In this document: positions 1 through 64,000 of the stretch, piece by piece
Layout: each line of letters begins with the position of its first letter
How positions within the stretch are numbered: the first letter of the stretch is position 1
Assembly: GCF_014696675.1 (NCBI RefSeq)
Contig: NZ_JACJQN010000012.1
Span: forward strand, 62,001 to 126,000
DNA length: 64,000 nt
Direction: 5' to 3'
From: Phormidium tenue FACHB-1052
GTDB taxonomy: Bacteria; Cyanobacteriota; Cyanobacteriia; Phormidesmidales; Phormidesmidaceae
Position numbers and translations under genes: made by a program
Notes under the pieces: generated by a model
What the model was told of the DNA's origin: nothing
Database searches by the model: none
Seen by the model: the letters and a program-made list of their open reading frames with translations, nothing else

Positions 1-1343
1 ATCTGCCGGAACTGCCGGAGCTGGATAATTTATTTGCCCCGGAGGGCGTGATTCTTGAAGCCCAAGAGCTTGCTGTCGAGGCCTTTGGAGCTGGGCAAAC
101 TTACTTTCTCGCCAACGGCTCGACCTGTGGCATTGAGGCAGCCATTCTCGCCACCTGTGGCCCTGGCGAAAAGATTATCGTGCCGCGCAATGCCCATCGC
201 TCGGTGATCGCGGGGCTGGTGCTGTCGGGGGCGATGCCGGTTTTTGTGGCTCCAGAGTACAGCGCAGAGCTGGGGTTAGCTCTGGGGGTCAAGGCTGAGG
301 CGATCGCCTCAGCCCTTGTCCACCACCCCGACACCCGCGCTATTTTGCTGGTGTCGCCCACATACCACGGCATATGTTCGAATGTAGGGGCGATCGCCTC
401 CCTCGCCCACCACCACAACATTCCCCTACTGATAGACGAAGCCCACGGACCGCACTTTGCCTTTCACCCAGACCTGCCCACCCCGGCATTGGCGCTGGGC
501 GCTGACCTGGTGGTGCAGTCAACCCATAAGGTGCTGGGGGCATTGAGTCAGGCAGCGATGCTGCATACCAGGGGCGTTGGCAATGCCTCTCCTCAGGAGA
601 ATCGCATCGATCGCGATCGCCTGCAAGCAGCCCTACAGCTCACCCAGTCTACCAGCCCCAATTCTTTGCTGCTGGCATCGTTGGATGCGGCTCGTCACCA
701 GATGGCGACGGAGGGCAAGGCACTTTTGTCAGATACATTGGCCCTGGCGCAGCACATGCGTACGGAACTGGCTACGGTTCCTGGCCTGCGGACGATCGAT
801 AAACCGGCAGTAACAGCATTCTCCAGCGTTAGCGATTTGGATCTAACTCGGCTAACGGTGGATATCTCGGGCTTAGAGCTGACGGGGCTAGAGGCCGACG
901 AAATTCTCCACAAAGAGCTAGGCGTTACGGTCGAACTGCCGGAACTGCGGCATCTGACCTTAATTATTAGCCTTGGCAATACAGATGAGGATCGGCAGCG
1001 GTGTGTGGCTGGTTTTCGTTTGCTGGCAGAGAGATATGCCAAACAGACCGCTTCCGCCGAGGCATGGCCTCAGCCCACCCCAGCCTTTGCCGATTCCTTA
1101 TTTACGCTGCCGGTGGTGTCGCCCCGCGAGGCGTTCTTTGCGGCTACGGAAACCGTTGGAGCTAAAGCTGCTGTTGGCCGCATTAGTGCCGATACAGTTT
1201 CGGCCTATCCTCCTGGCATACCGGCCATTGTGGCAGGTGAGGTGATTGGTGAGGGGGCGATCGCCCATCTCACCACAATCAAACAACAGGGTGGCTACGT
1301 GACCGGCGGCAATGCGCCAGAAGCATTCCGGGTTCTAGCCTAA
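1..1343 (+). CDS. Orn/Lys/Arg decarboxylase family PLP enzyme (5' end outside window)
   Basis: This is a fold-type I PLP enzyme of the Orn/Lys/Arg decarboxylase family, which decarboxylates basic amino acids to diamines or agmatine in the cytoplasm. The frame is already open at base 3 and encodes LPELPELDNLF and so on, so the true start lies left of the window and the GTG at 48 is internal. Visible marks are the family motif GQTYFLANGSTCG, the cofactor-contacting LLIDEAHGPHF and the Schiff-base lysine in STHKVLGALSQ. The C-terminal domain ends normally at a TAA. The substrate (arginine, lysine or ornithine) cannot be read from sequence; in cyanobacteria members of this family are often annotated as lysine or arginine decarboxylase. 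A small membrane protein follows on the same strand after about 80 bp. Confidence 0.88.
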   Translation, partial: LPELPELDNLFAPEGVILEAQELAVEAFGAGQTYFLANGSTCGIEAAILATCGPGEKIIVPRNAHRSVIAGLVLSGAMPVFVAPEYSAELGLALGVKAEAIASALVHHPDTRAILLVSPTYHGICSNVGAIASLAHHHNIPLLIDEAHGPHFAFHPDLPTPALALGADLVVQSTHKVLGALSQAAMLHTRGVGNASPQENRIDRDRLQAALQLTQSTSPNSLLLASLDAARHQMATEGKALLSDTLALAQHMRTELATVPGLRTIDKPAVTAFSSVSDLDLTRLTVDISGLELTGLEADEILHKELGVTVELPELRHLTLIISLGNTDEDRQRCVAGFRLLAERYAKQTASAEAWPQPTPAFADSLFTLPVVSPREAFFAATETVGAKAAVGRISADTVSAYPPGIPAIVAGEVIGEGAIAHLTTIKQQGGYVTGGNAPEAFRVLA

Positions 1344-1348
1344 CACCA

Positions 1349-1396
1349 ACAACCATCGCTCTCGACCTCTAGGTTAGGATGGTTTGGGTTTTTGTT
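1349..1396 (+). terminator. possible terminator after the decarboxylase gene
   Basis: Arms AACCATC and GATGGTT enclose about 20 bases and are followed by a short T-rich run (GGGTTTTTG). The stem is short and the loop long, so this is a weak call. Confidence 0.3.
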
Positions 1397-1426
1397 CGCT
1401 CTATTCCTTAACCGTTTCTTGCCCCC

Positions 1427-1669
1427 ATGGATGCTGTGTTTAGTTCCGTTGATCCTCAACTGGTGCTGCTGATTGCGGCGATCGCGGTCGTCGTTTTAGC
1501 TGCCCAGCTGTTTTTCAGAATTTTAAGCGTAGGACTTGTTCCGCTCATTGGTCTAGTTGCGATTGTTGTGGCGCTGCAATACCTGTTTGGCATTAGCCCT
1601 AAACAGCTGTGGCTTGAGGTCAGCAATCTGCCTCAGATGGCGATGGAGTTCTTTAATAGCTTGGCCTGA
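1427..1669 (+). CDS. small two-helix membrane protein, hypothetical
   Basis: This 80-residue protein has an ATG start and two hydrophobic segments, at roughly residues 11-31 and 33-52, separated by a short turn. A short amphipathic tail rich in Leu, Pro and Met follows. No catalytic motif is visible and I do not recognise a family by name. It sits 84 bp after the decarboxylase gene on the same strand and could be cotranscribed with it, although a weak hairpin lies between them. The codon choice looks like that of its neighbours. Confidence 0.6.
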   Translation: MDAVFSSVDPQLVLLIAAIAVVVLAAQLFFRILSVGLVPLIGLVAIVVALQYLFGISPKQLWLEVSNLPQMAMEFFNSLA

Positions 1670-1772
1670 GGATCAGGTTTAGGGGCGATCGCCTGTGAAT
1701 TTTAGGCAGAAGCGGCTCATGGACAAACGGCGTAGGGGCGAGCGGGTGTCTGACCGCTGCAAAGTCCCAATT

Positions 1773-2906
1773 CTAAGTAGAGCCGTTAAGTTCAAAACTG
1801 ATGCGATCGCGCCCCAGCGCCAGCACCCCATTCTGCCCGCCAAAGCCAAAGCTCAGGCACAGCGCCACATCTAGATCATTGACCACAGGCTCAGTCACTA
1901 GTTTGGGATAAATACTCTCGCCCCCATCGCCCCCATTCGGCGGGAGCACGTGATGGCGCAGGGCCATTAGGCAAACAGCCGCCCCGATCGCCCCCGAAGC
2001 CCCCAGCGTATGCCCGGTTGCCCCCTTAGTCGAACTCATCCACGGCAGCGGCGAAAACCCCTCAGTCAGTAGCTGCACCTCATGATCATCGTTAAGCCTG
2101 GTTCCAGTGCCGTGGGCATGCACATAGCTCACCTGCTGCGGGCTTAACCCGCTGTAGTAAAGACAGTTTTTGAGCGCCAGACGACTGCCCCCCAGGGTTG
2201 GATCTGGCGCGGTGCGGTGGTAGGCATCGACGCTAAAGCCGCCGCCGAGGATGCAGCCGTAGGCTTCTGGCCCCGATCGCTCCCGCCAGACAGCTTCTGA
2301 CTCCAGCACCAGTACCGCCGCCCCCTCTCCCAGCACCAGTCCTTCTCGATGGGCGTCAAAGGGATAGCAGCCCGTCGTGGCGAGGGCACCCAGTTGCTCA
2401 AAGCCTACCAGGGTGAGGGGAGTAATGGGCGCTTCGGCGGCCCCGACGATGACGCGATCGCATTGCCCCCGCCGCACCAGCTCGTAGCCCTGAAAAATTG
2501 CCGTCAGCCCGGTGGCACAGGCCGCCATTGGAGCCAGCACCGGCCCTTGGGATTGAATCTGGCGGGCAACGGCGATCGCCCCCATGTGCGGCAGCGCCTC
2601 CAGCCAAGGGTTGTCTACCCAGGACTCAGCACGAGCCATCCGTTCCCAGCGGCCCTGAAAGCTGCGGCTGGAACCAACCACTACGCCGCAGTCGGCTAGG
2701 GGCAGCGTGAGCTGGGCATCGGCGATCGCCTCAGCCACCGCCAACTTCAGCAAATCCTCAAGGTCAGCGGGCGTATCGCTCACCATAGCTAGAGGCCGAG
2801 GCGGCAGTTCCGAGAATGGCTGTCCGATCCGAATGCCCGATTTCCCGGCCAAAAGATTGTTCCAGGTGGCCGTTGCTGTGGTTCCCAAGGCTGTGATCAG
2901 CCCCAT
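1773..2906 (-). CDS. beta-ketoacyl-ACP synthase (KAS II/FabF-like)
   Basis: This is a condensing enzyme of the thiolase fold that elongates acyl-ACP with malonyl-ACP, probably in fatty acid synthesis. The catalytic triad is intact: the Cys in MAACATGLTA, the His in VHAHGTGT and the His in GATGHTLGASGA. The annotated ATG at 2906 gives 377 residues but begins inside the conserved first strand, because codons upstream in the same frame read NQAVVVTG. Those codons contain no ATG, GTG or TTG before an in-frame TGA, so the real start may be non-canonical or a base may be wrong. The gene lies immediately downstream of the cyclophilin gene, whose TAG is at 2944-2946, and is probably translationally coupled to it. 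It might be a secondary KAS rather than the housekeeping one. Confidence 0.88.
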   Translation of the reverse strand: MGLITALGTTATATWNNLLAGKSGIRIGQPFSELPPRPLAMVSDTPADLEDLLKLAVAEAIADAQLTLPLADCGVVVGSSRSFQGRWERMARAESWVDNPWLEALPHMGAIAVARQIQSQGPVLAPMAACATGLTAIFQGYELVRRGQCDRVIVGAAEAPITPLTLVGFEQLGALATTGCYPFDAHREGLVLGEGAAVLVLESEAVWRERSGPEAYGCILGGGFSVDAYHRTAPDPTLGGSRLALKNCLYYSGLSPQQVSYVHAHGTGTRLNDDHEVQLLTEGFSPLPWMSSTKGATGHTLGASGAIGAAVCLMALRHHVLPPNGGDGGESIYPKLVTEPVVNDLDVALCLSFGFGGQNGVLALGRDRISFELNGST

Positions 2907-2943
2907 ACCGGTGACAACAACGGCCTGATTCTTAGTTCCTGGC

Positions 2944-3690
2944 CTACTCAGTCTTCAGATTCTCCAGACCGGCTGTGACCCGCGCCGACTCAATGCGATC
3001 GCCCTGCTGAATAGCATCCACCACCTCCATGCCGCTGGTGACATAGCCAAACACCGCATAGCTACCGTCCAAAAAGGGCAGCTCTGCCAGAGTGATGTAA
3101 AACTGGGCCGAGGCCGAGTCTACTGCCTGCGATCGCGCCATGGCTACGGCGCCCCGAGTGTGAGGCAGTTCCGGAGCCTCGCTGATGCGGGCTTCTTCAA
3201 GGGTTTGGCTATAGATCGGCTCTGCTGCCCCAGCGGGCTTAATTTCTAAAGGAACGTAGCGAGGAGCCTGGGTCTCGGGGTCAATAAAGCTCCCCGTACC
3301 CAACTGCTGCGCTGGCACGCTGGGGTCTTTGCTCTGGGGGTCACCACCTTGAGCGACAAAGGGCTCTGGGTCACGCACTACCCGGTGAAACACCAAGCCA
3401 TCGTATACGCCACGGTTCACCAAATCTACGAAGTTACCAGCGGTGATTGGGGCATTAGCGCCGTCTAGCTCCATCACAATGGGGCTGCCGTTTACTACCA
3501 TCTCCACCGTTGCCGTCCCCTCCAGAATAGGCAACCCGGTTGGGGCCACTGCTACTGACTCAGTCAGGCCGGGGTCTGTGGGAGCCTCACTGGTCGAGTC
3601 TAAGCTGGGAGCACTGGTGCAAGCGCCCAGCCAGAGGGTTAGCAGGGTAGCTAGGGCCAGGGTAAACGGGCGAGTCGAGAGAGCCATCAA
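2944..3690 (-). CDS. cyclophilin-type peptidyl-prolyl cis-trans isomerase, lipoprotein
   Basis: This 248-residue protein starts with a lipoprotein signal peptide: a hydrophobic stretch to residue 20, then the lipobox LGAC with the acylated Cys at 24. It should therefore be lipid-anchored on the periplasmic or lumenal side. A Ser/Thr/Pro linker precedes the cyclophilin domain, which shows [19 protein letters not shown], the active-site region [16 protein letters not shown] and the late [15 protein letters not shown] with FGYV. These are standard for the small bacterial cyclophilins that isomerise Xaa-Pro bonds. A second ATG directly follows the first, so the start could be one codon later. The KAS gene follows within 40 bp. 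Confidence 0.92.
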
Positions 3691-3783
3691 TACGTCAATT
3701 CCTAATAGTTCAACCGACCCCCCATGTTATCGTACGGGCTCAACGCCGGGAGCCTGCTGCTCAGCATTAGACCTTAAAACGGC

Positions 3784-4362
3784 CTACAACCCCTCTAGTG
3801 GCACCTGCAAAAACCGCGCCAGTTCTGCCCCCTGATTTTCTAAATCAGATAAGGGAATCGGTTGGCCCACCCGAGTCAGCGGAATGTCGGGGCGACCCTT
3901 GATACGCAGGTAAAGGGTGCGCTTGGGGTTGAGCCCTTCTTTAATCGCCACCCGCACCGCCGTCACCTCTTCTAGGGGGTGATCGATCTCAATGCGGCGG
4001 TTTTCGCCCCAAAACCCTTTGCGGACAATTTGCAGGCGATTGCTGACTTTGTCGAAGCTGTTGTATCCACCGCCCACGTCCAAACTAATGACAACCCAAA
4101 GGAACGTGGCTAGACCCAGGGCCGCTACCCCATAAAAGCCCATGGCAATGCCCTGGGGAATAAATACCAGCTGAGTCGGGTCAGCGAAGGGCAGCAGATT
4201 TTGTTTCAGGTAGCTGGAAGCCCCAGCCAGGGCAAACCCCAGCCCGCCTAGGGTGAGCACCACGGCCCAAAAAATATTGCTCAGACGACGGGCCCCCAGC
4301 ACGGTGCGCTTAAGGGTTTGAGATTGAGTAGACGACAGGGAGGCAGTCATAGATCTTAACAA
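3784..4362 (-). CDS. ycf4: photosystem I assembly protein Ycf4
   Basis: Ycf4 is a thylakoid membrane protein that assists assembly of photosystem I. The product has two membrane helices, about residues 30-52 and 70-95, then a conserved soluble C-terminal domain containing DVGGGYNSFDKV, FWGENRRIEI and VRVAIKEGLNPKRTLYLRIKG, all typical of Ycf4. The first ATG at 4362 gives 192 residues; the ATG at 4350 (MTASLSS) is a likely alternative and gives a more usual length. It is divergent from psbD across a 495-bp intergenic region, so regulatory DNA is probably shared. Confidence 0.95.
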   Translation of the reverse strand: MLRSMTASLSSTQSQTLKRTVLGARRLSNIFWAVVLTLGGLGFALAGASSYLKQNLLPFADPTQLVFIPQGIAMGFYGVAALGLATFLWVVISLDVGGGYNSFDKVSNRLQIVRKGFWGENRRIEIDHPLEEVTAVRVAIKEGLNPKRTLYLRIKGRPDIPLTRVGQPIPLSDLENQGAELARFLQVPLEGL

Positions 4363-4857
4363 GCGATAGTGATAGATGAAGAGCGATGAAAACCTAGGAA
4401 AAAGTCTGGACAGGGCGGCTTCAACGCCACCGTTTTCTTCAAATCAGACTGAGCAGACTGGGCATACCACCCGCTATTACTCTATATAAACACTGAATCA
4501 GCCCAGTCTAAACCCCATTGGGTTTAAGCCGGTCGGCCCCTGCGACTGACACCGGCTTGAGGCAGCTAGGCCCCTGGCACCGTACAGCCTGAGAAATTAC
4601 GTGTCAGATTGTAAAAAAATAGAACACTCTCTATCATAAATAGAAACCCGGTCTTTAGAGGCTTGTCCTCTGAGGCTGCTGGTGCGATTCAGGCAGAGGT
4701 ATCGATGATTGGAGCAGGAATATTATTCTCTCTGGCTCTAATATCTGGAATACTTAGTAGTTACTAACCCCTGCTTTGAGGTATTGCTCTGCCAGGCTAT
4801 TCTGGATCCACAGAGCTGCGACCTTATGGATTGGATGTCATATAAAGAGGATTTGAC
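4363..4857. other. 495-bp divergent regulatory region between ycf4 and psbD
   Basis: No gene is evident here; the best short ORF, 37 codons from 4376, has no recognisable features. The region is AT-richer than its surroundings and should hold the ycf4 and psbD promoters and a long psbD leader. A good sigma-70-like promoter is annotated separately at 4609-4637. Confidence 0.6.
4609..4637 (+). promoter_or_regulatory. candidate psbD promoter
   Basis: TTGTAA and TATCAT are separated by exactly 17 bases. Initiation near 4644 would give psbD a leader of a little over 200 nt. A ribosome-binding sequence AAAGAGG precedes the psbD ATG by about eight bases. The promoter assignment is from consensus only. 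Confidence 0.4.
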
Positions 4858-5916
4858 ATGACCATAGCAATGGGACGCGCGCAAGCCGAGCGAGGATGGT
4901 TCGACGTCCTCGACGACTGGCTAAAGCGCGATCGCTTTGTGTTTATCGGGTGGTCGGGCATCCTGCTGTTCCCCTGCGCCTTCATGGCCGTGGGCGGCTG
5001 GCTGACCGGCACCACCTTTGTCACCTCCTGGTACACCCACGGCCTCGCGTCGTCGTACCTGGAAGGGTGCAACTTTTTGACCGTTGCCGTCTCCACCCCC
5101 GCCAATAGCCTGGGTCACTCCCTGCTACTGCTGTGGGGCCCTGAGGCCCAGGGTGACTTTGTGCGCTGGTGCCAGTTGGGCGGCCTGTGGAGCTTCGTTG
5201 CCCTACACGGCACCTTCGGCCTGATCGGCTTCATGCTGCGTCAGTTCGAAGTGGCTCGTCTCGTCGGTCTGCGACCCTACAACGCCATTGCCTTTTCGGC
5301 ACCGATTGCGGTATTTGTCAGCGTCTTTCTGATGTACCCCCTCGGTCAGTCGAGCTGGTTCTTTGCCCCCAGTTTTGGCGTCGCCGCCATCTTCCGCTTC
5401 CTGCTGTTCTTGCAAGGCTTCCACAACTGGACGCTGAACCCCTTCCACATGATGGGTGTAGCGGGTGTGCTGGGTGGAGCGCTGCTGTGCGCCATCCACG
5501 GTGCCACCGTCGAGAACACGCTGTTCAAAGATAGCGATAACGCCAACACCTTCCGTGCGTTTGAGCCGACCCAGGCCGAAGAGACCTACTCGATGGTGAC
5601 CGCCAACCGATTCTGGTCTCAGATTTTTGGGATTGCGTTTTCGAACAAGCGTTGGCTGCACTTCTTCATGCTGTTTGTGCCGGTCACCGGCTTGTGGATG
5701 AGTGCGGTGGGCATTGTGGGTCTCGGGTTGAACCTGCGGGCCTACGACTTTGTGTCCCAGGAGATTCGGGCGGCAGAAGACCCTGAGTTTGAGACCTTCT
5801 ACACCAAGAACATCTTGCTGAACGAAGGCATTCGGGCTTGGATGGCACCGACTGACCAGCCCCATGAGAAGTTTGTATTCCCCGAAGAGGTACTCCCCCG
5901 TGGTAACGCTCTCTAG
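4858..5916 (+). CDS. psbD: photosystem II D2 reaction centre protein
   Basis: D2 pairs with D1 to form the photosystem II reaction centre in the thylakoid membrane and binds chlorophylls, pheophytin, QA and the non-haem iron. The 352-residue product has the family length. It opens with [20 protein letters not shown], contains the five-helix core with [19 protein letters not shown], the [15 protein letters not shown] histidine region and [12 protein letters not shown], and ends in the normal LPRGNAL. The stop overlaps the GTG start of psbC by 17 bp, so this is the dicistronic psbD-psbC copy. Many cyanobacteria have a second stand-alone psbD elsewhere. Confidence 0.99.
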
Positions 5917-7282
5917 CAACTCGTATATTGCTGGGCGCGACCAAGAATCCACCGGCTTTGCCTGGTGGTCTGGTAACGCTCGTTTGATTAACCTATCCGG
6001 CAAGCTGTTGGGTGCCCACGTGGCCCACGCTGGTCTGATTGTGTTCTGGGCCGGGGCTATGACCCTGTTTGAAGTAGCCCACTTCGTTCCCGATAAGCCT
6101 CTGTATGAGCAGGGCTTCATTCTGCTACCTCACCTAGCCACTCTGGGCTGGGGTGTAGGGCCCGGTGGTGAAGTCATCAACACCTTCCCCTATTTCGTTG
6201 TCGGTGTGCTGCACCTGATTTCGTCGGCAGTGCTGGGTCTCGGTGGTATTTACCACGCCCTGCGCGGCCCCGAGGTGCTGGAAGAGTACTCTTCCTTCTT
6301 TGGCTACGACTGGAAAGACAAGAACCAGATGACCAACATCATCGGCTACCACCTCATCCTGCTGGGTTGCGGTGCGCTGCTGCTGGTTCTGAAGGCTTGC
6401 GTGTTTGGTGGTGTCTATGACACTTGGGCACCGGGCGGTGGCGATGTCCGCATCATCACCAACCCGACTCTGAACCCCGCCGTTATTTTCGGCTACCTGG
6501 CAGGTTCTCCCTTTGGTGGCGACGGCTGGATTGTCGGCGTCAACAACATGGAAGACATCATCGGCGGCCACATTTGGGTCGGCCTGATCTGCATCGCTGG
6601 CGGCATCTGGCACATTCTCACCAAGCCCTTCGGCTGGGCCCGTCGTGCTCTGATCTGGTCTGGTGAGGCCTACCTGTCGTACAGCCTGGGCGCTCTGTCC
6701 CTGATGGGCTTTATCGCCTCCTGCTACGTGTGGTTTAACAACACCGCCTATCCCTCTGAGTTCTACGGTCCCACCAACGCCGAGTCTTCTCAGGCTCAGG
6801 CGATGACCTTCCTGGTGCGCGACATGCGCCTGGGTGCCAACATCGGTGCGGCCCAAGGCCCCACTGGTCTAGGTAAGTACCTGATGCGCTCCCCCACTGG
6901 TGAGATCATCTTTGGTGGTGAAACCATGCGCTTTTGGGACTTCCAGGGTCCTTGGTTGGAGCCCCTGCGTGGCCCCAACGGCCTTGATCTCGATAAACTG
7001 ACCAACGATATCCAAGATTGGCAGGTGCGTCGCGCGGCTGAGTACATGACTCACGCGCCCAACGCCTCGATCAACTCGGTGGGTGGTGTGATCACGGAAA
7101 TCAACTCCGTGAACTTCGTTAACCCTCGCCAGTGGTTGTCGACCTCTCACTTTGTACTGGGCTTCTTTTTCCTGATTGGCCACCTCTGGCATGCTGGTCG
7201 CGCTCGCGCGGCTGAGGCAGGCTTCGAGAAGGGTATCGATCGCGAAACTGAACCCGTGCTCGCTATGGGCGACCTCGACTAA
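5900..7282 (+). CDS. psbC: photosystem II CP43 chlorophyll-binding protein
   Basis: CP43 is the inner light-harvesting antenna of photosystem II and contributes ligands to the oxygen-evolving cluster. I place the start at the GTG at 5900, giving 460 residues beginning [19 protein letters not shown]; an ATG at 5864 in the same frame would add 12 non-conserved residues read from inside psbD. A GTG start overlapping psbD is the known arrangement in cyanobacteria. The large lumenal loop includes [14 protein letters not shown], which holds the Glu and Arg that contact the Mn cluster. Six membrane helices with chlorophyll-binding His residues are evident. A strong terminator follows 30 bp after the TAA. 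Confidence 0.98.
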
Positions 7283-7312
7283 AGTTGAGGCTTAGCCCTC
7301 TTGGGCTGAACT

Positions 7313-7347
7313 AAAAAGCTCCTGCCCTAGGGCAGGAGCTTTTTTTT
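7313..7347 (+). terminator. strong intrinsic terminator after psbDC
   Basis: A perfect 32-bp palindrome has arms of 16 bases (AAAAAGCTCCTGCCCT and its complement) meeting at CCTAGG and running into a T8 tract. It would end psbDC transcription and, being symmetrical, may also act on leftward transcripts. Confidence 0.9.
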
Positions 7348-7419
7348 GCTGATTTGATGGGAGTTCTGAGGTTTTGCGAGCGCTCTTTTTTGAAAACAGA
7401 GGGTTGGGCTAGCGATCGC

Positions 7420-7626
7420 TTAGGTCATAATCACCGCAATGATGATGGCAGCCAGCGCCACAATCACGGCTGCCAGTAAAATGCCGGCAGCAATGTTGCC
7501 CCGACGGATTTCGGTTTGGTAGTCGATGGGGTCGAGGAGATCGAACAGCCGCACTCCACCATAAAACAGGAGCACGGCAAGAAATGTCCACCCGACTGTG
7601 GCAAGGGCGTCCTGAATAATGGGCAC
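7420..7626 (-). CDS. DUF350-family small membrane protein
   Basis: This 68-residue protein has a membrane helix at about 10-30, a short polar segment DPIDYQTEIRRGNIAAGI and a second helix at about 45-67. The polar-then-GNxAAGI pattern is that of DUF350 (YjfL-like) membrane proteins, here as a single unit. The start is GTG at 7626 with TAGGAG nine bases upstream. It is divergent from the cluster at 7863-11372. DUF350 genes are known to occur beside DUF4178 and spermidine-synthase-like genes, and both are present here, which supports a shared role. The biochemical function is unknown. Confidence 0.72.
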   Translation of the reverse strand: MPIIQDALATVGWTFLAVLLFYGGVRLFDLLDPIDYQTEIRRGNIAAGILLAAVIVALAAIIIAVIMT

Positions 7627-7718
7627 GGGTACAAGCTCCTACAAAAATTTTCCCTTAGCCTACCGAATTGCTTAGTCTAGCAACGACCCAGTAAAGAATA
7701 TTAAAGCTCAGTGGTTAA

Positions 7719-7745
7719 TTGTCCCTCTGATTGCGAGGGTATAAT
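7719..7745 (+). promoter_or_regulatory. candidate promoter for the 7863-11372 cluster
   Basis: TATAAT at 7740-7745 has TTGTCC 15 bases upstream. A CCCTC/GAGGG inverted repeat fills the spacer and could be an operator. Initiation near 7752 would leave a leader of about 110 nt that includes the short ORF at 7799. Confidence 0.35.
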
Positions 7746-7798
7746 TTGAGCCCTGTCCGATTGCATCTATTTTGATTGAGGCAATTCTTTAGAAGACA

Positions 7799-7873
7799 AT
7801 GCCCAAACCCAAACAAAACCTAAGCCGAGCGATTAGCGGCAAACTAAAGGGTAGGCGCGTTCATGCCCAGTAA
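7799..7873 (+). CDS. possible 24-codon basic leader peptide
   Basis: This ORF starts at an ATG, with AGAAG a few bases upstream, and encodes 24 residues of which about a third are Lys, Arg or His. It ends at a TAA that overlaps the first codons of the 334-aa gene at 7863, which is read in another frame. Such an overlap could couple translation of the cluster to the leader. It may equally be chance; nothing but position and charge supports it. Confidence 0.25.
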   Translation: MPKPKQNLSRAISGKLKGRRVHAQ

Positions 7874-8867
7874 GATTCAACCGTTGGTGACATCGCAATT
7901 TACTGAGCGATCGCCGTTGGTGGCGCTAGGGGCTTTGGGACTGTTGGGAATGGCGTTGCTGATCTCTCCCCTATTTCACCGGCAGCTATTGAGTGCTGGC
8001 GTCTACGTGGGGCCAGAAGAGACTGTTCAGTTGGACCCGGTGCAGCCCCGCGAAGGGGCGATCGGGGCGTTGCGGATCGATGCCGTGGCCCAATTGCCTA
8101 GCAATGCCTGGAGCGTCTTTGAAGTGCAGGTACTTGACAGCCAAGGCAATGTGCTGGCCTCGGCTATCAAGCAGGCGTGGAATGAGTCGGGCACCTGGCA
8201 AGAGGAGGGAGAATCGGGCGTCTGGCAGGAGCAGGACCAGGCTGGGCGGTTTGATATTCGCCAGGCCGCAATCGATGGGCCAGTGGTAGTGGCCATTTCG
8301 GTGCTGGAGCAGGGCAGCAGTACCGGGCAGCCCCTAGATAGCCCGGTGGTCTATCGCGTCACTGTGGCGGAGGGCGTGATCGACACCCGGTTTTTGTGGA
8401 GCGGGGCAATTGGGGTACTGCTGGTGGCGGCTTTGACGGCGATCGCCGTCAAAGCCGCCGGGCAGACAGTCATTAACGAGCAGATTAACGATAGCGATCT
8501 GGTGGGTCGCGGCACCCTGGGCGGCCCTAGTAAGCTGGTGCGAGTCATCATTACGGTTAAATCCGATGAGACTTCGCCGCCAAAGCTTACTGCTAACCTG
8601 GCCATCAACGACAGCTATGGCGAGTCTGTGTATCGTCGCGAAGTCGTCATACCGCTGTCAATGGAGCAGGAAGAGGGCAAAGTAGAGAGTGCCAGTGGTT
8701 CTGCTACCGTCGATTTGGTTTTGGAACCGAGGGGTTCCTATGGATTCTCGGTGGAGATTACCCCGGATGGCCCGGTCGATCACACGTTTCTAACGGTAAA
8801 GGAAGGCATTCGCACCTTCACCCCCACCGAAATTACTCACATTCAGTTGTCTACGGAACCTGCCTAA
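7863..8867 (+). CDS. two-TM membrane protein, hypothetical, first gene of the spermidine-synthase-like cluster
   Basis: This 334-residue protein has one hydrophobic helix near residues 18-38 and a second near 176-200. Between them lies a polar, beta-rich domain containing VQLDPVQPREGAIGALRIDA and pairs of EES/W residues. The C-terminal 130 residues form another polar domain. No catalytic motif is seen and I do not recognise the family. Its stop codon shares a base with the ATG of the 76-aa gene, and that gene overlaps the aminopropyltransferase-like gene, so the three are one translational unit. A likely job is an extracytoplasmic sensor or scaffold for the cluster, but that is inference from context. 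Confidence 0.7.
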   Translation: MPSKIQPLVTSQFTERSPLVALGALGLLGMALLISPLFHRQLLSAGVYVGPEETVQLDPVQPREGAIGALRIDAVAQLPSNAWSVFEVQVLDSQGNVLASAIKQAWNESGTWQEEGESGVWQEQDQAGRFDIRQAAIDGPVVVAISVLEQGSSTGQPLDSPVVYRVTVAEGVIDTRFLWSGAIGVLLVAALTAIAVKAAGQTVINEQINDSDLVGRGTLGGPSKLVRVIITVKSDETSPPKLTANLAINDSYGESVYRREVVIPLSMEQEEGKVESASGSATVDLVLEPRGSYGFSVEITPDGPVDHTFLTVKEGIRTFTPTEITHIQLSTEPA

Positions 8868-9097
8868 TGTTGCCAAAACTCGCTGCCTTGGGTGCCTTTG
8901 CGATCGCAATTTTGGCGATCGTCGGTAGCTACAGTCAAATGTCGGCCCTACGCTTGGGTCAGCAGGGCCAGCCGCTATATTGGCCCCACCGCAGCACCCG
9001 TCTGTCTGGCCTGCGCACCAACAATACCTGGCAGCCCTCGCCCAACCGCAGCGCCTACGAGAGCTTCCAGGGGGGAGGCATCGGAGTCGGTAAGTGA
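8867..9097 (+). CDS. 76-residue single-TM or exported protein with Gly-rich tail
   Basis: The ATG overlaps the preceding TAA and the TGA overlaps the following GTG, so expression is tightly coupled on both sides. Residues 4-24 are hydrophobic and could be a signal anchor. The rest is short and polar and ends in FQGGGIGVGK. In related DUF350/DUF4178 clusters a short gene often takes this position (for example DUF4247 members in Gram-positives), but I cannot assign this protein to that family by sequence alone. It is too short to be an enzyme, and a partner or substrate of the neighbouring enzyme is plausible. Confidence 0.65.
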   Translation: MLPKLAALGAFAIAILAIVGSYSQMSALRLGQQGQPLYWPHRSTRLSGLRTNNTWQPSPNRSAYESFQGGGIGVGK

Positions 9098-10635
9098 TTG
9101 CCACCCCCCTTACTCCGCACCAAGTGCGCTGGCTGCTGGCGGCGGCAGCAGTGTCGTCAAGCTGTGCCCTAGCGGCGGAGCTGTTGTTGGGCACCCTGAC
9201 CAGTTACCTAGTCGGCAACCAAGCGCTAGCCTACGGGGTGGCGATCGGGGGATTTTTGGCCGCGATGGGAGTAGGTGCTTACCTAAGCCGCTTTATTGCC
9301 CCCGAAGCCTCTTCAGATAGAGTGCAGACCATTTTGCTGACCCGTTTTTTTCAGGTAGAGCTGATTGTCGCCCCGCTGACGGCCCTACTGCCCCTAGGGT
9401 TGTTTGCGCTCTTTGCCGTGGATGGCCCGCTGTGGCTAGGGCTGCTGCTGGCCACGCTGCTGCTGGGCGTGCTGGCCGGTATGGAGGTGCCCCTGCTGAC
9501 CAGGCTGATCGAACTCGACAATGGGGTGCGGGAGGCGCTAGCGCAGGTACTAGCCTTGGACTATCTAGGTGCGCTGGTGGGTTCGCTGCTATTTCCGATC
9601 CTGATGCTGCCGCTGCTAGGGCTGTTTCCCTCAGCGGTGCTCATTGGGGCGGCTCCGGCCTGGATGGTGTACGGCATGGGAGGCAGTTTTCCGCAGATGC
9701 GCCCCTGGCGACGGCGGGGGCTGGGGGTGGGGCTAGCGCTGCTGTTGTTTACGCCTTTGGCCCTGCCCCTGAGTAACCGGCTTGAAAACAGCCTCTACGC
9801 AGCTCCGATCATCAATCGGCAGCAATCGCCCTACCAGCGCATTGTGCTGACTCGGTTTGGGCCAGATGTGCGGCTGTTTCTCAATGGCGACTTGCAGATG
9901 TCGACCCTAGACGAGTACCGCTACCACGAGTCTCTGGTGCATCCGGCCCTGGCGACCCAGGTCAACCCCCGGCACATTTTGCTGCTGGGGGCGGGCGATG
10001 GCATGGCTCTGCGGGAAATTCTTAAGTGGCCTCAGCTAGAATCGGTGCTGGTGATTGAGCTAGATTCACAACTGCTGGATCTGGCGCGGCGCTACCCGGC
10101 CCTGGCTTTGGCCAATGACCACGCCTTTGACGACCCCCGGGTGACGGTGCGCTACGGCGATGCCTTTAAGCTGGTGGCGGCCCTCGATCAAACCTTTGAT
10201 GTGATTGTGGCGGATTTTCCTGATCCGGACGTGGATGCGATCGCCAAACTCTACAGCCTGGGGTTTTACCAGCAAATTCGCCAGCACCTCAGCCCGACGG
10301 GGGTCTTTGTCACCCAGGCCTCTAGCCCGTTTTTTGCCCCAAAGGCCTTCGCCTGCATCGCCACCACCCTAGCCGCCGCCGCCTTCAAAACCTACCCCTA
10401 CACCGTGAGCGTGCCCAGCTTTGGCCCCTGGGGGTTTGTGCTGGCCAGCCAAGTCGAGATTGCCCCAGCAACACTGGCCCTGCCTGTAGCCACCCGCTTT
10501 CTCACACCCCAACTGTTGCCAACGCTGTTTGTGTTGCCAGGAGATATTCGCCTCAATGCCGTGCAGGTAAATCGATTGAGTCACCCGGTAATTGTGCGCT
10601 ACCAAAATGACCCTCGATGGACTTTGTATGATTGA
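9094..10635 (+). CDS. membrane-anchored spermidine-synthase-like aminopropyltransferase
   Basis: The GTG start overlaps the preceding gene by four bases. Residues 1 to about 215 form several hydrophobic helices. From about 235 a Rossmann-type spermidine synthase domain follows: QSPYQRIVLTRF, LFLNGDLQMSTLDEYRYHES, the nucleotide-binding LLLGAGDGMALREIL, the acidic VLVIELD, and ADFPDPDVDAIAKLYSLGFY where the classical enzymes have a DxxDP motif. Classical enzymes move aminopropyl groups from decarboxylated S-adenosylmethionine to putrescine. Membrane-fused members have unproven substrates and may modify something at the membrane. The length of 513 residues suits the fused family. It is followed by a weak hairpin and then the DUF4178 gene. 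Confidence 0.88.
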   Translation: MIATPLTPHQVRWLLAAAAVSSSCALAAELLLGTLTSYLVGNQALAYGVAIGGFLAAMGVGAYLSRFIAPEASSDRVQTILLTRFFQVELIVAPLTALLPLGLFALFAVDGPLWLGLLLATLLLGVLAGMEVPLLTRLIELDNGVREALAQVLALDYLGALVGSLLFPILMLPLLGLFPSAVLIGAAPAWMVYGMGGSFPQMRPWRRRGLGVGLALLLFTPLALPLSNRLENSLYAAPIINRQQSPYQRIVLTRFGPDVRLFLNGDLQMSTLDEYRYHESLVHPALATQVNPRHILLLGAGDGMALREILKWPQLESVLVIELDSQLLDLARRYPALALANDHAFDDPRVTVRYGDAFKLVAALDQTFDVIVADFPDPDVDAIAKLYSLGFYQQIRQHLSPTGVFVTQASSPFFAPKAFACIATTLAAAAFKTYPYTVSVPSFGPWGFVLASQVEIAPATLALPVATRFLTPQLLPTLFVLPGDIRLNAVQVNRLSHPVIVRYQNDPRWTLYD

Positions 10636-10696
10636 GCTGAGTCTGAGGCACGCGACTAGATCGGCCAGGTTAAACGTTAAACGTTCCACCTATTTG

Positions 10697-10723
10697 GCAA
10701 GCAACCCTTTGCTTGCTTGTTTC
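10697..10723 (+). terminator. weak hairpin between the aminopropyltransferase-like and DUF4178 genes
   Basis: GCAAGCAA and TTGCTTGC are separated by CCCT and followed by TTGTTTC. The short stem and imperfect T tract suggest partial attenuation rather than full termination. Confidence 0.35.
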
Positions 10724-10778
10724 AGTCCCCAAGTTCCTGTTTAATCCAGATCTCAAAAGTGTGTAGGGCGTTGCTGCG

Positions 10779-11372
10779 ATGTCGCTTTCTGTTCTGTGGA
10801 TTCTCATTTTTCTAGTTCTTCTGGTGGCGGCAGCAGGACTGTGGATTGCTGCTCAGCGGCGATCGCAGCCCACCCGCGAGACCTCACGCCACCTAACTGA
10901 GCAGCCCTCTATCTTTGAGCTGCAAATTGGCGATATTGTGCAGCACATGGGCCAAGACTGGGTGGTGGAGGGCAAGCTGATTTACCAAGAGGGAGGTTTC
11001 TCTTGGCTGGAGTACATGCTGCAGGATGGTGACGAAATTCGCTGGCTGGCTGTCGAAGAAGACGACTGGGTGACGGTGGCGCTGCTGGCTCCAGTGAACT
11101 CTCTAGAGGTCAGTGCTGCACCCCCGCCAGAATTGGTCTACAACGGTGACACCTATCAGCGCAAAGAAACAGGCCTGGCCACCATGCGCCGCGAGGGCAA
11201 CCTCCGCCGCCCCGAGGCAGAGACCTGTCGCTACTTTGATTACGAAGGCCCCGATCAAAAGGTGCTCTCGGTTGAAGATTGGGACGGCAATGTGGAGGTG
11301 ACAGCGGGTGTCGTCATTGCACCGCGATCGCTCATCATCTTGCCCGGCGAAGGGCGCAGTGTTTACCAATAA
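10779..11372 (+). CDS. DUF4178-domain membrane-anchored protein
   Basis: This 197-residue protein has an N-terminal membrane helix (about 5-24), a short basic linker and a beta-rich domain. That domain contains ELQIGDIVQHMGQDWVVEGKL, YQEGGFSWLEYML, DGDEIRWLAVEEDDW and a later FDYEGPDQKVLSVEDWDG. The pattern is that of DUF4178, which is repeatedly found beside membrane spermidine-synthase-like and DUF350 genes. The function is not known; the domain may bind a small molecule or peptide on the cytoplasmic face. It is 143 bp downstream of the aminopropyltransferase-like gene and probably completes the operon. Confidence 0.8.
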   Translation: MSLSVLWILIFLVLLVAAAGLWIAAQRRSQPTRETSRHLTEQPSIFELQIGDIVQHMGQDWVVEGKLIYQEGGFSWLEYMLQDGDEIRWLAVEEDDWVTVALLAPVNSLEVSAAPPPELVYNGDTYQRKETGLATMRREGNLRRPEAETCRYFDYEGPDQKVLSVEDWDGNVEVTAGVVIAPRSLIILPGEGRSVYQ

Positions 11373-11493
11373 GCTAGCTTGCTCCCTTACTTTTGGCCCC
11401 ATGGCTTGTGGCGATTGCCAAAGAGCGCGAAGCCGAGAAGCTGGCGATCGCTGGAGCGTTCCGGTTTAGAGTGCTATGGGGCGATATCGAAAA

Positions 11494-11736
11494 TCAGTAA
11501 ATTTCGGGCTCTGGGAGAGGAACAACAAAATTAGAGGGGTCGTTGAGATAGCGAATGGTGTCTTCTTCGAGGCGGTGGATCAGATAGGGTTCGAGGGCAT
11601 CGGAGTGGCGGAGGGCCGCCAAATAGCCTTCAAGGTAAAGCCGCAGCTCGCTGGTGCGATAGCCTCGGTTCCACTGGTCGACGAAGGCATCGGTAATGCG
11701 TTGATAGTACCGAACAGCTTTGGCATCCTGAAGCAT
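11494..11736 (-). CDS. conserved cyanobacterial protein, DUF6761-like
   Basis: This is an 80-residue soluble, mostly helical protein with the pattern YYQRITDAFVDQWNRGY, ELRLYLEGYLAALRHS and PYLIHRLEEDTIRYLNDPSNF. I recognise this as the short conserved cyanobacterial family labelled DUF6761. No enzymatic motif is present and the role is unknown. It stands alone on the minus strand. The 173 bp upstream, to 11909, contain an AT-rich stretch with TATAAAGAT-like and TATAAC-like sequences on the minus strand that probably hold its promoter. Confidence 0.75.
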   Translation of the reverse strand: MLQDAKAVRYYQRITDAFVDQWNRGYRTSELRLYLEGYLAALRHSDALEPYLIHRLEEDTIRYLNDPSNFVVPLPEPEIY

Positions 11737-11909
11737 GGGAGGTAGACCTATAAACTCGGCGGTGGTTAGGGGTAGATCTCGCTCTGTAGTTAAATTTTCC
11801 CCTAAAGGGTGAAAAACCTGAGGTGTTTCTTAACGTAGCGTTATACGTATCTTTATACACCGTTTCCCTCAGGGGCAAGAGTGCGGGTTATGACACTCTC
11901 TAATGTCGG

Positions 11910-13124
11910 TTACTCAAGGAACAGAGCTTTGGCGTTGACCAGTGGCTTAGTCAGAACGGTGTGGTAGGCCGCTAGGGTTTGATGGGCGATCGCATTCCAG
12001 TCGTAATATTCTCCAGCATAGGCCTTAGCGCGCTGCCCCCGCAGCCGCCGTTGGGCAGAATCTTTTAGCGCCTCAGCTAAAGCTTGGGTGACCCCGTCTA
12101 AACTCAAGTCGCACACCCAGCCGCTGCCGCTGGCGACAATATCGGGCCAGATGTAGACCCCCTTAGACACGACCACCGGCACCCCCGCCGCCATAGCCTC
12201 AGCTACGGCAATGCCGAAGTTCTCGTAGTAGGAGGGCAGCACAAATAGATCGGCAGCTTGCAGCAGAGCGGCTTTGGCGTTGCCGGTAATAAACCCCGTC
12301 AGGGTGGTGCGATCGCCCAAAGGCATTGCCCGCAGGCGATCGCCAACGGCCTGCTCATAGGCCGGGTCTTGAGGATTTCCCCCCGCTAGCACCAGATGGA
12401 ACTCTACACCCTGGGCCGTGAGCTGTTCCAGGGCTGGCAACAGCAAATCGAGCCCCTTTTTGGGGTCTAAGCGAGAGAGGTAGAGCAGGAGGGGACGATC
12501 CTGAGGGATCTTCATCTGCGCCAGCATTCTTTGGCATTCATCCTCTGGCAAGGCTTTTGGCGGCTGCACTCCCAGCGGGATCACCCAATCTTCAGCGCTG
12601 GCCCCAAACCGGTAGGAGACTTCTGCCTCAATCGGGCTGGTGAAGTGCAGCGCTGCTGCCCCGGCAATATTGGGGGCCTCAAACAGTCGGCCATAGATCT
12701 GCTTGAGGCACTTTTTTTTCTGTAAATCTGCTGGGTCGAGGGTGCCTAAGGGCCGCAGCACGTAGGGCAGATTGCGATCGCGCACCACCGTTGCCGCCGC
12801 CGTACTCAGGGGCGAAAACAACGCGTGAATGTGGGCCAGGTCAAATTCATGAGCATGTTGGTAGAGCCAAGCCAACAGCCCCGCTGAGAACTTATACCGC
12901 CGCCAGGGCGAACAGGCAAAGTAGCGCACCGTATAGTTTTCTTCCGGTACCGGCACGCCTAGGGGAACCGCCAGCGGTGACTGGCCTGAATCGCCATTGG
13001 AGTTGGTGGTGAGAATTGTCACCTCCGCCCCCGCCGCTGCTAACCCCTGGGCAAAGCCACGCACCATCTGGCTGGGGCCACCGTAGATGAGGGAGATGGA
13101 GGGGACGATTTGAAGAACGCGCAT
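11910..13124 (-). CDS. hpsP: GT4-type glycosyltransferase, HpsP-like
   Basis: This retaining glycosyltransferase has the GT-B fold. The N-terminal domain begins MRVLQIVPSISLIYGGPSQMV, and the C-terminal GT4 domain has LLYLSRLDPKKGLDLLLPAL, the donor-binding FVLPSYYENFGIAVAEAMAAG and an ExxxxxG pattern. I take the ATG at 13124 as the start because the 17 residues preceding it are non-conserved and fall in repeat-like intergenic DNA. The N-terminal signature and its pairing with the gene at 13227 match the HpsP/HpsO enzymes of the hormogonium polysaccharide pathway, needed for gliding in filamentous cyanobacteria. The exact sugar is unknown. Confidence 0.78.
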   Translation of the reverse strand: MRVLQIVPSISLIYGGPSQMVRGFAQGLAAAGAEVTILTTNSNGDSGQSPLAVPLGVPVPEENYTVRYFACSPWRRYKFSAGLLAWLYQHAHEFDLAHIHALFSPLSTAAATVVRDRNLPYVLRPLGTLDPADLQKKKCLKQIYGRLFEAPNIAGAAALHFTSPIEAEVSYRFGASAEDWVIPLGVQPPKALPEDECQRMLAQMKIPQDRPLLLYLSRLDPKKGLDLLLPALEQLTAQGVEFHLVLAGGNPQDPAYEQAVGDRLRAMPLGDRTTLTGFITGNAKAALLQAADLFVLPSYYENFGIAVAEAMAAGVPVVVSKGVYIWPDIVASGSGWVCDLSLDGVTQALAEALKDSAQRRLRGQRAKAYAGEYYDWNAIAHQTLAAYHTVLTKPLVNAKALFLE

Positions 13125-13226
13125 GGGGGGAGGGAGTGGAGATTGGAGGGTAGGGGAGCGAGGGGATGAATTCAAAATTCAAAGTGCAAAATTTTGAATT
13201 TTGCACTTTGTCACCTATCTCCCATT
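13125..13226. repeat. composite intergenic repeat: G-rich run, 31-bp palindrome, C-rich run
   Basis: The spacer between hpsP and hpsO has a G-rich stretch (GGGAGGGAGTGG and similar), then a palindrome at 13180-13210, then a C/T-rich stretch. The palindrome has 14-bp perfect arms (CAAAGTGCAAAATT) around TTG. The AT-rich core embedded in G-rich heptamer-like repeats contrasts sharply with the flanking genes. Confidence 0.7.
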
Positions 13227-14420
13227 TCACCTCCCTTCCTCTTCACCCGCGCCAATCTCCCGGTAAAACTCCAGTAGCTGCTTCGCCAGCGCTCGGTTCG
13301 TATAGTGGCTCATGGCGCGGTGATAGCCTGCCTCTGCGAGGGACTGTCGCTGTTCGGGCTGCTCGATCAGCAGGCGCATATGGTCAGCGAGGGCAGGGGC
13401 GTTGCCTTCGGGAAAGACGAGGCCAGCTTGGTCAATCACGTGGGGAATTTCGCCGGAGTCGGAGCCGATCACCGGGACGGCGCAGGCCATGGCTTCGATC
13501 AGCACGTGGCCGAATTGTTCTTTCCAGCCTTTGGCGGTGAGAGTTTGAAACTTGTCGGTGGTTTCGGAGGGCAGCACTAGGGTGTGCATGAGGTTGATGT
13601 AGTCGGGTACCTGGTCGTGGGGAATGCCGGTCACCCAGCGAAGGCGATCGCCGATGCCCAACCCATCAGCCTTAGCCTGAATGGCATCGCGCAGCTCTCC
13701 CCGACCCACCAGCAGCCACACCCAGGGCTGAGGATGGTCTCGCAAAGTTGCTAAGGCGTTGCAGAGAGTCAGCAGCCCTTTTTCTTCGACAAAGCGACCA
13801 CAATAGCCCACCACAAAGGCATCGCTAGCAATGCCAAGGGACTGAGCTAGCTCGGGCTGGGGCTGAGGACGGAACAGGGTTTCATCGACACCGAGCTGAG
13901 GCATCACCTGGTAGGGGGCGGTGTAGCCGCGATCGCGCAAAACATCAGCCCCGTCCTGGTTGCCCACCACTAGACCGTGGGTATGGCGCAGGTTGTAGGC
14001 TTCGAGGGCAGAGACAGGAAATTTGAGCTGGTAGGGCAGATTCCACCAGGTAAAAAAGACGTTTTGGGCCTTGAGGCCCAGCAGGCGGTTGAGAGTGATG
14101 GTTTGGGCGTAGGCCAGTGCTTTAGCCCCCTGCTCCACCTGAATGACCTGGGGCCGAAATTCTCGCAGCAAGCTAATCAGATCGGGTCCAAAGGTGAGCA
14201 ACCCCTGGTTGTTTTGGCTGAGATTGCTGAGGGGCTGCACCCGAAAATTACCCGATTGGAGGGGTTCAGAGACAATCAGCCGGTTTTGCACGCCACCGGG
14301 CTGCCAGCGGCGGGGAACACCCACCACCACCTCCATCTCTGGAGAAAGCTGGGCCAGGGCACGCAGCTTTTCGCGGTTGAGGTCAACGATATAGGTGTGG
14401 CTGAGCACAAGCACGCGCAT
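13227..14420 (-). CDS. hpsO: GT4-type glycosyltransferase, HpsO-like
   Basis: This second GT-B glycosyltransferase begins MRVLVLSHTYIVDLNREKLRALA, a signature I associate with HpsO. It shows VVGYCGRFVEEKGLLTLCNAL, WVWLLVGRGEL and the donor-site stretch GWKEQFGHVLIEAMACAVPVIGSD. The frame stays open upstream to 14510, but the 30 extra residues are low-complexity Arg/Gly and overlap the hydrolase gene's end, so the ATG at 14420 (397 residues) is preferred. With hpsP downstream it should act in building an exported polysaccharide. The other hps genes are not in the window. Confidence 0.78.
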   Translation of the reverse strand: MRVLVLSHTYIVDLNREKLRALAQLSPEMEVVVGVPRRWQPGGVQNRLIVSEPLQSGNFRVQPLSNLSQNNQGLLTFGPDLISLLREFRPQVIQVEQGAKALAYAQTITLNRLLGLKAQNVFFTWWNLPYQLKFPVSALEAYNLRHTHGLVVGNQDGADVLRDRGYTAPYQVMPQLGVDETLFRPQPQPELAQSLGIASDAFVVGYCGRFVEEKGLLTLCNALATLRDHPQPWVWLLVGRGELRDAIQAKADGLGIGDRLRWVTGIPHDQVPDYINLMHTLVLPSETTDKFQTLTAKGWKEQFGHVLIEAMACAVPVIGSDSGEIPHVIDQAGLVFPEGNAPALADHMRLLIEQPEQRQSLAEAGYHRAMSHYTNRALAKQLLEFYREIGAGEEEGR

Positions 14421-14506
14421 GGCAGCGGCACTCCGTAGCAGGGCGGTTCTAGAATGCCCAAATCCCTCGATATTGACTCCCCTACGACTTCCTCGGCCCC
14501 GCTCCC

Positions 14507-15367
14507 TCACCCACCCAAAAACTCGGCCATCAGCGTGTTAACCCGCTCAGGTTGCTCCTGCTGCACCCAGTGGCTGCACTGGGGAATGTAGCGCAGCCGC
14601 AGATGGCGCACGTAGTCTTCGGTGCCAACGGAGAGCTCTTTGCCCAGGGCCGCATCGGCTTCGCCCCAAATCAGCAGAGTGGGCACTTCAAGAATGCCCC
14701 AGGGTTGCCACTGGGGGCCGCTAAAACTCAAAGCCCGGTAGTAGTTGACCATGGCGGTGAGGGCACCGGGTTTGGCGGCGGCGGTTTTGTAGGCTTGCAG
14801 ATCGGCGTCGCTAAAGGTGCTTTTATCGATCGCCATGCCCCGCAGCATTTGCTCGATCGCCCAGTAGTCGCCCGCCTGCAACAGCAGTTCGGGCAGCAGC
14901 GGTAGTTGAAAGGCTCCGATATACCAACTGCGCAATAGCTGCTGAGGATGGCGCAGCCCCTCGGCAAACTTAGCGGGGTGAGGAATATTCATCACAATCA
15001 GCGACTGGAGCAGCTCGGGGTGGGCGTAGGCAAAGGCCCAGGCGATCGCGCCCCCCCAGTCGTGCCCCACTAACACCGCTCGGTCATAGCCTAAGGCGGC
15101 GATCGCCCCCCGCACATCCTCTACTAAAACATCTAGACGATAGGCATTGATACCTGAGGGCTTGTCGCTGTCGTTGTAGCCCCGCAGGTCTAGGGCAACG
15201 CAGGTATATTGAGCCGCAAAATGGTCGAGCTGGTGCCGCCAAGAGTACCAAAATTCAGGAAAGCCGTGCAAAAACAGCATCAGCGGCCCTTGCCCCTGGC
15301 GGACGTAGTGCAGGTGTAGGCCGTTGGTTTGCAGAAATCCGTGCTGTCTGCTGACGGTTGCGGTCAT
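14507..15367 (-). CDS. alpha/beta hydrolase, epoxide hydrolase/haloalkane dehalogenase type
   Basis: This 286-residue alpha/beta hydrolase has the oxyanion loop LFLHGFPEFWYSW and the nucleophile elbow VGHDWGGAIAW, in which Asp103 replaces the more common serine. It also has a late IPQCSHWVQQEQPE that holds the catalytic His. An Asp nucleophile is the mark of soluble epoxide hydrolases and haloalkane dehalogenases rather than esterases. The HGFPEFWYSWR lid region favours epoxide hydrolase. The ATG at 15367 (MTATVS) fits the family. An upstream in-frame ATG at 15598 would add 77 unrelated residues. The substrate is unknown. Confidence 0.88.
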   Translation of the reverse strand: MTATVSRQHGFLQTNGLHLHYVRQGQGPLMLFLHGFPEFWYSWRHQLDHFAAQYTCVALDLRGYNDSDKPSGINAYRLDVLVEDVRGAIAALGYDRAVLVGHDWGGAIAWAFAYAHPELLQSLIVMNIPHPAKFAEGLRHPQQLLRSWYIGAFQLPLLPELLLQAGDYWAIEQMLRGMAIDKSTFSDADLQAYKTAAAKPGALTAMVNYYRALSFSGPQWQPWGILEVPTLLIWGEADAALGKELSVGTEDYVRHLRLRYIPQCSHWVQQEQPERVNTLMAEFLGG

Positions 15368-15740
15368 TGCACCACCGGGTTCAACATCTCCTTCACTATA
15401 CCGAGAGCCCCCATCAGCAGAGGCACCCCCTGACTCAGATCGGGTTCCCATTACGTAAATATATTTATCCGATTTCCCCACCGCCCCGGATGCTAATTGC
15501 CACCGTCTGTAAACGATAGGGAGCACAGCAGAAACTGACGTTGTGTGGGTGTCCGTCACAACACCTAACCGGATCACAGCCCAGAGTTGTTGGCTCACCT
15601 GCCAGACCTAATGGGGTTAACTGGCTTGCGAAGGCTCATTCTCTACGTGCTGGCCTTGGGGAGCCGGTTGCTGACCATCGCGATCTGGAACGACCTGGGA
15701 GGGTTTGGCCCTCGTCACGTTCCTTGCGACCGTTCCTGAT
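15368..15740. other. 373-bp divergent spacer between hydrolase and paralogue A
   Basis: No gene or RNA is recognised. The stretch should hold the promoters of the leftward hydrolase and the rightward paralogue. The last few tens of bases share CCGTTCCTGA with the region just before the second paralogue, so the tandem duplication probably included a little upstream DNA. Confidence 0.5.
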
Positions 15741-16601
15741 ATGACCTCACTAGACGACTTGACCCTATTGCAGTGGTTTGTCTCGGGAGATGCCACCCTA
15801 GAAGCAAATCAGTCCCTCCGTATTCAGCCCGCTAACAATCTGCGCCAGCTCTTGGGTCGTAAAGGCTCGCTGCTGGCCACCGCCTACGATGCCGCCCTGC
15901 CGCCCCGCATTGAGGTGCGTCGCTACACCGACTATGCTGACGTGTTACACCAGATTTTGGTCGACCATCACTTTGTGCCCGTTGGGCAGGGGTTAGACAG
16001 CCAGGTCTTGTGCTACACCCACTACCCGATTCCTGCGGGCTACCGCATTGTCTATAGCCAGGCTCGCCAGTTGTGGAAACAGTGGTGGACCCATGCCAGT
16101 CGCCTCAGCGATCGCCACCTACAGCTCGACCTGTTTGTGCTGGCCAGTAACCAGTGGTACCCCATCCGCGACATTGCTATCAACAGCGGCACGCTCTACA
16201 TTGGCACGCTGCGAGGCGAGACCGTTCACCACGGCGATGACATGATGGTGTGGCTCGAACAGGATCGCTGCGATGAGGCCGATAAAACCTGTTTTTGGGC
16301 ACCGCCCCCAGGCCAGCTAGTGCCCTCCCAAAGCCCAGAGCAGCTACCCGCCGCCGCGTCTAGCTCGCCCCACCGGCCTCAGCCCCCCGCACTGCCACCT
16401 TTAGATGGTGCACCGGCTACTGTAGACCCCACCCTGGCCCCGGTTGTTTATGCCCTAGACGGCAAGGTCTATGTGCAGACCGCTCTGGGGGTTATCGTCG
16501 TCGAAGGCGAAAAATTGAGGGCCTACAAACCTACGCTCCCGCTAGCGACCCCGAGGGCTCGCTCTACGACCGTCACCACCGTTCGGCAGCGCCCCAGATA
16601 A
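15741..16601 (+). CDS. tandem paralogue A, cyanobacterial protein of unknown family
   Basis: This 286-residue protein begins at MTSLDDLTLLQWFVSGDATL. It has three parts. A folded region of about 195 residues contains LHQILVDHHFVPVGQGLDSQVLCYTH, WYPIRDIAINSGTLYI and DKTCFWAPPP. A Pro/Ser/Ala-rich linker follows. A C-terminal module of about 50 residues has TLAPVVYALDGKVYVQTALGVIVVEGEKL. There is no signal peptide, membrane helix or known motif. The next gene is its paralogue with the same parts in the same order, and the first 20 bases of the two genes are identical. I do not recognise the family. An ATG at 15705 would add 12 residues but is not shared by the paralogue. Confidence 0.75.
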   Translation: MTSLDDLTLLQWFVSGDATLEANQSLRIQPANNLRQLLGRKGSLLATAYDAALPPRIEVRRYTDYADVLHQILVDHHFVPVGQGLDSQVLCYTHYPIPAGYRIVYSQARQLWKQWWTHASRLSDRHLQLDLFVLASNQWYPIRDIAINSGTLYIGTLRGETVHHGDDMMVWLEQDRCDEADKTCFWAPPPGQLVPSQSPEQLPAAASSSPHRPQPPALPPLDGAPATVDPTLAPVVYALDGKVYVQTALGVIVVEGEKLRAYKPTLPLATPRARSTTVTTVRQRPR

Positions 16602-16945
16602 CCTGTAGTTCCAGCCGTCGGCCCCGCCAGTTTTGCCCAGGGTTTGCTAGGCAAAACTGGCGGTTGTGACGCCCTCAGCCACCGAGAAACTGTATAAGAA
16701 TTTACAGAATCTTGTTGATACCACGGAGAAAACATCCGGATTCCTGACAGCAAATTTCATAACATGGGATTGTGCCAATCCGATACAGGGCATTGAGCAG
16801 CCTCTATGTGGGTTAGGCGTTAGTGGCTCCTTTGCTAGACCTAGTGGGCTTAATAAGTCTGCGCTGGTGAAAGCTGATCGGCGATCGCGGCCTAGATAGC
16901 TTCTCAGGGTCTAGCCCCCATCCCGTTCCTGAAACTGTGCTGCCC
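16602..16945. other. 344-bp spacer between the tandem paralogues
   Basis: It holds the hairpin annotated at 16624-16663 and nothing else I can name. The rest is less GC-rich (for example around 16690-16770) and may contain a separate promoter for paralogue B. Confidence 0.5.
16624..16663 (+). terminator. long perfect hairpin after paralogue A
   Basis: Perfect 14-bp arms CCGCCAGTTTTGCC and GGCAAAACTGGCGG enclose a 12-base loop, starting 22 bp after the stop codon. No T tract follows, so it may be a transcript-stabilising or factor-assisted terminator rather than a classical intrinsic one. Confidence 0.6.
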
Positions 16946-17821
16946 ATGACCTCACTAGACGACTTAACTCTGTTGCAGTGGTTTGTTTCGGGGGATGCCA
17001 CCCTAGAGGCAAACCAGTCGCTGCGCATTCAGCCCGCCAACAAGGCGCGCCAGCTTTTAGGCCGCAAAGGAGCGCTGCTAGCGATCGCCTACGATGCCAG
17101 CACACCACCTTGCATTGAGGTGCGCCGCCACACCGACTACACCGATGTGCTGCACCAGGTCTTAGTCGATCATCACTTTTTGCCCATTGGCCAGGGATTA
17201 GATAGCCAGGTGTTGTGCTACGCTCACCACCCTATTCCCCAGGGCTACCGGGTCAATTATGCCGCCGCCCGGCAGCTTTGGAAGCAGTGGTGGCTCCACT
17301 CTAGCCGCCGTGGCAACCGCCCGTTGCAGCTTGACCTGCTGGTGCTGGCGAGCGGCCAGTGGTACCCCATCCGCGACATTGCCATCAACAGCGGCACCCT
17401 CTACGTCGATACCCTGCGCGGCGAGAACGTTTACCACGGCGATGACCTGGTGGCCTGGCTCGAAAAAGAGCCCTGCGAGGAGGGCGACAAAACCTGTTTT
17501 TGGGCACCGCCACCGGCTCAAGCTGCACCAACTCCGACCGCTAAGCCACCCCTTGCTGTGGGGACTGTGCCGGTCAGGGTGCCCGCTCCAGCCCCGCCGC
17601 CGCCGCCCCCGATGCCGGTTGCTCCAGCCCCTCAGGCTAGCGTAGACCCCACTCTGGCCCCCGTGGTCTATGCCCTAGATGGCAAGGTCTACATCCAGAC
17701 CGCTGTGGGGGTGGTCGTGGTTGAGGGCAAAGAGCTAAAGGCTTATAAATCTTTGCGCCAGGCGGCGATCGCCCCTGACCGGCCTGCAACCGTGGCAATC
17801 GTCGGGCAGCGCCCTAGGTAA
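16946..17821 (+). CDS. tandem paralogue B, cyanobacterial protein of unknown family
   Basis: This 291-residue paralogue of the preceding gene starts with the same MTSLDDLTLLQWFVSGDATL. It keeps LVDHHFLPIGQGLDSQVLCYAH, WYPIRDIAINSGTLYV, GDKTCFWAPPPA and the C-terminal TLAPVVYALDGKVYIQTAVGVVVVEGKEL. The linker differs most and here is a Pro/Ala run (PAPAPPPPPPMPV and so on). This is the pattern expected of two folded ends under selection with a free linker. Its last 8 bp overlap the end of the convergent sixA gene. Function unknown. Confidence 0.75.
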   Translation: MTSLDDLTLLQWFVSGDATLEANQSLRIQPANKARQLLGRKGALLAIAYDASTPPCIEVRRHTDYTDVLHQVLVDHHFLPIGQGLDSQVLCYAHHPIPQGYRVNYAAARQLWKQWWLHSSRRGNRPLQLDLLVLASGQWYPIRDIAINSGTLYVDTLRGENVYHGDDLVAWLEKEPCEEGDKTCFWAPPPAQAAPTPTAKPPLAVGTVPVRVPAPAPPPPPPMPVAPAPQASVDPTLAPVVYALDGKVYIQTAVGVVVVEGKELKAYKSLRQAAIAPDRPATVAIVGQRPR

Positions 17822-18308
17822 ACAGCCTGGGGGGCAACAGCCACAGCAGAGTGCCCCGGCCATAGTCAATCTGAGCCCAGGTGGCGATCTCAAACTCAAG
17901 GCAGACCATGGCTGCCGTAGGCATGGCCACGGTACCGCCGCCCAAAAAAAACGAAACGGCGTCAGACCAGGTCGGCTGGTGACCCACCAGCATGAGGGAG
18001 TGGTGGTGGTTTGGCACTGCGTGAATCACCTCTAGCACCTGATCGATCGAGGCTTCGTAGAGGTCGTCGGTGACGCTCATGGGGCAGGGCCACTGGCCAG
18101 CCGACCTGGCGATCTCTAGCGTGGTGCGGGCGCGCACTGCTGAGGAGGTAATGGCCAGATCGGGGACTTTGCCCGCCGCCGCCAGCAATTTACCCATGGT
18201 TTTGGCGGCGACGATGCCGCGCTCAGCGACGGGGCGATCGCGATCGCGACCGTTACCCACATTCCAGTCAGATTTGCCGTGGCGAAAGAGAATTAGCTGC
18301 TTGGTCAT
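17814..18308 (-). CDS. sixA: SixA-type phosphohistidine phosphatase
   Basis: This is a 164-residue histidine phosphatase superfamily member. The catalytic RHG motif is at residues 8-10 (LILFRHGKSDW), the second-arginine region is ITSSAVRARTTLEIA and the late His is in LMLVGHQPTWSDAV. The length and the KSDW after RHG fit SixA, which removes phosphate from histidine on phosphorelay (Hpt) proteins in the cytoplasm. Several Hpt-type and kinase proteins are encoded at 49-62 kb, but there is no direct evidence linking them. It converges with paralogue B, with an 8-bp overlap. Confidence 0.9.
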   Translation of the reverse strand: MTKQLILFRHGKSDWNVGNGRDRDRPVAERGIVAAKTMGKLLAAAGKVPDLAITSSAVRARTTLEIARSAGQWPCPMSVTDDLYEASIDQVLEVIHAVPNHHHSLMLVGHQPTWSDAVSFFLGGGTVAMPTAAMVCLEFEIATWAQIDYGRGTLLWLLPPRLFT

Positions 18309-18404
18309 GGTGATGGGTCAATCGTGGCTCCAGGGGCGGTGTGCCCTTGATCACCTTAGGGGATCGCCTGGGAGGAATCAACGTTGCCCCGTTTTTCTCC
18401 AGCT

Positions 18405-20558
18405 TTAGGATGAGGCCCGCATCGATAGGCCAATGCGCTTGAGCTTGGTATCGACCTCCATCACCCGCACCGTCACCACCTGACCCACCTTGACAATCTC
18501 GTTGGGGTCGCTGACAAAGCGATCGGCCATCTGCGAAATATGCACCAGCCCGTCCTGGTGCACCCCCACATCCACAAATGCGCCAAAGTTAGTGACATTG
18601 GTGACCACTCCCTCCAGCGTCATCCCCGGCTTCAGGTCGGTGATTTCGTTGATGCCCTCCTGAAAGCGGGCGTAGGCAAACTGCTCGCGGGGGTCGCGAC
18701 CGGGCTTTTCTAGCTCCTGCAAGATATCGCGCAGGGTGAGTTCTCCGGCCTCGGCGGTGGTGTATTTTTTGATGTCGAGCCGCTTCAGGCGATCAGCAGC
18801 TTTAGAAATTTGCGCCAGGGGAAGGGCGAGATCGGCGGCGATCGCATCCACAATGCCGTAGCTCTCGGGATGCACCGCTGTGTTATCCAAAGGATTCTTA
18901 CCGTTGCGAATGCGCAGAAACCCCGCCGCCTGCTCAAAGGCCTTCGGCCCCAGCTTCTTCACCTTCAGCAGCTCCCGACGCGACTGAAACGCGCCGTTGG
19001 CATCGCGAAATTCCACAATATTGTTGGCCACCGCCGGGGTCAGCCCCGACACGTAGGTGAGCAGCTCGCGGGAGGCCATATTTAGATCCACCCCGACATA
19101 GTTGACGCAGCTCTCGATGGTGTCATCCAGCTTCTGCTTCAGCCGCTTTTGGTCAACATCGTGCTGATACTGGCCCACGCCGATCGATTTGGGGTCAATC
19201 TTCACCAGCTCTGCCAGGGGGTCTTGCAGCCGCCGAGCAATGCTAATCGCCCCCCGCACCGTCACATCCAGGTCGGGGAATTCTGCCGCCGCCACCTCGC
19301 TAGCGGAGTAAATCGAGGCCCCCGACTCATTCACCAAAACTTTCACCGGAGGATTTGGCAGCGTTTTTAGGACTTCCCCCACAAAGGCGTCAGTCTCGCG
19401 GCTGGCGGTGCCGTTGCCGATCGCAATCAGCTCGATCTTGTGCTTGCGAATCATCCCTGCCAGGGTCTGAGCCGCGTGCTGCCGCTGGTTTTGGGATTGG
19501 TGGGGAAACACCGCCTGATATTCCAAAAATTTGCCAGTGCTATCCACCGCCGCCACTTTGCAACCGGTGCGAAAGCCAGGGTCAACCCCCAGGGTTGGCT
19601 TCATCCCCGCCGGGGGCGACAGCAGCAGATTCTTTAGGTTGGCCTCAAAGTTTTGAATCGACACCTCATCGGCCCAGGCTTTTTTTTCGGCCATCACCTC
19701 GCTGGTCAGCGACGGCTTCATCAACCGGCTGTAAGCATCCTGAATCACTTCCCGGTAGAACTGGCACACCTCGGCAACCGGAGTTTTTACCATCCGCTTT
19801 TCCAGGGTTTGCAGAATGGGGTCGGGTTCTACCTCTAGTCCCACCTTGAGAATGCCTTCGCGATCGCCCCGCAAAATCGCCAGCAGATTGTGGGAGGCGA
19901 TGGAGCGCACCGGGGACTGGTAGGCGCGATACATCTCGTACTTGGTGCTGCCCTCAGGGTGGCCTTTTTTGATGCTGGCGGTGACCTGGCCGTGGGTCAG
20001 GAGGCGATCGCGCACATACCGCCGCAGCTCTGCCCGTTCCGCCACCTGCTCTGCCAAAATGTCCGCCGCCCCCTGAAGGGCTTCATCGGTAGACTGAACC
20101 CCTTTGTCCGGGTTCACAAACGCCTGCGCTTCCTGAACTAGAATCGCGCGTTTGCCCGTTTTATTTAGCTCCTCAATTTTCTGGGCCAGCGGCTCCAGTC
20201 CCTTTTCCTTCGCCATAGTGGCGCGGGTGCGGCGCTTGGGTCGGTAGGGCAGATAGAGATCCTCTAGCTCCGTCTTTTGCTGGCAGGCGAGAATCGCGGT
20301 CTTTAGTGCATCCGTGAGCTTGCCCTGAGATTGAATCTCGCCCAGCACCGTCTGCCGCCGATCCTCAAGCTCCGTTAGGTACTGGTGGCGCTCGGCAATC
20401 TGCCGCAGCTGTACCTCGTCTAGATCCCCCGTGCGCTCCTTGCGGTAGCGAGCCACAAAGGGCACTGTCGCCCCTTCGGCAAACAGCACTAAGGTGGCCT
20501 CTACTTGGGCAGGACGGATCTCAAGTTCGGCAGCAATGGTGGTCGCGAGCGGAGTCAT
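18405..20558 (-). CDS. tex: Tex-family transcription accessory protein with S1 domain
   Basis: This is a 717-residue Tex protein, an RNA-binding factor linked to transcription elongation. The N-terminal helical part has VPFVARYRKERTGDLDEVQLRQI. The YqgF/RuvC-like core has LGVDPGFRTGCKVAAVD and IAIGNGTASRETD. The helix-hairpin-helix region has YVSGLTPAVANNIVEFRDANG and KKLGPKAFEQAAGFLRI. A C-terminal S1 domain has GMTLEGVVTNVTNFGAFVDV and DGLVHISQMADRFV. I prefer the ATG at 20558 (MTPLATTIAAELEI); the ATG at 20591 adds 11 residues without conservation. The gene is complete and typical. Confidence 0.96.
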   Translation of the reverse strand: MTPLATTIAAELEIRPAQVEATLVLFAEGATVPFVARYRKERTGDLDEVQLRQIAERHQYLTELEDRRQTVLGEIQSQGKLTDALKTAILACQQKTELEDLYLPYRPKRRTRATMAKEKGLEPLAQKIEELNKTGKRAILVQEAQAFVNPDKGVQSTDEALQGAADILAEQVAERAELRRYVRDRLLTHGQVTASIKKGHPEGSTKYEMYRAYQSPVRSIASHNLLAILRGDREGILKVGLEVEPDPILQTLEKRMVKTPVAEVCQFYREVIQDAYSRLMKPSLTSEVMAEKKAWADEVSIQNFEANLKNLLLSPPAGMKPTLGVDPGFRTGCKVAAVDSTGKFLEYQAVFPHQSQNQRQHAAQTLAGMIRKHKIELIAIGNGTASRETDAFVGEVLKTLPNPPVKVLVNESGASIYSASEVAAAEFPDLDVTVRGAISIARRLQDPLAELVKIDPKSIGVGQYQHDVDQKRLKQKLDDTIESCVNYVGVDLNMASRELLTYVSGLTPAVANNIVEFRDANGAFQSRRELLKVKKLGPKAFEQAAGFLRIRNGKNPLDNTAVHPESYGIVDAIAADLALPLAQISKAADRLKRLDIKKYTTAEAGELTLRDILQELEKPGRDPREQFAYARFQEGINEITDLKPGMTLEGVVTNVTNFGAFVDVGVHQDGLVHISQMADRFVSDPNEIVKVGQVVTVRVMEVDTKLKRIGLSMRASS

Positions 20559-20668
20559 GGGGCGGCTACTGAGGCAATAACAGTCCTCCATTGTAGATGT
20601 GGCCTGAACAGCTCAGAGAACGTAACTAGCATTCGTTGCGATAGCTAGCTCAACCCCTTGGGTAGATA

Positions 20669-23600
20669 TTAGTAACTGACGATCGCCCCCAGGGACTTCA
20701 GCATGCGTTCTTCGGTGTCAGAGAGGCCCGTGGCCCCACGGATATTGACACCTTCGTAGGGGCGATTGGGGCGGAGGGTCTGCTGGCACAGGCCCGTCGC
20801 TAGATCCCACACGCGAATTTCGTCGTCCTGGCTGGCGGTGAGCAGATGGGCACCGCTGGAGCAACCCAAGACTTGCCAAATATCCTGGCTGTGGCCTTTG
20901 AGGGTATAGCGGCGTTGGTTGGTTTCAACCTCCCACACCTCGACCTGGGCATTTTGGCTAGTCAGCGCCAGCAGGTTGCCCGTAGGGCCGAGGGTAACCC
21001 CTTGCAGCCATTGCTCAGTAGGGTGCTGCCACTGGCCGAGACAGCTATTGTCCTGTCCCAGGTTCCACCAGCGCACGGTGCCGTCATGGCTGGCGCTGGC
21101 CAGTCTCTCACCTTGAACCGTAAGACTGTGTACCTGACTTTGATGGCCAGTTAGAACGCGGCGATCGGTGCCTAGGGTTCGCTGCTGCCAGGGCCAGAGG
21201 CCAATGGTGCCATCCCTAGCGCCTACCACAATCCAGTCGTCGCCGGGGCTAAACAATAGAGCGGTTGGGCTGTCAGGGGTGTCTTCTAACTCGCCTACGA
21301 CACTGCCCGTGGTGCAATCCCACACCAAAATGCTGCTGCCGGGGGTGGCACTGGCCAACCATTGACTATCGAGGCTAAAGCGCAGCAGGGTAGCCGGGGT
21401 TGGTGTAACCCCCACCCACTGGCTCTGCCCCGCAGCGGTAGACCAAAGCCGTAGGGTTTGATCATCGGCGCTGCTCGCCAACCACTGACCATCGGCGCTA
21501 AGGGCGACGGTGCGCACCGAGCCGCTGTGGCCTGCCAGGGCCCGAGGGCCGATGGCGTAGGGGCTGTGGGCGTTGACCTGCCACAGCCGCAGGTGGGTGT
21601 CGTCGTGGCCAGTGAGAATGGTGCCGCTGTCAGCGCTAGCGCTAAAGGCTAGGCAACGCACCGGATGGGCCTGGCTGAGAAAGCTGCGCCAGCACTGGCC
21701 TCGCTTGACGCTCCAGAGCTTGATGGTGTAGTTGCTGCCGGTGACGAAATAGCGGCTGTCGGCGCTAAAGGCTAGGGTCCACACCGGCGCTTTCAGCGAC
21801 GGCAGAGCGTAGCAGAGGCAGCGGTTCGGAATATCCCACACCGTAACGGTGAAGTCTTGGCCGCTAGATACCAGGTAGCGTCCGTTGGGGCTGAGGGCCA
21901 GGGCGGGCAGAGCCTGCACATCGGCGGGTAAAATCCAGCAGGGCAGACCGGTGGCTAAATTCCAAATCGTCAAGCAGTGGTCGTCGTAGCCCGCTGCGAA
22001 GGGAATGGGCGGGCAGTCGGGGTCGTTGGGGTCGGGTAAAAACCCAACAGTGCGGATGGCAGCGGTCGATCGCGCCTGGAGATCTTTGAGCAAGGTGCGA
22101 TCGCCCACATGCCACAGGCAGGCGCGCTGGTCATCGCCGCCGCTCACCAGTTGGTCGCCCAAAGCACTGTAGCCCAAGCTGTGAATTGCCCCAGTGTGGC
22201 CCTTTAGACAGCCCTGTCGAAAGCCCGAAGCGACTTCCCACAGGCACAGCCGACCGCTGTCATCGCCGGAGGCCAACTGGCTGCCGTCGGGGCTAAAGGC
22301 CAGGGCCCGCACTGGGGCCTGGTGATCGTCTAGAATATCGGCCTGGTAGGTGGATCCCACTGACCACAGCCAGATTTGCCCGCTTTCGGTGCCCATGGCC
22401 AGCAGATCGCCCTGGGGGCTAAAGGCTAGCGATCGAATGCTCTGGCCCTCGTCAAACATCCAGACCAGCTTGCCCCGCTTCAAATCCCACAGCAACAGCC
22501 GACCCTCGTGGTCGCCCGTGGCCAGGTGCCACCCATTCTCCTCGGCTGCCGCGCCCCGTTGGCCCTGCCTATCGGTAGAACCAACAGGGCTAAAGGCGGC
22601 CACCGGATCGCGCCCCAGGGCGGTGGCAAAGGTAGTGTCGCTAAACTGGGCCTGGCTAAAACTGGCTCCCTGCACGCTCACCCGCCGCAGGTCGCCTTGC
22701 CAAATAGCCAGATGAGAAAAATCGACACCGCTGATGCCCAGACCCAGGTGCTGGCAGAGGTGAATTAAGTTGCCGGCCCCGTAGCCCGGCTGACCGACGA
22801 GGGGCTGAAGGGCCTTGAGCAGGCGATCGCCCTTAGCAGCCAGAGCCTCATCGGTAGCGTATTGTTGCCGCAGCTCTTCTGCTAGGGGAATTAGCATAGC
22901 CGTCCGCTGACGTTCCTGCACGACCTCTCGGGCGGTCATGGTGACGAGGGGCAACCGCTGGAGCCAGTCGAAGGTTTCGGCCTCTATTTCAGCAGCCAGC
23001 ACACCTTGCAGTCGCTCTAGGACTAAGACCTGCACCACGGGGCCTAGGCTCAACACCAGCCCCCGGCTCCCGGTAGCCTGGGCCTGAACCCAGCCCCGCC
23101 CCAAGACCGACTGCACCACTATGTCGGGTAGGGGCGGCTGCATGGCTCCGTTGAAGTCGTCGAGGGTGACCGGTTCCTGGGCCAGGGCTAGCCAGTAGAG
23201 CAAGCCCCATTCCTCGGGCGGCATTCGATGCAGGGCTTGGGTAAAGGTGCGATGTACGACGACAGGCACGATCGCCTTAGTCGCCTGGAGCAACATTCGG
23301 GGCTGACCTTGGTAGACCTCTCGCAGCGTCGCCCCTAGCCCCCGCAGCACCAGAGGATGGCTACCGTAGCGATCGACCAGTGCGGCCCAGTCGTCGGGGG
23401 CATTCAGGGCAGCCGGGGCCTGGAGCAGAGACCGGGCCGCCTCGGCGGACAGATCGCCGAGGACATAATCTCGCACCCGTGGCCCCTGTAGCTGGGAAAA
23501 ATCGGCGGGCTTTTCGCGGCTAACCCAAACTAGACAACTCTGGTGATGGCGCTCGGCACCCTGGTGAAAAAGGTGCTGTAGGGCGTCGGCATGGGGGCGG

Positions 23601-24352
23601 TAGCTGCCCGCTGGCTGCTGAGTCTCAAAGAACTGCTCCAAACCATCAATGATCAGCAGGGCATGGCGCTGGCTCAGCTGATCGAGCACCCAGTCTACTT
23701 GGGCCAGGGGGGCGATCGCCGCCTGCGGGTCAAGCCAGTGGACGATCGCCCCCAGCACATCTTGCTCGGTAGCTTCGGCAGTCAGGGCTAGATAGCCGCA
23801 CTGATCGACCTGGGAGGCAACGGTGGCGGCGATCGCTGCCGCCACCGTCGTCTTCCCCACCCCTGGCAGCCCCCATAGCACTACCGTGCGGCAACGTTCC
23901 GCCAAAATCCACTCAGTCAGGGTTGCTAGTTCGGCTTGGCGACCCGCGCAGTCGGCCAGATCGAGGCGGGGGGATTCGCGCACCACTAGGGTGGGGTGGG
24001 GCAGGGGCGATCGCGGCTCCACCACAAGATTCAGAGGCGGGGCCGGTTCAGTCGCCACTAGCCCCTGCATCATCCAGGTGTGCAGCACATTCTGAATGTT
24101 GCGCTTCGTCACCCGAACACCCTGAAGATCAGCATCCACCAGCTCGGTGAGCAGTTGCCAGAGCTTGGGGCCAACGTCTTTTTTGAGATAGTCTTCGGTG
24201 TAGCCAACGGTGGGGGTGGCCATCGCTGCATAGGTCTTATTTTCCCAAGCCCCCTGTAGCACCAGACGCTCGACATCCTTCAGCGGTCGCCCCTTGCGCT
24301 CCACAGCAACTTGGTTGATGTGTACAGCAATTTTTTCAAAATCCATTGGCAA
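20669..24352 (-). CDS. HTH-STAND ATPase-WD40 signalling protein
   Basis: This 1227-residue protein has three parts. Residues 1-95 (MDFEKIAVHINQVAV, LQGAWENKTYAAMA, GYTEDYLKKDVGPKLW) match the helix-turn-helix-like domain that opens many cyanobacterial STAND proteins. Residues about 135-500 form an AAA/NB-ARC-type ATPase with Walker A GLPGVGKTT (161-169) and Walker B LLIIDGLEQF. From about 590 to the end it has WD40 repeats, roughly a dozen or more, each ending in forms such as LLLWDL, CLWEV or RLWST. Such proteins are thought to be signal-gated oligomerising switches, some used in phage defence. No effector domain is evident here, so the output may be the N-terminal domain or a partner. Confidence 0.9.
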   Translation of the reverse strand: MPMDFEKIAVHINQVAVERKGRPLKDVERLVLQGAWENKTYAAMATPTVGYTEDYLKKDVGPKLWQLLTELVDADLQGVRVTKRNIQNVLHTWMMQGLVATEPAPPLNLVVEPRSPLPHPTLVVRESPRLDLADCAGRQAELATLTEWILAERCRTVVLWGLPGVGKTTVAAAIAATVASQVDQCGYLALTAEATEQDVLGAIVHWLDPQAAIAPLAQVDWVLDQLSQRHALLIIDGLEQFFETQQPAGSYRPHADALQHLFHQGAERHHQSCLVWVSREKPADFSQLQGPRVRDYVLGDLSAEAARSLLQAPAALNAPDDWAALVDRYGSHPLVLRGLGATLREVYQGQPRMLLQATKAIVPVVVHRTFTQALHRMPPEEWGLLYWLALAQEPVTLDDFNGAMQPPLPDIVVQSVLGRGWVQAQATGSRGLVLSLGPVVQVLVLERLQGVLAAEIEAETFDWLQRLPLVTMTAREVVQERQRTAMLIPLAEELRQQYATDEALAAKGDRLLKALQPLVGQPGYGAGNLIHLCQHLGLGISGVDFSHLAIWQGDLRRVSVQGASFSQAQFSDTTFATALGRDPVAAFSPVGSTDRQGQRGAAAEENGWHLATGDHEGRLLLWDLKRGKLVWMFDEGQSIRSLAFSPQGDLLAMGTESGQIWLWSVGSTYQADILDDHQAPVRALAFSPDGSQLASGDDSGRLCLWEVASGFRQGCLKGHTGAIHSLGYSALGDQLVSGGDDQRACLWHVGDRTLLKDLQARSTAAIRTVGFLPDPNDPDCPPIPFAAGYDDHCLTIWNLATGLPCWILPADVQALPALALSPNGRYLVSSGQDFTVTVWDIPNRCLCYALPSLKAPVWTLAFSADSRYFVTGSNYTIKLWSVKRGQCWRSFLSQAHPVRCLAFSASADSGTILTGHDDTHLRLWQVNAHSPYAIGPRALAGHSGSVRTVALSADGQWLASSADDQTLRLWSTAAGQSQWVGVTPTPATLLRFSLDSQWLASATPGSSILVWDCTTGSVVGELEDTPDSPTALLFSPGDDWIVVGARDGTIGLWPWQQRTLGTDRRVLTGHQSQVHSLTVQGERLASASHDGTVRWWNLGQDNSCLGQWQHPTEQWLQGVTLGPTGNLLALTSQNAQVEVWEVETNQRRYTLKGHSQDIWQVLGCSSGAHLLTASQDDEIRVWDLATGLCQQTLRPNRPYEGVNIRGATGLSDTEERMLKSLGAIVSY

Positions 24353-24563
24353 AACCGCCGAGATGCCCCAAATCTGGCCTCAGTCTAACCTGAATTTTCC
24401 AGAACTTCTCAGCCCCAGGGTTTAGGGAATTTGAGCCCAGGGAATTGGCAAAAAAATTCCCCGACCCAAGGGCCAGGGAATTATCAGGGTGCATCTACCT
24501 GTTCATATTTCTGGGCCAGTCGGGTGAATCAGGATGGTTTGGGAGGGATTTTGTTAGAGTGCC

Positions 24564-24616
24564 TGGGGAGGTGGGGACTAAGGGGGTAGGGCGTAGGGGG
24601 TAGATGGGTGGGGAGT
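24564..24616 (+). repeat. G-rich interspersed repeat (GGGGTAGGG type)
   Basis: This is a run of units such as GGGGGTAGGGCGTAGGGGGTA. Similar sequence lies in four other spacers of this window, near 13127-13250, 29283-29371, 39771-39815 and 45211-45285. Confidence 0.6.
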
Positions 24617-24708
24617 ACCTGCCACGAACTCGGCTCTAAGTTAGGTAATGGGTACTTTCCCTTGGGGCAGCAGACGGTGGGCGATAGCGTGACGTCATCG
24701 CCTTATAA

Positions 24709-24754
24709 CTCGAAATGTTTAAAGACTTAATCTCGAAATGTTTAAAGACTTAAT
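24709..24754 (+). repeat. perfect 23-bp tandem repeat upstream of the ABC exporter
   Basis: Two exact, abutting copies of a 23-bp unit (CTCGAAATGTTTAAAGACTT plus AAT) end one base before the ribosome-binding AGGAG. Each unit carries the partly symmetrical TTTAAA. A pair of sites one to two helical turns apart is typical of tandem regulator binding, and could also be a recent slippage product. Confidence 0.85.
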
Positions 24755-24766
24755 TAGGAGCAAATT

Positions 24767-25687
24767 TTGTCGGATGCACTGACCTTAAAGGCCTACGACC
24801 TTTGGAAAACCTATGGCGATGAGGCGGTGGTGCAGGGCGTCAGCTTCTCCCTGGCACCGGGTGAGATTGTCGGGCTGCTGGGGCCAAATGGGGCAGGCAA
24901 AACCACCACGGTGGGCATGCTGTTTGGCACTGTTATTCCCACCAAGGGGTTTGTGCAGTTTGGGCCCTGGCAGCTACCGGGGCAGGGGCAGCTGGCCCGC
25001 GCCCAGATGGGCATTGTCACCCAGGAAGACAACCTCGACCCCGACTTTACGGTGTTTAAAAACCTCACCCACTTTGCCCACCACTACCGCATTACCGGGG
25101 CGGCGGCGCGGCAGCGGGCGGGGGAACTGCTGGCCCTAGTCAATTTAGAGCACCGGGCCGAGGCCCAGGTCGATGAGCTGTCGGGCGGCATGAAGCGCAA
25201 GCTGGTGCTGGCCCGCGCGCTGTTGAATCGGCCCAAGATCGTGTTTTTAGATGAGCCCACCACCGGCCTCGACCCCGACGCCCGCCAGGATTTTTGGCGG
25301 CTGGTGCAGGATCTCAAGGCCAGCGGCTGCGGCATTTTGCTGACCACCCACTATATGGATGAGGCTCAAAGGCTGTGCGATCGCCTGCTTCTCCTCCAGC
25401 AGGGCAAAGTGATCGACGAGGGCACCCCCACCGATCTGGTGGCGCGGGTGATTGGCCGCGAGGTGGCCGAGATCGAAGGGGTTGAGGCCCAGATTCTCCA
25501 GGATCTAGCGGCCCGCTACGAAACCTGGTATCGGGCCTTTGGCAGCGGTCACTTGATATCGCTGCCCGATCGCGACCCTGAGGTGGTTTGGGGTGCGATC
25601 GCTGCTCACCACCCTAACCACCTCCTGCGGCGACCCGCCAACTTAGAAGACGTGTTTTTGCGACTCACTGGGAGCGTGCTGGAATGA
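24767..25687 (+). CDS. ABC exporter ATP-binding protein
   Basis: This 306-residue nucleotide-binding subunit drives an ABC-2 type exporter. It has Walker A GPNGAGKTTT, the Q-loop region TQEDNLDP, signature DELSGGMKRKLVLARALL, Walker B IVFLDEPTTGLDPDAR and the H-loop LLTTHYMDEA. The start is TTG at 24767, supported by AGGAG six bases upstream; the nearby ATG at 24774 is out of frame. The closest known type is the NodI/drug-resistance (DrrA-like) group, and the substrate is unknown. It overlaps the permease gene by four bases (ATGA), so the two subunits are coupled. Confidence 0.95.
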   Translation: MSDALTLKAYDLWKTYGDEAVVQGVSFSLAPGEIVGLLGPNGAGKTTTVGMLFGTVIPTKGFVQFGPWQLPGQGQLARAQMGIVTQEDNLDPDFTVFKNLTHFAHHYRITGAAARQRAGELLALVNLEHRAEAQVDELSGGMKRKLVLARALLNRPKIVFLDEPTTGLDPDARQDFWRLVQDLKASGCGILLTTHYMDEAQRLCDRLLLLQQGKVIDEGTPTDLVARVIGREVAEIEGVEAQILQDLAARYETWYRAFGSGHLISLPDRDPEVVWGAIAAHHPNHLLRRPANLEDVFLRLTGSVLE

Positions 25688-26463
25688 AGCTGATTACCGC
25701 AACCCCTTGGGGGGTGTATTCGGTTTGGTGGCGACACTTTCAGGTGTACCGCAGCACCTGGTTGGTGAACTGCCTGCCGCCGATTTCTGAGCCAGTGGTG
25801 TATCTGCTGGCCTTTGGCTACGGCCTTTCCCCGCTGATTGGCGAGGTGGACTACCTGGGGCAGATGATTCCCTACGCGCGGTTTTTAGCGCCGGGAATGA
25901 TTGCGATCGGGGTGCTGTTTCAGTCGTTTTTTGAGGGGGCCTACAGCAGCTTCATTCGGCTGAACTTTCAAAAGACCTGGCAAGCGTTGCTGACCGCGCC
26001 GCTGAGCTATGCCGATGTGTTTTTGGGTGACTGGGTTTGGGCGGCCACTAAGGGCACCATTGCTGGCACCATCACCGGGCTGGTCGCAGTGCTGGCCAAC
26101 CTCTACGACCTCTCTAGTCTGGTGCTATCGCTGCCGCTGATTGTGCTGGGCAGCCTGCTGTTTGGGGCCTTTGGCCTGCTGGTGGCCGGAGCTGTAAATA
26201 AAGTTGACCAGGTGAATGTGCCGATTTTTCTGGTGATCATCCCCATGTTCACCCTCTGCGGCACCTATTTCCCGCGCGATACGCTGCCGCCGCTACTGGC
26301 CAAGTTTGCCGCGCTTTTGCCCCTAGCCTCCCTAGTCGATCTGCTGCGTTGGCCACTGGGCCTGCCCCCCTGGTGGCCCCTGCTGCTGCTCTGGCTAATT
26401 GTATGGATGGTGGTGATGGCCAGGCTGGCCGCCCTGCGGATTTATCCCAGGTTGTTTAGCTAG
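25684..26463 (+). CDS. ABC-2 type permease (NodJ/DrrB-like)
   Basis: This 259-residue integral membrane subunit has about six helices. ABC-2 family marks include VYRSTWLVNCLPPISEPVVYLLAFGYGL near the start, the MIPYARFLAPGMIAIGVLFQSFFEGAY stretch and the late FTLCGTYFPRDTLPPLLAKFAALLPL. It starts at ATG 25684 within the stop of the ATPase gene and forms a half-transporter pair with it. The last 8 bp overlap the end of the convergent nadE gene. The exported compound, whether lipid, saccharide or drug, cannot be told from sequence. Confidence 0.93.
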   Translation: MKLITATPWGVYSVWWRHFQVYRSTWLVNCLPPISEPVVYLLAFGYGLSPLIGEVDYLGQMIPYARFLAPGMIAIGVLFQSFFEGAYSSFIRLNFQKTWQALLTAPLSYADVFLGDWVWAATKGTIAGTITGLVAVLANLYDLSSLVLSLPLIVLGSLLFGAFGLLVAGAVNKVDQVNVPIFLVIIPMFTLCGTYFPRDTLPPLLAKFAALLPLASLVDLLRWPLGLPPWWPLLLLWLIVWMVVMARLAALRIYPRLFS

Positions 26464-28237
26464 CAGAATATTGCAGGGGCGCTTTTACCTCGCTCTTCCA
26501 GCGGTTGGCGATGGGCATGCGCCAGCCCAGGCCAAAGGCGCGATCGGTCACCTTGAGAACGGGCGGGGTCTGCCGCCGCTTAAATTCGGCCCGCGACACC
26601 AGCCGCAAAACTTTGTCTACCACCGCTGCATCGTGGCCAGCCGCAACCATCTCAGCTACCGACTCGTGGCGTTGCACCAGGCGATCGAGAATGTCATCCA
26701 GCACCTCGTAGGGCGGCAGCGAATCTTGATCGACCTGACCAGGCTTGAGTTCGGCACTGGGCGGTTTTTCGAGAATGTTTTGCGGAATCAGGGCGTCAGT
26801 CAGGTAGCTGACTCGCTCCGACAATTCACCCAGAGCCACTGGAGCTACAGAACCAGTGCCGCTGCCCACCTGCCGATTGAGCCACTGACAGAGGGCGTAA
26901 ACTCGCGTTTTGGGCACATCAGCAATCACCGCCAAGCCACCGTTCATATCGCCGTAGAGGGTGCAGTAGCCCACCGCCATTTCCGACTTGTTGCCAGTTG
27001 ATAGCAGCAGGTGACCAAACTTATTCGAAACCGCCATCAGCAGGTTGCCGCGAATGCGCGACTGGATGTTTTCTTCGGCAATACCGGAGCTGGTGCCCGC
27101 AAAGAGGGGGTCGAGCACCTGGTCGTAGTCGGCCATCAGCGGGCCGATCGCCAGGGTTTGGTGGGCAATACCTAGGGTTTGGGCCAGGGCCAGCGCGTCG
27201 GTCACCGAGTGGTCGGAGCTATAGGGGGAGGGCATGAGAATGCCGAGCACGTTAGCTGGGCCGAGGGCTGCCGCTGCGATCGCCGCCACCAGCGCCGAGT
27301 CAATGCCGCCACTGAGGCCAATCACCGCCTTAGAAAAGCCACACTTGTGGGTGTAGTCGCGCACCCCCAGCACCAGGGCCGACCAGATCGCCTCGTTTTC
27401 GTCGGCGGGCAGGGGGGCAATGTCGCCAGGACACAGGTCGCGCTGGATAGGGTCATATTCCACCACCGCTAGCCCGGCCTGGTAGGAGGGCAGACGAGCC
27501 ACCAGCTCGCCTTGGCGGTTGAAGGCCATACTGGTGCCGTCGAAGATTAAGTCGTCGTTGGCCCCCACCTGGTTAGCGTAGAGAATGGGGCAACGAAACC
27601 GAGTGGCGCTGTGGGCCAGCATGGAGGCTCGCAACTGCGCTTTGTTGACCGAGTAGGGCGATGCGGAGAGGTTGATCACCACATCAACGTGGTCATCGGC
27701 TAGGTCGGCGATCGGGTTGCGGGGGTAGCTGCGCCCGCCCCAAAACTCCTCGTCGTTCCACAGGTCTTCGCAGATGGTGACACCCACGCGCAGGCCCCAA
27801 TCGCCCAGGGGAATGGTGAAACTGCTCGGCCCCTGGCCGGGGGCAAAGTAGCGGTGTTCGTCAAAGACATCGTAGGTGGGCAATAGCTGCTTGTGAAAGA
27901 CCTGCTGCACCTTGCCACCCTGAAGCAGAGCGGTGCTGTTGAATAGGGGCTTTTCGCCGTGGTAGCGGGCCTTGGGGTTGGCGGCGGCATAGCCCACCAG
28001 CACAGCGATGTGGGGGGGCACCTCGGCGGACAAGGCATCGAGCTGTTGAGCCATAGCCTGAATAAAACTGGGCTGAAGCAGCAGGTCGCGGGGCGGGTAG
28101 CCGCACAGCACCAGCTCGGTGGTGATGAGCACCTGGGCACCCAAGCGATCGGCCTGACGGGCGGCATCGAGCACCTGTTGAGCATTGTGGGCCAGGTCGC
28201 CAATGGTGGGATTGAGCTGGGCGATCGCAAATTTCAT
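26456..28237 (-). CDS. nadE: glutamine-dependent NAD+ synthetase
   Basis: NadE makes the last step of NAD synthesis, ATP-dependent amidation of nicotinate adenine dinucleotide with ammonia from glutamine. The N-terminal nitrilase-type glutaminase has the triad Glu41 (TTELVLCGYPP), Lys117 (HKQLLPTYDVFDE) and Cys156 (GVTICEDLWND). The C-terminal synthetase has the PP-loop VIGLSGGIDSALVAAIA, LLSTGNKSEMAVGYCTLYGDM and the late FKRRQTPPVLKV. I use the ATG at 28237 (MKFAIAQLNPTIGD, 593 residues); an ATG at 28303 adds 22 unconserved residues. It is the fourth NAD gene of the block, separated from the others by a methyltransferase gene. Confidence 0.96.
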   Translation of the reverse strand: MKFAIAQLNPTIGDLAHNAQQVLDAARQADRLGAQVLITTELVLCGYPPRDLLLQPSFIQAMAQQLDALSAEVPPHIAVLVGYAAANPKARYHGEKPLFNSTALLQGGKVQQVFHKQLLPTYDVFDEHRYFAPGQGPSSFTIPLGDWGLRVGVTICEDLWNDEEFWGGRSYPRNPIADLADDHVDVVINLSASPYSVNKAQLRASMLAHSATRFRCPILYANQVGANDDLIFDGTSMAFNRQGELVARLPSYQAGLAVVEYDPIQRDLCPGDIAPLPADENEAIWSALVLGVRDYTHKCGFSKAVIGLSGGIDSALVAAIAAAALGPANVLGILMPSPYSSDHSVTDALALAQTLGIAHQTLAIGPLMADYDQVLDPLFAGTSSGIAEENIQSRIRGNLLMAVSNKFGHLLLSTGNKSEMAVGYCTLYGDMNGGLAVIADVPKTRVYALCQWLNRQVGSGTGSVAPVALGELSERVSYLTDALIPQNILEKPPSAELKPGQVDQDSLPPYEVLDDILDRLVQRHESVAEMVAAGHDAAVVDKVLRLVSRAEFKRRQTPPVLKVTDRAFGLGWRMPIANRWKSEVKAPLQYSAS

Positions 28238-28318
28238 AGGAGTTAATAGATAAAAAGGATTTTGACCAAAACGCTGGCTGTAATCGTCTTCAGCTACCGA
28301 CAATCAGCGGGGAAATAA

Positions 28319-29287
28319 TCAGGCTTCCGAGGAAATGGACTTTTTGGGGCGACTGCGCTGGGCCGCCAGGGTGTTGCGCTCCCAAAAGACGCCATCGGTG
28401 TATCCCTGAATGGTGGGGTCTTCGTTGGCTAAGGCCAAACGCTTTTCGGCTAGGCAGCAGTAGTCGGGGTCTTGTTCAATGCCTACATACTGCCGCCCGA
28501 GCTTTTTGGCGACCACAGCGGTCGTACCACTACCAAGAAAGGGATCGAGTACCACATCGCCAGAATTGGAACTGGCCAGCAGCAGTTTGGCCACCAGTTT
28601 CTCAGGTTTTTGGGTGGGATGATCGGTGTTTTCGGTCATTGACCAAAAGGGCACGGTAATGTCGGTCCACAGGTTAGAAGGGTGGGTGAGACGGTAGTTT
28701 TTCGAACCCTTATCATCCCAATCTTTGGGTTGTCCAGCCGGATTTCTGTAGGGAGCCATCACCTGGCGTTTGAGCTTTACGGCATTCACATTAAAGGTGT
28801 AGGTTTCCGAGACGGTGCAGAACCAAATATCTTCACTGGCGTTTTTCCAATTGGCTTGGGCACCGCGGCCTTTCTCACGCTCCCAGGTGATTCTATTTCT
28901 GACGGTAAAGTATTTTTCTAGCACGGGATACATGACGGTTGAGGTAGCCCAGTCGGCGCAAAAATAAGCGGAAGCATGGGGCTTGAGCATGGGTTTAAGC
29001 TGAGAGATCCAGCTATCGAGCCAAGCACTGTAGGTAGGGCGATCGCACTGCTTAAACTTGCTGCCATTGAAATCTTTGGTGAGGTTGTAGGGCGGGTCAA
29101 CAATCAGCAAATCCACAAAGTTTTTGGGTAGGTAGGGCAACGCCCCAAACACATCCTGACAAATAGTTCGATTGAGAATTTCGTTGGGGAATTTCTCACA
29201 ATCCAGGCTGATCAACTGCTGCAAAAACACAGCTCGCTCTTCAGAATTGAGATCAAGAGTTCGGTTTTGAGGTGCCCTAGCTTTCAT
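28319..29287 (-). CDS. beta-class DNA methyltransferase (N6-adenine or N4-cytosine)
   Basis: This 322-residue amino-methyltransferase has the catalytic motif DPPYNLT (LLIVDPPYNLTKDF) before the AdoMet motif LDPFLGSGTTAVVAKKLGRQYVGIE, the beta-class order. HPTQKPEKLVAKLL is the usual motif X region. The order and DPPY fit either N6-adenine or N4-cytosine methylation. No restriction endonuclease gene is adjacent, so it is probably an orphan methylase; Synechocystis has a conserved N4-cytosine enzyme of broadly this kind. It lies between the NrtR-like gene and nadE on the same strand. The target site cannot be read from the sequence. Confidence 0.9.
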   Translation of the reverse strand: MKARAPQNRTLDLNSEERAVFLQQLISLDCEKFPNEILNRTICQDVFGALPYLPKNFVDLLIVDPPYNLTKDFNGSKFKQCDRPTYSAWLDSWISQLKPMLKPHASAYFCADWATSTVMYPVLEKYFTVRNRITWEREKGRGAQANWKNASEDIWFCTVSETYTFNVNAVKLKRQVMAPYRNPAGQPKDWDDKGSKNYRLTHPSNLWTDITVPFWSMTENTDHPTQKPEKLVAKLLLASSNSGDVVLDPFLGSGTTAVVAKKLGRQYVGIEQDPDYCCLAEKRLALANEDPTIQGYTDGVFWERNTLAAQRSRPKKSISSEA

Positions 29288-29371
29288 CCCCTAACCCCCA
29301 TGTTCTAGAACTCCCATCTCACCCCATCACCCTAATCTTCCCCATCCCCCCTACCCCTTACTCCCCTCTTC
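29283..29371 (-). repeat. C-rich (G-rich on minus strand) interspersed repeat
   Basis: This is a run of CCCCTAACCCCC, CACCCCATCACCC and CCCCCTACCCCTTACTCCCC, the reverse complement of the G-rich elements elsewhere in the window. It separates the methyltransferase and Nudix genes. Confidence 0.6.
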
Positions 29372-29372
29372 G

Positions 29373-30119
29373 TCAAATAAACACCATCGCCTTCTCCTTC
29401 AGCGGTTCAAAGGCAGCGGCATCAAACCGATACAGGCTGGCAGGCCGCCCGGCACCCCGGGAGGTTTTTTGGCCGGTATCCTGCAAAAAACCCAGCTTGA
29501 GCAGCCGAGCCCGAAAGTTGGAATAATCCGAAAACCCTTCCCCCAGAACGGTGACGTAGAGCTGGTAGAGATCGCCCAGGGTAAAGACCTCGGGCAGCAC
29601 GTCGAAGGCGATCGGGCTGTATTCCAGCTTGTTGCGCAGCCGCCGGTAGCCGTAGGTGAGAATTTCGTTGTGGTCGAAGGCAAGCTGGGGCACTTGGGCC
29701 AGGGGATACCAGGCGATGCCGCTGACACCGTCGGCGATCAGTTCGGCATCCTCAAAGCGCACCAGGGCAAAGTGGCTGACCGACAGATAGCGCACGTTAA
29801 AAGCCTGGGGCGACTCGCGGGGGTCGCGATCGGGGCCACCAAAGGTGTAGAGCTGCTCTAAATAGAGGGTGTTGACGCGAATTTTTTCGGCCAGCACCCG
29901 GTAGGCGGCGGCTTCTAAGGATTCGCCCTGGCGCACCAGGGTGCCGGGCAGACTCCAGTAGCCCGCGAAGGGCTCGTCGTGGCGCATCACCACCAGCACC
30001 AGCAGCCGGTTTTGCTGGGTATCTACGGAGAAAATTACGTTGTCGACGCCTACTTTGAAGTCGGCCAGGGGCACCGGGCTTAGGGGGTGGTCAGAGGTGC
30101 GGTGGAGTTTTGCGGACAT
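29373..30119 (-). CDS. nrtR: NrtR-like Nudix-wHTH regulator of NAD metabolism
   Basis: This 248-residue protein has an N-terminal Nudix domain (about 20-150) and a C-terminal winged-helix domain (LGDLYQLYVTVLGEGFSDYSNFRARLLKLGFLQ, then GRPASLYRF). That is the architecture of NrtR, a repressor of NAD salvage and synthesis genes that senses ADP-ribose-type ligands. The Nudix box at 59-82 is degraded: RVLAEKIRV stands where active enzymes have REUxEExGU. This favours a regulator over a hydrolase. The ATG at 30119 overlaps the end of nadD by 40 bp. The upstream genes pncB and nadD are its likely targets. Confidence 0.78.
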   Translation of the reverse strand: MSAKLHRTSDHPLSPVPLADFKVGVDNVIFSVDTQQNRLLVLVVMRHDEPFAGYWSLPGTLVRQGESLEAAAYRVLAEKIRVNTLYLEQLYTFGGPDRDPRESPQAFNVRYLSVSHFALVRFEDAELIADGVSGIAWYPLAQVPQLAFDHNEILTYGYRRLRNKLEYSPIAFDVLPEVFTLGDLYQLYVTVLGEGFSDYSNFRARLLKLGFLQDTGQKTSRGAGRPASLYRFDAAAFEPLKEKAMVFI

Positions 30120-30721
30120 GGGTAGAGGTGGTGTTGGGCAATGTAGGACTGCACCGCCGGGGGAATTTCGGGGGCGGTGGCAGCGGGAATGCCATCGCAC
30201 TGGCGATAGCGGGACGACGACACATCGATCGCAGGCATCTCGGCCACGGTGACGGTCGTATATTGGCGCAGATTGGCCAGGCTGGCCTCCGTGAGGTCGT
30301 AGCCGGGGCGCGGTATCACCAGAATGCTCGCTGCCGCAAAGATTTCGGTCGCTCGGTGCCAGGTGGGCAGCTGCTCCACCAGGTCGGCCCCCACCACCAG
30401 GGAAAACTCGGCCTGGGGCCAGACCTGCCGCGATCGCTCCAAAGTAACCACCGTGCGCATGTGGCTGAGTTCGGGGTGTACCTGCACCCGCTGGGGCGGC
30501 ACGGCGAGGTCGTCGATCAGCAATTCCAGCATGCGAAAGCGATCGCCCAGGGGGGTCTGATGCTCCTTAAACGGGTTGTTAGCCGTCCATACCGCCACGT
30601 GGTCAAACTGGGTGGCCAGCCAGGCGAGAATGGCGGCGTGACCCTGGTGGGGCGGGTCGGCGCTGGTGCCAAACAGAGCGATGCGAAGCGCCGGAGAATT
30701 GGTTGCAGTCATGGAAGCCAT
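30080..30721 (-). CDS. nadD: nicotinate-nucleotide adenylyltransferase
   Basis: NadD joins nicotinate mononucleotide and ATP to form nicotinate adenine dinucleotide. The product has the nucleotidyltransferase signature IALFGTSADPPHQGHAAIL, the substrate region WTANNPFKEHQTPLGDRFRML, and the late IDVSSSRYRQ, where the ISSTxIR-type motif of the family is expected. The 213-residue reading starts at 30721; an ATG three codons in (30712) is equally possible. The start is only a few bases from the end of pncB, and the 3' end overlaps the Nudix gene, so the three look like one operon. Confidence 0.92.
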   Translation of the reverse strand: MASMTATNSPALRIALFGTSADPPHQGHAAILAWLATQFDHVAVWTANNPFKEHQTPLGDRFRMLELLIDDLAVPPQRVQVHPELSHMRTVVTLERSRQVWPQAEFSLVVGADLVEQLPTWHRATEIFAAASILVIPRPGYDLTEASLANLRQYTTVTVAEMPAIDVSSSRYRQCDGIPAATAPEIPPAVQSYIAQHHLYPCPQNSTAPLTTP

Positions 30722-30723
30722 CC

Positions 30724-32085
30724 TCAGGGCTGAGATTGGGAATGCTGGCGGGTGCGGGCCGCCAGATCCACCAGGGCATCGGACAATGCTACGCCATAGT
30801 TAGCTGGGTGCTCTAGCTGGCGCACGGCGGCGGGCAGACTGGCTACCGAGGCGGCGGTGCGGGCGGCGATCGCATCCAGCGATTCTAACTCCTGCATGGC
30901 CTGGCCCTGCTTGACTACTAGCTGTAGCAGGGGCGTTTCATCGGGGGCGGCGGGTTCTTCGAGCAGGCCGAGACGATCGCCCACCGCCTTCCCACCCTCG
31001 TAACGCCGAAAGATTTGCTTACGTCCAGGGAGGGTGGTTTTGCCGCTGGCCTCTTTCATCACGGGCGTACCGTCGATATCGACTAGTTTATACACCCCAT
31101 TCACCGGTTCGCCCGTCACCAGTTTGGTGCCCAAGCCGTAGCCGTCGAGCACTGCCCCGGCCTGCTTAAGGCGAGCGATCTCGTACTCATCCAGGTCACC
31201 GCTGGCCATGATTTTGGTGTTGGGCAGATGCGATCGCACCGCCTGCGACAATTCCACCAAATTGCCAGAGTCAAGCCGCACCGTGGCCACCTGGGTTTCC
31301 CCCCGCTGCACCTGGGCCGCCAGCCGCTCGGCCGCTGCCACCGTGTCGTAGGTATCAATCAGCAACGCTGCCTCCGGAAAGTAGCGCTGAAAGGCCGCAA
31401 AGGCCTCATCCTCACTGCCTTCTAGCGCCGTAAACACCATCACTAGGGCGTGGGCCATGGTGCCCGCGGGCTTGCGTCCCAGCGCTAGCGCTGCCAGCAC
31501 GTTAGAGGTTTCGTCGAGGCCCGCCGCCAGGGCCGCCCGCGCTGCCCACAGTGCTCCCTGGGGGCTAAAAGCTCGACGGGTACCAAACTCCAGCAGCTTT
31601 GCCTCAGGCCCGGCCACATCACGTAGGCGGGCGGCGCGGGTGGCCACCAGGGTTTGGTAGTTGAGCGTGTTGAGCAGGTAGGTTTCAGCAATCTGGGCCT
31701 GCCACAGGGGCGCTTCTACCCGCAGCAGCGGTTCGTTGGCAAACACCGCTGTGCCCTCGGGTACGGCCCACACATCCCCAGTAAAGCCCCCTTCGCCCAA
31801 TCGCTGCCAGAAGTCGTCGGGGGCATGATCGAACAGCCCCGTCTGCCGCAGGGCCTCTAAATGGCGTTCTGAAAACCGCAGATTGTTTAAGTAGTCGATC
31901 GCCTGGGCTAGCCCCATGGCAATTAGATAGCTGTAGCCAGGGGGGAGCCGCCGGGTAAACAGCTCAAAACTGGCCCGGCGATCGGCCAAGCCCTCGCTCG
32001 CATAGCAGCTCACCATGGTGAGCTGGTACAGATCCGTCAGCAGACCGTAGTTGTCAGGGGTAGCCAAAAGGGTGGGATAGGGCAT
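30724..32085 (-). CDS. pncB: nicotinate phosphoribosyltransferase
   Basis: PncB condenses nicotinate with PRPP to give nicotinate mononucleotide, entering the salvage route. This 453-residue protein has the family opening DNYGLLTDLYQLTMVSCY, the core FGTRRAFSPQGALWAARAALAAG, ATVRLDSGNLVELSQAVR, IMASGDLDEYEIARL and YGLGTKLVTGEP. All are typical of the bacterial PncB type with the TDxYxLTM start. It heads the pncB-nadD-nrtR unit, and the 460-bp spacer upstream should carry the operon promoter. Confidence 0.95.
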   Translation of the reverse strand: MPYPTLLATPDNYGLLTDLYQLTMVSCYASEGLADRRASFELFTRRLPPGYSYLIAMGLAQAIDYLNNLRFSERHLEALRQTGLFDHAPDDFWQRLGEGGFTGDVWAVPEGTAVFANEPLLRVEAPLWQAQIAETYLLNTLNYQTLVATRAARLRDVAGPEAKLLEFGTRRAFSPQGALWAARAALAAGLDETSNVLAALALGRKPAGTMAHALVMVFTALEGSEDEAFAAFQRYFPEAALLIDTYDTVAAAERLAAQVQRGETQVATVRLDSGNLVELSQAVRSHLPNTKIMASGDLDEYEIARLKQAGAVLDGYGLGTKLVTGEPVNGVYKLVDIDGTPVMKEASGKTTLPGRKQIFRRYEGGKAVGDRLGLLEEPAAPDETPLLQLVVKQGQAMQELESLDAIAARTAASVASLPAAVRQLEHPANYGVALSDALVDLAARTRQHSQSQP

Positions 32086-32159
32086 TGAGGTAGCGGCGAT
32101 GTTTTGGTTGTTTACACCATAACTAATTCTATTAAGACACGCAACAGTTTGGAAAAAGA

Positions 32160-32173
32160 AGGGCAGTTGCCCT
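32160..32173. promoter_or_regulatory. 14-bp inverted repeat near a TATAAT box
   Basis: AGGGCA and TGCCCT are separated by GT, about 75 bp upstream of pncB and 11 bp before a rightward TATAAT. It could be a regulator site for the divergent region. No match to a known NrtR operator is claimed. Confidence 0.3.
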
Positions 32174-32341
32174 CAGGGCTAGCTATAATTTTGGTATATT
32201 TCACCTATAAAGACTGCCAAAGGGGAGACACAATAGCCATAGATTGGCCCCCTCTGTCTTTAGACGGCTAACGCTTCAATATCTGTCACAGGGATGACGT
32301 TTAGCCAGGGCTGTGCCCTCTATCGTCCATCATTACTGGTT

Positions 32342-32389
32342 TAGAGCGGCCCTGGTTCAAAACCCTTGTTGGCATCAGGGGCCGCTCTA
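32342..32389 (+). other. GC-rich hairpin of unknown role
   Basis: TAGAGCGGCCCTG pairs with CAGGGGCCGCTCTA with a single bulged base, around a loop of about 21 bases. No T tract follows, so it is not a classical terminator. It could be part of a leader or a small RNA. Confidence 0.5.
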
Positions 32390-32545
32390 CAGCCTATGGC
32401 CACTGGTTTGGAGCACCGTACTTTGAATACTGGCCCTGGAGTACCGCTACGCACATTTACGCCCATTGGGCTGTCACACCCTACGCCCAACCATCACTTA
32501 CGAGTAAGCACACACCCCATCTGAGACATCACCGGGAGGATAGCG

Positions 32546-32785
32546 ATGAATCTGACCCACACTCTGGAACTTTTTGAAACCCCCAAAACCGCACGGGTAG
32601 AGCGCCCCATTACGGCCCAGCTAGAAGGGCGGGTCTACTACGAAGGCACCTACTGGCCCGCCCGCGTCTATGAAGGCGTCGTTGACGCCGGTATTGCCCT
32701 AGCGCCGTCGAGCTGGGTGACGGTAGTGGGCCGCTACGGGCTCACCCTGCTGATTGTGCCGCCGCTGGGGCCAGCCTATGCCTAA
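32546..32785 (+). CDS. small NfeD-like OB-fold protein
   Basis: This 79-residue soluble protein has the stretch LEGRVYYEGTYWPARVYEGVV, then APSSWVTVVGRYGLTLLIVPP. This matches the beta-barrel (OB-fold) C-terminal domain of NfeD-type proteins, here without membrane helices. It has an ATG start preceded by GGGAGGATAG. Stand-alone NfeD domains are common in cyanobacteria. In other bacteria the domain partners with membrane proteases or flotillins, but none is near. Function unknown. Confidence 0.65.
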   Translation: MNLTHTLELFETPKTARVERPITAQLEGRVYYEGTYWPARVYEGVVDAGIALAPSSWVTVVGRYGLTLLIVPPLGPAYA

Positions 32786-32947
32786 GCGAGGGGAATTGCT
32801 GGGGTGAAAATCTGTGGCGAGCCCTGACCTAACTTGGGGCGATCGCCCCAGCAATCCCTCATTTTCTGTAAAAATCCCTGAGGAATAGGCAAAAACCACT
32901 ATGATTAAGGTGGTTTTGCCTATTCCTTCCGCCGCCACCGTTGACCT

Positions 32948-34111
32948 ATGGATAGCCTGGCCCAAAGCCTTCTTTGGCTGCTCTGGGAAACGCACCCAGA
33001 TGTTGATCCTGTCCCAGCGGGTTCCGCCTCAGCCCTGCCGCTAGCACCCAAGCAGGGCAAAACACAAGTAGCGCCAGTGGGCACCATGCCTCTGTGGAAT
33101 CGGTCGTTGGCGATCGCGGCGGGGGCAATTGTTCTCAGTAGCGGCTTTGGGGCACCGGCCTTGGCCAACGGGCACCTTTGGGGCAGTACTGTCTACGTCA
33201 ACACTCCCGAAGGCTACGCCCTCAACGTGCGCTGGGGGCCAAGCACCAACAATGGCGTTTACCGTCGTGTGCGCCGAGGCAGTGCCCTGCAACTGTCTGG
33301 TGCCCGCCGCAATGGTTGGGTGCAGCTAGTCGATGCCACCTGGGTCGCAGGCAACCTGGTCAGCCGGTCTCCTATCCCCGGCGCTGACGTAACTCCCCCT
33401 ACCGGCAACCCAGAGAACCTGGCCACGGTGGTCACGCCGCAAAACTTTGCCCTTAACATTCGCAATGGCCCCGGTTTCAACTATCAAATTGTCGGGCAAT
33501 ACATCAATGGCAGCCGCATTCCGGTAACCGGACGGTTCACCAACGGCTGGGCCCAGCTCACCAACGGCAACTGGGTTGATAGTGGCCACATTCAGTACAG
33601 CGGCCCCATTTATGGCGACAACCAGCCTAACCCGAATCCAAACCCAACTCCTGGCCCAACCCCTAACGCCGACGTAACAGAATTGCAGCGACTGCTGCGC
33701 CAGGCTGGTTTTTTGCCGTCTAACTTTATTGCCTCCGGCATTTACGACCAGACCACTCAAAATGCCGTGCGTGAATTTCAGCGGGTAAACGGGCTGCCCG
33801 TCACCGGCATTGTGGACGCCGCCACCTGGCAGGCTCTTTACCGGGCTACCGCGCCACCAACGCCGCTCCCTTCCCCCAAACCCGATCCTAGCCCAGACCC
33901 CACTGACCCACCGCCCAGCGGAACCAGTCAGCAGCGGGTAGTTACCGATGGCGACTCGACCTCTGTGTTTGACGGCCCTGGCACTGAGTTTGGCGTTGTT
34001 AGAAACGTACCCAATGGCTCAATTGTGACCATCACCGGGCGCACCTCCGGTAACTGGTCAGAACTGCTCGACGGCGGCTGGATCTTCTCCCTTTGGCTAG
34101 AACCCATTTAA
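32948..34111 (+). CDS. SH3-domain and peptidoglycan-binding protein
   Basis: This 387-residue protein has a short N-terminal region, then a hydrophobic segment at about 52-73 ending GAPALANG that looks like an internal signal or anchor. Three bacterial SH3 domains follow, about 78-140, 155-215 and 325-387 (for example ALNVRWGPSTNNGVYRRV, ALNIRNGPGFNYQIVGQY and SVFDGPGTEFGVVRNVPNG). Between the second and third lies a peptidoglycan-binding domain 1 (LQRLLRQAGFLPSNF, QNAVREFQRVNGLPVTGIVD). Pro/Asn-rich linkers join them. It has no hydrolase domain and probably binds the cell wall in the periplasm. Confidence 0.88.
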   Translation: MDSLAQSLLWLLWETHPDVDPVPAGSASALPLAPKQGKTQVAPVGTMPLWNRSLAIAAGAIVLSSGFGAPALANGHLWGSTVYVNTPEGYALNVRWGPSTNNGVYRRVRRGSALQLSGARRNGWVQLVDATWVAGNLVSRSPIPGADVTPPTGNPENLATVVTPQNFALNIRNGPGFNYQIVGQYINGSRIPVTGRFTNGWAQLTNGNWVDSGHIQYSGPIYGDNQPNPNPNPTPGPTPNADVTELQRLLRQAGFLPSNFIASGIYDQTTQNAVREFQRVNGLPVTGIVDAATWQALYRATAPPTPLPSPKPDPSPDPTDPPPSGTSQQRVVTDGDSTSVFDGPGTEFGVVRNVPNGSIVTITGRTSGNWSELLDGGWIFSLWLEPI

Positions 34112-34473
34112 GCTTAAGAACCCCTCCGTAGCAGGGCACAACAGAGAAGCCATCTAGCTAAGGGAATAGATCAACCCCTAGAAGTTTTTCTATGGTTCAT
34201 AAAAGTTTATTCCCAGCGGTCATAAAGAGCATTAACCCTATGTGCCGCAAGGATTTGAGCATGATCGAAACTCTTTGCCGCAGTTTTGGGGCGATCGCAA
34301 CAACTTGTGACTTAGTGACATTATGTGTATAACAATACTTAAGCAAAACTATTGAGTAGTCCACGAAACGCACCGGATGCCTCAGTAGAAGCCCTGAAAG
34401 GTTAGTCAATGCGTCGGTATACCGGTCTTGGCGAATCCTTACACCGGTCACTGGCATTTCGAGGAGCTTAACC
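34112..34473. other. 362-bp spacer, no gene assigned
   Basis: It is AT-richer than the flanks. It includes a leftward open frame of about 100 codons (34197-34502) with no family marks, which I reject. A GAGGAG ribosome-binding site closes the spacer before the TTG at 34474. Confidence 0.4.
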
Positions 34474-34848
34474 TTGTTTAACGACACTAAGTCATCTCCC
34501 ACCCTTTGGGCCTATGTTCAAAATGCAGCCTTTTGGGTGCTGCAAATTGTTGATATTCGCCTAGCCTTGGTGATCGGTCTAGCGGCCTTTATGCTAGCCG
34601 TTGGGTTTGACTCCTCGGGCAATCAGGCTGAGGCCGCTGACTTAGTGACAGGCCCATCGCTAGTCCCCGTCTCCGTCAGCGGGGCTGCTGCACCCAGCTA
34701 TGGCTTTGAAGAGCAGCCCCTAAGTAGCAACCCTCAGCTCGCCACTGCCCGTCGGCTGCGTCACGGCAGTCTGACTAGCGCGATCATGACTAGCAATCGC
34801 TTGACAGGTGCCCACTTCTTCACTGACCTTCCCTTAGAGCAAAAATAG
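34474..34848 (+). CDS. small single-TM protein, hypothetical
   Basis: This 124-residue protein starts at a TTG, with GAGGAG seven bases upstream supporting that choice. One hydrophobic helix lies at about residues 18-45. A polar tail without motif follows, ending in DLPLEQK. The short N-terminal side and single helix suggest a membrane-anchored protein with its tail outside or in the cytoplasm. I do not recognise a family. It stands alone, 173 bp before argZ. Confidence 0.5.
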   Translation: MFNDTKSSPTLWAYVQNAAFWVLQIVDIRLALVIGLAAFMLAVGFDSSGNQAEAADLVTGPSLVPVSVSGAAAPSYGFEEQPLSSNPQLATARRLRHGSLTSAIMTSNRLTGAHFFTDLPLEQK

Positions 34849-35021
34849 GCTACCGGTTGCCCTAATACACAGGGACTCATGACAACCAAATATACTGACT
34901 GCGCTGAGGGCTAAAATATTATGTTGGCCCCCAGCGCTGTTTAGTTTAAGCATCTCCTGGTGTGGTCTTTGTTGCCCAGTTCGTTTGTTTGGTTTGATTC
35001 TCTTCACGTCGGCACATTCCT

Positions 35022-37130
35022 ATGACATCCTCCATTCGCTTTCTCATGTGCGCCCCTCACCACTACGAGGTGGATTACGTCATCAACCCTTGGATGGAGG
35101 GCAACATTCACCGCTCGTCTTTAGAGACCGCCCAAGAGCAGTGGCAAAGCCTTTACCAAATTATTAGCGATCGCGCCGATGTCGACTTGGTCAAGCCCCA
35201 GCAGGGCTGGCCCGACATGGTGTTTACCGCCAATGCCGGGTTGATCCTAGGTAGCCAGGTGGTGCTCAGTCGCTTTCTGCACCCCGAGCGTCAGGGCGAA
35301 GAGCCCTTCTTTAAGGAATGGTTTGAGGCCCAGGGCCACCAGGTGTTTACCCTGCCCCCCGAGCTACCCTTTGAAGGCGCAGGCGACGCCCTGCTCGATC
35401 GCGAAGGGCGCTGGCTGTGGGCGGGCTACGGCTTTCGCACCGAGCTAGACTCCCACGGGCTGGTGGCCGAGTGGCTCAACATCGAAGTGCTGTCGCTGCA
35501 CCTGATGGATGAGCGTTTTTACCATTTGGATACCTGCTTTTGCCCGCTGACCGGCGGCTATCTGCTCTACTACCCCCCCGCCTTTGACGCCTACTCGAAC
35601 CGGCTGATTGAGCTGCGGGTGCCCCCCGAAAAGCGCATCGCCATCGATGAGCCCGACGCCATCAATTTCGCCTGCAACTCGGTGAATATCGATCGCACCG
35701 TGATTATGAACAAGGCCAGCGATGAGCTAAAGGCGCGCCTGGCCGACGCGGGCTTTGAGGTGGTAGAAACGCCGCTGACTGAGTTTCTCAAGGCTGGGGG
35801 TGCCGCTAAGTGCCTCACCCTGCGGGTGACTGAACCCCTACACCCCGAACCTGCCGGAGAAAAAGGAATCATTGCTCGCACCGTCACCATGACCGGCCAC
35901 CTGCTCGACTCGGGCCTGGTCAGCCGGGCGCTGGATTTGGTGATGGAGGGCGGCGGCAGCTTCCAGGTGCTGAATTTTGACCTGGGCGAGCAGCGCCAAA
36001 GCACTTCATCGGCCGAAATTCGCGTCTCGGCCCCCGATCGCGAGGTGATGGACGAGATCATGGCCCAGCTGATCGACCTGGGCGCGGTAGCTCTGCCCGA
36101 AGAACAGCAGGATGCTCACCTGGTGACCATTACCCAGGCCGGGGTCGCCCCAGACGACTTCTACAGCTCCACCATTTACCCCACCGAGGTGCGGGTGCGG
36201 GGGCAGTGGGTGCGGGTACAGGGCCAGCGCATGGATGGCGTGATTGTGGTGTCGGAGTCAGAGCCGGTGGCCAGCTGCAAGCTACTGCGCGACCTGTCGG
36301 TGGGCGACCAGGTCATTGTCGGCTACGACGGCATTCGCAGCGTGCGCAGCACCAAGGACCGTAGCCGCGCCGCCGCCACCGTCACCGAAGAGTTTAGCTT
36401 TATGGGCTCGGGGGTTTCTAGCGAGCGCCGCGTGGAGCTAATTGTTGAACAGGTGGCGTGGGACCTGCGCCGCCTGCGCGACCAGGGCGGCAAAGTGGCT
36501 GTGGTGGCTGGTCCGGTGGTGATTCATACCGGCGGCGGCGACCACCTGGGGCGGCTGATTCGCGAGGGCTATGTGCAGGCGCTGCTGGGGGGCAATGCGA
36601 TCGCCGTCCACGACATTGAGCAGGCCATGCTCGGCACCTCCCTAGGCGTTGATATGAAGCAGGGCACTTCGGTGCGCGGCGGACACCGCCACCACCTGCG
36701 GGCGATCAACAGCATTCGCCGCTGCGGCAGCATCGCCAATGCGGTCGAGCAGGGCGTGCTAACTCGCGGCGTGCTCTACGAGTGCGTTAAGAACGACGTG
36801 CCTTTCTCTTTGGCAGGTTCCATTCGCGACGACGGCCCCCTGCCCGACACCAAAATGGATCTGCTCACCGCCCAGGCGGAGTACGCCCGCTTAATCGAAG
36901 GCTGCGACCTGATTCTGATGCTGTCCACGATGCTGCATGCGATCGGCGTCGGCAACATGACCCCTGCTGGGGTGAAAATGGTCTGCGTTGACATCAACCC
37001 CGCCGTGGTGACAAAGCTAGCCGATCGCGGTTCGCTGGAGTCTACCGGGGTAGTGACCGATGTAGGCCTGTTCCTCAGTCTGCTCGTGAAGCAGCTCGAC
37101 AAGCTCACCCAGCGTCACGTTATGGCTTAG
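35022..37130 (+). CDS. argZ: arginine dihydrolase / arginine-guanidine-removing enzyme
   Basis: ArgZ (AgrE in Anabaena) hydrolyses arginine to ornithine, CO2 and two ammonia molecules. It starts the cyanobacterial ornithine-ammonia route that mobilises stored nitrogen, for example cyanophycin-derived arginine. The 702-residue length matches the family. The N-terminal catalytic domain has WPDMVFTANAGL, His168 in RFYHLDTCFCPL and Cys264 in GGAAKCLTLRVTEP, the expected catalytic residues. The C-terminal half is the ornithine cyclodeaminase-like domain with GPVVIHTGGGDHL, LLGGNAIAVHDIEQAML and TSVRGGHRHHLRAIN. In Anabaena that half gives proline activity; this is unproven in others. Confidence 0.95.
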   Translation: MTSSIRFLMCAPHHYEVDYVINPWMEGNIHRSSLETAQEQWQSLYQIISDRADVDLVKPQQGWPDMVFTANAGLILGSQVVLSRFLHPERQGEEPFFKEWFEAQGHQVFTLPPELPFEGAGDALLDREGRWLWAGYGFRTELDSHGLVAEWLNIEVLSLHLMDERFYHLDTCFCPLTGGYLLYYPPAFDAYSNRLIELRVPPEKRIAIDEPDAINFACNSVNIDRTVIMNKASDELKARLADAGFEVVETPLTEFLKAGGAAKCLTLRVTEPLHPEPAGEKGIIARTVTMTGHLLDSGLVSRALDLVMEGGGSFQVLNFDLGEQRQSTSSAEIRVSAPDREVMDEIMAQLIDLGAVALPEEQQDAHLVTITQAGVAPDDFYSSTIYPTEVRVRGQWVRVQGQRMDGVIVVSESEPVASCKLLRDLSVGDQVIVGYDGIRSVRSTKDRSRAAATVTEEFSFMGSGVSSERRVELIVEQVAWDLRRLRDQGGKVAVVAGPVVIHTGGGDHLGRLIREGYVQALLGGNAIAVHDIEQAMLGTSLGVDMKQGTSVRGGHRHHLRAINSIRRCGSIANAVEQGVLTRGVLYECVKNDVPFSLAGSIRDDGPLPDTKMDLLTAQAEYARLIEGCDLILMLSTMLHAIGVGNMTPAGVKMVCVDINPAVVTKLADRGSLESTGVVTDVGLFLSLLVKQLDKLTQRHVMA

Positions 37131-37149
37131 CTGTAGAGGGCTATACAAT

Positions 37150-37195
37150 CAGCGTCCTAAATCCGAAATAGGTTTGGGACGCTGAAAAGTTTCTT
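37150..37195 (+). terminator. terminator after argZ
   Basis: CAGCGTCC and GGACGCTG flank an inner partial pairing (TAAATCC with GGTTTG) and are followed by AAAAGTTTCTTTC. It begins 20 bp after the argZ stop. It is probably a functional but modest terminator. Confidence 0.65.
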
Positions 37196-37256
37196 TCAAA
37201 CCAGATAATCCAGTTGTCAGTTCAGCCTGAATTTCTAGGAGGCTGTCAGGAAAATG

Positions 37257-37880
37257 TTAATGCTTAAGAAATCTTCGAGTTGACTTTTTAAGTACTCGAA
37301 AGTATGTCCCAAACAGCACAAATGACAGCGCCAAATAAATCAGAGCATAGGTAACACTAAGCGAAATCAGGATTAAGAAAGGTATAAACGTCGTCGCCAG
37401 GGCAAAAACCGAAAGGAAGGCAGCAAAAGTAGATCGGTAGCTTTGCAGAAGTTTTGCTTCTTTTTCAAGGTTAAGGCCAAAAACCCCTGACCCTTCAGTC
37501 ACGCTTAGTTCTTTTCTAATTTCTTCTTCGTAGCTCTGAAGATTATCTGCGAAAAAGATAATGAAAGATTGCTTAATCAGATTCCAAAATCCAATAATGG
37601 CAATGATCAGCAGCAGGCAGAGAAAGCCTAAAAACAGCAGCCCACTGGCATCAAACTCCGGTTTTGCCAGCACAATAAAATCGACGATGGGTTTCCAAAG
37701 AGCGATGGTGGCTCCAATCACGCCCATCAGCTTGAGGTCTTCAAAGGCGCTTTGAATATACTCTTCTGCCTGCTGGCTTAACCGCACGTACTCTTTGTAG
37801 AGATAGTCCAATCGTTGTTCAGGTTCCATGGGCGTGCTTAGAGCAATAGTTACTCGACTATATTCAATATTGCCCATCAA
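37257..37880 (-). CDS. four-TM membrane protein, hypothetical, AT-richer than surroundings
   Basis: This 207-residue protein has a polar, helical N-terminus (PEQRLDYLYKEYVRLSQQAEEYIQSAFEDLK) and two hydrophobic helices around 50-70 and 78-102. A polar, charged central segment follows, then two more helices around 148-172 and 175-195, and a basic tail (FRVLKKSTRRFLKH). No known motif is visible. The base composition and codon use (many AAA, TTT and ATT codons) stand out from its GC-rich neighbours, which hints at horizontal origin. The reading may begin at the ATG for MEPEQRL (residue 18) instead of 37880. Confidence 0.65.
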   Translation of the reverse strand: MMGNIEYSRVTIALSTPMEPEQRLDYLYKEYVRLSQQAEEYIQSAFEDLKLMGVIGATIALWKPIVDFIVLAKPEFDASGLLFLGFLCLLLIIAIIGFWNLIKQSFIIFFADNLQSYEEEIRKELSVTEGSGVFGLNLEKEAKLLQSYRSTFAAFLSVFALATTFIPFLILISLSVTYALIYLALSFVLFGTYFRVLKKSTRRFLKH

Positions 37881-37968
37881 CCGGCCTATTAATCTGCAAA
37901 CCAGAGATTAGACGCCAACAAACCTGCCGCTTTTAGAGAGGCACAAATCGCAAGTAATTTTGAAAAGC

Positions 37969-39624
37969 TCAACCACTCACCAGAGCTTCGACAAACTCGT
38001 AGCTGGAGAAAGGCCGCAGGTCTTCGATGCCTTCCCCCGCACCGATAAAGCGAATGGGTAGCCCCAGTTGCTCGACCACCGCCAGAGCAACGCCGCCTTT
38101 GGCGGTGCCGTCGAGCTTGGTAAGCACCACGCCGCTGAGGTTGGCGGCTTCAGCAAAGACTTCCGCTTGGCGCAGGCCGTTTTGACCCAGGGTGGCATCG
38201 AGCACCAGCAGCGCTTCGACATGGGCATCGGGGGCTTTTTTGTCAACGATGCGGCGAATTTTCGCCAGCTCGTCCATCAGGTTCTTTTTGTTTTGCAGGC
38301 GACCGGCGGTATCGACTAGCAGCAGCTCAATGTTGCGAGACTGGGAGGCGGCGATCGCATCGTACACCACCGCCGCCGGGTCGGTGTTTTGCCCTGGGTT
38401 GGCAATTACTTCCACATCGCTGCGGGCACCCCAGGTTTTGACCTGTTCTACGGCAGCGGCGCGGAAGGTGTCGGCGGCGGCAATCAGCGTGTTGTAGCCC
38501 GATTTTTTGGCGATGTGGGCCAGCTTACCGATGGTGGTGGTTTTGCCCGCACCGTTCACCCCGGTCATTAGCCAGATGTTGAAGCTGCCCTTTTCGGGGG
38601 TAAACGCCAGGTTGTGGGAGTCAGCCAGGGGCGCATCGAGCATATCCCGGAGAATAGATTTGAGGTAGGCGATCGCCTGATCGGGCGGCAGCACCTGCTC
38701 ACGCATCCGCGCTTGCAGAGCAGCAATCACCTTATCAGTGGCGGCGACCCCCACATCGGCCTGCAACAGCAGCGCCTCGATTTCCATTACCGCGTCGTCG
38801 TTGAGCGGCCCCTGGCCGACGATGGCCTTGAGCTGGTTGACCAGGCTGAGGCGGGTTTTGTTCAGCCCCTGGCGCAGCTTGTTGAGCCAGGTAATTTCTT
38901 CGGCGGAGATGTCGTCGGGGCGGCGACCCTGGGCAGCGAGGACTTCTGCCGACCAGAGAAAGGCTTCGTCGAGGTCAATATCGGGCAGAACGGGGGTAAG
39001 CGGTGCAGTGACGGCGGCCACGGGGGCAGGCTCGGGCTCGGGTTCTGCGATCGCCGTTGCCTCTAGCTGGGCCAGACGCTGCAGGCGCTCTTCCTCCGTC
39101 TGCGCCCAGAAGGGTCGTGGGGCAGCGGGTTCAAGTTCGGGTTCGGGCTCAGGTTCGAGTTCCCCCGCAGCCGGTTCCGCAGCGGTGGCTTCAGCCTCGG
39201 CAACAGGTTCGACAACGGCGGATTCCACGACAGGCTCAGCAATTTCTAAGGATTCTGAACTGGCCGCATCTGCTTCAGCGTCAACTGTTTTCGCTGGTTC
39301 TGCAACTTCAGTTTCAACGACTGACTCAATGGCCTCAGGCGCTTCAACGGCCTCAACCTCGGTCTCGGTCACCGTAGCGGCAGTCTCTTGCGTCGCTTCA
39401 GCGGGTGTGGCGGCGGTATCTTCAGGCTTGGCTTCAGCCTGCTGTTTCTGAATGTTTTGGTAGGCTGCCTTGGCCCACTTCAGATAGTCTTCTGAGGAGA
39501 GCTGCGGGGTAGCCGGGGTCGGAGCTTGAGCCGGTTCTGGGGCCTTAGCCTCAGCCTGTTTAGCATCAGCATCGGCGCTGTCAGACTTGTCAAAACTGCG
39601 CTGAAACCAATTGAACCCAGCCAT
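37969..39624 (-). CDS. ftsY: signal recognition particle receptor FtsY
   Basis: FtsY is the SRP receptor GTPase that docks ribosome-nascent chain complexes at the membrane. I start at ATG 39624 (MAGFNWFQRSFDK, 551 residues); an upstream ATG at 39702 adds 26 unconserved residues. Residues 1 to about 210 form a long acidic, Ala/Glu/Pro-rich region, as in many FtsY A domains. The NG GTPase domain follows with G1 GVNGAGKTTTIGKLA, DTFRAAAVEQVKTW, LLVDTAGRLQNKKNLMDEL, TKLDGTAKGG and the C-terminal GAGEGIEDLRPF. nusB lies upstream on the same strand. Confidence 0.97.
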   Translation of the reverse strand: MAGFNWFQRSFDKSDSADADAKQAEAKAPEPAQAPTPATPQLSSEDYLKWAKAAYQNIQKQQAEAKPEDTAATPAEATQETAATVTETEVEAVEAPEAIESVVETEVAEPAKTVDAEADAASSESLEIAEPVVESAVVEPVAEAEATAAEPAAGELEPEPEPELEPAAPRPFWAQTEEERLQRLAQLEATAIAEPEPEPAPVAAVTAPLTPVLPDIDLDEAFLWSAEVLAAQGRRPDDISAEEITWLNKLRQGLNKTRLSLVNQLKAIVGQGPLNDDAVMEIEALLLQADVGVAATDKVIAALQARMREQVLPPDQAIAYLKSILRDMLDAPLADSHNLAFTPEKGSFNIWLMTGVNGAGKTTTIGKLAHIAKKSGYNTLIAAADTFRAAAVEQVKTWGARSDVEVIANPGQNTDPAAVVYDAIAASQSRNIELLLVDTAGRLQNKKNLMDELAKIRRIVDKKAPDAHVEALLVLDATLGQNGLRQAEVFAEAANLSGVVLTKLDGTAKGGVALAVVEQLGLPIRFIGAGEGIEDLRPFSSYEFVEALVSG

Positions 39625-39770
39625 ATCAGAGCTACCTTGGACGTTGTTACTGTTGTTAATAGTATCGTTCTCAGGGCGAACCACGGGTACGTTCATCCAC
39701 ACCCGAGCAGAGCTTGAGACCCACCGGCAGAATGAACGGAACCAGGCTTCAGCCCGCTCACCCCGCTGCT

Positions 39771-39815
39771 AGCTCCCTTAACCCATCCCCCCTCTACCCA
39801 CCCACTCCCTACACC
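39771..39815 (-). repeat. C-rich interspersed repeat (G-rich on minus strand)
   Basis: CCCATCCCCCCTCTACCCACCCACTCCCTACACC lies just after the nusB stop. It resembles the G-rich repeat units elsewhere in the window. Confidence 0.5.
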
Positions 39816-40459
39816 ACGGGACTATCGGCCTCTACTTCCACCTCACCCTCATCCACTCGGCTCACCACTCGGCGCAACACGCCGTTGATAAAGCGGAAGC
39901 CGTCGTCGTCGCTGTAGCGTTTGGCCAGTTCCACCGCTTCGTTGATGGCGACTCGGTCAGGAGTACCCAGGTAGTTCATTTCGACTACGGCCAGGCGCAG
40001 AATGTCGCGATCGATGCGGGGCAGGCGCTTGAGGTTCCAGGCCACCATCGCTTCGTCAAGAATGCTGTCGACCTGGCTCTGATATTTAGCAGTGTTGGTG
40101 AGCAGTTCTAGGGCAAAAGCTTCGATCTCAGACTGGTTGCTGAGGCGAATAAACTCGGGCAGTTCTACCGCATGGGCTAAGCGATTGATGGCGGTTTGGG
40201 TGAGGGCGATCGCATCTTCGACCATGGCCCGGCCCTTCTCAACATCGCTGGCGCGGGTGCCGCTATCGACCAGGTGTTGGTTGCCTCGCTTCAGCTCGTC
40301 AGCGGCGGTTTCGAGGGCGTCTTTGGCTTCGGCGGTCAGGGTTTGAATGGCCGCCAGCAAAAGTTTTTCGAAGTCTGGGGGCGCTAGTCTGCCGGGCTTG
40401 TCAGAAAGCTGGCTGAGGCCCAGTAGGGCCAACTCGCGGGCCATACGGCGAGCTTGCAT
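39809..40459 (-). CDS. nusB: transcription antitermination factor NusB
   Basis: This 216-residue NusB has the opening ARRMARELALLGLSQL, a cyanobacterial insertion, and the conserved C-terminal core LDEAMVAWNLKRLPRIDRDILRLAVVEMNYL followed by VAINEAVELAKRYSDDDGFRFINGVL. NusB binds boxA RNA with NusE in rRNA antitermination complexes. The length exceeds that of the roughly 140-residue E. coli protein, which is usual in cyanobacteria. It lies between the DUF502 gene and ftsY in the same orientation, a frequent cyanobacterial order. Confidence 0.95.
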   Translation of the reverse strand: MQARRMARELALLGLSQLSDKPGRLAPPDFEKLLLAAIQTLTAEAKDALETAADELKRGNQHLVDSGTRASDVEKGRAMVEDAIALTQTAINRLAHAVELPEFIRLSNQSEIEAFALELLTNTAKYQSQVDSILDEAMVAWNLKRLPRIDRDILRLAVVEMNYLGTPDRVAINEAVELAKRYSDDDGFRFINGVLRRVVSRVDEGEVEVEADSPVV

Positions 40460-40574
40460 AGGTCATGTCTCCCAGGAGCGGCGGTGCAGGATCTTCCCAG
40501 GGCAAACCTGACCCGGCGAAGTTTTACGCACACCGACGGCCAACCTCACCTTAGGGCTAGAACCAGGCTATATC

Positions 40575-41420
40575 TTAGCAATCTTCGTCTACCGGCAAGA
40601 CGGAAAGTTGCTGGGGATAGTCGGCTAGGTCGGGGGTGAGTTCAGAGATGCCTAGATCGAGCGCAATGGGGGCCGTAGTCTGACCGTCATTGGCTATGGA
40701 TACGACGCGATCGGGTGGTACTGCCGCCGCCAGATTTGGCCCCACAATGCCGCCGGAAAGAATCAGCTTGAAGGCGTCTTCGATGGAGATTGACAGGTTA
40801 ACCACATCGTTCTCAGGCACGATGGCGTACCAGCCGCTGGTAGGGTTAGGGGTCGTGGGCACAAAAATGCTCAGCATTTTAGGGGTCGCCGTAGCCGTAG
40901 CCGTCATGGCCCCAGTGACAAAGGCAACGGCCCAAATACCCCGACGGGGATACTCCACCAACACGGCGCGCCGAAACCGCGTACTAGAGTCTTGAAAAAC
41001 AGTTTGCAGCAGCTGTTGCAGAGTTTTGTAAACCGACCCCGCCAGAGGAATTGACTGCACCACCTTTTCGCCCACATCTAGCAGCCAGCGACCGGCAATG
41101 TTGCGGGCCATCAGGCCAATAATCAAAATGGCCAGCAGGGGCACCGATAGGCCAATCAGCAGGTTGATCAGGTCGACCAAGAAAGGGTTGAGGCCATCAA
41201 AGGGGGTGAGCTGCTTGGGAAATCGAGTCAGCAGCCGCACTACCCAGGCCGAAATGGTGATCGCCAGCCAGATGGTAGTTGCCAGGGGAATGACCACCAC
41301 CAGGCCGGCAATGAGATCGTTTTTGAGGTCTTGCTTGATCTTTTGCAGCACAGGGGGCTCGGGGTGATCGGGGCTGGAGAGCGGAGGTTTGTTGAGGGCA
41401 GGCGAACCGTTTAAGTCCAT
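40575..41420 (-). CDS. DUF502-family membrane protein
   Basis: This 281-residue protein has two membrane helices (about 38-60 and 85-108). The first is preceded by LKNDLIAGLVVVIPLATTIWLA, the second followed by ARNIAGRWLLDVGEKVVQSIPLAGSVYKTLQQL. A soluble beta-rich domain follows with FRRAVLVEYPRRGIWAVAFVTG and VFVPTTPNPTSGWYAIVPE (written here with one conservative reading of the IFVPTTPNPTSGW region). These are the marks of DUF502 proteins, whose function is unknown. It is upstream of nusB and ftsY on the same strand. Confidence 0.9.
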   Translation of the reverse strand: MDLNGSPALNKPPLSSPDHPEPPVLQKIKQDLKNDLIAGLVVVIPLATTIWLAITISAWVVRLLTRFPKQLTPFDGLNPFLVDLINLLIGLSVPLLAILIIGLMARNIAGRWLLDVGEKVVQSIPLAGSVYKTLQQLLQTVFQDSSTRFRRAVLVEYPRRGIWAVAFVTGAMTATATATPKMLSIFVPTTPNPTSGWYAIVPENDVVNLSISIEDAFKLILSGGIVGPNLAAAVPPDRVVSIANDGQTTAPIALDLGISELTPDLADYPQQLSVLPVDEDC

Positions 41421-41679
41421 AATCCCAAAATACTAGCTAGGGACGGCTGAGGCTGAGCAGGCGGAATAATAGACTGAGCTAGCTTGAAACGAACCTATTT
41501 AAGTATGGGCAGTCAGCTGATCTGATCTGCAATGACCTTTAGGGATATTGTAAACATTTGTATAGAGAACCGGGCAAAAGATGGCCCGATCGACTCAAGT
41601 CTGGCGTTTATGTTTTTCTATCCTAAAGCAAATGAGTAGCGTGGCTAACACAATGGCCCTACCCGTGAACTCCATATCC

Positions 41680-43077
41680 CTAGGCTAGCCCCAGCATGTG
41701 GCGGGCCAGGGTCAGGTAGAGCAGCACCCCTAGTACATCGACAATAGTAGTGATGAAGGGGGCCGACATCAGGGCCGGGTCAAATTTTAGGGCGTCAAAC
41801 AGCAGGGGCAACGCCCCCCCAGCCGTAGAGGCCAAAATCGAAATGGCGACTAGGCTAATGCCTACGGTCACGGCTACGGGTAGGTTGCCCTGAAGCACGT
41901 AGGCCCAGACGGTAACGACCGCCCCCAGCATGAGACCCAGCACAGTACCGGCGATCGCCTCCCGTCGAATCACCGAGAGCGCCTGTTTAGAGCTAATTTC
42001 TTGGGTGTTGAGGCCGCGAATCACTACCGTAGACGACTGCGCCCCCACGTTGCCGCCGCTGCCAATCAGCAGGGGAATAAAGGCCGCTAGGGCTACCACC
42101 TGCTGCAAAATGTCTTCCTGGCTGCGAATGACGGCGGTGGTGACGGTATTGGTGATTAGCAAAATTGAGAGCCACACCACTCGCTTGCGGGCCACGTCAA
42201 ACAGGTTTGACTGAAAATAGCTATCACCGCCGCTCTGGACACCGCCCAGGGCGTAGATGTCTTCGGTAGTTTCGGCTTCGATCACATCGATCAGGTCATC
42301 GACGGTGATGATGCCCACCAGTCGCTCTTCGGTATCGACCACGGGCACCGCCAGAAAGTCGTAGCGCTGCACCAGGCGAGCCACCTCTTCCTGGTCGGTG
42401 TCGGTGCGTACTGAGATCACGTCGCGGGTCATCAAGTCGCCGATGGTCTGCTCAGGCTGTCCGGTAACCAGGTGGCGCAGCGACAGAATGCCGACCATGC
42501 GGCGGGCGGCATCGGTGACAAATAGGTAATAGATAGTTTCGCTGACGAAGGCGCGGCTGCGGATGTAGTCGAGGGCGCGCAGAATCGTCCAGCCTTCCTT
42601 GAGGGCGACGTACTCGGGGGTCATGATGCGCCCGGCGGTACCAGCCTCGTAGCCCAGCAGTTGGGCGGTGGCCTCGCGCTCCTGGGGGCTGAGCTGGGAC
42701 AGCAGACTGCGCACAAACTTGGCGGGCAGCTCGTCGAACAGCCTGGCTCGGTCGTCGGGCGACATTTTGTCGACAATGTCGAGCACGTCCTGGCGCTTGA
42801 AGTCTTCAATTAGGGCCTGCTGCACGCTGGTGTCGAGGTTTTCGTAGACCTCGATCGCCTCACCTTTGCCCAGGAGCCGAAAGGCGATCGCCTGCATGGC
42901 CTCGGGCAAGTCTTCAATAGCTTCGGCAATATCGGCAGGCTGCACCGGCACCAGCAGCGCTTTGGCCCCTGGCAAATTGCCCTGCTCTAGCAGCACTTGT
43001 AGCTGCGATCGCACTAGCTCTTGCAGCTCCCTGCGGTCTACGGCAAGGGTACTTGGTGTATTTTGCGTTTCACTCAA
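41680..43077 (-). CDS. mgtE: magnesium transporter MgtE
   Basis: MgtE is a Mg2+-gated channel in the plasma membrane. The 465-residue product has the N-terminal helical domain (AEAIEDLPEAMQAIAFRLL, MSPDDRARLFDELPAKFVRSLLSQLSP), two CBS domains (LMTRDVISVRTDTDQEEVARLVQRYDF and LVGIITVDDLIDVIEAE) and five membrane helices. The helices include the GGNVGAQSSTVVIRGL pore region and DALKFDPALMSAPFITTIVDVLGVLLYL. All key parts are present and full length. Confidence 0.96.
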   Translation of the reverse strand: MSETQNTPSTLAVDRRELQELVRSQLQVLLEQGNLPGAKALLVPVQPADIAEAIEDLPEAMQAIAFRLLGKGEAIEVYENLDTSVQQALIEDFKRQDVLDIVDKMSPDDRARLFDELPAKFVRSLLSQLSPQEREATAQLLGYEAGTAGRIMTPEYVALKEGWTILRALDYIRSRAFVSETIYYLFVTDAARRMVGILSLRHLVTGQPEQTIGDLMTRDVISVRTDTDQEEVARLVQRYDFLAVPVVDTEERLVGIITVDDLIDVIEAETTEDIYALGGVQSGGDSYFQSNLFDVARKRVVWLSILLITNTVTTAVIRSQEDILQQVVALAAFIPLLIGSGGNVGAQSSTVVIRGLNTQEISSKQALSVIRREAIAGTVLGLMLGAVVTVWAYVLQGNLPVAVTVGISLVAISILASTAGGALPLLFDALKFDPALMSAPFITTIVDVLGVLLYLTLARHMLGLA

Positions 43078-43304
43078 CGCCTGTGCCCTAGCTACAACAT
43101 TGCCTCTAGTCTAGTGGCCTCTGGGCTCGCAGAGAAGTCAAACCGTCAGGATTATTCTCTTAACTCCGGCAAAGACAAATCTTAGGGCTACAACTGGCTC
43201 AATTCAGCGGACTCAGATGTCGGATCAGCCATTGGGATTTGGTCTCAGCCGGATTTTGTCAGAGGCATAATAGGGAAGCACAGGCCACAAATCTTACCGC
43301 TGCT

Positions 43305-44675
43305 ATGGAACCGACCCAGGCTACTAGCGCCATCATCGACGGTCGCTATCGAATTTTGCGCCGCCTGGGCCAGGGCAGCAGCGGCACCACCTACGCTGCT
43401 GAAGTGTTAGCGAGCGGGCATGTGATTGCCCTCAAAGAACTCTCCCTGCGCGGCCTGCAAGACTGGAAAAAGATTGAGCTATTCGAGCGCGAGGCCCGCA
43501 TTCTCAAGACCCTCAATCATCCCGCTATTCCTCAATACATCGACTTTTTTCAGGTTGATACCGCCGATAATCGCTGGTTTTATCTGGCCCAAGACCTGGC
43601 CGAGGGCACCTCTTTGGCCGACTGGATCGATGCGGGTGGCCGAGTTGATGAAGCCGAAGCCAGGCGCATCGCGATCGCCGTTCTCGACGTGCTGACCTAC
43701 CTGCACAGCCTCAACCCACCCGTCATTCACCGCGACCTGAAGCCGCAGAACCTCATTCGCCGCGACGATGGCCACATTTACCTGGTTGATTTTGGCGCGG
43801 TGCAGACGGTCTACCGCGACAGCCTCCGCCAGGGCAGCACGGTGGTCGGCACCTACGGCTACATGGCTCCTGAGCAGTTTCGCGGCCAGGCGGTGCCCGC
43901 TACCGATCTCTATAGTTTGGGGGCAACCCTGCTGTTTTTGCTCACCCACCAGTCGCCCGCCGACCTGCCCCAGGAGCGGCTGCGCATCAACTTTCGCCCC
44001 TACGTGGGGGTATCTGCCGCCTTTGCCGACTGGCTGGAGCAGCTGCTTGACCCGCTTGTGGAGGATCGCTCTACCTCCGCTGAGGTGGCGCTGGCGGTGC
44101 TAAATACCCCCAGGTCACTGGCCGCTGCGGTTCATCCCCTGGCTCCGCGCCCGCCAGCGGGTACGAGGGTGCAGGTGTTTAAATCTCCCACCGAATTGGT
44201 GGTTACTATTCCACCGCCGGGGCTGCGGGGCAAAACCGCTGGCCTAGCTCTGCTCAGCCTGTTTTGGAACGGGTTTGTGCTGCTGGTTTTAGTGGCGCTG
44301 ATGCTAGAGGGAGAAGGCTTTGTGCTGCTGCTGCTGGCCCCCTTTGGGATCTTTGGCTTTAGCCTGATTGCCGCCGCTGTGAATTCTCTGCTGGCCCACG
44401 TCCGCCTGAGCATTGACCAGCACCGATTCTCCCTCACCCGGCGCATCTGGAACTGGCGTCACCAGAGGACGGGCAACACCGCCGACCTGGTCAAGGTAGA
44501 AGTGAGAACGGGTGACTCTGGCGCTAGGGTGGCTGGCGGGGGCGATCGCCCCACTTATACTATCGCCCTGCTAGACGACCTCAACCAGCACCGGTTTGGC
44601 ACTCCCCTAACAGCGGCAGAAAAAGCCTGGCTGGTGGACGAAATTGAGGCGTTTATCCAAAGGGTCGGATCTTGA
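43305..44675 (+). CDS. serine/threonine protein kinase with C-terminal membrane segments
   Basis: This 456-residue Hanks-type kinase starts at ATG 43305 (MEPTQATSAIID). The kinase domain spans about 12-270 with the glycine loop LGQGSSGTTYAAE, catalytic Lys in VIALKEL, HRDLKPQN, DFGAVQ and GTYGYMAPEQF. After a linker, two hydrophobic segments (about 315-365) form a hairpin-like membrane anchor. A C-terminal polar domain follows. It probably phosphorylates cytoplasmic targets from the membrane. The stop overlaps the cobU start by four bases. Confidence 0.93.
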   Translation: MEPTQATSAIIDGRYRILRRLGQGSSGTTYAAEVLASGHVIALKELSLRGLQDWKKIELFEREARILKTLNHPAIPQYIDFFQVDTADNRWFYLAQDLAEGTSLADWIDAGGRVDEAEARRIAIAVLDVLTYLHSLNPPVIHRDLKPQNLIRRDDGHIYLVDFGAVQTVYRDSLRQGSTVVGTYGYMAPEQFRGQAVPATDLYSLGATLLFLLTHQSPADLPQERLRINFRPYVGVSAAFADWLEQLLDPLVEDRSTSAEVALAVLNTPRSLAAAVHPLAPRPPAGTRVQVFKSPTELVVTIPPPGLRGKTAGLALLSLFWNGFVLLVLVALMLEGEGFVLLLLAPFGIFGFSLIAAAVNSLLAHVRLSIDQHRFSLTRRIWNWRHQRTGNTADLVKVEVRTGDSGARVAGGGDRPTYTIALLDDLNQHRFGTPLTAAEKAWLVDEIEAFIQRVGS

Positions 44676-45226
44676 CAACCAACCACCGCATTTCCCTAGT
44701 TACCGGCCCGGCGCGATCGGGCAAGAGCGAGTGGGCCGAAGCGTTGGCCACCAACTCTGGCCAAGCGGTGATTTACATCGCCACCTCTAACGTCGATCCG
44801 GCGGATTTGGACTGGCAAAAGCGGGTCGACTTGCACCGCGATCGCCGCCCCGCCCACTGGCAGCTCCAAGAAGTCCCGATCGCCCTACCCGAAGCCATCC
44901 GCTCCGCCACCGCCCAGGACTGTCTGCTGATCGATTCCCTCGGCACCTGGCTGGCCAACCTGCTGGAGCAAGACGATGCCACCTGGCAAACCACTGTAAA
45001 TTCCCTAGTCGAAAGCCTGTGGCAAACTCCTAGCACTGTGATTCTGGTTTCCGAAGAAACCGGCTGGGGTGTGGTGCCCGCCTACCCGATCGGGCGACTG
45101 TTTCGCGATCGCCTCGGCAGCCTGACCCGCCAGGTCGGCACCGTCGCTGGCGCGGTGTATTTGGTCGTCGCAGGATACGCGGTGGATGTGAAGGCGTTGG
45201 GTAAGGGGTTAGGGAGTAGGGAGTAG
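44672..45226 (+). CDS. cobU: adenosylcobinamide kinase / guanylyltransferase
   Basis: This 184-residue bifunctional enzyme phosphorylates adenosylcobinamide and adds GMP in cobalamin assembly. It has the P-loop LVTGPARSGKSEWAEALA, the region VDLHRDRRPAHWQLQEVP with the histidine that is guanylylated, and VSEETGWGVVPAYPIGRLFRD. The start is TTG at 44672, overlapping the TGA of the kinase gene, so the pair is translationally coupled. The last codons run into a G-rich GGGAGTA repeat, so the C-terminal GLGSRE may be repeat-derived. Confidence 0.92.
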   Translation: MTTNHRISLVTGPARSGKSEWAEALATNSGQAVIYIATSNVDPADLDWQKRVDLHRDRRPAHWQLQEVPIALPEAIRSATAQDCLLIDSLGTWLANLLEQDDATWQTTVNSLVESLWQTPSTVILVSEETGWGVVPAYPIGRLFRDRLGSLTRQVGTVAGAVYLVVAGYAVDVKALGKGLGSRE

Positions 45227-45285
45227 GGAGTAGACCGATTCACTTACTCTTTCACCCCCCACCCCATCACCCCCTACACCTCAAA
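45211..45285 (+). repeat. G-rich heptamer repeat (GGGAGTA) with facing C-rich run
   Basis: Three tandem GGGAGTA units overlap the end of cobU, and a C-rich run (CCCCCCACCCCATCACCCCC) follows about 20 bases later. Together they could form an imperfect hairpin between the two convergent genes. Confidence 0.6.
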
Positions 45286-46827
45286 CCCCTCCATCTCATA
45301 CCCCGTCCAATCGCCGTCGTACTTCTCGGCCACCAGGGGGGTGATCGTCAACTTAGGTGGGGTGCCTGCGGCGACATCGACCCGCAGCCCGGAGTAGGGG
45401 CGCTTCAGGTGGCTGCGGCTGCCGGTGCGGCCCAGGTAGAGGTGAGATTTGGCGACGGGGTGGGGGCTGCTACTGTCGTCTTCTATTAGCTCGGGGCCTT
45501 CTCGGCGCTGGCGACGCAGGCTGTAGCCGCTGCCGCCGCAGATCACCCAGGGAATATTGGCATCGCCGTGGCCAGTGTCGCCGGTGCGCACGTAGTCGAG
45601 GCAGTGGGCATGGCCGTTGAGCACCAGATCAACTAAGGGGCGATCTTGGGAAATATCGGCCACTTCGGCCACGACGGCATCGAGCACCTGACGGAGATGA
45701 TGCCGCACCGCCAGGGTCTGCCCCTGATCCCACTTAGTGGCTTCGGTGACGTAGGGCGGGTGGTGAAAGAACAGCACCCGCCCGCGCACCTCTGGGTTTT
45801 GCCAGGAGGCAATCAGGCGATCGCGCAGCCAGTAGAGCTGGGCCGTATCCACCGTTTGCAGGCGAGAGCTGTTGAGCTGCTTAGTGATGTCGTTGATCTG
45901 CTCATCAATGGCTTCGATGCGCTCGGTGATTTCTTCCTGCTCGTCCTCATCGCTGGGGGTAAACACCTTCATGCCCGCCTGGCGCAGCAGGTCGGCTTTT
46001 TTCACCTCTAGCCGCTGGCACTGCTGCTGCAATTCCTGACGACCGGCTTCGCCATTGGCGATCGGCAGCGGCTGGTTAAAGGTGTTGGAGTCAAGGGCAA
46101 AGAAGTCGATGCCGCCGTAGCGAAAGGTGTAGTAGCGGTTGGGCAACCGGGTAAACTCGCCTGGGCGGTAGGTCAGCGCCCGCGCGTCGTCGAGCTTGCT
46201 GCTGTAGTGGGCATCTAAATGCATACCCAGCTCAGCCTCGGGCACCACCTTTAGGTAGTCTAAGAAGGCTTTGGCATAGGCATCTCCCTTGTGAGACCCG
46301 CGCCAGCTCACATCGAGATCGAGGTAAGAGCGCAGAGCATAGCGCAGCGGCCCGCTAATGCCCGACAGCAGACCCACCAGGGGAATCAGGTCGTAGTAGT
46401 CGTGGTTGCCCAGCACCGGCAAAATTGGGTGCCTAAAGACCATGCGATCGTAGGCGATGTGTCGGTAGTCGTCGCCTCCCACCAGCCACTCCTGGTAGGG
46501 CTTGATGAAGTTGGATCGATACTGATCGCGCGACCCTACCAGGTAGACCACATCGCCGGTGTGCAGGGTAAACCGGGCTGAGTCGATGTGTTTCAACAGC
46601 TGCTCAGCCACCTGCCGCTGGGGGCTGCTGCTGCGGTGCCGCCCGGTGCCGCTATCGCCCACCACCAAAAATGAGAACCCATCATCCGCTGCGCCCGGCT
46701 CGTCGATCACCAGGCTGGTTTGGTCAATGCCTCGCTCGACGATCTGGCGGTGCTGCCACCGCACCCGCTGCTGCATCCGTTCAATTTTGGTTTCGATGGA
46801 AGGCTCAGTGACCAGTTTTGAAGACAT
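45274..46827 (-). CDS. calcineurin-like metallophosphoesterase
   Basis: This 517-residue cytoplasmic metallophosphoesterase has the full metal-binding set: VVGDSGTG, HTGDVVY, PVLGNHDYYD, VLFFHHPPY and VLNGHAHCLDY. A central insertion of about 100 residues with coiled-coil character (RQELQQQCQRLEVKKADLLRQA, EEITERIEAIDEQINDITKQL) separates the third and fourth motifs. Substrates of this clade are not predictable from sequence; protein, nucleotide or sugar phosphates are possible. It converges with cobU and is divergent from the methyltransferase gene at 46909. Confidence 0.92.
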   Translation of the reverse strand: MSSKLVTEPSIETKIERMQQRVRWQHRQIVERGIDQTSLVIDEPGAADDGFSFLVVGDSGTGRHRSSSPQRQVAEQLLKHIDSARFTLHTGDVVYLVGSRDQYRSNFIKPYQEWLVGGDDYRHIAYDRMVFRHPILPVLGNHDYYDLIPLVGLLSGISGPLRYALRSYLDLDVSWRGSHKGDAYAKAFLDYLKVVPEAELGMHLDAHYSSKLDDARALTYRPGEFTRLPNRYYTFRYGGIDFFALDSNTFNQPLPIANGEAGRQELQQQCQRLEVKKADLLRQAGMKVFTPSDEDEQEEITERIEAIDEQINDITKQLNSSRLQTVDTAQLYWLRDRLIASWQNPEVRGRVLFFHHPPYVTEATKWDQGQTLAVRHHLRQVLDAVVAEVADISQDRPLVDLVLNGHAHCLDYVRTGDTGHGDANIPWVICGGSGYSLRRQRREGPELIEDDSSSPHPVAKSHLYLGRTGSRSHLKRPYSGLRVDVAAGTPPKLTITPLVAEKYDGDWTGYEMEGFEV

Positions 46828-46908
46828 AGCGCTTTGGTGCGGTGGGTGGGCGATGTGTAGAATAACCCCGTAGCCTAAATTTCGCTAGACCAGCGAAACG
46901 CAGCCACT

Positions 46909-47523
46909 ATGGGACTTTATAACGACAGAATTCTGCCTTACCTGATTGAGCTTTCCATGGCCGATTCTATCCTGGGTTCCTATCGGCGAGAGGTCTTGGC
47001 CGATGTGAGCGGCGACGTGCTCGAAATTGGCTTTGGCACGGGGTTAAATTTGCCATACTATCCCGACCCGGTACGCCAGATCGTCACCGTAGACCCCAAC
47101 CCAGGGGTGCATCGCCTGGCCCAACAGCGCATTGATGCCTCACCTATCACGGTAGACCATCGCATGCTCAGCGGCGAAGCCCTGCCCATGGCCGACCACA
47201 GCTTCGACAGCGTCGTCAGCACCTTCACCCTGTGCAGCATTCCCAACATTGAGCAAGCGCTGGCCGAGATCTATCGGGTGCTGCGGCCCGGGGGGCGGTT
47301 CTTTTTTGTCGAGCACGGCCTCAGCGATGAACCCTCGGTGCAAGTCTGGCAGCATCGCCTGACGCCGCTGCAAAAGCGCATCGCCGGAGGCTGTCACTTT
47401 GACCGCGACATGGGTCAGCTAATCGAGCAGCAGTTTGACCAGGTGGAGCTAAAAGCGGCCTATGCCCAAAAGGTGCCTAAGTTCGCCGGATATTTTTATC
47501 GGGGTGTTGCGGTTAAGGATTAG
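46909..47523 (+). CDS. class I SAM-dependent methyltransferase
   Basis: This 204-residue enzyme has the AdoMet motif VLEIGFGTGLNLPYY, the acidic VTVDPNPGVH, SGEALPMADHSFDSVVSTFTLCSI and the post-motif YRVLRPGGRFFFVEHG. It resembles the small UbiE/PmtA-like methyltransferases that act on lipids or quinones, but the substrate cannot be fixed. The opening MGLYNDRILPYLIELSM is typical of that group. It is a stand-alone rightward gene, with the hypothetical gene at 47652 following. Confidence 0.88.
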   Translation: MGLYNDRILPYLIELSMADSILGSYRREVLADVSGDVLEIGFGTGLNLPYYPDPVRQIVTVDPNPGVHRLAQQRIDASPITVDHRMLSGEALPMADHSFDSVVSTFTLCSIPNIEQALAEIYRVLRPGGRFFFVEHGLSDEPSVQVWQHRLTPLQKRIAGGCHFDRDMGQLIEQQFDQVELKAAYAQKVPKFAGYFYRGVAVKD

Positions 47524-47651
47524 CGATCGCAGGGGTCTGCCTCGCCCTAGGCACTATCTATTCGCCGTAGGTGCCGTTAGGCTAATAGGCACACCCAGAC
47601 CATTTTCAACCGCCCCCGCCCGAAGCTATCCCCTAGAAGATTCTGCCCGCT

Positions 47652-48329
47652 ATGGCCACCCGCCTCTGGAACTTTCTCACCACCGACCCCGATCTGGCTG
47701 CGCTGGAGAGCGTTGATCGGGTGGCCGATGCCGCCGATGCCGTGCTGGGCCTGGCCGAGGCGCTGAAGGAAGACAATCCTAACCTGGGGCGAGTCGCTGC
47801 TTTGGTCAGCCAGCTTGACTCGCTACTGGCGGCGATCAATGCGCCCCTGGGCAAGCTGATCGGCGCAACGCTACCGTTTGTTTCGATCAGTACTGGGCTA
47901 CTCAGGGTCTATGGCGAGACTGCAAAAAAAGAGCCGACCCTGGCCCAGGCGGTGGCCCTCATGAGTCAGGCGGCCTATCTGGAAAGTTTGCGAGAATTCG
48001 TCAAACAGCACCCCAAAATTGAGCAGTGGCTGATTGCTAAAGACAGCACCCCCCAGGCTAGGACGATCACTCTCCCCGTCAAGGCGCTGGGCATCTTTGA
48101 GCTCACGGATCAAGAGGCTCGCCTCGCTACTCTGCATTTTCAACAATCGGCTTTGGCTGGAGCGTTTAACAGTGCGCTCCAGGCACGCTTGGTACAGTTA
48201 GGGACAACCCCTGAGCAAGCCGATCGCATTACCCAAGTTGTGGCCAAAAACACCAATCGCCATATGAAAACGGCGATCGCCGCCGCTGGCGACTCACTTA
48301 AACATCAGCTTGAGGGCGATCGCCTGTAG
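47652..48329 (+). CDS. helical soluble protein, hypothetical
   Basis: This 225-residue, largely helical protein has Ala/Leu-rich heptad-like stretches (VADAADAVLGLAEALKEDN, VAALVSQLDSLLAAINAPL, ALMSQAAYLESLREFVKQH) and no membrane helix. No catalytic or nucleotide-binding motif is visible. The first 70 residues might pack like the helical adaptor domains that begin some cyanobacterial NACHT proteins, but I cannot support that. The codon use matches its neighbours. Function unknown. Confidence 0.65.
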   Translation: MATRLWNFLTTDPDLAALESVDRVADAADAVLGLAEALKEDNPNLGRVAALVSQLDSLLAAINAPLGKLIGATLPFVSISTGLLRVYGETAKKEPTLAQAVALMSQAAYLESLREFVKQHPKIEQWLIAKDSTPQARTITLPVKALGIFELTDQEARLATLHFQQSALAGAFNSALQARLVQLGTTPEQADRITQVVAKNTNRHMKTAIAAAGDSLKHQLEGDRL

Positions 48330-48448
48330 GCGGCTGGGCTGCGGGTCAATACTTCGAGCAAAGCTGTGCAACCCTGCGCTCAGCCAACGCACCGCCGCTG
48401 CTAATTAAACGTTTTTCTGCTGCTAGCGACCCAAGCGAGGGCCACCGA

Positions 48449-49315
48449 TTGATCATTTATCTCAAGCTTTTGGCCACCATGGTGCTCTGGGGCGGCACCT
48501 TTATTGCCGGGCGGCTGGTAGTGCAGGATATGGGGGCCTTTGCGGCGGCCTTCTGTCGTTTTGCGATCGCCTCCCTCGCCCTCCTGCTGCTCACCTACAC
48601 TACTGAGGGCCGCCTCGCTAAACCGCCCCGAAAGCTCCGGCTGCCGATCGCGCTACTGGGCCTGACGGGCATCTTTGCCTACAACGTGTTTTTCTTCTCG
48701 GGGCTCAAAACCGTCGAGGCGGGGCGAGCGGCGCTGATTATTGCGCTCAATCCAGTGGCGATCGCCCTCGGAGCCACCCTTTTCTTCAAAGATCCGCTCA
48801 GCCGCACCAAGTTCTTGGGCATTGGCCTCTCGCTGCTGGGGGCAGCGGTGGTGATTAGCGACGGCGATCCAATTCGGCTGCTGCGGGGAGATGTGGGCAT
48901 CGGTGAACTGTTTATGCTGGGCTGCGTGGTGAGCTGGATGGGCTACAGCCTGCTGGGCAAAACCGTAATGCAAGACCTTTCGCCCTTGGCGGCGACCACC
49001 TACGCCTGCGGGGTTGGGGCACTGCTGCTGCTGGGGCCAGCGCTGGCGGAGGGGCTGGGGGACGCGATCGCCACGGCTTCTCCCACCACCTGGGGCAGCC
49101 TGCTGTATTTGGGCCTGCTCGGCTCGGCGGTGGGGTTTACCTGGTACTACGACGGCGTGCGACAGCTCGGCCCGGCCCGAGCCGGGGTGTTTATCAACTT
49201 GGTGCCGGTGTTTGCGATCGCCCTGGCCGCCCTCTTGCTGCAAGAAACCCCTACCTCATCGCTGCTGCTGGGGGGCAGCCTAGTGATCGTTGGCGTGGTG
49301 ATCACCAACCGCTAG
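48449..49315 (+). CDS. EamA/DMT-family transporter
   Basis: This 288-residue integral membrane protein has about ten helices in two repeated halves. Each half has EamA marks: MVLWGGTFIAGRLVVQDMGAFAAAFCRFAIA in the first, and MLGCVVSWMGYSLLGKTVMQDLSPLAATTYACG in the second. The start is a TTG at 48449. Members of this superfamily export amino acids or other metabolites, and the substrate is unknown. It converges on the large kinase gene with an 11-bp gap. Confidence 0.9.
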   Translation: MIIYLKLLATMVLWGGTFIAGRLVVQDMGAFAAAFCRFAIASLALLLLTYTTEGRLAKPPRKLRLPIALLGLTGIFAYNVFFFSGLKTVEAGRAALIIALNPVAIALGATLFFKDPLSRTKFLGIGLSLLGAAVVISDGDPIRLLRGDVGIGELFMLGCVVSWMGYSLLGKTVMQDLSPLAATTYACGVGALLLLGPALAEGLGDAIATASPTTWGSLLYLGLLGSAVGFTWYYDGVRQLGPARAGVFINLVPVFAIALAALLLQETPTSSLLLGGSLVIVGVVITNR

Positions 49316-49326
49316 GCGGCTGGGCA

Positions 49327-52300
49327 CTATTGCCGCCGGGCCTCTTCTAGCCGCGCGTACAGAATGTCGAAGGCAAACTCGTCAATCTGCCAGCTCAGCC
49401 AATCGATCAGGGCTGTTTGATCGGGGGGAATCTGGGTTAGCAGCTGGGTGAGCCGGTCGCCGTCGAGTTGAACCGTGGCCTGTTGGAGCTGGGTCAGCAG
49501 CGGCAGCGGCAGGGCGCGTAGCTGGGCGATCGCTGCTGCTGCGGACAGCCCCACCGCATTGCCCGGCGGGGCGAAGGCCGGGCCATAGCTATACTCGACC
49601 CCCAGATGCTCGGTCAGCTTGGTTAGCACCTGGTCGAACTGAAAGGGCTTGCGCACAAAGTCATCACAGCCTGCTGCCAGGGCGCGGGCGCGATCGTCTT
49701 CAAAGGCGTTGGCGGTAAGGGCAATAATTTTGGTGGGAGCTGTGCCCGTGCCCTGCTCCTGGCTGCGCAGGGCACGGGCGGTCTCGGGGCCGCTGAGGGT
49801 GGGCATGCGCATGTCGAGCCAGATTAGCTGGGGTCGCCATTGCTGCCAGAGGTCGAGGGCCGCCTGGCCATTGTCGGCCTCACGCACCTCAAAGCCCACC
49901 GCCCGCAAGAGTTCGCCCAGCAGATGCCGGTGCGTGCCATCGTCGTCGACTACCAAAATCCGGTAGCTGGGCTGCCCGGTCGCCAAGCCAGTGACGGGAC
50001 TGGTCGGTGACGGCGTTTCACCATCTACCCCGTCAGCCACCCGCATGGTCAGGGTAAAGGCAAAGGTAGATCCTTGGCCGAGCTGGCTTTCGACTACAAT
50101 ATCGCCACCCAACATCTGCACAAACTGACGGCTAATCGAGAGGCCGAGACCAGTGCCTGCCCCCTGTCCCACCTGCACAAACGGCTCAAACAGGCAATCG
50201 CGATCGGCAGCGGTAATGCCAATGCCCGTATCGACGACGGCAAAGGTCACCGCCAGTAGGGCATCGGACGGGGAGGCCGGGGTCAGGGGGGCCGGAGTGA
50301 CTCGCAGCGTGACCTGACCAGCCGGGGTAAATTTAATGGCATTGCCCAGCAGGTTGATCAACACCTGGCGCAGTTTGGGTTCGTCGGTAACCAGGTGGCG
50401 AGGCAGGGTCGGATGGCAGTCTAAGACTAGCTCCAGCCCTTTGTCTTGGGCTCGCAGGTAGAGCATATCGCCCAGGGACTTGAGTAAGGCGTGGAGATCG
50501 AAACGGACGGCGTTGAGGCTGACCTGGCCCGCCTCGATTTTGGCCATTTCTAAAATGTCGTTGATCAGCATCAGCAGGTGCTCGCCGCTGCGGTTAATAA
50601 TGCTGAGGGCCTGACCGTGGTCGTCGCTGAGGGTGGCGTCGCGGGCCATCAGCTGAGCGAAACCCAAAATGGCGTTGAGGGGGGTGCGCAGCTCGTGGCT
50701 CATGGTGGCCAAAAAGGTGCTCTTGGCCTGGTTGGCTGCCTCCGAGATCGCGACCGCCTGTTCTAGCGCTCGGGTGCGCTCCTGCACGCGCTGCTCCAGC
50801 TCCTGGTTGAGCCGCAACAGCGACGCTTCCACCTGTTTGCGGGCGGTGATATCTTCGTAGCAGCCCAGCACGCCGATCACCTGACCTTGGGTGTTAGTCA
50901 GGGGAATTTTGCTGGTGCGAAGCCACACCAGGTCGCCGTCAGCGTTTTGGGTCAGCTCTTCGTAGCCCAGCTTGGGGGTTTGAGTGGCCATTACTGCGGC
51001 ATCATCGGCGCGGTAGCCATCGGCGTAGAGCGCCCAGGGCAGGTCTAAATCGGTTTTGCCGATCACCTGCTCCGAGGTAAGGTGATAGTCGTCCGCAAAG
51101 GCTGGGTTACAGCCCAAAAACCGCGACTCTCGGTCTTTCCAAAACACCCGCTGGGGAATGGTGTCGAGCACCAGCTTGAGCATATTGCGAGACTCTTGCA
51201 GAGCCAGCTCAGCCTGCTTGCGATCGGTAATGTCTTGCCCAATGCCAATGCTCTGCACCGCCCGGCCCTGATCATTGCGCTTGAATACAGCGACGCGGTC
51301 GTACAGCCAGCGCCAGCTGCCGTCGGCGTGGCGCATGCGATACTCCATCTCCACCACCTCGTCGGCGGCGGCGGCCCTCACTCGGTCAAACAGTCCTTCA
51401 AACTTGCCAAAATCGCTGGGATGCACCAGGGTGGCCAGCAGATCTTTGCCCAGGGTCTGAATGTAGTCTAGGGGGTAGCCCAGAATGTGAGTCAGCTCGC
51501 GGTTGGCGTAGAGATTGGTGTGGGCCTCTAGATCGTAGATATAGATGATGTAGGGGGTGCTTTCGGTGATGCGCTGGTTAAACTGCTGGCTTTCGCGCAG
51601 GGCCAGCTCTGCCCTTTTGCGCTGGGTCAGGTCGTTGATAACGCCAATAAAATACTGGGGCTGACCCGCCCCGTCGCGTACCAGCGCCACAGCCAAGTTG
51701 ACCCAGACGACGGTGCGATCGCGGCACAGGTAGCGCTTTTCCATGGTGAAGCTGGTGGCATCTCCAGCGAGCAGTCGCTTCACATGGGCAAAATCCTCCT
51801 GTAGATCGGCAGGATGGGTAATGTCAACATAGGACTTAGAACCCAGCTCGGCGGGCGAGTAGCCCACCAGATCGCAGAATGTCTGGTTGACCTCGACAAA
51901 GCGGCCCTCTAGATCGACTTGCACCATACCTACGGCGGCCTGCTCAAAGGTGGCCCGAAACCGTTTTTCGCTGGCCTGAACGGCCAATTCAGCCAGCCTA
52001 TGTTCGGCTTCGCTGCGTTTGCGATCGCGAATATCGCGACAAATAGTAGCCATGCTCAAGGGGGTACGGGTATCGGGATCTTTGACCAAAAACATCACCT
52101 GCTCGACGGCGATCGCCGCCCCCGTCTGGGCATGGCAAAAGGTAGACTCTCCCTGCCACACCCCCTCGGCCATCAGGGTGGGCAGCGCCTCCTGCTCAAA
52201 CTGAGGCAGGGTAGCGGCGCTCAAAAGGCCTTTGATCGAGCGACCGGCAATGGGTGCGTCCTCTAGCCCCATCAGGCGCTGACCGGCTCGGTTGAGGTAG

Positions 52301-54438
52301 AGCGCCACCCCGTCTAGGCTCGCCGTGCCGATCAAGTCGGTGCTGTTTTCGACCACGGCGGCCAGGGTTTGTAGAGCCTGGGTGCGCTGCTGCACTCGCT
52401 GCTCTAGCTCTTCGTTGAGCTGTTTGAGGGCCAGCTCGACCTGCTTGAGGGGAGTGATGTCGGTGGTGGTGCCAAAAAAGGTCTCGGGCTGGCCCTGGGC
52501 GTTGCGGCGCAGCTGGCCCCGCGACAGCACCCAGATCACCGATCCGTCGCGGTGCAGCATGCGGTACTCAACGACAAATTCTGCTGTTTCGCCCCGCAGA
52601 TATGCTTGAATCGCCGCCTCCAGCGGGTTTCGATCCTCGGCGTGAATCAGGCCGAGCCACTGGTCTAGGTTGTCGTCAATGGCCTCGGGTCGATACCCCA
52701 CCAGGGCTTTGATCGTAGGGTCGAGGTAGCCTGTGTAGGTGGCGAGGTGGAGTTCCCACACCCCGGCTCTGGCGGCCTGGGTAGCGCGGCGGTAGCGCTC
52801 TTCGGCTTGCTCTAGGGCCAGCTCAGTGCGCTTGCGCTCGGTAATATCGGTCACCCGCACCAGCAGCATAGGGGCGTCGGCCACCGAGATGGGCTTGGCG
52901 GCCAGGTTGCCCCAAAATCGCTGCCCTTTGAGGGTCAAGTACTCTACTTCGGTGCTCCAAAAGCCGCGCTCGGCCATTTCCTGGCGGGCTGATTCAATCT
53001 CGGTCTCGCTAAACGGCTGGCTTTGGAGGTGGTTGCCCCGCCGCTGGCAGAGGCGATCGCCGCTGTCGGCCTCAAACAGAGCCACCGCCCGCTGGTTGCA
53101 GTCGAGAATCAGATCGGTCTTGAGATCGACAATAAACAGGGCATCGGTCGATTCGTTAAAAATCGCCTCCCGCAGGTCGCGGTTGCGGCGCATTTCGATC
53201 TCAATGACCTTGCGATCGCTGATGTCGCGCACCAGCACCAGCACCTGATCGGCCTGGTAGGGCACCATGCGCACCACCTCGTACTGAATGCGATCGCCAA
53301 AGCTCAGCTGCTGCTCAAAAAACTGGGGAATGCCCGTGGCCAGGGTGCGGGCGATCGCGGTTTGCCACTGGTGCGCCACCGCAGCAGGCAGCAGGTTAGT
53401 GACGTTCGCCCCCACTGGGTCTTTGATCACCAGGGGCAGCAGGTCACCGGTAAAGCCGTTGATGGCAAAGTCAAGGTACTGGCCCTGGGCGTTGACCACC
53501 ACCATCAAGTCGGGCACCGCTGACAAAATTGCTTGGCTCTTAGCCTCGCTCTGCCGCAGCACTAGCTCCGCTAGCCTGGCTTCGGTGCGGTCTTGGCCGG
53601 TGCCCCGCAGCTCCACCACTTGGCCCTGGTCGTTATAAACGGCCTCGCCCCGGCCCAACAGGTAGCGCACCGAGCCATCGGGGCGCACCATGCGGTGCTC
53701 AACCTCGTAGGGGGTGCCCAGGGCGATCGCCTGCTCGATGGCCGCCTCCAGGGGCAGCCAATCCGCCGGGGGAATCATCTGTCGCCACTGTCCGTAGTCG
53801 GGCGCGGGCTGGGCCGGGTCAAGCCCATAGATGCGAAACAGCTCCGCCGACCAGGTGATGGTTTGGCTGGCCAGATCAAACTCCCAGCTACCCAACTGGG
53901 CAATGCGCTGGGCCTCGGCCAGGTTGCTGCGACTGCGGTGCAAGGCCCGCTCGGTCTGGGCGCGATCGCTGGCGCTGGCCATGCCCCAATCGAGCTGCAC
54001 CATCAGCGCCGACATGCGTCTTTGCAGCACATCGAGCTGTCGGTGAGCGTCGTCTAGGGCGACATTGCTCACTTTGATCTGCTGTCCCTGGCGGTAGTGC
54101 GTTAGGGCGGCGGCCACCGTAAACACCAGCTCGGCATCGGTGCCAGGGTAGGGCAATCGACGATAGATCAGCTCAGGGCCATCGGGGCTGGGTCGGGTGG
54201 CCAGGGGCAGCGCCGGGTCGAGCACCACCACCAGCGCATGGGGAAAGCGATCGCAAAACGACCGCTGCTCCCCAGAGGCCAGCCAGCTAGGGGGGGCGAT
54301 CGCCACTGCCACCGCGTCGGCGCTCAGCGGGTCTAGGTCGTCTGCCACCGCCACGCGACAGTCGGGAAACTCGGCGGCGAGCAGGGCGGGCACCGGGGCA
54401 GGTACATCGGCACAGCAGAACAGCGTGAGCAGACTCAT
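49327..54438 (-). CDS. hybrid histidine kinase with eight PAS domains
   Basis: This is a 1703-residue sensor kinase starting at ATG 54438; the open frame continues upstream to 54768 but there it only shadows the previous kinase gene. An unusual N-terminal domain (1-125) is followed by a coiled coil. About eight PAS domains begin near 175, 300, 420, 545, 690, 825, 950 and 1085. The HisKA phosphoacceptor is His1248 ([11 protein letters not shown]) and the ATPase G boxes include [11 protein letters not shown] receiver with Asp1542 follows. The last 85 residues form a helical domain shared with the 1417-residue kinase. No transmembrane helix is seen, so it is probably cytoplasmic. Confidence 0.94.
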
Positions 54439-54472
54439 GGAAATTCCGAAAACGAGGGAAATAAAGCCGAAG

Positions 54473-55600
54473 CTAGCCGTCGCGGCTGGGAGCCGCCGGT
54501 AGGGTGAAATAAAAGGTGCTGCCCTGGCCCGGCTGCGACTCCACCCAGATGCGGCCACCGTGGCGCTCGACAATCTTTTGACAGGTGGCCAGGCCAATGC
54601 CGCTGCCGGGGTAGCTCTGGGCGTCGTGGAGGCGGTGAAAGGCCTCAAAAATCTGCCCCAGGTGCTCGGCCTCAATGCCAATGCCGTTGTCGTGAATGCT
54701 AAATTGCCAGACCTGAGATAGGGGTTCCACCGCCAGCGTAATCTGGGGCACCGCACCGGGCTGCACAAACTTTAGGCCGTTGCTAATCAAGTTTTGAAAT
54801 AGCTGCATGAGCTGCACTTCATTGCCCATCACGGTGGGCAGATCGCCATAGCGCAGCTGCGCCCGCGACTCGGTCAGGGCCACCTTGAGATTGAGCATCA
54901 CCTGGTCGAGCAGGGCGTTGCCGTCCACCGGGGCAAAGGTGGGCTGGGCCTGCCCCGCCTGGGCGTAGGCCAGCCAGTCTTGAATCATCTGCTGCATGCG
55001 ATCGCTGGCCTCCAGAATGCTCTTGAGGTAAGGCTGAGCCGGTGACTGCTGCACCGCGGGGCAGGTGAGCCCAATCAGCTTGGTGTAGCCCAAAATGCTC
55101 TGCAACGGCTGCTGCAAATCGTGGGACACCACCGACGCAAACTGCTCTAGCTCTCGGTTAGAGCGCACCAGCTCTTCGTTTTGAGCCACCAGCTGAGCCT
55201 GAAGCCGCCGCAGCTCGAGCTGGTGGGCAATGCGGGCCAGCACCTCCGCCTCCTGAAACGGCTTGGTGATGTAGTCGGCTCCGCCAGCGGCAAAGGCCTT
55301 GACCTTATCGATCGCATCGTCGAGGGCGCTGATAAAAATCACCGGAATGGCCTGGGTTTGGGGATCGGCCTTCAGCCGCTGGCAGACCTCATAGCCGCTC
55401 ATCTCCGGCATTTTGATGTCGAGCAAAATCAGGTCGGGGGGGACGGCCTGGGCTGCAGCGATCGCCCACTGGCCGGTCAAAGCCTTGCGCACCCCCAGCT
55501 GATGCCGCCCCAGCATCGCCGACAGCAGCCGCAGATTGTCGGGAGTATCGTCAACAATCAAGATGTCGCCCTTGACGACCGCATCGTTAGGGGCAGTCAT
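54473..55600 (-). CDS. receiver-histidine kinase (response-regulator-coupled kinase)
   Basis: This 375-residue protein has an N-terminal receiver (about 11-128; DILIVDDTPDN, phospho-acceptor Asp61 in LLDIKMPEMSG, Lys in ITKPF). A coiled coil to residue 150, then a HisKA domain with His160 (VVSHDLQQPLQSILGY), and an ATPase domain with HDNGIGIEAEHLGQIFEAF and GSGIGLATCQKIV complete it. It has no sensor domain of its own. The start is ATG 55600, 144 bp after the large kinase at 55745, and its stop is 34 bp before the 1703-residue kinase, so the three are probably cotranscribed. Confidence 0.94.
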   Translation of the reverse strand: MTAPNDAVVKGDILIVDDTPDNLRLLSAMLGRHQLGVRKALTGQWAIAAAQAVPPDLILLDIKMPEMSGYEVCQRLKADPQTQAIPVIFISALDDAIDKVKAFAAGGADYITKPFQEAEVLARIAHQLELRRLQAQLVAQNEELVRSNRELEQFASVVSHDLQQPLQSILGYTKLIGLTCPAVQQSPAQPYLKSILEASDRMQQMIQDWLAYAQAGQAQPTFAPVDGNALLDQVMLNLKVALTESRAQLRYGDLPTVMGNEVQLMQLFQNLISNGLKFVQPGAVPQITLAVEPLSQVWQFSIHDNGIGIEAEHLGQIFEAFHRLHDAQSYPGSGIGLATCQKIVERHGGRIWVESQPGQGSTFYFTLPAAPSRDG

Positions 55601-55744
55601 GGCATCCCTCCCGCCTCGATCTTAGACACCGTGCACCTCCGTTCTTTAATTCGTTTTCGTTTTCGTTCTACCGATTGCCATCTCAGCCCCAGCCTGTCGA
55701 GCGCTGCTAGGATCAACCCAGCCGGGGGCAAGCAACGTCTAACC

Positions 55745-59998
<4,254 letters not shown>

Positions 59999-60442
59999 TA
60001 GAGCAAGACCAATGTAGCCAAGATTCCCGATTTAGAGGGGTTTCACCCAAAAATGGGCGAACCACTAGGGCAACGACGGGGAATTTGGTTTGGAGCCTCA
60101 AGCCTCTCCCAGGTCAGCTACGCCACCACCGTACCTAACCCGTAGCCATCGGGGAGGGGGGTTAATCCCCCTCCCCGACGACCTGTCTTACCCCAGGGCG
60201 GCCCTTGGCGGTCAAGCTAAGCCTCCCTAGGGCAGGGTATAGACAATCGGACGGAACTCCTGCTCCCTTGATTTGACGCTGTCTTGGGAACATATTCATA
60301 GTGGATGGCAACTGTGACAACAGCGTGAACACCAGCAGCGGCAAACCGATCAAGCTGGGGCGGGGCGATGATCTAAGACGGAAATTCTGCGATCGCGGCG
60401 GGCATTCTAAGCTACGCTATCCCTGCGACGGCTGAAGCCACC
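59999..60442. other. 444-bp divergent regulatory region between the kinase series and the response regulator
   Basis: No gene is evident. It contains a perfect GC-rich hairpin at 60149-60178 and ends with CTGCGACGGCTGAAGCCACC before the regulator ATG. Both transcription units should start here. Confidence 0.6.
60149..60178. other. perfect GC-rich hairpin in the divergent kinase/regulator spacer
   Basis: Twelve-base arms TCGGGGAGGGGG and CCCCCTCCCCGA enclose GTTAAT. No T tract follows on either strand, so it is not a simple terminator. It could be an operator, an attenuating structure or an untranslated-region hairpin. Confidence 0.7.
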
Positions 60443-62371
60443 ATGAAAATTCTTCTAGTCGACGACGACGAGGTCTTAATCGAGCGGCTGACCAGCGATC
60501 TAGCCGCCCAGCACTATGTCGTCGACACCACCACCGACGGGCTCTTGGGCTGGGAGTATGCCCGGTCTGCCCCCTACGATCTGATTGTTTTAGACATTGA
60601 CCTGCCGGGTTTAGACGGGCTATCACTGTGTCGTCGGCTGCGCCAGACGGGCTATGCCGGGGCAATTTTAATGCTAACGGGGCGCGGCAGCAACGATGAC
60701 AAAGTCGAAGGGCTCAATGCCGGTGCCGACGACTACTTGGTTAAACCCTATACCCTGACCGAGCTGACCGCCCGCCTGCGCGCACTGCTGCGCCGCCCGA
60801 CGGTGATGAGTAGCCCCACGCTGCACTGGGGCCAGCTCCAGTGCGACCCTAACGCAAATCTGGTGACGGTGGCAGACCAGACAGTGGTGCTTTCCCCCAA
60901 GGAGTATGGGCTGCTGGAGCTGCTGCTGCGCCACCCCGATCGCATTTTTAGCAACACGGTGCTGTTAGAACGGCTGTGGAGCGCCGACGAGTCCCCTGGA
61001 GAAGAAACCATTCGCACCCACATTAAGCGGCTGCGGCGCAAGCTCAAGCAGGCCGGGGCCGACGACATGATCGAGAACGTCTACGGCATGGGCTATCGTC
61101 TCAGGCCTGCCCCACCGGCCACCGAGCCAGAGTTGCCCCAGCCCGCCCCCGCCCCAGAGCAGGCAAAAGCAGAGGCCGCCCGAGCGGCGGCGATCGCCGC
61201 CTTTGACCAGTTTCGGCCCATTATTGGCGATCGCATGGCCGCCCTGCGCCGAGCAGTTGCCGCCCTAAACCAACCTCCCCTAACCGAGGAAGTGCGGTCA
61301 CAGGCCCAGGGGGCCGCCCACAAGCTGGCTGGTTCCCTGGGCCTGTTTGGTTTGACCTCAGGCTCGCACCTAGCCCGCCGCCTCGAAGACTGGCTCACAC
61401 AGCCCAATGCCGCCCAGCGAGCTGATTTTATTGCCCTAGTCGATCAGCTCGATGCTCAGCTGGCTGCCGGGCCTGGAGAGAGCTTCGAACCCTCCGGTGG
61501 GTCAGACGTCGTGCCGCTGACCGTGCCGTCTCGCCCCAGCGATACCCGGCATCGGGTGCTAGCCGTTGACGACGACCCGCTGATTTTGGCTCAGCTCCAG
61601 CGCCTGCTGCCCCCCTGGGGTCTCGACGTGGTGATGCTCAGTGACCCCCGCCAGACCTGGGTCGCCCTGGAGGCCAGCCCTCCCGACCTGTTGCTGCTCG
61701 ATCTGGATATGCCCCACCTAAGGGGCGTAGATCTCTGTCGGCAGCTGCGCCAGCAGGAGCGCTGGCAGACCCTGCCAATTTTGTTTCTCACCGCCTGCCG
61801 TGAGCCCACTGCCGTCTACGAACTCTACCAGGCTGGAGCTGACGACTATCTGCCCAAGCCCATTCTGGAGCCGGAGTTGGTCAACCGCTTGTTTCAGCGG
61901 CTAGAGCGGGGTCGCCTGCTGCAAACTCTAGCGGGCACTGACCCGCTTACCGGCCTGGCCAACCGCCGTAAGGGCACCATTGAGTTTGAGCTGCTACTGC
62001 ACCTGGCCCACCGCTACCCGCAGCCCCTCAGCCTGGTGCTACTGCACCTAAGCCCTGATCTAGCCTCAGCAAAGGATTTAATGGTGGCGCTGGCGGCATT
62101 GCTGCCGACCCTGACTCGCCGGGGCGATGCGATCGCCCGCTGGAGCAATCAAGAAATTTTGATTGGAGCGCTGGCCCCCACCTGGCCCTCCCCCCAGGAG
62201 GCGCTGGGGCCACCCCTAGCCCAGTTCTGGGCCGATAGGCTACGCTCAAGCCCAGACAATCTGGGCCGGCCCCTAGGCCTACAGTTGGGCGCGGCCACCT
62301 TTCCCACCGATGGCCATACCCTAGACCGCCTATACCAACAGGCGACTCACCGCCTGGTCTCCCTGGTCTAA
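60443..62371 (+). CDS. REC-wHTH-Hpt-REC-degenerate GGDEF response regulator
   Basis: This is a 642-residue regulator. An N-terminal receiver (1-112) has Asp51 in VLDIDLPGLDG and Lys101. An OmpR-type winged helix (about 125-222) has LSPKEYGLLELLLRHPDRIFS and TIRTHIKRLRRKL. An Hpt domain (about 245-342) carries the phospho-acceptor His293 in QGAAHKLAGSLGLFG. A second receiver (about 370-490) has Asp420. A GGDEF-like domain (about 495-642) has the DPLTGLANRR opening but SNQEI where GGDEF should be. It is divergent from the three kinases and is their obvious phosphorelay partner. Confidence 0.93.
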   Translation: MKILLVDDDEVLIERLTSDLAAQHYVVDTTTDGLLGWEYARSAPYDLIVLDIDLPGLDGLSLCRRLRQTGYAGAILMLTGRGSNDDKVEGLNAGADDYLVKPYTLTELTARLRALLRRPTVMSSPTLHWGQLQCDPNANLVTVADQTVVLSPKEYGLLELLLRHPDRIFSNTVLLERLWSADESPGEETIRTHIKRLRRKLKQAGADDMIENVYGMGYRLRPAPPATEPELPQPAPAPEQAKAEAARAAAIAAFDQFRPIIGDRMAALRRAVAALNQPPLTEEVRSQAQGAAHKLAGSLGLFGLTSGSHLARRLEDWLTQPNAAQRADFIALVDQLDAQLAAGPGESFEPSGGSDVVPLTVPSRPSDTRHRVLAVDDDPLILAQLQRLLPPWGLDVVMLSDPRQTWVALEASPPDLLLLDLDMPHLRGVDLCRQLRQQERWQTLPILFLTACREPTAVYELYQAGADDYLPKPILEPELVNRLFQRLERGRLLQTLAGTDPLTGLANRRKGTIEFELLLHLAHRYPQPLSLVLLHLSPDLASAKDLMVALAALLPTLTRRGDAIARWSNQEILIGALAPTWPSPQEALGPPLAQFWADRLRSSPDNLGRPLGLQLGAATFPTDGHTLDRLYQQATHRLVSLV

Positions 62372-62494
62372 ACGGGCGGTCTCTGGGGTGGGTCGAAACT
62401 GTCTCTTTCGGCCTGAGGTGAGTCATGGCGCTGATGCAAAGGGGCATCGGCGGGTTGTATAGCAGCGAAGGGCTAAAAAGCTGAAATTGCATAA

Positions 62495-62530
62495 AAAAGG
62501 CGGGTCAGCACAACTGCTAACCCGCCTTTT
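62495..62530. terminator. bidirectional terminator between the regulator and desC
   Basis: AAAAGGCGGGTCAGCA and TGCTAACCCGCCTTTT pair with one mismatch around CAAC. The A and T runs on either side let it serve both convergent genes. Confidence 0.85.
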
Positions 62531-62552
62531 GACTACATTGAAACCCAGTGGT

Positions 62553-63374
62553 CTAGCCTTCGGCCAAGTTGCCCAGCTTAACCTTTTTAGCCAGGCCCAC
62601 CTTTTCGAGCAGGCTGATTATCATCCAGGTCATGTCGATTTCCCACCACTCTAGGCCATGGCGAGCCGAATATTGGTAAGCATGATGGTTGTTGTGCCAG
62701 CCTTCACCGTAGGTCAACACGGCTACCCACCAGCAGTTGGTGGATTTGTCGTCGGTGTCGTGGCTGCGGTAGCCAAACTTATGGGTGGCGCTGTTCACCA
62801 GCCAGGTGCAGTGGTAAACCGCCACTAGCCGCACAAAGATGCCCCACAGCACAAAGGGCCAGCCGCCGATGGCATAGAGCACTACGCCAAGGCCAACTTG
62901 CATTAGCAGAAAATACTTTTCGCAGAACATATAGAAGCGATCGTCTTTGATATCGCGGATGAAGCGATCGACTTCGTGGCGAGCGGGCACGTCGCGCAGC
63001 ATCCAGCCCATGTGGCTCCACCAAAAGCCCTTGTTAGAGTCGTGATGGTCGAGACTCTGGTCAGAGTAGGCGTGGTGGTGGCGGTGCAGGCCAACCCACA
63101 TAATCGGGCCATGCTGGCAGGCCAGGGTGCCGCAAAAGACAAAGAAATACTCTAGCCACTTGGGCACCGTAAAGCTGCGGTGAGATACCAGCCGGTGCCA
63201 ACCCAGGGTAATGCCTAGGCAGCCGGTAAACCAGTGGAGCAGCAGCGCTACCCCGATCGCCGCCCAGGAAAAATTAGCGGGCAGAAACGCCAGGGCCGCC
63301 ATGCTGTGGACAAAAATCATGAAGCCAAGGGTGACCCAATCTCGGGACAAACGCTCGGTAGTTACAGCAGTCAT
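62553..63374 (-). CDS. desC: acyl-lipid delta-9 fatty acid desaturase
   Basis: This 273-residue membrane di-iron enzyme introduces the first double bond into acyl chains, using ferredoxin in cyanobacteria. The three histidine boxes are HRLVSH (60-65), HRHHH (97-101) and HNNHH (in GEGWHNNHHAYQYSARHG). The hydrophobic segments before and between the boxes fit the family topology. The length and the GWHRLVSHRSF and WVGLHRHHHAYSDQ sequences place it with the DesC group. Upstream DNA up to 63516 separates it from the divergent PLP gene. Confidence 0.95.
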   Translation of the reverse strand: MTAVTTERLSRDWVTLGFMIFVHSMAALAFLPANFSWAAIGVALLLHWFTGCLGITLGWHRLVSHRSFTVPKWLEYFFVFCGTLACQHGPIMWVGLHRHHHAYSDQSLDHHDSNKGFWWSHMGWMLRDVPARHEVDRFIRDIKDDRFYMFCEKYFLLMQVGLGVVLYAIGGWPFVLWGIFVRLVAVYHCTWLVNSATHKFGYRSHDTDDKSTNCWWVAVLTYGEGWHNNHHAYQYSARHGLEWWEIDMTWMIISLLEKVGLAKKVKLGNLAEG

Positions 63375-63516
63375 GCAAAAATCTCAGAATTTTGGACAAG
63401 CGCCCTAGCAAGAATCCTCGGTAAGAATTTTGCTCAGGCAGAGTAAATGTAGGGGACAATAGTTACCCCTGTTTCTTAACGAAAAAATTTAACCATTGCA
63501 ACAATCAAACCTGATC

Positions 63517-64000
63517 ATGCCCCCCGACTCGACCCTTCTTCCGATTTTTTATGGAATTGACGCCCAGGTCAAGCAAAATCTAGCGCGAGTATTAGGGGCA
63601 TTTCGGCAGCATCGGGTGGGAAGTCATCACTTTAACAGTGTGTCGGGCTACGGCCACGACGATCTGGGGCGCGACACCCTCGATCGCGTCTTTGCCGACG
63701 TCATGCAGGCAGAGGCTGCCCTGGTGCGATCGCAGTTTGTCTCAGGAACCCACGCGATCGCCTGCGCCCTGTATGGCGCGCTGCGCCCTGGAGATGAAAT
63801 GTTGGCCGTAGCAGGCACTCCCTACGACACCCTAGAAGAGGTAATTGGTTTACGGAGCAAAGGCCAGGGATCCTTAGCAGAGTTTGGGGTGTCCTATCGA
63901 GAGTTACCGTTGACCGCTGACTACACCCTCGACTGGGATGCCCTAGCAACAGCAGTGGGGCCAAAGACCCGACTGGTGCACATCCAGCGATCGTGCGGCT
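63517..64000 (+). CDS. methionine gamma-lyase/aluminium-resistance family PLP enzyme (3' end outside window)
   Basis: The frame opens at ATG 63517 (MPPDSTLLPIFYGIDAQVKQ) and stays open to the last base, so only about 160 residues are seen. It shows FRQHRVGSHHFNSVSGYGHDDLGRDTLDRVFADVMQAEAALVR and SGTHAIACALYGALRPGDEML, the opening of the family labelled methionine gamma-lyase or aluminium resistance protein. The PLP lysine lies beyond the window. The physiological role of the cyanobacterial members is not established. Confidence 0.9.
   Translation, partial: MPPDSTLLPIFYGIDAQVKQNLARVLGAFRQHRVGSHHFNSVSGYGHDDLGRDTLDRVFADVMQAEAALVRSQFVSGTHAIACALYGALRPGDEMLAVAGTPYDTLEEVIGLRSKGQGSLAEFGVSYRELPLTADYTLDWDALATAVGPKTRLVHIQRSCG

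Follow-up and report, generated by a model that had tools for sequence, protein, structure and literature searches.

Membrane-fused spermidine-synthase-like enzymes occur in many phyla, and as far as we have found no substrate has been reported for them. The membrane protein-spermidine synthase fusion studied by Li and colleagues is said to be linked to AdoMetDC and DUF350; such fusions reportedly fail to rescue a spermidine synthase mutant, and aminopropylation of something other than putrescine was reportedly proposed, with the substrate left open. Excerpts of Ravi et al. 2024 (PMC11237479) describe a PspA/CesT-Tir operon with a 7TM spermine-synthase fusion, DUF350 (YjfL family) and DUF4178, and cite Li et al. 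2019 (reference 89) for aminopropylation of other substrates. A 7TM domain with a spermidine-synthase-like domain is also known from the fungal enzyme NHMT, which resides in the ER and modifies secreted proteins, and whose 7TM sequence is reported only in fungi (PMC10349129, excerpts). Finally, diatom silaffins are exported proteins carrying aminopropyl units on their lysine side chains, and the enzymatic machinery responsible is described as incompletely known (PMC3820600, a review, in excerpts).

We analysed a window of 64,000 nucleotides from the cyanobacterium Phormidium tenue FACHB-1052. A first-pass annotation had claimed a five-gene cluster in it, and all five open reading frames were confirmed at the places given. 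The features are as follows.

7420..7626, minus strand: DUF350 protein of 68 aa (PF03994, 2e-11, 44.5 bits with the cut-off at 26; two hydrophobic helices)
7627..7862, no strand: intergenic region between the divergent DUF350 gene and the operon (sequence read, scan for sigma-70-like sites)
7863..8867, plus strand: 334-aa protein (AlphaFold model, family alignment of 15)
7977..8378, plus strand: part of the 334-aa gene coding for the predicted ectodomain, residues 39-172 (hhalign, structure alignment)
8867..9097, plus strand: 76-aa small protein with an N-terminal hydrophobic segment, membrane-anchored or exported (ORF, hydropathy)
9071..9097, plus strand: last eight residues of the 76-aa protein, GGGIGVGK, with the stop codon (pattern search, own genome)
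9094..10635, plus strand: 513-aa seven-TM aminopropyltransferase, APT (NF002956, AlphaFold, fold)
9094..9789, plus strand: APT seven-TM domain, residues 1-232, with invariant E29, E131 and D156 (72-sequence alignment, loop charge profile)
9790..10632, plus strand: APT catalytic domain, residues 233-513 (87-sequence column counts)
10779..11372, plus strand: DUF4178 protein of 197 aa (PF13785, 8e-39; one N-terminal TM)

The coordinates show that the 334-aa, 76-aa and APT genes overlap by 1 and 4 bases; 143 bases separate the APT from the DUF4178 gene, and 236 bases lie between the divergent DUF350 and 334-aa genes. Promoter and terminator scans of positions 7300-11700 gave nothing above chance, and no sigma-70-like site was found in 7627-7862. 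The claim that these genes belong together was borne out elsewhere. Among the best 80 of 536 confirmed APT loci (hereafter the best 80), DUF4178 was present in 67 and DUF350 in 60, loci of one genus (Corallococcus, Snodgrassella) not being independent; a lack of co-occurrence, which the annotation had named as evidence against its reading, did not appear in this neighbourhood comparison. The 334-aa protein is present in 7 of 292 genomes of the phylum, and all seven are within the 28 carrying DUF4178 (hypergeometric p 3.5e-8, relatedness ignored), so that the arrangement is more than chance. One might still argue from this patchy occurrence, from several carriers in which DUF350 is unlinked or was not detected, and from one decayed copy (L050), that the genes are loosely associated and share no biochemical task. 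The recurrence of the gene set over many phyla makes such a view extremely improbable.

The APT matches NF002956/PRK03612 over its full length (residues 7-509, 536.6 bits against a cut-off of 472) and Spermine_synth over residues 275-451 (8e-38). NCBIfam MFS_SpdSyn (NF037959), in which a membrane domain is likewise fused to a spermidine synthase domain, is matched below threshold (33.6 bits, cut-off 40). With PADLOC, the APT matched mad2 over its spermidine-synthase domain (2.8e-16) and weakly a type II methyltransferase (0.0016), while the other four proteins tested had no match at E<=1. Hydropathy revealed seven hydrophobic segments, and in the AlphaFold model (mean pLDDT 95.4) residues 8-232 are almost wholly helical, with TM4 and TM5 falling within one helix call (113-175); the catalytic domain is predicted to adopt the fold of solved aminopropyltransferases. 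Across 87 APTs (10 taken from the loci of the window and the phylum, and 77 selected out of 83 HMM matches by a length of 480-600 aa and E<1e-100, the 72-sequence alignment being a subset), Q268, Y277, H278, G299-x-G301-D302-G303, D356 and D377 are invariant and D374 is kept in 86. The GxG(D/E)G dcSAM motif and the catalytic aspartates are both present. A housekeeping SpeE, the other result that had been named as adverse, is ruled out by the 7TM fusion, by the NF002956 match and by a separate 446-aa SpeD-SpeE fusion (SpeE domain plus AdoMet_dc) encoded on contig C10 of the same genome.

Given the catalytic fold and residues of polyamine aminopropyltransferases, an NCBIfam family name to the same effect, and AdoMetDC in 37 of the best 80 APT loci (including the cyanobacterial L094, L102 and L173), the APT might make a free polyamine at the membrane, either secreted or built from an imported acceptor, with the other genes serving as carriers and sensors. 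We consider this improbable, in view of the separate SpeE domain fused to SpeD in this genome and of the reported failure of the fusions to replace spermidine synthase. The reference to Li et al. 2019 for other substrates, in the excerpts of PMC11237479, points the same way. Still less probable is a SAM methyltransferase resembling the fungal 7TM histidine methyltransferase and acting on an exported protein. The shared 7TM and spermidine-synthase-like architecture and the secreted-protein targets of NHMT would fit it, but an acidic residue in GxG(D/E)G is taken to mark users of dcSAM (PMC10349129, excerpts); D302 is found here in 87 of 87 sequences, and the linked AdoMetDC likewise argues for dcSAM.

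The most telling part of the cluster, passed over in the first-pass annotation, is the C-terminal lysine of the 76-aa protein, which ends ...GGGIGVGK-COOH. The pattern GGGxGxGK-stop has one match in the 5.8-Mb genome, the 76-aa gene itself. Proteins ending in K accompany the APT in 69 of the best 80 loci, across many phyla, by a list that was assembled by hand with uncurated ORF starts and thus selects for the terminal K. In these 69 loci the tail is stand-alone in 59, fused to DUF4178 in 8 and part of a divergent cluster in 2; the penultimate residue is G in 49, H in 18 and A in 2 (endings GK, HK and AK). One input to the list, from which ORFs of more than 700 aa were excluded, gave 62 in-cluster matches, a few of which look spurious (L102, L137, L144, L150, L170). 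The unselected count comes from a test blind to the ending: among the best 80, a TM ORF occupies that position in 53 loci, and 48 of these have one with a terminal K; taken singly, 50 of 70 such TM ORFs end in K as opposed to 44 of 892 ORFs of at least 250 aa in the same DNA. A partner ending in K suggests that the enzyme decorates this very residue rather than producing free spermidine.

The lysine tail was found in 21 of 22 genomes of the phylum with a full-length APT and in six of seven plasmid loci examined (H1, H2, H3, H4, H5, H8, H10; 10 matches in all). H8 has no tail, and the H5 tail is encoded some 2.6 kb from the APT on the other strand. In four genomes (G004, G018, G032, G038) a lysine-tail gene shares a contig with DUF4178 and DUF350, and that contig has no APT above the cut-off. 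Conversely, no such tail was found in 11 of the best 80 loci; L096 begins too near its APT for a verdict, and L110 is ambiguous. L098 keeps DUF4178 with no tail found; L142 has APT, amine oxidase and AdoMetDC, and no tail, DUF4178 or DUF350 in the DNA examined; G121 has an APT and no tail in the 1.5-kb flanks read.

Mean K+R in the 87 APTs is 2.05 before TM1 and 0.01, 2.01, 0.00, 1.97, 0.00 and 3.43 in the successive loops, an alternating pattern that would put the end of TM7 outside. Against this topology, acidic residues exceed basic ones in loop 4-5 (2.61 versus 1.97). Charge and hydropathy together suggest that the APT catalytic domain lies outside the cytoplasmic membrane. The lysine tail, too, appears to be mostly outside: with the N-terminal amine counted as +1, 44 of 58 tail proteins are more positively charged on the N-terminal side of the TM than on its C-terminal side, 4 point the other way and 10 are neutral, a further 11 of the 69 having no clear TM in the stretch scored. 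Of 36 loci among the best 80 with a linked amine oxidase, 35 show a Tat-like signal on that enzyme (RR or RK accepted; 36 loci at E<1e-50, 37 at E<1e-3); the enzyme of L139 shows a twin arginine by eye that the count missed. The cyanobacterial members of the best 80 yielded no amine oxidase.

With its seven-TM domain and a published link to membrane stress (PMC11237479, excerpts), the APT might instead modify a lipid head group or another envelope amine, such as phosphatidylethanolamine, the lysine-tail protein then being a subunit and not the substrate; the tail, after all, is an acceptor only as we infer it. This seems to us rather unlikely, for it leaves unexplained why the last K is so regular (48 of 53 blind-test loci among the best 80) while the rest of the tail varies, and why the tail is fused to DUF4178 in other phyla. 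The C-terminal lysine could also be a recognition end rather than the acceptor.

The 334-aa protein, which the first-pass annotation took for a possible new component, matches no Pfam family at E<=1 and NCBIfam only below threshold (E 1). Hydropathy places the starts of two hydrophobic segments near residues 16 and 176, and the AlphaFold model (m6c9163accdfe, mean pLDDT 87.7) has TMs at 17-38 and 175-197, a beta-rich ectodomain at about 39-172 and a beta-rich C-terminal domain at 201-328. Residues 17-192 match the C-terminal TM-ectodomain-TM module of long DUF4178 proteins (hhalign 97.8%, E 9.7e-13, 166 columns, with a template set gathered by iterated search seeded with the 334-aa family); uniterated matches of the family to DUF4178 proteins are weak (best E 0.0019). 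By this profile comparison the N-terminal half is the stand-alone form of the module that is fused to DUF4178 in many other phyla. The match, which includes both TMs and the ectodomain, rules out a wholly new component for that half; for the C-terminal 135 or so residues alone, no non-cyanobacterial relative was found in the best 80 of 536 loci. The beta sandwich of the modelled ectodomain aligned with the p24 GOLD domain (VIA-align Z 10.3, 94 residues, rmsd 2.8), with a higher score to a protease-propeptide complex chain (Z 11.7, 97 aligned, rmsd 2.2) and with Z 8-9 to many other sandwiches. Foldseek returned best rows with low TM-scores, about 0.2 to the query.

By ORF map and hydropathy, the DUF350 protein is the short two-helix form, not the 8TM one, and is transcribed divergently. 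L094, L104 and L105 likewise have a divergent DUF350 directly upstream of a 334-like gene, and L051 has one upstream of a 381-aa protein that only its place and its two TMs link to the 334-aa protein; no DUF350 was found beside the operon in the genomes of L044, L045, L047, L048, L049 and L050. In the DUF4178 protein positively charged residues follow the N-terminal TM, and the domain is probably cytoplasmic, to judge from its sequence. Relatives at L060, L062 and L063 combine a soluble APT-like protein with FemAB, an 8TM DUF350 and DUF4178, and have no lysine tail by the pattern used.

The family link to PspA-type loci that had been asserted for this DNA is indeed published (PMC11237479, excerpts). 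The annotation's remark that no pspA lies in the window also proved right: the PspA profile finds nothing there at E<=1. The two PspA_IM30 matches of the genome are on contigs C5 and C23, the window being on C4; over the loci, the profile matched six. As far as the excerpts go, the cluster is a PspA-free form of the published PspA-linked operon type.

We tentatively propose, with a confidence just short of even, that the operon performs extracytoplasmic aminopropylation of the C-terminal lysine of the 76-aa tail. The SpeD domain elsewhere in the genome, or in other species often a linked SpeD, would make dcSAM; the seven-TM module of the APT would serve as its membrane anchor and may, through its invariant acidic residues, also let dcSAM pass outward. 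On the extracytoplasmic face, the catalytic domain would transfer the 3-aminopropyl group to the lysine at its side-chain amine. This side chain, -(CH2)4-NH2, is similar to putrescine, the usual acceptor, and forms the tip of a flexible glycine tail. Assembly or sensing of the complex would fall to the 334-aa ectodomain and to the DUF4178 and DUF350 membrane proteins, and the new amine would become, in many other bacteria, the substrate of a Tat-exported amine oxidase. The physiological role is probably in envelope stress. To our knowledge there is no periplasmic source or carrier of dcSAM, which counts against the proposal; the aminopropylation of silaffin lysines (PMC3820600, excerpts) counts in favour of lysine as acceptor.

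Somewhat more hesitantly, we suggest a widespread bacterial modification, in which an outward-facing APT uses dcSAM to aminopropylate a dedicated small exported protein at its C-terminal lysine; many lineages would add a further step, the Tat amine oxidase processing the product, and the outcome would be charged or cross-linkable envelope tails. Such a modification is not described in the literature searched. If true, it would mean that dcSAM is used outside the cytoplasm and that bacteria possess a new protein modification tied to the envelope, and it would account for the linkage of amine oxidases and AdoMetDC to DUF350 and DUF4178.

Compared with the fusion of Li et al. 2019, a concrete candidate substrate, the lysine-tail partner, can be named here. 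Like the APT, fungal NHMT has a 7TM domain followed by a spermidine-synthase-like domain; unlike the APT, it carries isoleucine where GxG(D/E)G has its acidic residue, depends on SAM and modifies an N-terminal histidine (PMC10349129, excerpts). Silaffins, in contrast to the 76-aa candidate, are modified at many internal lysines, bear longer polyamine chains and belong to a eukaryote (PMC3820600, excerpts). The operon in the excerpts of PMC11237479 shares with ours the 7TM-APT, DUF350 and DUF4178, but here PspA is absent from the window, Pfam finds no CesT/Tir among six ORFs, DUF350 is short and divergent instead of 8TM and within the operon, and the TM-ectodomain-TM module has a gene of its own, extended at the C-terminus. 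The "novel lipoprotein (Ctha_1186 domain)" of the published operon may be the counterpart of our lysine-tail protein. The main text never uses the word lysine (0 occurrences), and we noticed no claim of an extracytoplasmic catalytic domain in the excerpts. The PspA-linked operon type has already been published (PMC11237479, excerpts); what is new here is the recurrent C-terminal lysine of the protein that partners the APT.

The first-pass annotation had described a five-gene cluster at 7420-11372. All five open reading frames (ORFs) were found where it had placed them, and a Pfam search bore out the family names DUF350, Spermine_synth domain and DUF4178. The features are as follows:

4858-7282, plus strand: upstream of the cluster, two overlapping genes, psbD- and psbC-like by sequence
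7420-11372, minus then plus strand: DUF350 protein (68 aa, minus), then on the plus strand a 334-aa protein, a 76-aa protein, a seven-helix membrane aminopropyltransferase (APT, 513 aa) and a DUF4178 protein (197 aa)
11494-11736, minus strand: DUF6761 protein of 80 aa, adjoining the operon

The genes for the 334-aa protein, the 76-aa protein and the APT are coupled by overlaps of 1 and 4 bases, and the DUF4178 gene starts 143 bases past the APT gene. The APT matches NCBIfam PRK03612 over almost its full length; for the 334-aa and 76-aa proteins, the Pfam search gave no family at E<=1.

The APT might have been a plain housekeeping SpeE. In the genome (5.82 Mb, 36 contigs), Spermine_synth occurs at two places, the cluster APT and a 446-aa ORF on another contig, C10, which also has an AdoMet decarboxylase domain. 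This ORF joins the two domains and so supplies the cell with a separate SpeD-SpeE and a source of decarboxylated SAM (dcSAM); the cluster APT is not the housekeeping enzyme. The claim that pspA is missing from the window also held, as a PspA search there gave no match; the two PspA-family matches in the genome both lie on other contigs.

To place the cluster among bacteria, we scanned contigs with an APT alignment and took the best 80 of 536 loci, from many phyla, assigning neighbour families with local HMMs (E<1e-3). Among these 80, DUF4178 was found in 67, DUF350 in 60, and a flavin amine oxidase and AdoMet decarboxylase in 37 each (Pfam agreeing on two and four examples, respectively); within the fetched flanks, an SPFH protein occurred in 18 and PspA in 6. 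In an Acidobacteriota MAG (L110, 2883-8494), two diverging membrane APT genes flank one cluster, with a 425-aa ORF ending in ...SGARGK between them.

The 76-aa protein ends in GGGIGVGK, and a search of its own genome for GGGxGxGK-stop returned this one match. We defined tail-pattern ORFs by a transmembrane segment (TM) in the last 90 residues and G, H or A before a final K. In the best 80 of 536 loci such ORFs accounted for 62 of the 278 that lie within clusters and share a strand with the cluster genes (a few of these 62 appear spurious), for 0 of 102 within clusters on the opposite strand, and for 9 of 704 outside clusters, two of the 9 being true tails of locus L099. When ORFs were picked blind to their endings, by position, length and hydrophobicity alone, a K-ending candidate was present in 48 of the 53 loci having any candidate (27 of the 80 had none), and 50/70 candidates ended in K; among ORFs of at least 250 aa in the same DNA, 44/892 did so. 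Our hand-curated list places a tail in 69 of the best 80 loci, including 64 of the 67 with DUF4178: in 59 it belongs to a separate protein, in 8 it is fused to DUF4178, and in 2 it is encoded in a divergent cluster. The other 11 loci, where the tail is absent or escaped detection, are L096 (at a contig edge), L098, L106, L109, L110 (ambiguous), L111, L132, L134, L142, L156 and L161; 8 of them also lack DUF4178 in the DNA examined. Of 7 plasmid loci examined, 6 have a tail. The tail sequence is otherwise strongly variable; the last residue is constant. L099 encodes a second small protein at the same locus (4785-4934, ending in ...GGGPSRGK), and some genomes may therefore carry two tail proteins.

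Among 292 genomes drawn from the cyanobacterial phylum, a membrane APT scored above cut-off in 22, of which 21 have the tail; in the other, G121, none was found in the 1.5-kb APT flanks, the sole part read. DUF4178 is present in 28 genomes, including 20 of the 22 with APT (exceptions G120 and G121), and DUF350 in 36 at E<=0.001 (30 above its cut-off). The 334-aa protein occurs in 7, all with DUF4178, and its distribution is patchy, since both drawn genomes of the window's own family lack it. The order 334-76-APT-DUF4178 is repeated in L044, L047, L048 and L049. In L045 the contig closes with an unmatched ORF after the APT, and DUF4178 is found on a different contig, close to its end; L050 (6916-11945) is a decayed copy, its 334-like gene split into two ORFs and its APT broken by a 390-aa ORF. 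In the L053 cluster (6763-9651), DUF4178 is adjoined by a DUF2617 protein and by a Ser/Thr kinase that carries TPR repeats. Three loci from another class of the phylum (L055, L058, L059) have a DUF4178, lysine-tail and DUF350 cluster, then a gene of ~800 aa where the APT is expected (peptidase S49 by Pfam, L055 only), the APT sitting on a separate contig. A different cyanobacterial operon with a DUF4178 protein (L060 and L062, ~8.2-12.6 kb; L063, 5.2-9.2 kb) encodes a spermine-synthase-domain protein with a hydrophobic C-terminus, a FemAB-like transferase (both identities Pfam-tested in L060) and a multi-TM DUF350 protein; no lysine tail was seen when its C-termini were checked with the tail pattern.

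The 334-aa protein had been proposed as a possible new component, which does not hold for its TM-ectodomain-TM module, as this matches a module fused to DUF4178 elsewhere. A single-pass profile of the cyanobacterial family matched separate proteins, 186-243 aa long, in L108 (E 4.9e-5), L126 (1.2e-4) and L158 (0.0099), and its matches to long DUF4178 proteins, in their C-terminal portion, were weak (best E 0.0019); after iterated search, the module was found in 52 of the best 80 of 536 loci. Profile-profile comparison of the cyanobacterial set gave 97.8% with the DUF4178-fused set (E 9.7e-13, 166 columns) and 95.9% with the stand-alone set, a test not fully independent because the sets stem from the iterated search. 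The AlphaFold model (pLDDT 87.7) has two beta-rich domains with the second TM between them; the ectodomain looks like a beta sandwich of the GOLD type (Z 10.3 over 94 residues, rmsd 2.8), which is a lead only. The protein is thus a module that has split off, familiar from its context elsewhere, and that carries an extra C-terminal part in cyanobacteria.

Mean K+R counts over 87 APTs were 2.05 before TM1 and 0.01, 2.01, 0.00, 1.97, 0.00 and 3.43 in successive loops, loop 4-5 being mixed (acidic 2.61); past TM7 acidic residues exceed basic (2.77 vs 1.26). Under the positive-inside rule, this pattern predicts an N-terminus on the inside and an extracytoplasmic catalytic domain. Of 58 tail proteins with a clear TM (11/69 had none in the scored stretch), positive charge was greater before the TM in 44, equal in 10 and reversed in 4, so the tail should also be outside. 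The amine oxidases carry a twin-arginine-like export signal (RR or RK) in 35/36. Together, these three indirect lines of sequence evidence point to an extracytoplasmic reaction. A fungal enzyme that likewise combines a 7TM part with an SpdS-like one resides in the ER and has secreted proteins as its targets (PMC10349129).

The APT model (pLDDT 95.4) matches solved aminopropyltransferases in its catalytic part, and conservation of D302, D374 and D377 makes aminopropyl transfer the likely chemistry. We take D302 to bind dcSAM, and the roles of D374 and D377 are likewise presumed from general knowledge of spermidine synthases. The invariant acidic E29, E131 and D156 of the 7TM domain may allow passage of positively charged dcSAM. 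The C-terminal lysine is a candidate acceptor, as its side chain, -(CH2)4-NH2, resembles putrescine; in diatom silaffins, lysine is known to bear aminopropyl groups (PMC3820600). Envelope stress, taken from published context, would be the physiological role.

A Novosphingobium plasmid is annotated in the order SPFH, DUF4178, DUF4178, 48-aa hypothetical protein (C-terminus SHK), DUF350, polyamine aminopropyltransferase, FAD-dependent oxidoreductase, speD, and resembles the operon class of Ravi et al. (PMC11237479). Within the main texts of the openly accessible papers searched, none was seen to put forward the lysine tail as APT substrate, and 'C-terminal lysine' together with 'aminopropyltransferase' gave no match. 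Li et al. 2019 is the likely closest prior work. In conclusion, the first-pass observation is confirmed. Our analysis adds that a lysine recurs at the C-terminus and that the topology is predicted to face outward, and these two points make the question of the APT substrate testable; the type of system is already known, and the window's cluster is its PspA-free cyanobacterial variant.
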